From positions 1 to 22,749 of IMG/VR virus record IMGVR_UViG_3300032285_004742: a stretch of 22,749 nt of DNA. One strand, given 5' to 3'. The notes beneath the pieces were generated by a model. It made no database searches and was not told where the DNA came from. It was given only the letters and a program-made list of their open reading frames with translations. Below, in pieces: positions 1 to 22,749 of the stretch (position 1 is the stretch's first letter; each line of letters begins with the position of its first letter). Source of the DNA: a virus. The position numbers and the translations under genes were made by a program.

Positions 1-88
1 AGCGGTACATAATCGCGACGTGAATTCAGCACAAAACCATCTCCGAGTCGGAAGCGACTCGCTGAAACAGCCCGATAAGGCTGCGTAG
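1..88 (+). CDS. tnpB: TnpB-type RNA-guided nuclease, C-terminal end only (partial)
   Basis: An open frame enters from the left edge (first full codon at 2) and stops at TAG 86-88. The visible residues include H-N-R-D-V-N-S-A-Q-N-H-L-R-V-G. This matches the last conserved block of IS200/IS605-family TnpB (consensus D-R-D-x-N-A-A-x-N-I-L), which carries the final RuvC acidic residue. TnpB is a transposon-encoded nuclease guided by an RNA made from the 3' end of its own element. Only about 28 residues are in the window, so activity and length cannot be judged. The call is strengthened by the structured, omega-RNA-like sequence that overlaps and follows the stop. It could instead be a phage-adapted TnpB without a transposase partner; the left side of the element is outside the window. 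Confidence 0.72.
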   Translation, partial: AVHNRDVNSAQNHLRVGSDSLKQPDKAA

Positions 89-123
89 GGAAGCTCCGGC
101 ATTTATGCCGGGGAGGGCTTCAC
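30..123 (+). ncRNA. Putative omega RNA / transposon right end of the tnpB element
   Basis: Three hairpins follow one another. CGAGTCG (44-50) pairs with CGACTCG (55-61) around a GAAG loop. CAGCC (68-72) pairs with GGCTG (79-83). CCGGCA (96-101) pairs with TGCCGG (106-111) and is enclosed by GAAGC (90-94) with GCTTC (117-121). The element ends in TTCAC at 119-123. Overlap with the tnpB 3' end, followed by a GTAGGGAAGC-stem-GGGGAGG-TTCAC ending, is the usual arrangement of TnpB omega RNAs. The guide would start just after position 123 and would run into the start of the gene at 137. The 5' end is not visible and may lie further into tnpB. Confidence 0.65.
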
Positions 124-136
124 AGTTTCATAAGGC

Positions 137-436
137 ATGATTTTTTCAGAGTCTTTAGATCGTTTCGGAATTCCCATGGAGTCAAAAAGTGAGATCATCG
201 GTACCACTTCGTCTGGAAAACCGATTTACGATGAGCCCGGACACGCAGCTCATGAGAATTTTACTGATCAAGATCATGACGATGCAGGCAATCTTCACGC
301 TGACTTAGCATTGAAGGTGAAGAGTCAGAAAAAACGTGATGTACATTACGAAAACTCAAAAGAGCATTTCAGGAGATCACAAAAACTCAATCCTCAAATG
401 GGCTCTTGGGATGAAAACGGCAACTCTGAAAATTAA
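137..436 (+). CDS. Small phage protein with FGIP-type N-terminal leader
   Basis: A 99-residue hydrophilic protein of unknown function. It begins M-I-F-S-E-S-L-D-R-F-G-I-P, the most divergent copy of a leader also seen at the start of the proteins at 6826, 7132 and 8253. That shared leader is the main reason for choosing this start, because AAGG at 132-135 is too close to the ATG to be a good ribosome binding site. The middle is rich in His, Asp and Asn and the C-terminus is charged. No transmembrane segment or catalytic motif is visible. The gene begins 13 bases after the putative tnpB-element right end, so the element seems to have inserted directly in front of it, possibly replacing its native promoter. 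Confidence 0.72.
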   Translation: MIFSESLDRFGIPMESKSEIIGTTSSGKPIYDEPGHAAHENFTDQDHDDAGNLHADLALKVKSQKKRDVHYENSKEHFRRSQKLNPQMGSWDENGNSEN

Positions 437-451
437 CCTGCGATAATGTCA

Positions 452-478
452 TTTACGTTCGATCTTCTAAAAAATAAT
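452..478 (+). promoter_or_regulatory. Weak sigma70-like promoter candidate before gene 516
   Basis: TTTACG (452-457) is followed 15 bases later by AATAAT (473-478, five of six matches to TATAAT). The spacer is shorter than the preferred 17. The region is AT-rich and the gene downstream has no Shine-Dalgarno sequence, so this is only a candidate. Confidence 0.25.
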
Positions 479-481
479 CTT

Positions 482-496
482 TACAAAATGTTTTGT
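482..496 (+). promoter_or_regulatory. TACAAAATGT element with inverted repeat, upstream of gene 516
   Basis: TACAAAATGT (482-491) recurs at 2733-2742. It lies 24 bases before the start codon at 516 and 25 bases before the one at 2768. Here it extends to ACAAAA-TG-TTTTGT (483-496), a 6-bp inverted repeat. It may be an operator or a phage promoter element. Confidence 0.35.
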
Positions 497-515
497 TTTT
501 GTAACTCGTTGACTC

Positions 516-1034
516 ATGAAACAGTTAGTCAAAGCAAACGATGGCCTACAAGAGCAGTGGTATGAACAGGCGCGTCAACAGACGCTTGAAACGATGCCCG
601 AGTTCATTCGGTATCTTTTAGATGAGTATTCTCATGACGCTCAGACGATTGTTCATGCCATGGTTGCAGGATGTTTGGCGACGCTCTCTGCCATGAACGC
701 TCACCCAGAGGGGGATCTTGGACCTTCTCAATCGAGTCAACTCTTAGGGCTTTTCATCCGCAAGTGGGCCAGATTAGATGGGCCTGCGAAGATCATGTCC
801 TGGGCTGCTCTCCTCGATCCTGAGTATGAAGATCAGTGCATGAGGGTGCCTGAGGAGGTTTCTCTTTATCTGAGAAGCCTAGCCCGGCAAGTCTTGGATA
901 GTAAAACTTACAAAAACGAATCCCATCGCATTCATTTGGAGAGAATCGAGCAAGGTGAAATGCCCTGGGGGTTCAAGTCAACCGTGAGCCAACCGTCTAC
1001 TGACCGTGAGCCAACCGTGAGCAAATCCCCGTAA
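516..1034 (+). CDS. Conserved phage protein of unknown function
   Basis: 172 residues. The core (about 25-115), with F-I-R-Y-L-L-D-E-Y and an A-T-L-S-A-M-N helix followed by a polar loop and an aromatic helix, resembles an unnamed family of small helical proteins common in tailed phages; the function of that family is not known to me. No membrane segment or enzyme motif is seen. The last 17 residues are low complexity and are encoded by an 11-bp tandem array (981-1024), so the tail is probably a recent extension. No Shine-Dalgarno precedes ATG 516. The next gene begins 14 bases downstream, so the two are probably co-transcribed. Confidence 0.8.
   Translation: MKQLVKANDGLQEQWYEQARQQTLETMPEFIRYLLDEYSHDAQTIVHAMVAGCLATLSAMNAHPEGDLGPSQSSQLLGLFIRKWARLDGPAKIMSWAALLDPEYEDQCMRVPEEVSLYLRSLARQVLDSKTYKNESHRIHLERIEQGEMPWGFKSTVSQPSTDREPTVSKSP
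981..1024 (+). repeat. 11-bp tandem array (4 units) in the 3' end of a gene
   Basis: The units are ACCGTGAGCCA, ACCGTCTACTG, ACCGTGAGCCA and ACCGTGAGCAA. Units one and three are identical. Because 11 is not a multiple of three, the encoded peptide does not simply repeat. That fits slippage or a DNA-level role better than a protein repeat. Confidence 0.7.
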
Positions 1035-1048
1035 GAGAGAAAAACACC

Positions 1049-1318
1049 ATGTCAAACTCTGCCAGTTATGAGCAATTCTTAAACCGTTATGAGTCTTTGA
1101 AGGCTTTGTATTTTAGCCCAAAATCCAACCCTCGCTATGATGAAGAGGGTGAGGAGATCCCCTCAGCTTTTATGACCAAGACTCAGATCACCCGGATATT
1201 CCTTGAGGAAATGAAATGTCATGTGCCTACGCACCGGCAAGACCCCCCCAAGTTTCTCGATGGAAAAGTCGGTCCTTCGTTGGCTGAGGTCATGGCCAGA
1301 AATACTCCTTCTGCTTAG
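1049..1318 (+). CDS. Small protein of unknown function
   Basis: 89 residues, not recognised. It is mixed alpha-helical with an acidic loop after the R-Y-D-E-E-G-E-E-I-P segment and one Cys. An AGAGAG stretch about 10 bases upstream is a weak ribosome binding site. It follows the 516 gene by 14 bases in the same direction, which suggests one transcript. It is probably a phage accessory protein. Confidence 0.68.
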   Translation: MSNSASYEQFLNRYESLKALYFSPKSNPRYDEEGEEIPSAFMTKTQITRIFLEEMKCHVPTHRQDPPKFLDGKVGPSLAEVMARNTPSA

Positions 1319-1388
1319 CGCAGCGAGTTAAGAAGAAATTCCTGAGTTTAAGCTGCCCGGTTAAAAAATATCAGTTAAACTTTTAGTC

Positions 1389-2321
1389 ATGATCGTGGCT
1401 AAAAAAAATTCAATCGAAGCTCGCTCAGGTAGTAGTTTTCAACATGGGATTCCGTGGGGGGAGTTCTCTATCCAACACGAGAAGCTGGCTCATCAACTGC
1501 TCGAACGCGGCTGTGAGTTTGCCTCAGTCCTCATCGTGATTGACCCTTTGTATCATGTTCACTGGGAGAATCCCAAGTACATGAAACGGATGACCGAGCA
1601 CGGAGCATCGGCAGTGGAGATGGAGGCTCGTCGCAGGATGACGAACCGTTATCCCTCCTTGGATCAGGTGGAGGAGTGGATCAGCGAGTGGGAGATTTCC
1701 TGGCCTGCTCACGGCAGAGCAGCCAAGGAGTTGAGTCAAAAACAAAACTCAAAAACCATGGACGGGATTTTTCAAGCCTATCACTACGCTCTTTATCCTG
1801 AGATTTTGGAGGATTTTAAAAAAACCTTCAAACAAGATTACCGAGGCAAGGGCTTTGAGTCAGCCTGGGAGAAGGAAAAAATTAGGCTCCTCTCTCCTAC
1901 GCTTCTCAATGAGTATAAGCGTGTGATGAACATTCCAGAGCCTTTCAATCATTGGGACAGTAGAAACTCTTGGGTGCAGTTTTATTTAGTGAGTCTAAGA
2001 AAGACCATTCACATCGTTCAGGGTGGATCAGCTAGTTCTTCTCAGCGAGAAAATCATGGTCGCTGGGCTCATGTGTTTGCCTCACTGGGGAATCGAGGGA
2101 TTGAGGCTCCTACTTTTTGTTACCGTTACGGAACGAACAATGAGTTTTTCTTAGAGAAATCCTATGAGAAGTTTCGGTGCAACCGTGTGGATTTGACAGG
2201 AAATTATGGAGTGGAATGGAGTGATACGAAGCACTTGTTTTCAAATCGCTTGCTCTCACTTGAGGGGGGGAAGATTCAGGAGCTCAAAAATCAGATTTTG
2301 CGAGACGCTTCAGACCCTTGA
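1389..2321 (+). CDS. Unrecognised 310-residue phage protein
   Basis: A soluble, Trp- and Tyr-rich protein with no signal peptide or clear membrane span. Segments that stand out are V-L-I-V-I-D-P-L-Y (about residue 47), a charged helical middle (about 95-180), and a C-terminal part with G-R-W-A-H-V-F-A-S-L-G and several aromatic residues. I do not recognise a family. The ATG at 1389 has no obvious Shine-Dalgarno, and 70 non-coding bases separate it from the previous gene. The last 38 bases overlap the 3' end of a leftward gene. Codon use is like that of its neighbours. Confidence 0.75.
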   Translation: MIVAKKNSIEARSGSSFQHGIPWGEFSIQHEKLAHQLLERGCEFASVLIVIDPLYHVHWENPKYMKRMTEHGASAVEMEARRRMTNRYPSLDQVEEWISEWEISWPAHGRAAKELSQKQNSKTMDGIFQAYHYALYPEILEDFKKTFKQDYRGKGFESAWEKEKIRLLSPTLLNEYKRVMNIPEPFNHWDSRNSWVQFYLVSLRKTIHIVQGGSASSSQRENHGRWAHVFASLGNRGIEAPTFCYRYGTNNEFFLEKSYEKFRCNRVDLTGNYGVEWSDTKHLFSNRLLSLEGGKIQELKNQILRDASDP

Positions 2322-2478
2322 GGAGTACCTGGGCAACAGAGCTAAAATCTAATTCCTTTGATTCAGATCTGATTTTTTTTGGCCGTCCTCCTCGCTTTCC
2401 ATTCTCTCGGGAGGCTCGCGCTCTTTTTTCGCTCTTGATGCGACCGAGCGCAACGGCAGCAGGATTTTTTGTTCTCAT
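2284..2478 (-). CDS. Small basic protein with N-P-A-A-V-A-L-G-R motif
   Basis: About 64 residues from the ATG at 2478; the frame stays open to a TTG at 2514. The start K-N-P-A-A-V-A-L-G-R and the following K-R-G-G-R-P-K-K resemble a widespread family of tiny Lys/Arg/Gly-rich bacterial proteins of unknown role. They may bind nucleic acid, but that is inference from charge. The opposite frame (2318-2533) has no recognisable features, so this strand is preferred. It converges on the 1389 gene and overlaps its 3' end by 38 bases. No strong Shine-Dalgarno is visible, which leaves the exact start open. Confidence 0.6.
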   Translation of the reverse strand: MRTKNPAAVALGRIKSEKRARASRENGKRGGRPKKIRSESKELDFSSVAQVLLKGLKRLAKSDF

Positions 2479-2551
2479 GACTCGGATTGTAAAGCTACCG
2501 CTAGGTTTTTGCAACTTAAAAAAGATTGAATGAATTCAGACACTTAAAGCG

Positions 2552-2671
2552 GTGATTGATTTTTACATCAGAACTCTCTCAACGCAGAGGCTGATTAAAA
2601 AAATCTGTCGGGTTAAAGCTGAAGAGATCACCCAAATCATTGAGGGCCTAAATCAGATTATTTCTGATTGA
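2552..2671 (+). CDS. Possible short ORF ending at a terminator
   Basis: A GTG-initiated frame of 39 residues with a plausible amphipathic helical sequence (R-T-L-S-T-Q-R-L-I-K-K-I then A-E-E-I-T-Q-I-I-E-G-L). Its stop lies inside a terminator-like hairpin. No good ribosome binding site is present, and the frame is interrupted by TGA at 2531. It may be a degraded or frameshifted small gene. Otherwise 2515-2680 holds nothing recognisable. Confidence 0.3.
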   Translation: MIDFYIRTLSTQRLIKKICRVKAEEITQIIEGLNQIISD

Positions 2672-2679
2672 TTTTTTTT
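2651..2679 (+). terminator. Rho-independent terminator
   Basis: AATCAGA (2651-2657) pairs with TCTGATT (2663-2669) around a 5-base loop, followed by GA and eight T. The stem is AT-rich but the T tract is strong. It would end the rightward 137-2321 transcript. Confidence 0.6.
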
Positions 2680-2680
2680 C

Positions 2681-2701
2681 ATTCCGAGTTAATTCCGAGT
2701 T
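2681..2701 (+). repeat. Two direct repeats ATTCCGAGTT, 11 bases apart
   Basis: ATTCCGAGTT occurs at 2681-2690 and 2692-2701, directly after the terminator and about 70 bases before the next start codon. The one-helical-turn spacing on one DNA face suggests a protein-binding site. Confidence 0.4.
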
Positions 2702-2732
2702 TTTTTTTCTTTTAGCCGTCCTCTTTTCAGAG

Positions 2733-2745
2733 TACAAAATGTACA
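2733..2745 (+). promoter_or_regulatory. Second TACAAAATGT element, upstream of gene 2768
   Basis: GTACAAAATGTAC (2732-2744) is a 5-bp inverted repeat around AAA and contains the same decamer as 482-491, at nearly the same distance from the start codon. Confidence 0.35.
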
Positions 2746-2767
2746 AAAAAAGTGAGGAGAGAGTGTG

Positions 2768-2983
2768 ATGGCAAAAAAGGAAGTCAATCCTTATCAGGTC
2801 AGCCCTGGGCAGATCTGGGAGAACTGTGACCCAAGGAATTTGGGAGCTTATTTTCAGGTGCTCTCTGTAAGATTGGACATGGGTTACGCCATCACCCAAA
2901 AGCCCAATGGACGCTTAGGCCGTGTGAAATTAACGCGCTTCAGGCCCATGACCAACGGCTACCGACTGGTGAGAAATGCTTAG
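2768..2983 (+). CDS. Small SH3-like barrel phage protein
   Basis: 71 residues. V-S-P-G-Q-I-W-E-N-C-D-P-R at about 9-21 and the ending R-L-G-R-V-K-L-T-R-F-R-P-x(4)-G-Y-R-L-V match a pattern seen in many small phage and actinobacterial proteins with a predicted beta-barrel. Their role is unknown; nucleic-acid binding is a guess. GAGGAG at 2754-2759 gives good spacing to ATG 2768, so the GTG three bases upstream was not chosen. The stop overlaps the next start by 8 bases, which indicates translational coupling. Confidence 0.78.
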   Translation: MAKKEVNPYQVSPGQIWENCDPRNLGAYFQVLSVRLDMGYAITQKPNGRLGRVKLTRFRPMTNGYRLVRNA

Positions 2984-3206
2984 GGAGATTCAAAAGTGGT
3001 TAGCTCTCAGGCCGAATTATGATGAAGTGTTCTTTGCCATTGAAGAGGCTAAAATCCTCATGGAGAAGGGACATCTATCCGGGACGGAAAATCTCAAGAG
3101 TGTTCTTCACTGGGCTTTCTTAGGAGCTCAACTCCCTCTTGATTTCGTTGAGCAACTCATTGGCTTGGAGATGAGTAGGAAACCAGACGATGGCCGTCAC
3201 GACTGA
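2976..3206 (+). CDS. Small helical protein of unknown function
   Basis: 76 residues, predicted mostly helical, with an aromatic W-L-A-L-R-P-N-Y-D-E-V-F-F-A-I-E-E-A stretch near the start and a hydrophobic core at about 43-65. No family recognised. It overlaps the gene before it by 8 bases and the gene after it by 17, so the three small genes at 2768-3411 form a tight translationally coupled group. Confidence 0.7.
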   Translation: MLREIQKWLALRPNYDEVFFAIEEAKILMEKGHLSGTENLKSVLHWAFLGAQLPLDFVEQLIGLEMSRKPDDGRHD

Positions 3207-3411
3207 TTTTTTAGAAGGAGTACTCGCTCGCTGCCCCCCCGATCATGCGGTTCTCATCGCCTACGGCAGAACCATTTTTGAGCTCATTCAGATTGAGTAT
3301 GGAGCCCTGATGATCAGACCTGCCGATGGGTTTAAGCTAAGTCTTGAACCTGCCTTTGAGACTGAGGATTTAGAAGTCACAGGGTTTTGGTATTTGTCTG
3401 AGCAGACGTGA
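3190..3411 (+). CDS. Small protein of unknown function
   Basis: 73 residues, alternating hydrophobic pattern that suggests a compact alpha/beta fold (H-A-V-L-I-A-Y-G-R-T-I-F-E-L-I-Q-I, then F-K-L-S-L-E-P-A-F-E). Not recognised. It is the last gene of the coupled trio. Its stop at 3411 abuts the stop of the leftward frame 3412-3633, with no terminator between them. Confidence 0.66.
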   Translation: MAVTTDFLEGVLARCPPDHAVLIAYGRTIFELIQIEYGALMIRPADGFKLSLEPAFETEDLEVTGFWYLSEQT

Positions 3412-3633
3412 TTACTCCCACCGCCAAGCATTTGCCTTCAATAAGACCTCGTCCACAGAACATAAACGACCAGAAGAATCATAAGGCTCGTGAGGACATC
3501 CTGAGTAATAGGGATACACATGATCCCAACCTACTGAGATTTTTGTTTTAGTAAAGGGGGTATTGCCATCGTCTTTAATCTGTTTAAAATATCTGAATGA
3601 CAGTGACTCGTCTGTTTGACGCAAAAAGCTCAC
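3412..3633 (-). CDS. Probable small leftward gene
   Basis: 73 residues from GTG 3633, with a GAGGGAG Shine-Dalgarno a few bases upstream on this strand. The product has a natural composition, with G-W-D-H-V-Y-P-Y-Y-S-G-C-P-H-E-P-Y in the middle and W-R-W-E at the end. No family recognised. Without it, 3412-3596 would be empty. Its start overlaps the 5' end of the rightward gene if that gene begins at 3597; a later start for that gene (3645) removes the clash. Confidence 0.5.
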   Translation of the reverse strand: MSFLRQTDESLSFRYFKQIKDDGNTPFTKTKISVGWDHVYPYYSGCPHEPYDSSGRLCSVDEVLLKANAWRWE

Positions 3634-3956
3634 TTCACTCCCTCATGGCAGAAACAGTGCAACTCATTCGCCTTGCCAGGCAGGTCAGTACGATGAAAAC
3701 GCTGCTTTCTTGTTACGATATTTTCTCACTCACGAACGAGATCAATCAGCCCTGGGATCAGCCCGGTTACATTCTGGGGGATTTCGCAGCCTTCTCCGAG
3801 CTTGAAGCTCGCTGCCAGGATTTGATTTTTAAGAAAGACCCCTCCTCAGAGCTGATCTCCGAGTATGTGATGGATACAACTCGACTCATCTTTTTTTGGA
3901 AAAAAGGTGTGGAAAATCGCAGCTTAATTAAACTTGCTCCTTTCCATCTGACATAA
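3597..3956 (+). CDS. Unrecognised 119-residue protein
   Basis: The helical product has V-Q-L-I-R-L-A-R-Q-V, an acidic aromatic middle (P-G-Y-I-L-G-D-F-A-A-F-S-E-L) and two Cys. The start is uncertain: ATG 3597 and ATG 3645 both lack a Shine-Dalgarno, and ATG 3693 has a weak AGG about 9 bases before it. The shorter forms would not collide with the leftward gene 3412-3633. Function unknown. Confidence 0.62.
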   Translation: MTVTRLFDAKSSLHSLMAETVQLIRLARQVSTMKTLLSCYDIFSLTNEINQPWDQPGYILGDFAAFSELEARCQDLIFKKDPSSELISEYVMDTTRLIFFWKKGVENRSLIKLAPFHLT

Positions 3957-3993
3957 CATATTGTATCGCTTTTCCTATGAGGGAAAAGAGAGA

Positions 3994-4275
3994 ATGCTGA
4001 ACTGTAAGGTGTGTAGCGAGATCCATTATTGGGATGATCAGTGCTCGGAGAGTCATTTGTTAGAGAAGGAAGTCAGTCTTCTTCAGAAGGAAGTCGTGGA
4101 GAAGGATGGCAAGATTGCTCTCTTAGAGAAGCTTTTAGGCTCAGGCACGGATTTAATGCTCAAGGTCGTAGAGGAGGCTCAGAAGTTTTGCACCTCGCTT
4201 CAGACCCAAGGCCGAGGCAATTCATTAGCTCTGGAAGCCGCAGTGCGGGCGTTTGATCAACAATGCAAAAGTTAA
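3994..4275 (+). CDS. Coiled-coil protein with N-terminal Cys cluster
   Basis: 93 residues from ATG 3994, preceded by GAGGG and AGAGAG; an upstream TTG at 3961 is less likely. C-K-V-C near the start and a third Cys ten residues later (W-D-D-Q-C) could bind a metal. Residues about 22-45 carry leucines in a heptad-like pattern (L-L-E-K-E-V-S-L-L-Q-K-E-V) and should form a coiled coil. Function unknown; it may dimerise. It overlaps the next gene by 13 bases. Confidence 0.65.
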   Translation: MLNCKVCSEIHYWDDQCSESHLLEKEVSLLQKEVVEKDGKIALLEKLLGSGTDLMLKVVEEAQKFCTSLQTQGRGNSLALEAAVRAFDQQCKS

Positions 4276-4472
4276 AGTGTAGAAATGACTCGTGTCAGTT
4301 TAAAAAACGCTGTGGGCGTTTTCAACCCGTCGATGAAAACTCGGCTTTCTTTGAGCCCAAAAACGGATCGTGTGATGAGTTTGAGGAGAGGGAAACACAG
4401 GGGGGCATCCTGCGAGGTAGAAGGCCGTTAAAAACCCTCCCTAAATCATTTTTCGTGTTTTCGTTTGAATAG
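4263..4472 (+). CDS. Small Cys-rich, probably zinc-binding phage protein
   Basis: 69 residues. Cys at 6, 11, 17 and 37 lie in the pattern C-x4-C-x5-C-x-R-F-x-P, then F-x-P-x-N-G-x-C-D-x-F. This layout is common among tiny phage proteins of unknown role, and the four Cys are likely metal ligands. It starts inside the previous gene (coupling), is the last gene of the rightward left block, and its stop is 8 bases from that of the leftward ribbon-helix-helix gene. No terminator is visible between them. Confidence 0.68.
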   Translation: MQKLKCRNDSCQFKKRCGRFQPVDENSAFFEPKNGSCDEFEERETQGGILRGRRPLKTLPKSFFVFSFE

Positions 4473-4480
4473 AGAAAACT

Positions 4481-4750
4481 TCAGGACGCTTTTTTCATTT
4501 CTTCCATCAGTACTTCGCGAATCGTTTCCCTGAGTGCTGGATCAATTTGTTTTCCAAAAATTGACTCCCTTAACTTCTCTCGCATCAGGGTTTGATATTC
4601 ACCGTGGGATGTGCCTTTTGCTGCCTCTTTGAAGGCCATCAAAACATCCCCATCCACAAAAAGAGAGATTCTTACCTTTGATTTCTTTGGATCAAACTCT
4701 CCTGGTGGAAGAACGTCTTTTTTACCGTACTTAATTTTACTTTTTGCCAT
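4481..4750 (-). CDS. Ribbon-helix-helix antitoxin-like DNA-binding protein
   Basis: 89 residues. A Lys-rich start leads into K-V-R-I-S-L-F-V-D (about 25-33), a typical N-terminal strand of a ribbon-helix-helix fold, followed by helix D-V-L-M-A-F-K-E-A-A-K and a second helix G-E-Y-Q-T-L-M-R-E-K-L-R-E. This resembles CopG/BrnA-type antitoxins, which dimerise, bind tandem operators and neutralise a partner. GGGAGGAG lies 5 bases before the start. The start overlaps the end of the DUF4160 gene by 14 bases, so the two are co-translated. The tandem 11-bp repeat at the promoter is a natural operator for it. Confidence 0.7.
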   Translation of the reverse strand: MAKSKIKYGKKDVLPPGEFDPKKSKVRISLFVDGDVLMAFKEAAKGTSHGEYQTLMREKLRESIFGKQIDPALRETIREVLMEEMKKAS

Positions 4751-4982
4751 GATACTCCTCCCACTTAGCTATTAATTCATCTTGATGATGACGAATCGCT
4801 TTCAATATTTTTCGCATGTCATTTTTGGTAAATCCGGCATTCGTCAGGATTTCAAGTGTTTTAAGATGAATGCGTGCCTCACAGCCACTCCCAATGGCGT
4901 GACAATGAGGCAAGTGTTTATGTGAACTCTCCCTTAGCCTAATCACGAGCAAAAAGCCGTCTTGATAGACTACTGTTCCCAT
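4737..4982 (-). CDS. DUF4160-family protein, candidate toxin of a TA pair
   Basis: 81 residues. The P-H-C-H pair at about 26-29, C-E-A-R-I-H-L, then N-A-G-F-T and the ending H-Q-D-E-L-I-A-K-W-E-E-Y match DUF4160 (usual form P-H-V-H-V, E-A-K-F-W-L, N-x-G-F, L-x-x-W-x-E-F). DUF4160 proteins are small and often paired with a DNA-binding partner; a toxin role is suspected but not proven. Here the partner is the ribbon-helix-helix protein. The ATG at 4982 sits 6 bases after a -10 box, so the mRNA should be leaderless, and no Shine-Dalgarno is present. Confidence 0.72.
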   Translation of the reverse strand: MGTVVYQDGFLLVIRLRESSHKHLPHCHAIGSGCEARIHLKTLEILTNAGFTKNDMRKILKAIRHHQDELIAKWEEYHGKK

Positions 4983-5001
4983 ATGCTTAACATATGCTTA
5001 A
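4980..5001 (-). repeat. Tandem 11-bp operator-like repeat TTAAGCATATG x2
   Basis: Two exact copies in direct tandem (plus-strand CATATGCTTAA at 4980-4990 and 4991-5001). They cover the -10 box and the start codon of the DUF4160 gene. Each contains the palindrome CATATG. The position is right for autorepression by the ribbon-helix-helix protein. Confidence 0.7.
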
Positions 5002-5017
5002 AAGGCACTTCTGTCAA
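4989..5017 (-). promoter_or_regulatory. Sigma70-type promoter of the DUF4160/RHH pair
   Basis: On the minus strand TTGACA (5017-5012) is followed after exactly 17 bases by TATGTT (4994-4989). The expected transcription start falls on or next to the ATG at 4982. It is the best host-type promoter seen in the window. Confidence 0.72.
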
Positions 5018-5025
5018 TATCTCAG

Positions 5026-6525
5026 CTAAGGCAGCGGAATCCCATAAGGATCGACCGGGCAAACAAACACGGAGGAGTTGCGGTTCGGTCGCTGAGGTGC
5101 TTCAGGCTTTCCCTTTTGAAGGGGGATGGATTCCATGAGCGCGTCAATCTCATCGAGCGGGTCTTTGGACTCCTGTTTTTTGGGTGAGGGAGCCACATCT
5201 TTGTTTCTGAAGCTTTTTTTCTGGGGGGGCATTGGGTTAGTCTTCGTTACGGGTTTCAGGTTTTGAGTTTGAGTCAGTGCGTCGAAATCAAATCCCAAGT
5301 CTTTCAGGGGCTTAATGTAATCGGTGCGAACTTGATTGAGGAAATCCACAGAGCACTTGGAGAAGAAGATGTTGAGATCCTCTGCCTCTTTTTGAATCCC
5401 TTGTTCGACCTCCTCAAGGGAGTGACCCTTGGCACACACGATTCCAATAGTGGCCTCTCCTCCAGGAATGGAGAACGCCTGACCCTCTTGCATCATGTAG
5501 CGAATGAGTCGCGTGTTTTTACCAACGGTGAGCGGTAGCCACTCGGTTTTCACGTTGTCACACTCGATTTCTGCCCCCCCTAAGAACGTGCCTGTTTCAA
5601 AGTGAGAGGAATCGCACCTGCCCTGAGCAATGTCATGAATGAGACCTGGGAAGTTGGGAGAAAACGTGGGGTAGAGCAGTCCCAAGGGCAGAGGTGTTCG
5701 AGCCGTGATATCCACATAACGATTCGTTTTGCCGTCAAAGAATGCCTCAACACTGAAGAAGCCTCGGTAATTCACGGTCTCAAGGTAGGTTTCAAACTTC
5801 TTTAAATCCTCAGTCCAGATGGAGGCATCCTCACTCATGTACCCTACATAAGAGTTGGAGGATTCAAAGCCAATCATGAGGGGTTTGAGAAAGCGTCCAT
5901 TGACCACGAGGGCGTCAAATCCACACTCAATTCCCTCGACTTTTTTCTGAATGATGAGCTCTAAGGATTGAGCAAATGGGCCGAACTTAGACTCAAGCCC
6001 TCCGAGCATGTACTCAGCTAGTTGTAAATTTTCCACTGGGAAGGAATCTTGGGTGCCTCTCCAGATGTTGAGTTTGACGAAATACTTCCCTGGTGCGGAT
6101 TGATTGGTCTCCGTCACGGAAAAGGCTTTTTTAAAGAATGCTTTAGCCTCCTTCACCCCTCGCACGGTGTGGGTTTCAGGCGTCTCAATACCGAGAGAGT
6201 TCATGATCTCAACGGATCGGGCGCGATCTGCCTCTAAAGTCTCGCCTAATCCGGCTGAGAATACGGCATAGCCCTTCTCTCTCAGGTAATGCCCCAGAGG
6301 GCCTAAGCCTGTGTCGGGGATAAAAATCACATCCACTTGATCGAGGTAAGGGGCGTAATCAAGTACCTTCTTAATCTCAGGAATGCCGAAACCCACGGCA
6401 CCGTCTTGGAACTTAGGAAACCCATTTTGCCAGGGGCAATAATAGAAAACTTCATTTCCATCCGCTCCGATGGCTCGGGCCATATCCACACAGAGTCCAC
6501 CACTGTCTAAAACTAGAAATTTCAT
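5026..6525 (-). CDS. ATP-grasp protein, PurD-like, with a motif-tagged C-terminus
   Basis: 499 residues. The first 125 (M-K-F-L-V-L-D-S-G-G start, then an I-F-I-P-D-T-G-L-G-P-L-G block) resemble the N-domain of phosphoribosylamine-glycine ligase. An ATP-grasp fold follows, with F-V-K-L-N (about 153), V-E-G-I-E-C-G-F-D-A and F-F-S-V-E-A-F-F-D-G...V-D-I-T-A-R as metal and nucleotide residues. ATP-grasp enzymes join a carboxylate to an amine or thiol using ATP. Comparable proteins occur in large phages, but their substrate is unknown and real purine synthesis is doubtful here. The last 90 residues are Pro/Lys/Gln-rich and probably disordered, ending V-D-P-Y-G-I-P-L-P, which echoes the leader motif of nearby proteins. 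AAGGGGA precedes the ATG by 3 bases. The TA pair follows after 43 bases. Confidence 0.75.
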   Translation of the reverse strand: MKFLVLDSGGLCVDMARAIGADGNEVFYYCPWQNGFPKFQDGAVGFGIPEIKKVLDYAPYLDQVDVIFIPDTGLGPLGHYLREKGYAVFSAGLGETLEADRARSVEIMNSLGIETPETHTVRGVKEAKAFFKKAFSVTETNQSAPGKYFVKLNIWRGTQDSFPVENLQLAEYMLGGLESKFGPFAQSLELIIQKKVEGIECGFDALVVNGRFLKPLMIGFESSNSYVGYMSEDASIWTEDLKKFETYLETVNYRGFFSVEAFFDGKTNRYVDITARTPLPLGLLYPTFSPNFPGLIHDIAQGRCDSSHFETGTFLGGAEIECDNVKTEWLPLTVGKNTRLIRYMMQEGQAFSIPGGEATIGIVCAKGHSLEEVEQGIQKEAEDLNIFFSKCSVDFLNQVRTDYIKPLKDLGFDFDALTQTQNLKPVTKTNPMPPQKKSFRNKDVAPSPKKQESKDPLDEIDALMESIPLQKGKPEAPQRPNRNSSVFVCPVDPYGIPLP

Positions 6526-6560
6526 AAGTCCCCTTGCGCTGCACGAATGATCGTGTTTTT

Positions 6561-6590
6561 ATTTAATTCATGTCTTGAATTGCCTGCCAA
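6561..6590 (-). promoter_or_regulatory. Candidate promoter of the ATP-grasp gene
   Basis: On the minus strand TTGGCA (6590-6585) is followed after 18 bases by TTAAAT (6566-6561). The -35 is good and the -10 moderate. It lies about 36 bases before the start codon. Confidence 0.35.
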
Positions 6591-6617
6591 CTAGCATGTC
6601 ACCATCATTCCAAAACC

Positions 6618-6629
6618 GCTGATATCAGC
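6618..6629. promoter_or_regulatory. Perfect 12-bp palindrome GCTGATATCAGC
   Basis: A self-complementary dodecamer centred in the divergent region, immediately before a hairpin with a T tract. It is suitable as an operator for a dimeric repressor. Confidence 0.4.
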
Positions 6630-6632
6630 AAG

Positions 6633-6655
6633 CCCCTCGCAAGGAGGGGTTTTTT
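6633..6655 (+). terminator. Rho-independent terminator or attenuator
   Basis: CCCCTC (6633-6638) pairs with GAGGGG (6644-6649) around GCAAG, followed by six T. It points rightward although no rightward gene ends nearby. It may block antisense read-through or act as a leader attenuator for the 6826 operon. Confidence 0.6.
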
Positions 6656-6825
6656 CCTTTAATATGGCAATCATCGTATGAAGTCTTATTGTAAACAAGC
6701 GAGGATTTGGATTTGGGTCAGTTTTCACCTTTTCTTGATCCGAGTTTTCACCGAATATCATTCTGTGTTAATACTCATTCTGGATTTATTTGACTAAACC
6801 TCATTCCTCAGTACAGGGTAAAAAT

Positions 6826-7116
6826 ATGAGCAGATTGATTTTCTCTGAAGATGTGGATTCGTTTGGCTTGCCTCAGTTTGAGGATGAACCCCTACGGGTA
6901 GGTCTTCAATCGTCGCATCAGTATGCTCAGGCCCTTAAAATTCTTCAGAACCTCCCTGATCGAGAGATGGGAAACCAGAAATGTGCAGTTGAGGAACTCA
7001 GGCAGGCAGGTCTTAATGAGATGGCTCAGAAAGTGAGTCAAATTTCTGCCAACGAATACCATGATTTCATCGCCAAAGAACTCGCCAAAGAACTCGACGA
7101 CGAAATCGAAAACTAA
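6826..7116 (+). CDS. Small protein with VDSFGLP leader
   Basis: 96 residues, M-S-R-L-I-F-S-E-D-V-D-S-F-G-L-P at the start, then a polar helical body and an acidic end with a K-E-L-A-K-E-L-D-D-E repeat. ATG 6826 is chosen over TTG 6790 because AGGG (6815-6818) is 7 bases upstream and the leader then begins near residue 4, as in its relatives. The 26 bases at 6847-6872 are identical to 8265-8290. Function is unknown; it shares only the leader with the next two genes. The gene ends 15 bases before the next start. Confidence 0.75.
   Translation: MSRLIFSEDVDSFGLPQFEDEPLRVGLQSSHQYAQALKILQNLPDREMGNQKCAVEELRQAGLNEMAQKVSQISANEYHDFIAKELAKELDDEIEN
6847..6872 (+). repeat. 26-bp exact repeat, copy 1
   Basis: Identical to 8265-8290. 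It encodes E-D-V-D-S-F-G-L-P in both genes. Identity at third codon positions as well suggests recent copying, or selection on the DNA. Confidence 0.85.
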
Positions 7117-7131
7117 AAAAAGGACATGACG

Positions 7132-8244
7132 ATGAGATTAATGGAAGACGTGAATGAGTTTGGAATTCCTGGCCTAGAAGAAGCGAGAGTGAACTGGAAG
7201 GGTCTGCTTCAAAAGCTTTTAGCTGCATCGGAGTTGCATCTAGCGATTCTAGCTGGGTCGGCTGACGAGGGAGAAGAAGATCCTTTAGCTGCGACCGTTT
7301 CAGAGGTGAAGGCTGCGATGGAGCCTGAGGCAGAGCCAGAGGCTGAGTCTCCTGAAGCTGAAGAAGCTGACGAAGAACAAGATGCTGACGAAGAACAAGA
7401 TGCTGACGAGGAAAAAGGCGAAACCGTAGAGGAAGCAAAAAAAAAGACATCACTCGATGATGAGGCCGATGAGCTTCTGAAAAAGTTCTCCAAAAAAGTC
7501 CCTATTGAAAAAGTAGTGGCACAACAGGGCATCAAAGAAGTTGAGATTGATGGCCACGTTTACAGTTACGGTGGCCGGGAGCTTTCCGTTAGCACCGACG
7601 ATCATGTCTTCATTTGGAATGTTGATTCCTATGGCGATCGTCATTACTACTTGCTGTTTGACATTCAAGACATGGGCGGTAAGTCAGTGAGCGAATCAGT
7701 TGAAAAGGCCACCCAAGACCTCTCTGTAGAAGACATGGCCAAGACCAAGAAAAAACTCTCAGAGATGGCTACTGCTCGCTCAACGATTAAAAAATATGAA
7801 GCGTTGAAAGACAAGAAGATGTGGACGAAGCAGGAGATTTTAGGGGTATCCCATCAAATGAGTGGCTTGGACTCAGGCTACAAGAAGGATTCCATGGATG
7901 AGGAGTTAAAATACATTCTCCATGAGCTTGTGATGATGTTTGAAGAGGGTAAGACGGTTCAGATTAGCCCTGAGCAGTCTCAAGCAGGGATTGATTGGCT
8001 TAAAAAAAACGTCATCAATTCCAAAGGTGAGTTGAGAGACACTGGAATGGTTCGAAACGCAGGCTTCACCGAGGAGCACGCTGAGATCATTAAGGACTTT
8101 GATCATTTTGAACTCGTCGGTTTTCACCATGATGAGCATTCTCACTCTTATGCACCGATTTACCGCACGCTGGCTAAAAATGGGGATCACTTTGATTACA
8201 GTGTAGCCGGTGGTTGGGGTGGAGCCTCCATCGAGATTCATTGA
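7132..8244 (+). CDS. FGIP-leader protein with acidic linker
   Basis: 370 residues from ATG 7132, which has AAGGA at 7 bases; the ATG at 7126 is too close to that site. The leader is M-R-L-M-E-D-V-N-E-F-G-I-P. Residues about 45-110 are extremely acidic (Glu/Asp/Ala), partly encoded by an 18-bp tandem repeat. A folded region follows, with V-E-I-D-G-H-V-Y-S-Y-G-G, a helical stretch, and a C-terminal part rich in His (F-E-L-V-G-F-H-H-D-E-H-S-H-S-Y, then G-G-W-G-G-A). I recognise no enzyme family. A DNA-mimic or cargo role is conceivable from the acidity but unproven. The next gene starts 8 bases after its stop. Confidence 0.75.
   Translation: MRLMEDVNEFGIPGLEEARVNWKGLLQKLLAASELHLAILAGSADEGEEDPLAATVSEVKAAMEPEAEPEAESPEAEEADEEQDADEEQDADEEKGETVEEAKKKTSLDDEADELLKKFSKKVPIEKVVAQQGIKEVEIDGHVYSYGGRELSVSTDDHVFIWNVDSYGDRHYYLLFDIQDMGGKSVSESVEKATQDLSVEDMAKTKKKLSEMATARSTIKKYEALKDKKMWTKQEILGVSHQMSGLDSGYKKDSMDEELKYILHELVMMFEEGKTVQISPEQSQAGIDWLKKNVINSKGELRDTGMVRNAGFTEEHAEIIKDFDHFELVGFHHDEHSHSYAPIYRTLAKNGDHFDYSVAGGWGGASIEIH
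7366..7416 (+). repeat. 18-bp tandem repeat encoding A-D-E-E-Q-D
   Basis: Two exact units (7366-7383 and 7384-7401) and a decayed third. They lengthen the acidic linker in frame. Confidence 0.75.
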
Positions 8245-8252
8245 GGTGTGAA

Positions 8253-9242
8253 ATGTACTTTACAGAAGATGTGGATTCGTTTGGCTTGCCCGAGCTTGCT
8301 GAGGATTTTAAAACCTCAGCCAAGCGATTCCAAGATCAGGGAGCAGAGAAGGCTGAGGTGGATCAAGTCCTTGCGTTGTTCAAGGAGTTGAAGCCTAAAA
8401 TTAAGGACAACACGCAGAAGGATATTGATCGCTGGAAGAGTTGGGATGAGTTTAAGACCTTCGTGAATGATCTTAAGGGAGTCAAAAGCAAGGGACAGGA
8501 GAAGAAGGAGAAAAAAGAAGCAGGTGCGAAGCTCGTGGTTGAGGATAAGTACTGGAAGGTTTACCACATCACCTCTCACGATGCAGCGATGCTGTATGGA
8601 TCAGGCACGAAGTGGTGCATCACGCAGTCGGGTGGAGGCTACTGGAAAGATTATTCTTCTCACAGTGAGTTTTACTTCTACATTTCAAAGCGTTTATCTC
8701 CGAAATCACCGTTTTATAAGATTGCCCTTCAGCACGACTTAAATGATGACTCTTATCAGTTTTGGGATGCAGGGGATCAATCTCATGGACATACGGAGCG
8801 TGAGTTTTGGGATCAGAAGAAATTAGGGGGAATTCCATTTAAGCTGCCAGAGATTCCAGGTGAGCACATTCAAGCTGCGATAAACTCCCGTGAGTTCATA
8901 GATGAGCAGATTTACAATCTATTTTCAAATTGTGCGATGGATACTTATGAAGATCGTGCTTTGGATAAAGAAATTAAGATCAATGGCACACGCATGACGA
9001 TTCGAGAGTTTTTGAACACACCCAATTTGGATGTAAAGGGGAATTTGCATCTCTATGACACGCCGATCACGTCCTTGCCTAATGACTTGAAGGTGGGTGG
9101 GAATTTGGATCTCCGTGGCACGAAGGTCACGTCCTTACCTGATGGCTTGAAGGTGGGTGGGAGTTTGGATCTCCGTGGCACGAAGGTCAAAAAGGATGAT
9201 TTCAAAAAGCCTCCAGGAGTCAAGGGTGAGGTTCTTTTTTAA
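8253..9242 (+). CDS. VDSFGLP-leader protein with G-T-K-W-C-I domain and Leu-rich repeats
   Basis: 329 residues. ATG 8253 has GAGG 6 bases upstream (8243-8246) and puts the leader at residue 1 (M-Y-F-T-E-D-V-D-S-F-G-L-P); the frame also stays open upstream to 8214. Residues about 85-100 are Lys/Glu-rich. Then comes a domain with W-K-V-Y-H-I-T-S and Y-G-S-G-T-K-W-C-I-T (about 107-130), a motif known to me from uncharacterised phage proteins, often together with the kind of repeat found here. The C-terminus has three 20-residue Leu-rich repeats (G-N-L-D-L-R-G-T-K-V-T-S-L-P type), which usually bind proteins. L-P-E and L-A-E directly after the leader would fit cleavage by a gp21-type protease. 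Function unknown. Confidence 0.78.
   Translation: MYFTEDVDSFGLPELAEDFKTSAKRFQDQGAEKAEVDQVLALFKELKPKIKDNTQKDIDRWKSWDEFKTFVNDLKGVKSKGQEKKEKKEAGAKLVVEDKYWKVYHITSHDAAMLYGSGTKWCITQSGGGYWKDYSSHSEFYFYISKRLSPKSPFYKIALQHDLNDDSYQFWDAGDQSHGHTEREFWDQKKLGGIPFKLPEIPGEHIQAAINSREFIDEQIYNLFSNCAMDTYEDRALDKEIKINGTRMTIREFLNTPNLDVKGNLHLYDTPITSLPNDLKVGGNLDLRGTKVTSLPDGLKVGGSLDLRGTKVKKDDFKKPPGVKGEVLF
8265..8290 (+). repeat. 26-bp exact repeat, copy 2
   Basis: Identical to 6847-6872 and in the same position relative to the coding frame of the leader. Confidence 0.85.
9039..9218 (+). repeat. Three 60-bp units encoding 20-residue Leu-rich repeats
   Basis: The units are 9039-9098, 9099-9158 and 9159-9218. The last two are nearly identical through G-x-L-D-L-R-G-T-K-V, which suggests recent unit duplication. 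The third changes after K-V into a Lys-rich ending. Confidence 0.8.
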
Positions 9243-9245
9243 AAA

Positions 9246-9383
9246 GGGCGGCATGCAAAGCGCATTCAGCTTGCGTGGAGATGAGAGCCGCAGTACAAAA
9301 ATTTCCATCGGGACAAGGGCCATTGTCCCTGGGCCGAAAAGCCCTAGAAGCCCCCACCAAAATTTGGTGGTGGGAGTGGTCAC
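9246..9383 (+). ncRNA. Second omega-RNA-like element, without tnpB, before terL
   Basis: GGGACAA (9310-9316) pairs with TTGTCCC (9323-9329). GGGC (9331-9334) pairs with GCCC (9341-9344) around CGAAAA. CCACCAA (9354-9360) pairs with TTGGTGG (9364-9370), extended by CCC/GGG across one bulged T. The element then runs through GGGAG to TCAC at 9380-9383. Order, loop sizes, the GAAGC before the last stem and the TCAC ending parallel 44-123. An outer GCGGC/GCCGC pair (about 9249 and 9287) adds a further hairpin domain upstream. No TnpB block is recognisable before it, so it could be an eroded IS right end, a stand-alone guide RNA gene or a leader structure controlling terL. Confidence 0.5.
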
Positions 9384-9389
9384 GACTTT

Positions 9390-12300
9390 ATGGCAGTCAT
9401 AGATCAGGGTGGTCGGTTTCAATCAGTTAGAACGCCTGAGGAGTATGCAGAGTTATTTCTCAAAGAGATGGAGACAATGCCTCCTCAGGAGAGAGCGTTT
9501 GCTTTAGAGGTCTTAAATGACTTTCTTGCGGGTAACTCATCCCCTGCCCTCGAACTCTCGGCTCAAAGCATTTATAGAAGTGTTCCCTGTAAGATGGAAG
9601 AGTTTTTGAATAACCCATTTTATTTGGGGTCTTTTTCTAAGACGATTTTCCCAATTATCAAATCAGATCTGACTGAGATCTTTGAGGGTGGTTATTCTCA
9701 AGCTATTTTCGGAGGAAGCCTCGGAGGCGGCAAGAAACTTCCTTTGTCAAGCCATGTTCTAACGCCTATGGGTTTCAGGCAGATTCAGGATCTTTTTGTT
9801 GGTGATCGGGTTTGCAATCCAGATGGATCAGTCTCTGTGATCACGCATCTCCATGAGATCACCCTTGAGCAACAGTACATTTTTGAAATGTCGGATGGTC
9901 AGACCATTGCATCCTGTAAGGATCACCTTTGGTACGGCGGCTGGAGAAGGGATAAGAGCGATCCCTGTAAGAGTTGGGACAACCCGAATTGCATTAAGAC
10001 TACGAAGCAGATCTTTGATCAAACAGAAAAGCAGAGATCTCTGAATGATTCAAAAAGGCTTTTTAAGATACCCATTACTGAGCCTGTAGAGCTAGATGAT
10101 ATCGGCGGGAGGACTCTCGATCCTTACCTTCTTGGATACATGCTCGGTAATGGTGAGATTTCTTCGAGAAGAATTAAGCTCACCGTAAATGCTTCTGATT
10201 ATCCCTTTTACAAGCGCATCGCTGATGAGATCGGAAGTCACTACGACACTGACTTTAGAAAGCATGGGAAGAATTGCTTCGAGATCTCTTTTAGTGGGCA
10301 AACTAGGCTTGATCTGATCGAGGCACTCAAAAAGATTTCACTATTTGACCGTGATACGCAGACTAATTTTGTACCCGATTGCTATAAATACGCGCCCAAA
10401 AATGTCAGGCTCGCTATTCTTAGGGGACTTCTGGACAGTGATGGATCAGTAGACAAGTCATCTGGCAAGGTCAACTTTTACAGCACAAACAAAAAGCTTG
10501 CAGAAGATGTGCAGTGGCTTGCCAGATCTCTTGGATGCTTCTCTACGATTCGGAAAAGAAAAGGCAGGCAGCGTGAGAGCGCGGACGGCTCGAAAGTTTA
10601 CCAGTGCGCTGATAGCTACGAGGTTTACATTCGGAACAGAGATAGTTCCAATCTGTTCATGCTTGAGAGAAAAAAGCGGAAGTGCCTAAAGCCCACAAAT
10701 CAGCTCTATAATACCGTTTTGAATGTCAGACTGGGCGAGGTTGTCCCGATGAGATGCCTTACCATATCTCATCCGAACGGGTTGTATCTGACCGATGATT
10801 TTACGGTAACTCACAATACCACAGCGGGTGTAATTGGCATTCTCAGAATGATCTATGAGGTTTCTTGTCTACACAGTCCACATGAGATTTATAAAATATC
10901 TTCATCGGATTATATCAGTTTTCCCTGTGTCTCTACTACCGAAGCTGTAGCTGAGAGAAACATTATCGACAAGATCAAGGCAATTGTCTCCGAGTCAGAG
11001 TATTTCCAGAAACATTTCAAGCCAGAAAAAATTTCCATGGCTCAAGGAATTGTATTTCCAAACAGAATTATTATTCCTCCCGGCGCATCCACATCTCAGC
11101 AAATTGTGGGGTCGAATGCCATGGGATGTTTCGTGGATGAGTCAAATTTCTTTCAAAATCGCCAACAAAACACAGATCGCATGGGAGATACAAAAGAAGG
11201 GGTCGAAGTGATCTATGAATCCATTAAGCGAAGAATGGAGTCCAGGTTTCTCAATCAAGGTAAGCTACCTGGAGTTATTCTGATTTGTTCATCCAAGACC
11301 AGCCCAAACTCTTTCACTGAGCGTTTGATTCACAAGCACAAGGATGATCCTCGCACTTATGTGAAAGAGCGTGCGGTGTGGGAAACGGTTCCGAAGGGTC
11401 GATTCTCGGGTAAGACATTCAAGGTTGCCATTGGTGATGAGACGCGAATGTCAAAGATTTTGGTCGAAGGCGAACCAGAGACAGAAGGAATGAACGTCAT
11501 TGATGTGCCCGTGGAGTTTAGGCAGGCATTTGAAGACGATATTGACATGAGCATCCGCGATTATGGAGGTCGCTCGACGGTTTCAATCGCTCCGTTTATC
11601 GCCAAGCGCGAGAAGATTTATGAGTGCATTGATAAGACGAGAGTGCATCCGTTTAATCAAGAGGTCTGGGAGCAAAACCTACCGGGTGTGGTGGATTGGT
11701 CAAAACTCTGTAAATTGAAATCAGATGGCACCTATGAGCCGCTTCATCACCCCCATGCTCCTCGACACATTCACTTAGACTTATCGAAAAATCAGGACAG
11801 AACGGGTATTACGGTTTCTTGTATCGGAGGCTACGCTCCGGTGAACCGATTTGGAAAATCAGACACCGAGATGGCTCCCGTGATCCATGTGGATTTTATG
11901 ATCGCCATTCAGGCAGCTCGGGGCGGTGAGATCATTTATTCAGAAATCAGGAAGTTGATCTATGAGTTCTCTCACCATGGGTTTTTCATCAAGCTCGTCT
12001 CAGCCGACCAATTCCAATCCCTTCAAATCCTTCAATCCATGCGTCAGCAGGGATATAAAACGGAGATCGTCTCGGTTGAACCAGCGGGGGGGCCTTATGA
12101 ACTTTTAAAACAGGCTCTCTATGAGAACCGAATTTCCATGTACCCCTATGCTCCCATCATTAAGGAGCTCAGGGAGCTTCAAAAGAATTCCAAAACAGGG
12201 AAGGTCGATCACCCGGCTGCAGCCCAAGGGGGACGCAAGGATATCTCCGATGCGCTAGCAGCCTGTGTAGCTACTCTGACTAAAACCTCGTATGGCATTA

Positions 12301-12557
12301 CGGATGAGCCTGTGGTGAGTCGCCCGAGCGAACTTTTCACTGAGAACGAGGATGAGTGGATCTTAGAGGGGATGCTTGCTCAATCCCAGAGTCTCGATTC
12401 CTCCCCTGAGTGGAGACAAAACGTTGAGGTTGATTCTGGACAAAATGTCAATTCTCATCCAGAGTGGAGACAAAATGCGGAGAAATCTCTGGAACAAGAG
12501 CAAGGCTCCCACTATGATTGGAAAAGAAATTTTAACATGCCGTTTTTGATGGGTTAG
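9390..12557 (+). CDS. terL: Terminase large subunit, interrupted by a class 3 intein
   Basis: 1055 residues as encoded; removing the 361-residue intein (116-476) leaves 694. It is the motor ATPase and nuclease that packages DNA through the portal. Walker A is split: G-G-S-L-G-G-G-K (108-115) joins T-T-A-G after splicing. Walker B is C-F-V-D-E (580-584), followed by the coupling motif L-I-C-S-S-K-T-S. The RNase H-like nuclease has acidic residues D797 (H-L-D-L-S), D873 (S-A-D-Q-F) and D954 (D-I-S-D-A-L). The C-terminus holds three 18-residue W-[RK]-x-N repeats. No good Shine-Dalgarno is near the ATG; a GGGAG 14 bases upstream is inside the preceding hairpin. The portal gene follows after 7 bases. 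No small terminase gene is seen. Confidence 0.93.
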   Translation: MAVIDQGGRFQSVRTPEEYAELFLKEMETMPPQERAFALEVLNDFLAGNSSPALELSAQSIYRSVPCKMEEFLNNPFYLGSFSKTIFPIIKSDLTEIFEGGYSQAIFGGSLGGGKKLPLSSHVLTPMGFRQIQDLFVGDRVCNPDGSVSVITHLHEITLEQQYIFEMSDGQTIASCKDHLWYGGWRRDKSDPCKSWDNPNCIKTTKQIFDQTEKQRSLNDSKRLFKIPITEPVELDDIGGRTLDPYLLGYMLGNGEISSRRIKLTVNASDYPFYKRIADEIGSHYDTDFRKHGKNCFEISFSGQTRLDLIEALKKISLFDRDTQTNFVPDCYKYAPKNVRLAILRGLLDSDGSVDKSSGKVNFYSTNKKLAEDVQWLARSLGCFSTIRKRKGRQRESADGSKVYQCADSYEVYIRNRDSSNLFMLERKKRKCLKPTNQLYNTVLNVRLGEVVPMRCLTISHPNGLYLTDDFTVTHNTTAGVIGILRMIYEVSCLHSPHEIYKISSSDYISFPCVSTTEAVAERNIIDKIKAIVSESEYFQKHFKPEKISMAQGIVFPNRIIIPPGASTSQQIVGSNAMGCFVDESNFFQNRQQNTDRMGDTKEGVEVIYESIKRRMESRFLNQGKLPGVILICSSKTSPNSFTERLIHKHKDDPRTYVKERAVWETVPKGRFSGKTFKVAIGDETRMSKILVEGEPETEGMNVIDVPVEFRQAFEDDIDMSIRDYGGRSTVSIAPFIAKREKIYECIDKTRVHPFNQEVWEQNLPGVVDWSKLCKLKSDGTYEPLHHPHAPRHIHLDLSKNQDRTGITVSCIGGYAPVNRFGKSDTEMAPVIHVDFMIAIQAARGGEIIYSEIRKLIYEFSHHGFFIKLVSADQFQSLQILQSMRQQGYKTEIVSVEPAGGPYELLKQALYENRISMYPYAPIIKELRELQKNSKTGKVDHPAAAQGGRKDISDALAACVATLTKTSYGITDEPVVSRPSELFTENEDEWILEGMLAQSQSLDSSPEWRQNVEVDSGQNVNSHPEWRQNAEKSLEQEQGSHYDWKRNFNMPFLMG
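9735..10817 (+). mobile_element. Class 3 intein with LAGLIDADG motifs in TerL Walker A
   Basis: 361 codons. The first residue is K116 (K-L-P-L-S-S), not Cys, Ser or Ala. The WCT triad of class 3 inteins is present: W181 in D-H-L-W (block B), C456 in R-C-L-T (block F) and T474 in V-T-H-N (block G). The +1 residue is Thr. Block B lacks the usual T-x-x-H threonine. Endonuclease motifs are L-L-G-Y-M-L-G-N-G (247-255) and L-R-G-L-L-D-S-D-G (344-352). In place of the acidic residue of a catalytic LAGLIDADG motif the first repeat has Asn254, so one active site may be impaired. Confidence 0.9.
12402..12557 (+). repeat. Three 18-residue repeats at the TerL C-terminus
   Basis: The Trp codons at 12411, 12465 and 12519 are exactly 54 bases apart. 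The repeats read S-P-E-W-R-Q-N-V, H-P-E-W-R-Q-N-A and H-Y-D-W-K-R-N-F. They probably form a flexible docking tail. Confidence 0.85.
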
Positions 12558-12564
12558 AGGCAAA

Positions 12565-14790
12565 ATGGGAATCGGTTCACAATCAGTCGAATTTATTAGG
12601 CAGTTTTTTCGTCAGTCGGAGTTTCATCGTCCGCCCTACACTCCAGCGAATGCCTACGGTGGAATTTCCACAAATGCTCCTTATTTTTCCTACGGCATGA
12701 GCTCGGGTTCTCTGCAAGGAATCACCGATTATCTGCGAGTGGATTCAGACTTAGTGGGTCGATACATTGACGCAGAAGACATGGATGATTCACCCCTAGT
12801 GGCTTGTGTGACAGGGGATACCCTCGTGCGAACGCTTGAGCGGGGAAACGTCAGCATTGAGGCGTTGGCTCAAATGTATTCTCAGGGCGAAAAATTCAAA
12901 ATTCTTGCGTTTGATACTCAATCTCAGGAATTCGTGATCGCGGATGCTCATCATCCACGCAAGACCAAAACGGATAAAGTCATTGAGATTGGTTTTAATG
13001 ATGGTTCAGTTTTAAGATGCACCCCAGATCATAAGATCATGCTGTGGGATCAGACTTACAAAGAAGCAGGGACTCTGTCTATTGGAGAAAGTGTTATTTG
13101 CTCTTATGAATCTCATAGGGTTGCAAATTATGTGGTTTCGATTCGAGATGCAGGCATTGAGGATGTTTACGATCTCACGACGGATGTTTATCATAACTTT
13201 ATTGCAAATAACATTGTGGTTCATAACAGTGCTCTCGACATCTATGCAGATGATTCCTGTATCGTAAATACAGAGAGTGGAAAATCGGTTTGGGTGGAAT
13301 GTGAAGATGAAGATATTCGTGAGGAGTTAGATCACTTACTTCATAAAACACTTTTAATCGAAGAGCGGGTTTGGGGTGATATTAGACAGCTTTGCAAGTA
13401 TGGAAATTTGCTCATCGAGCAAGTGGTGAAGGATCGTGTGGGAGTGATTGCGATCAACTCTCTGCCGCCTCCGACCATTCGCAGGATTGAAGTTCCTAAG
13501 CAAATTGGGCAAGACCCCAATCAGCCCCAGGAGGAAATTCACTGGGATACGCTGGGATATATTTATGATCCCAGAGGGGTGTTTAAGATTAACACCAAAC
13601 AGTTTATTGATGAACTGAAGTACCGCGTGACGGGTGAGATGAGTTCAGGCGATAAGCCCATGGGGGTTCAGGTTTTCGAGGGCTGGGAAGTCGTTCACAT
13701 GCGACTCATGGGGAAGTCTCCTCATTCGATCTATGGGTTCTCCATCACTGAGCCTGCACGATGGATTTTTAAACGACTCCTATTGTTAGAAGACTCAATC
13801 ATTTTGCACAGATTAAGTCGAGCGCCTTCTCGATTTGCTTTTTATGTGGATGTGTCAGGGGTTCCACCCAATGAGACGGGAGCTTATTTAAATCGGGTAA
13901 AACAGGGGTTAAAAAAGCAGAAATTTGTCAACCCTAACCAGTCACAGAAACTTGACCAGAAATATCATGTTTTGAATAGTGAGGATGATTTCATCTTGCC
14001 GGTTCGAGATGGCAAGGAATCGACTCGGGTGGAGACGCTGCAAGGGCCGATTTATGATCACATTGAGGACATTAAGTTCTTTGAGAATAAGTTATTTGCA
14101 GCCTTAAAGGTGCCGAAACCCTTTCTGACTTATGAGGAATCCACGGCTAAGTCTCATTTGTCGGCTGAGGATGCACGGTTTGCTCGTACGATTTTGAGGG
14201 TTCAGCGTGAGTTTCGAAATGGGATGAAGAAGATTTGTAAGACCCATCTCGCTGCCAAGGGGATTAACCCAGAGAGCATTGATTTTGATGTGTGTATGAC
14301 GATGCCTTCGGCCATCTTTGAGCTCTCGCAGCTTGAGGTCAGGGCTGCCGAGCTTGAGCTTGCCTCCAAGTATGACGGATGGGCAAACAAGTACTGGATT
14401 AAGACTCATGTCTTAGGTTGGTCGGATGATCAGATTCGGGAGAGCGATCCTCAGTTTAATTCCGACAAAGAAGGGATGCCTGAGCCGACTCCGTCCAGTG
14501 GAGCGATTGCCAAGGCTCTCGCGGGTCGTGGTGAGCGTAAATCCTCCTCTTCTGATTCAGCCCCCCCGAGTGGGGATGACACAAAAGTCGTTGCCACGGA
14601 TGCTGAAACGGTGGGCTCGCAGGTGGCCTCTCAACAATCGGGGTCTAATGTGATTCTCAGTGCCGTGAGAAGGAACACGGAGAAGCTTCTGGAGCGCATT
14701 GAGAATTTGCATAACAAAACGTCTGACAAAAAGTGGAACGAAATTAAAGAGACGTTGAAAGATATTCGACACACGATTGAACGCAAATAG
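12565..14790 (+). CDS. Portal protein (T4 gp20-like), interrupted by a mini-intein
   Basis: 741 residues as encoded, 600 after removal of the 141-residue intein. The dodecameric portal sits at one capsid vertex, nucleates head assembly and is the channel for TerL. After splicing, M-D-D-S-P-L-V-A joins S-A-L-D-I-Y-A-D-D, a hallmark block of gp20-type portals. Other gp20 signs are G-F-S-I-T-E-P-A-R-W-I-F-K, R-A-P-S-R-F-A-F-Y-V-D-V and the S-E-D-D-F-I-L-P-V-R-D-G-K-E block. The last 100 residues are polar, Ser-rich, then helical. A short AGG lies about 5 bases before ATG 12565. Adjacent terL supports the call. Confidence 0.93.
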   Translation: MGIGSQSVEFIRQFFRQSEFHRPPYTPANAYGGISTNAPYFSYGMSSGSLQGITDYLRVDSDLVGRYIDAEDMDDSPLVACVTGDTLVRTLERGNVSIEALAQMYSQGEKFKILAFDTQSQEFVIADAHHPRKTKTDKVIEIGFNDGSVLRCTPDHKIMLWDQTYKEAGTLSIGESVICSYESHRVANYVVSIRDAGIEDVYDLTTDVYHNFIANNIVVHNSALDIYADDSCIVNTESGKSVWVECEDEDIREELDHLLHKTLLIEERVWGDIRQLCKYGNLLIEQVVKDRVGVIAINSLPPPTIRRIEVPKQIGQDPNQPQEEIHWDTLGYIYDPRGVFKINTKQFIDELKYRVTGEMSSGDKPMGVQVFEGWEVVHMRLMGKSPHSIYGFSITEPARWIFKRLLLLEDSIILHRLSRAPSRFAFYVDVSGVPPNETGAYLNRVKQGLKKQKFVNPNQSQKLDQKYHVLNSEDDFILPVRDGKESTRVETLQGPIYDHIEDIKFFENKLFAALKVPKPFLTYEESTAKSHLSAEDARFARTILRVQREFRNGMKKICKTHLAAKGINPESIDFDVCMTMPSAIFELSQLEVRAAELELASKYDGWANKYWIKTHVLGWSDDQIRESDPQFNSDKEGMPEPTPSSGAIAKALAGRGERKSSSSDSAPPSGDDTKVVATDAETVGSQVASQQSGSNVILSAVRRNTEKLLERIENLHNKTSDKKWNEIKETLKDIRHTIERK
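12805..13227 (+). other. Class 1 mini-intein in the portal protein
   Basis: 141 codons, residues 81-221. It starts C-V-T-G-D-T-L-V (block A) and has T-P-D-H (block B), V-Y-D-L-T-T-D-V-Y-H-N-F-I-A-N-N (block F) and ends V-V-H-N with Ser as +1 residue. No endonuclease domain is present. All residues needed for standard splicing are visible. It breaks the conserved S-A-L-D-I-Y-A-D block right at its Ser. Confidence 0.93.
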
Positions 14791-14840
14791 TCTTTCAGTT
14801 CGGTTCAAACTCAGTTATTTTACTTTTCAAAGGGATTGGG

Positions 14841-17800
14841 ATGACAGAATCGGCATCTATTCTAGTTTTATTGCTTGAGGATTGGCTGAATGAAGTGCGT
14901 GTCATTCGGACCCGGCGTGTGTCTTCGCGTCTGAGGATGAAGCGAAAGCGGTATTACCGCAGGCGAAAGGCACGCATTAAGCGTCTAGCGCGATTGAGGC
15001 GACGAAAGCCCAAGGCAAAGAGAATGGCTAAGCGTCGGGCGATGATTCGGAAGCGATTACATATTAAGCCGGGAAGTCGGCGCAGGATTCGTCTAGCGTC
15101 CAGTGATCGGTTGGGAAATCTAATGGAGGGTAGTGGCGTGAAGAACACTCAGGACTTGATTCGGGGCTTTGAAAACGTGGTTCAACTCGTAGAGGAGCTC
15201 ACTCAAGTTCTTGGAAAGAAGAAACTCAGTGAATCCACCGTTAAAAAGGGGATTCTTCGTGAGGATTTCTTCCCGGCTGATTTGCCTGAGTTTAGAGAGG
15301 ACGCCTACCACTTGCATGAGGATTTTGAGGGGATTTTGGGCATTAAGAGACCTTTTGAGAAGAAGGCTGAGGATCATGATCATTATGCTCAGATGAAAAA
15401 AGACGCGAAAGCGTTAATTGAGAGTTTAAAAGCAGGCAGTATTGCAGAGGATGAGGCTCATCAGATATTGGCTCTCATGACGGAGAGTTTGGATCAAGCG
15501 GTTGAGACCGTGGTGAAGGAGTCTGCTGAGACGGGTGAGGATGAAACTCAAGCTGGTTCTTATGAAAAGTTAGCTCTTGAGCCGATGATGAAGAAATTAG
15601 CAGCGCATCCTGGGCGACTGATCAAGAAGGTTGAGTCAGATGAGGGTGAGTTAGTGAAGGTGATGAAGGCGACTCATCCCTCGCACGCGGGTTTAATCGG
15701 TATTCATCTTCATGATCCGTCTGAATCGGAAATTGAGGATGCCATTGAGCAGGCTTTCAAAGATGGATTTGAGTATGTCTGGGTTCATGCTGGATCTCAA
15801 GAAGAGGCAGTTCGCAGGCCATCGCGTGAGGCACCGGGTAAAGAGATGACTCCGGCTAAGAAGGCTGAGATGGGCAAGAGTCTGTCGGGTAAGTTTGTCC
15901 GCTCAGGGGATATGGAGACGGCCAAGAAAATCATGAAGCACTCAGAGCCTGAGATGCGTCACGAGGCTCAAGAAACCGACGCCCAGATGAGGGGTGTGGT
16001 TTTGTTGAAAGACGGTGTGTATTGTATTGAGCTCGATGAGAAGTGCATTGAGCTCAAGCACCAGGAACAAGGTCCGACCTGGCTCAATCATGAAGTTCTT
16101 TTTTACGTCAATGAGGATCAAAAGGCAGCCGACCTTCAGCCTGCGGAGTGGCATGATGAGGCTCAAAAAGATCAAGCCAAGGAACACTCCGAGAGTGCCA
16201 ATCCTGAAACCCGTAAGGTTGAAGAAGCAGATCTCTCCAAGCAGCATGTAGGTGCTCACGTTACTTTAGATGGTAAGCCTGCCATCATCTCTAATGCAGA
16301 CCCTTCTGGTAAGTTTGCTAAGGTGTCTCAAACTCCCTCCGGGCATTCAGTTGAGTTTAGCTGGGATGCTGTCGATCAGGTCATGAAAAAGGGAGGAGAG
16401 TTTAAAAGTGGGCCCAGGGAATCTGTTGAGGAAGCTTTCATGAAGCCACAGATTTTCAAATCAAAAGGGTTGGAAATTGATACTGCAGCAGGAAGTTTTG
16501 TGTTCCCTTCTGATGTGATCTCGTACTCAGGTCCAGACACAGATGACGCTCAGGAAATTAACAAGCTCTGGGATCAAATCAAAGACTATGTTGAAGTAAA
16601 AAAAGCAGAAGATGTTTATTCGATTAAGCATGTAAATGGATGGTTTGGTCGTCTGTCTGCGTCTGGTTACTTAGATTCGACGGATTATATCTTTGGGGAT
16701 TCTAAGGAAGAGGTTAAGGCTGAATTAGAACGTATCTATGGTGATGACGATCCAGAACCAACGGATGAGTCCAAGAAGGCGAAAAAAGAAGACGCCATCG
16801 GCGGCGGATCTTACCCTCCAGGAGAAAATCCGATGAAGGAGCCTGAAGCTGAAATGGCTCAGACGGAAGACAAAAAAGTTGTTGCCCGTTGGGAGTCGAA
16901 ATCTGGCAAGCATTGGGTAGAGTTGTGTCAGTATGATGATGGTGGATTTGGATTTAGGTCTCCAGATTCCGGTGGAGTAATGGCCGGTAAAACCATGGAA
17001 GATGCTCTTGCTGAACTTCAAAAGAAAATTGACGCTGGTTATTTTCAGCCTGATGCCGCAAAAACTTCAATGAAACGAGTTGAAGGCGCTGACGTGGCTT
17101 ATGTACCTGGGACTGCTCGTGCCATGAGAGGCATTCCAGAGGCAAAGCAGAAGGACGAGTCAAAGAAGGTTACCGCCATGTCCGTTGAATCTCATCCATT
17201 AAGCAAGCAGAGAGGGTTAATCGGCTCTGACCGAGAGAAGATCCGTGCTCTGAAGCCAAAGAATGCGATGTCAGTGAAGATCGGTGAGCAGACTTACGGA
17301 CTGGAGGAGGAGGCGAAGCCATTTTCTGAGCCTCGGGTTTATGTTGGTACTTATGGCAAGTATAACGAGGGCTCAATTGAAGGCAAATGGCTCGATCTGG
17401 AGGATTACGCCTCAAAAGAGGAGTTTCTCAAGGCATGTCAGGAGCTTCATCAAGATGAGTCTGATCCTGAGTTCATGTTCCAGGATTTTGAGGGATTCCC
17501 TGAGCAGTACTATGATGAAAATGGGCTCTCGGATGATCTTTGGGATTGGTTGAAGTTAAGTCACGAGGATCGAGAGCTGTTGCAAGTTTACCAAGATGAG
17601 GTGATCGGTGGGCAGGCCACCATTGAGCAGGCTCGTGAAGCGTTTCGGGGAAAAGCGAAGAGCGAAGGCGATTGGGCTTATGAGGATTTAGAGTCCTTAG
17701 GGGGAGTGGGCGAGCTACCTGAGGAAACCTTAGGTTATTTCCTTCACTTAAGCGAAACGGATATTCGAGTTTACGCAAACGATGAAGCGGATCACCTGGT

Positions 17801-18224
17801 GCGTGTCATGAGTGACGAGGAGATCGTTGAGAAGGCTGGGATGCAAGATGAGTATGAGAAGGCTCAAGCCGCTGAGGCGCTCTCAGATGAACTTGAGGAT
17901 TTAAGTGAGTATGACGAGGATGATTTAGAGCGCATCCAAGAAATTCAGGATGAGTTATCCAAACTGGGTGAAGTCGCAACCGTTGAGAAGGTTTTAGATT
18001 CAGCCCGAGATGAGGCTCTTTCAGAAATCTCAGATGAGGTGAAAAAAGAGCTCAAAGATGACGCCTTGGGGTATTTCGAAAAGCAGGGGTTTAAGCCTGG
18101 GGATTTAGTTAAAAACAATGTCATGAGTTTTGATTATGAAGCCTATGCCAAGGATTTAGAAATCAGTGGTGATTACACGTTTGTGCATCACGATCATGAG
18201 GTCTGGGTTTTCTCCAATCACTGA
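14841..18224 (+). CDS. Head-core-like multidomain protein with C-terminal ArdA domain
   Basis: 1127 residues. Residues 23-90 are extremely Arg/Lys-rich, like small basic prohead core proteins of T4-type phages (gp68-like), and the gene sits between portal and protease as those do. Residues about 110-240 are helical; 467-535 look like a small beta domain (G-A-H-V-T-L-D-G-K-P-A); 536-640 and 678-750 are further unnamed small domains separated by acidic linkers. From 831 on the sequence is ArdA: P-R-V-Y-V-G-T-Y-G-K-Y-N-E-G-S, G-K-W-L-D-L, D-P-E-F-M-F-Q-D-F-E-G, and D-Y-E-A-Y-A-K-D-L near 1098. ArdA mimics DNA and blocks type I restriction. About 125 acidic residues are inserted before its last block. 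AAGG about 8 bases upstream supports ATG 14841. Packaging in the head is inference. Confidence 0.82.
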   Translation: MTESASILVLLLEDWLNEVRVIRTRRVSSRLRMKRKRYYRRRKARIKRLARLRRRKPKAKRMAKRRAMIRKRLHIKPGSRRRIRLASSDRLGNLMEGSGVKNTQDLIRGFENVVQLVEELTQVLGKKKLSESTVKKGILREDFFPADLPEFREDAYHLHEDFEGILGIKRPFEKKAEDHDHYAQMKKDAKALIESLKAGSIAEDEAHQILALMTESLDQAVETVVKESAETGEDETQAGSYEKLALEPMMKKLAAHPGRLIKKVESDEGELVKVMKATHPSHAGLIGIHLHDPSESEIEDAIEQAFKDGFEYVWVHAGSQEEAVRRPSREAPGKEMTPAKKAEMGKSLSGKFVRSGDMETAKKIMKHSEPEMRHEAQETDAQMRGVVLLKDGVYCIELDEKCIELKHQEQGPTWLNHEVLFYVNEDQKAADLQPAEWHDEAQKDQAKEHSESANPETRKVEEADLSKQHVGAHVTLDGKPAIISNADPSGKFAKVSQTPSGHSVEFSWDAVDQVMKKGGEFKSGPRESVEEAFMKPQIFKSKGLEIDTAAGSFVFPSDVISYSGPDTDDAQEINKLWDQIKDYVEVKKAEDVYSIKHVNGWFGRLSASGYLDSTDYIFGDSKEEVKAELERIYGDDDPEPTDESKKAKKEDAIGGGSYPPGENPMKEPEAEMAQTEDKKVVARWESKSGKHWVELCQYDDGGFGFRSPDSGGVMAGKTMEDALAELQKKIDAGYFQPDAAKTSMKRVEGADVAYVPGTARAMRGIPEAKQKDESKKVTAMSVESHPLSKQRGLIGSDREKIRALKPKNAMSVKIGEQTYGLEEEAKPFSEPRVYVGTYGKYNEGSIEGKWLDLEDYASKEEFLKACQELHQDESDPEFMFQDFEGFPEQYYDENGLSDDLWDWLKLSHEDRELLQVYQDEVIGGQATIEQAREAFRGKAKSEGDWAYEDLESLGGVGELPEETLGYFLHLSETDIRVYANDEADHLVRVMSDEEIVEKAGMQDEYEKAQAAEALSDELEDLSEYDEDDLERIQEIQDELSKLGEVATVEKVLDSARDEALSEISDEVKKELKDDALGYFEKQGFKPGDLVKNNVMSFDYEAYAKDLEISGDYTFVHHDHEVWVFSNH

Positions 18225-18243
18225 GGCAAGGGGGGGCGGTATG

Positions 18244-18546
18244 TTAGGAGATCACGTCAAATTCGTGTCCGCTCAAAATGATTTGATAACCCAGAGAAGC
18301 CATCCATTTAGCCAGGCCGATTTGGGCAATGTCTCCAGGTCTCAAGTCGTTCACTCCGATGCACGCGTTGATGTCATCGTTAAAAATCTGAACGGCACGC
18401 TCAAAGGAGATGGGGATTCCAGGTGGCATCTGACGAATCTCATCGAGCGCGTGAGGAAATCGCTCATGAAAAAACCCCAAGGGGTGTCCCACAAATCGGT
18501 TCCCATCCACGCCGTGCAAAATGACTTTTTTCCAAATCACTTTCAT
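18244..18546 (-). CDS. Leftward small gene inside the head operon
   Basis: 100 residues, not recognised. The sequence looks like a folded protein: M-K-V-I-W-K-K-V-I-L-H-G-V-D-G start, P-I-S-F-E-R-A-V-Q-I-F, and G-D-I-A-Q-I-G-L-A-K-W at about 72-82. The opposite frame (18166-18615) is Ser/His-rich with no such features, so this strand is preferred. No strong Shine-Dalgarno precedes ATG 18546. It stands alone against the direction of all surrounding head genes, which suggests late insertion as an accessory gene. No terminator or clear promoter was found around it. Confidence 0.58.
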   Translation of the reverse strand: MKVIWKKVILHGVDGNRFVGHPLGFFHERFPHALDEIRQMPPGIPISFERAVQIFNDDINACIGVNDLRPGDIAQIGLAKWMASLGYQIILSGHEFDVIS

Positions 18547-18601
18547 AGCTTCATTTTCTCATCATCCATGACAATTTGTAAGTGTGTCAGGAAAGACCCT
18601 C

Positions 18602-19000
18602 ATGAATTCAACTAAAATGGTTCAATTAGCCCACGAATTAGCTCAAAAAGACGTGGACGTTGGGCAAGTTTGTCAGCAGTTTAATATTCACCGCGATGCG
18701 CTTCCGCACGCTCTGGCTCGGGAGATTCGTAATGGAAATCTTCTAGGGCTGTCGGGTAAAGATCTCACCCAACTGGGACAGAATGTGGGGGACCGAGTGC
18801 TTGGAAAAGTGATTGCAGCGAAAGTAGGAAGGGTTGACAAATTGTCACGCCTAAGTACAGCAAGTCAGCTTGCAGATGATCTTGAACGTTTACAAAAAAA
18901 GCTTCATGATCGTGTATTCAAGGGGAAGCCCGAGAGTCGATTGGTAAACAAAAGAAAAACTAAGATCCCTGGTTTTTCTACTTATTTTAGGAAATCTTAG
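18602..19000 (+). CDS. Small head-region protein, helical, unknown function
   Basis: 132 residues from ATG 18602, with AGGA 9 bases upstream; a GTG at 18584 lies before that site. The N-terminal third (A-H-E-L-A-Q-K-D-V-D-V-G-Q-V-C-Q-Q-F-N-I-H-R-D-A-L) could form a helix-turn-helix, and the rest is basic and helical with an R-K-T-K-I-P-G-F end. Position just before the protease gene suggests a minor prohead component, but there is no family match. Its stop is 2 bases from the next start. Confidence 0.7.
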   Translation: MNSTKMVQLAHELAQKDVDVGQVCQQFNIHRDALPHALAREIRNGNLLGLSGKDLTQLGQNVGDRVLGKVIAAKVGRVDKLSRLSTASQLADDLERLQKKLHDRVFKGKPESRLVNKRKTKIPGFSTYFRKS

Positions 19001-19002
19001 CC

Positions 19003-21615
19003 ATGAAGAAAACATTAGTTGATTTAGCAGGCAGTATTAAACTCCAACTCACCGAGGGTTTTGAGGGTGGCAAGCACATCATGGCTCGTGGGGAGTTTGG
19101 TCGGGCTGATGTGCCGACTCAAAATCGACGGGTGTACCCCAGGAAGGTCTGGGATCGGGAGATTAAGAAGATTCAAGAAGCCATTGCAGCAGGCAAGGTG
19201 ATGGGTCACATCTCTCACCCAGCCGATGGCAAAACGGATTTACATAAAGTATCCCATATCATCACTGGGCTTCACATGGATGATGAGGGGCGGATTATCG
19301 GGGAGGCTAAGATTCTCGATAATGAATACGGCAGGCAGCTTCGCTCCATTCTTGAGGCAGGCGGTGCGGTGGGAATCTCCTCGCGTGGGATGGGCTCCAC
19401 TGCGATGGGTGAGGATGGCAGTGAGGTGGTTCAGGAAGATTATCAATACATGACTCATGATTTCGTTGCGGATCCAGCGGTGTTGACGAGTTACCCTACG
19501 TTTCAAACCGAAGTAAAGTGGATGGATGCTCCCGTGATGACAGAGACTTCGGATAAGGAGAAGGAAATGAAAATTAAAAAATCAAAGGTTCAACTGGAAG
19601 CGAAAGCCGCTGGCGAGGCACAGGATTTAAATCAAGCTCCTGAGGTTCAAAAACCTGAAGAAGTGAAGCAAGCTGAGGCAAAGCTTGAGGAGGCTCCAAA
19701 AGAGGAGGTCTCTCCTGTTTCTGAGAGCCCTGCCCTTGAGCAACACGCTGAAGCCAACGTGAAGGCTGAGGCGAAAGACCCATGGGCTGACGAAACCCTT
19801 GAGCCATCGGAGCATGATGAAAAATCCGATATGAAATACAAAGAGCTCAAAAAGAAAAGAAGTGCAGGGGATTTGTCGTTGAAAGACAAAACCGATTTGG
19901 AACTTGCTGTGATAGCAGGATTAAAGCCAAAAGAAGAGGCTAAGGACGTTGAAGATAAAGTATTGAAGGTCCTAAATCTTCTTCATGATGATCAGCAAGA
20001 TCCTGAATATGTGAGTCCAGAGTTTGTCCATGGTTATGCTCAAAAGCGTAAAATTAAATTAGCCTCTGATGAAGTTGTGCTGGTTTCCGACTTATACGGG
20101 ACAGATCAGGATCCAACAGGGAGAACAATTGATTGGAATGAAGATTCAATGAACGAAGCGAAGACTGATGTATTGAAAGATTTAGATCCTTCACATAAAA
20201 AAGCCGTGATGATGGCTCTTGATCAGTTGAAACAAGATGGTCAAGAAGCTGTTGTGAAGAAGGTTTTGTCAGGAAAAATGAGTTTAGATGCCTTAGGCGA
20301 TTGGGCTGAGGATAAAAATTATCACGGATTGGCTTCTATATTCTGGAATAAACCAGGAGTTGACCATGCGGTGGTGATGACGGGAGAGTTGGCTCATCGG
20401 AGAGCCGATATTGGGGGAGGAGAAGAGTATCCAGGTGAACGAAGCGATGCCTTAGATGCAAAGTATGATGCTGCTTACGGCTCGAATTCTGATGCGGATC
20501 GCAAGTATGATGAGAAGTTTTTTAATAAAGACTCGTCCATTAAATTGAGGAAGCTCAGGACTCTTAAGTTCTTGGATCATCATCAATTGACAGATACCCC
20601 AACCTTCAAAGAAATTATAAAGCATATCAAGAATCATGAAGGTGATTACAAAAAGTATTATCAAGACTATCTAGCTGATTTAGAAAAGATAGCGAATGAA
20701 CCCATGACAGGAGACTTTGATGAAAAAGACGAAGAGATCAAGCAGTATTATTTGGGTCAAATTGCTAAACTTAAAGCCCTTGGTAAGAAGTATGGTCTTG
20801 AGGAAGAGGTGCATGAGAAGTCAAAAACCATGTCTCAACATCCTTACGAGGCTTTAGAGAGCATTAAGGCTTTAATCAAACCCTTACTTTTGCCTGAGGA
20901 TGTAGCAGTCGCTGTCTCTAAGAAGGACGATGAGATTGCAACTCTCAAAGCAGAGAACACGGAGCTTAAATCGAAAATTGAGCAATTAGGTGAAGTGGCC
21001 AATCGCATTGGAGCCCAGCTTCATTTAGAGCGTAAGGTGGGTGAGTTAAAAGAGGGTCGCCACGAAATTCTCAAAATGGCTAGAAAACAGAAGCTTGAAT
21101 CCGTCAAAGCAGTCGATGCTTTTTTAATTGAGGCTAAACAGGAGATTGAAACCCGTAAACAAGCAGAACGCTCTCAGCAACTTGCCCAAAAGCGTCTGGA
21201 AGCTCAGTATGAGTCCCGCATGAAGGCTGCTGAGGAGAGGTCTAAGAAGCTAGAAGAGGCTCTCCAAAGCACGGTTCAATACAGCAAAGAGTTGGGCATG
21301 AAGCTCTACGTCTCGGAGAAGACTCGCGGTAATCCAAACGCAATAAAGATTCGAGAACTCTGCGAAGGCAAAACAGATCGTAAAGAGGTCGATTCCATTC
21401 TTGAACGATTTAGTGTTGCGACGAATAAAAACGAAGACTACAATGCAATCAAGAGAAGGTTTGAAAGATTTAAGAACACCTCTCTCGTTGAAGAGCAGTT
21501 AGAGAATAGCTCAAATCGCTCCTCATCAAGAAGAAGTATGGATGAGGGTGTTCTTGATGAAATGAAAGATCTGTTTCCGGGCGCGACCTTGGATCAGGTC
21601 GAATCGCTCATGTAA
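19003..21615 (+). CDS. Prohead protease (gp21-like) fused to scaffold (gp22-like)
   Basis: 870 residues. The first 180 are a T4 gp21-type serine protease: G-H-I-S-H-P (68-73), G-E-A-K-I-L, V-G-I-S-S-R-G (123-129; Ser126 or Ser127 as nucleophile) and H-D-F-V-A-D-P (152-158). Such proteases mature the prohead by cutting after [LI]-x-E. About 185-270 is an acidic linker. About 270-605 is an unrecognised insert with helical segments and G-G-G-E-E-Y-P-G-E. From about 620 to the end is a long charged coiled coil followed by E-L-G-M-K-L-Y-V-S-E-K and R-F-E-R-F-K, typical of gp22-like scaffolds. In T4 the two are separate genes. AGGA 11 bases upstream and a 2-base gap to the previous gene point to co-expression. 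Self-cleavage would release the scaffold. Confidence 0.87.
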   Translation: MKKTLVDLAGSIKLQLTEGFEGGKHIMARGEFGRADVPTQNRRVYPRKVWDREIKKIQEAIAAGKVMGHISHPADGKTDLHKVSHIITGLHMDDEGRIIGEAKILDNEYGRQLRSILEAGGAVGISSRGMGSTAMGEDGSEVVQEDYQYMTHDFVADPAVLTSYPTFQTEVKWMDAPVMTETSDKEKEMKIKKSKVQLEAKAAGEAQDLNQAPEVQKPEEVKQAEAKLEEAPKEEVSPVSESPALEQHAEANVKAEAKDPWADETLEPSEHDEKSDMKYKELKKKRSAGDLSLKDKTDLELAVIAGLKPKEEAKDVEDKVLKVLNLLHDDQQDPEYVSPEFVHGYAQKRKIKLASDEVVLVSDLYGTDQDPTGRTIDWNEDSMNEAKTDVLKDLDPSHKKAVMMALDQLKQDGQEAVVKKVLSGKMSLDALGDWAEDKNYHGLASIFWNKPGVDHAVVMTGELAHRRADIGGGEEYPGERSDALDAKYDAAYGSNSDADRKYDEKFFNKDSSIKLRKLRTLKFLDHHQLTDTPTFKEIIKHIKNHEGDYKKYYQDYLADLEKIANEPMTGDFDEKDEEIKQYYLGQIAKLKALGKKYGLEEEVHEKSKTMSQHPYEALESIKALIKPLLLPEDVAVAVSKKDDEIATLKAENTELKSKIEQLGEVANRIGAQLHLERKVGELKEGRHEILKMARKQKLESVKAVDAFLIEAKQEIETRKQAERSQQLAQKRLEAQYESRMKAAEERSKKLEEALQSTVQYSKELGMKLYVSEKTRGNPNAIKIRELCEGKTDRKEVDSILERFSVATNKNEDYNAIKRRFERFKNTSLVEEQLENSSNRSSSRRSMDEGVLDEMKDLFPGATLDQVESLM

Positions 21616-21652
21616 ATTTCAAGGTCGTAATTCAAAGGAGTCTAAAAAAGGT

Positions 21653-22749
21653 ATGGAACAGCGTAAATTACAAGAAACCAAATCAGATCTTTCTAACGAA
21701 GGATTTGTGAAAAATGCTCAGCGTGCAGCTCTGATTGAACGCTGGAATAAATGGCTTCCCATTAAGGATTCTCATGGCCGTGATTCTAAAATGAATCCTT
21801 ATTCGAAATACTGCCTCTCGCAGCTTTTCGAAAATCAACTCAATGAACTCAAAGGTTTCAGAGAAAAGCACATTCTCGGTGAAGACACCACCACCGTGAA
21901 CACTGCTCCGTTCATTAAGTACACTTTCCCTCTCTTGAGACGTGTGTGGCCTTCACTCATTGCTCCTGAGATCGTCTCGGTTCAACCTATGTCAGCGCCA
22001 GTCGGAGCTGTGTTTTACTTCGAATTGAAGTACGGCAACGACAAAGGTAAAGTTCACGCAGGCGATAAGCTGGTGAAGGATTTCAACCGCAACTACTCCT
22101 CTGAGTTTATTGACGGGGAAACCTTGGCCACTGCTGATGGTTCATCTGCTACTTTCTCAGGCACTTTGGCTTGGGGTCCAGTGCGTAACAGCACTCTAAA
22201 GGTTCAAGTCGGCACCGTCAGCGGTGCAGATGATGGAGCTGGCAACATCACTGGCGCTGGCATCATCTCAGGCTCAATCAACTACGTCTCAGGCGCAGTG
22301 AGCTTGCACTTGGCTGCTGATCCCGCCGCTGGTGTTCATGTGGTCTGCACTTATCAGTACTCATCCGAAGGTTCCTCTGAAGTTCCTTCCGTGAACATTG
22401 ATATCGCTCTCGTTGCAGTCACTGCTAAGAGCCGAAAAATCAAAGCTCTCTGGTCCTCAGAAGCTGCTGATGATTTGAAAGCTCTGCACGGCGTTGATGC
22501 TGAGCAGGAGTTGGTGGCAGGCGTAGGCTCAGAGCTTGCCCTGGAAATCGACCGAGAAATCGTTGAGGACATTCGTTTGGGTGCAACCGGCGCATCGGCT
22601 TCCTACTCATTGGCTCCCGTTTCTGGCCAGCGTGAGTTGGACACCGTTCGCGGAATGCTCACTCCGATGACCTTGATTGCTAATCAAATCGGAAAGAACA
22701 CCTTGCGCGGTCCTGCTAACTTCATGGTCATGAGCTATGATGCTGCTGC
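21653..22749 (+). CDS. Major capsid protein (T4 gp23-like), 3' end beyond window
   Basis: 365 residues are visible. A 77-residue polar N-terminal prosequence ends in I-L-G-E, followed by D-T-T-T-V-N-T-A-P-F and Y-T-F-P-L-L-R-R-V-W-P-S-L-I-A, the standard start of mature gp23-type capsid proteins. A beta-rich inserted domain (about 155-245, F-S-G-T-L-A-W-G-P-V, then I-N-Y-V-S-G-A-V) is usual in large myoviruses. A-A-D-D-L-K-A-L-H-G-V-D-A-E-Q-E-L is another conserved block. The frame is open to the window edge. AAGGAG (21635-21640) stands 12 bases before ATG 21653. It is the shell subunit, processed by the protease encoded just upstream. Confidence 0.93.
   Translation, partial: MEQRKLQETKSDLSNEGFVKNAQRAALIERWNKWLPIKDSHGRDSKMNPYSKYCLSQLFENQLNELKGFREKHILGEDTTTVNTAPFIKYTFPLLRRVWPSLIAPEIVSVQPMSAPVGAVFYFELKYGNDKGKVHAGDKLVKDFNRNYSSEFIDGETLATADGSSATFSGTLAWGPVRNSTLKVQVGTVSGADDGAGNITGAGIISGSINYVSGAVSLHLAADPAAGVHVVCTYQYSSEGSSEVPSVNIDIALVAVTAKSRKIKALWSSEAADDLKALHGVDAEQELVAGVGSELALEIDREIVEDIRLGATGASASYSLAPVSGQRELDTVRGMLTPMTLIANQIGKNTLRGPANFMVMSYDAA

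Follow-up and report, generated by a model that had tools for sequence, protein, structure and literature searches.

An ArdA-family domain at the C-terminus of a modular, prohead-core-like protein in a T4-type viral head gene cluster

The window analysed here, a virus fragment of 22,749 bp from IMG/VR, carries head genes in T4-type order: terminase, gp20 portal, a long ORF referred to below as the fusion ORF, an antisense ORF, a 138-aa ORF, S77 prohead protease and gp23 (Table 1). The fusion ORF is open end to end over 1127 codons, and its position between portal and protease, with gp23 following, is that of gp67 and gp68 in T4. A sequence-only reading had proposed that one frame joins a very basic N-terminus, in the slot of the T4 prohead core genes, to a C-terminal ArdA sequence. 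The continuous frame, the basic N-terminus (residues 20-86, net charge +36) and the slot, with the gp20 portal on one side and the S77 protease and gp23 on the other, were confirmed; the ArdA assignment and the joining of the two parts stood with the modifications described below.

Table 1. Features of the window, with positions in the 22,749-bp fragment and the basis of each assignment.
Feature	Position	Strand	Basis or conservation
ORFs sharing an N-terminal peptide tag	137-436, 6826-7116, 7132-8244, 8256-9242		Shared N-terminal peptide
Terminase large subunit with LAGLIDADG intein	9390..12557	+	Pfam, PHROGs
gp20-type portal with mini-intein	12565..14790	+	Pfam
Fusion ORF (1127 aa), with basic core N-module, middle modules and ArdA at the C-terminus	14841..18224	+	ORF list, Pfam/PHROGs, relatives
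N-module (residues 1-240), comprising an LLLEDWLNEVR helix, the basic run and a helical part	14841..15560	+	Conserved in L025 (63%), L121 (63%), L046 (49%)
Basic run, residues 20-86: 36 K/R, 0 D/E, net +36	14898..15098	+	Composition
Middle modules, residues 241-831	15561..17333	+	No Pfam/PHROG identity
Candidate T4-type (L/I)-x-E protease site, L-E-E, residues 821-823	17301..17309	+	Just ahead of ArdA
Front part of ArdA (residues 832-966; net charge -24), covering positions 1-131 of the 155 in the profile	17334..17738	+	Profile, alignment
Acidic helical insert in ArdA, residues 967-1089 (123 residues), net charge -26	17739..18107	+	Alignment, model, relatives
C-terminal helix and hairpin of ArdA (residues 1090-1127)	18108..18221	+	Alignment
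Antisense gene, 100 aa	18244..18546	-	Kept at equivalent place in L044 (42%, E=3e-21) and L121 (43%, E=2e-23)
138-aa gene between slot protein and protease	18584..19000	+	51-59% to nearest relatives
S77 prohead protease (1-200), insert and scaffold-like C-terminus, 870 aa	19003..21615	+	Pfam, PHROGs, relatives
gp23 major capsid protein, truncated by window end	21653..22749	+	Pfam

Several features of the neighbouring genes are of separate interest. Both terminase and portal of the window contain inteins, that of the terminase sitting within the GGGK/TT ATPase motif, while the portal of the relative L025 lacks one; a large intein-like insertion also lies right behind the 'GHLNHP' motif region of the prohead protease of another relative (L045:9442-12102). 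The antisense gene is flanked by the slot protein gene and the 138-aa gene, and a weaker match to it occurs at another place in the 149-kb contig of the relative L046. The protease/scaffold-like ORF of the window contains a middle insert of about 350 residues (about 263-617) that is missing from L044 and L046. In gp23, LGE/DTTT (residues 75-80, the slash marking the putative cut) would fit a (L/I)-x-E maturation site where the gp23 site is expected, and an (L/I)GE site at this position is conserved in the clade. The T4 late promoter TATAAATA had one match in the window, within terL, and none upstream of the fusion ORF, which is uninformative on timing.

The N-module of the fusion protein gave a weak AF2 model showing helices alone (pLDDT 59). 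Its densest basic stretch holds 34 K/R per 60 residues, compared to 24 in T4 gp68 and 25 in phiMAM1 gp68, and a similar run (24-35 K/R per 60) is present in the slot proteins of the T4-like relatives examined. T4 gp67 and gp68 share the portal-S77 protease slot with the fusion protein, and gp68 likewise has a strong basic run; however, they are only 80 and 141 aa long, carry no cargo and differ from the fusion in the order of basic and helical parts. No homology of the N-module was found to T4 gp68 (hhalign probability 0.7%) or to the LR756511 slot protein. As judged from sequence, the fusion protein is gp68-like in location and composition, without detectable homology.

Although N-module and ArdA lie on a single chain, they are not directly joined as the sequence-only reading had implied, since about 590 residues of other modules separate the 240-residue N-module from ArdA. 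Parts of this middle region recur in relatives: residues 241-315 are 70% identical to L121, residues 321-368 are 65% identical to the first slot ORF of L046, where they lie near the C-terminus, and the homology of residues 756-831 runs on into L044.

Profile searches of the C-terminal region identified ArdA. Residues 833-967 matched Pfam ArdA (PF07275) with E=2e-20 (74.4 bits, cut-off 27), together with a second, C-terminal piece, the C-terminal third of the fusion ORF matched the PHROG 'anti-restriction protein' with E=2.5e-23, and a sequence search with the ArdA region found the ArdA of Tn916 (ORF18, PDB 2W82; E=3.5e-5), with which the fusion shares sequence family, acidity and the YVGTYxKYN and DPEFMFQDFE segments. 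In an alignment with 22 ArdA proteins that stand alone, two segments of the fusion (residues 832-966 and roughly 1090-1127) are 33-62% identical to ArdA, with 57-62% to the nearest free-standing proteins, while residues 967-1089 form an insertion. The predicted ArdA is therefore not the simple domain originally described: ArdA is normally a lone protein of 160-170 aa, whereas here it ends an 1127-aa chain and is split by a helical domain. The whole region (residues 832-1127) has a net charge of -55, about half of it contributed by the insert.

An AlphaFold model of the ArdA region, based on the same 22-ArdA alignment, reached a mean pLDDT of 90 and a pTM of 0.74, and would place in succession the ArdA strands and helices, a bundle of long helices and the ArdA C-terminal hairpin. 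A Foldseek search of viral models (BFVD) returned an antirestriction protein as top match (E=7e-4, probability 1.00), with the ArdA of Vibrio phage phi-pp2 among the lower-ranked antirestriction matches; against the PDB, Foldseek gave nothing significant and did not match 2W82, an uninformative outcome in which the long insert helices probably dominate. Residues 992-1127 alone also matched Pfam ArdA (E=8e-7) and Tn916 ArdA, which raised the idea of a tandem ArdA. We rejected this arrangement in favour of a single ArdA with an insert, because residues 992-1090, lacking the tail, score like shuffled sequences and the model shows a helical insert. By its sequence, the C-terminus of the fusion protein belongs to the ArdA family, but not by its size or architecture.

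Scanning the ArdA alignment against 2.9 million viral contigs yielded 80 loci. With three exceptions, the complete loci are all free-standing genes with frames of about 160-270 codons; outside the present group, free-standing ArdA loci number about 85 in viruses and bacteria together. A search of a phage collection with the fusion protein found as sole match the lone ArdA of Shewanella phage Y11, and the ArdA loci found in a genome contig search were likewise all free-standing. In the three exceptions (L044, L045 and L046), ArdA with the same insert ends long ORFs in the portal-protease slot. L044 has a 5'-open ORF of this kind, followed by counterparts of the window's antisense gene and 138-aa gene, protease (66%) and gp23 (76%). 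L046, part of a 149-kb contig, encodes terminase, portal, a 1075-aa N-module ORF, a 948-aa ORF ending in ArdA with the insert, protease and gp23 (74%), and L045 a 927-aa basic-module ORF, a 496-aa ORF and a 1392-aa ORF ending in ArdA with the insert, then protease and gp23. The slot is thus divided into two ORFs in L046 and three in L045. As N-module and ArdA reside on adjacent ORFs in the 149-kb relative, a direct fusion of ArdA to the core module is not fixed in the clade, and the separation in both L046 and L045 indicates that it is unnecessary for the role of ArdA there. In a tree of 87 ArdA sequences the fused ArdAs cluster, but the free-standing, long-branch L107 falls among them; with moderate support, a single origin of the fused ArdAs was not upheld. 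L025 and L044, which come from one metagenome, were considered as two ends of one phage, but they lack sequence overlap and could not be joined.

Widening the set of relatives through searches with gp23 and the N-module revealed the basic N-module in seven of them (L025, L046, L121, L125, L142, L128 and L045). In the inner clade, with gp23 62-77% identical, slot proteins starting with the basic module span 927-2431 aa (L045, 927 aa; L046, 1075 aa; L128, 1216 aa; L121, 1791 aa; L125, 2222 aa; L142, 2431 aa; the slot ORF of L025 is cut by the contig end), while remoter T4-like contigs (gp23 about 40%) have a slot protein of 269-846 aa with a basic run of 24-34 K/R in 60 residues. What follows the N-module varies, and pieces turn up in different positions: L025 and the window protein have their first 235 residues in common (63%) and are unrelated in the remainder, phrog_1915 and Kyano_Gp96-like domains occur among L121, L142 and L125, and a domain of the tagged window ORF 7126 (see below) recurs within the 1392-aa ArdA-bearing ORF of L045 (E=3e-10).

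The insert occurs in more than one context. It is also present in L121, L125 and L142 (99.4% in a profile comparison with the ArdA-bearing version), but inside another outer domain that is not recognisable as ArdA, where the insert is preceded by a front of another kind and followed by a 'DGWAHFLSHYDGNYETT' tail. This domain, ending in DGWAHFLSHYDGNYETT..VYF, takes the place of ArdA at the C-termini of the L121 and L142 proteins and in L125:7053-8006, and is possibly a remote relative of the ArdA fold. A common insert in differing surroundings implies that the terminal domain was swapped or that ArdA diverged. On balance, we favour, if only slightly, the view that a prohead-core gene has come to encode a modular, 'polyvalent' protein whose cargo, ArdA in this case, can be exchanged.

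Four window ORFs and seven ORFs of relatives share, within their first ~22 residues, a peptide of the form E[SDGN][VL][DN]xFG[ILM]P (ESVDxFGLP type), also given more narrowly as E[SD](V/L)[DN]xFG(L/I)P. Among the relatives (L110-L114, L121), six of the tagged ORFs belong to the 149-kb relative, one of them comprising just 19-33 codons, and one to L121. The peptide is never internal in the window, the 149-kb relative or L121, and neither some 1500 ORFs of the remoter T4-like contigs nor some 3600 ORFs of unrelated contigs with ArdA contain it. Among the proteins that carry the tag are one resembling PcfJ (a weak match) and a GNAT+NUDIX protein of 870 aa (L112:505-3114). We infer that the tag is a candidate capsid-targeting signal of the T4 internal-protein kind, carried by possible injected effectors. 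In Microcystis phage Mel-JY01 (L030:13764-14930), a 388-aa protein encoded between prohead protease and scaffold appears ADP-ribosyltransferase-like by eye, making it a candidate for a T4 Alt-like protein.

For the fusion protein, we lean towards a reading in which a T4-like prohead-core protein has grown modular, is assembled into the core and trimmed by the protease, and is predicted to release ArdA for injection against restriction. The very basic N-module would assemble into the scaffold core, binding DNA or scaffold, and the protein would enter the prohead as a core part, like T4 gp67 and gp68. The neighbouring S77 protease would then trim the chain, possibly immediately before ArdA, and the acidic ArdA piece would be injected along with the DNA to occupy type I restriction (or BREX-like) enzymes ahead of any phage gene expression. 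Packaging and injection are plausible and consistent with the comparative evidence, which comprises the slot itself, the adjacent protease, the virion slot proteins of other phages and the lack of a second ArdA. T4 gp67 and gp68 are annotated as virion proteins, and slot proteins of PA5oct, a phage with a T4-type portal, as 'ESI-MS/MS, structural protein'. Moreover, no second ArdA was detectable in the 149-kb relative with the window protein as query, so that the slot ArdA would be the sole source in that phage. The internal proteins IPI, IPII and IPIII of T4 are injected anti-restriction head proteins (PMC12373910, PMC3012670).

An L-x-E motif lies no more than 20 residues upstream of ArdA in three of the four clade members and is missing in L046. 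Such sites make up 1.2-2.0% of positions, so this frequency is not significant; we rejected the motif as proof of processing and regard it as suggestive at most. Further observations count against this reading: N-module and ArdA are on separate ORFs in L046 and L045, the N-module shows no detectable homology to T4 gp68, the insert might disturb ArdA function, and the fusion lacks the N-terminal tag of the other candidate cargo proteins, although core proteins may need none.

Alternatively, ArdA might act in the producing cell as a late protein, whole or cut free, that inhibits restriction/methylation enzymes (antimodification) or BREX during assembly and is not injected. ArdA expressed from plasmids inhibits type I enzymes inside the cell, lone phage ArdA genes function without packaging, and an internal ATG at residue 810, preceded by a weak AAAG, could yield free ArdA. 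Yet this internal ribosome site is weak, ArdA resides within the head-assembly cluster beside portal and protease on four contigs, and a protein made only together with the head genes would come too late for the phage's own incoming DNA. We consider this role unlikely, though it is the better of the alternatives.

Somewhat less likely still is a structural use, in which ArdA, as an acidic DNA mimic, would partner the basic N-module or packaging machinery inside the core and have no anti-restriction role. The opposite charges on one chain (net +36 at residues 20-86, net -55 at residues 832-1127), the pairing of acidic gp67 with basic gp68 in the T4 core, and the presence in three relatives of a different acidic terminal domain that surrounds this insert in place of ArdA would all suit such a use; however, the ArdA signature, at 57-62% identity to the nearest free-standing ArdAs, is kept beyond what charge alone demands. 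Finally, although the separate N-module and ArdA ORFs in L046 and L045 would allow the window form to be a recent join, an artefactual or decaying junction left by misassembly or a chance deletion is very improbable and largely refuted, given that L121 (1791 aa) and L142 (2431 aa) each carry one ORF that extends from the N-module as far as the shared terminal insert-domain, that base composition is smooth along the intact fusion gene, and that a frameshift or assembly join, which the sequence-only reading had named as contrary evidence, is effectively excluded by the relatives.

Returning to the injected core protein, a broader and more tentative proposal, to which we give somewhat less than even credence, is that the core protein serves as a general delivery vehicle, with a basic module and exchangeable effectors, including ArdA, that are cut by the protease and injected, alongside separate ESVDxFGLP-tagged effectors (PcfJ-like, GNAT+NUDIX).

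Known systems share elements of this arrangement. Polyvalent proteins, the nearest concept already described (Iyer et al. 2017, PMC5512222), are multidomain proteins of mobile elements and phages; their listed domains include ArdA, and packaging is predicted for those phage members whose genes lie close to packaging genes. Like them, the fusion combines disparate domains in one mobile-element chain (a basic core module, several modules and ArdA, with exchange among relatives). However, polyvalent ArdA is found mainly in Firmicutes, together with ArdC-N, whereas the fusion belongs to a T4-type head cluster and has a gp68-like N-module and an insert in ArdA; Pfam gave no ArdC-N match in the fusion chain. 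T4 IPI-III and Alt embody the shared idea of head-packaged, injected proteins directed against restriction or modifying the host, but are encoded by separate genes and bear a short N-terminal capsid-targeting sequence, whereas the fusion is untagged and is itself a core-slot protein. The DarA/Hdf proteins of P1 resemble the proposed fusion role as a head-associated defence against restriction; they are unrelated to it and attach to the inner face of the capsid (PMC12810830), and P1 is not T4-like and has no ArdA in its system. In the literature searched, we found no description of an ArdA encoded within a T4-like head cluster, or of one fused to a module resembling a prohead core protein. The novelty claimed in the sequence-only reading, that no ArdA-head protein fusion had been described, thus holds within that literature, but the general idea was published in 2017 (PMC5512222).

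If the proposed pathway is correct, a prepackaged inhibitor of type I restriction would remove the timing problem that arises when anti-restriction proteins are made only after DNA entry; within the literature searched, it would be the first ArdA of the prepackaged kind. The modular core protein would also supply a list of uncharacterised domains that make promising candidates for counter-defence proteins delivered by injection, and the ESVDxFGLP tag at the N-terminus would provide a handle for finding more such proteins.
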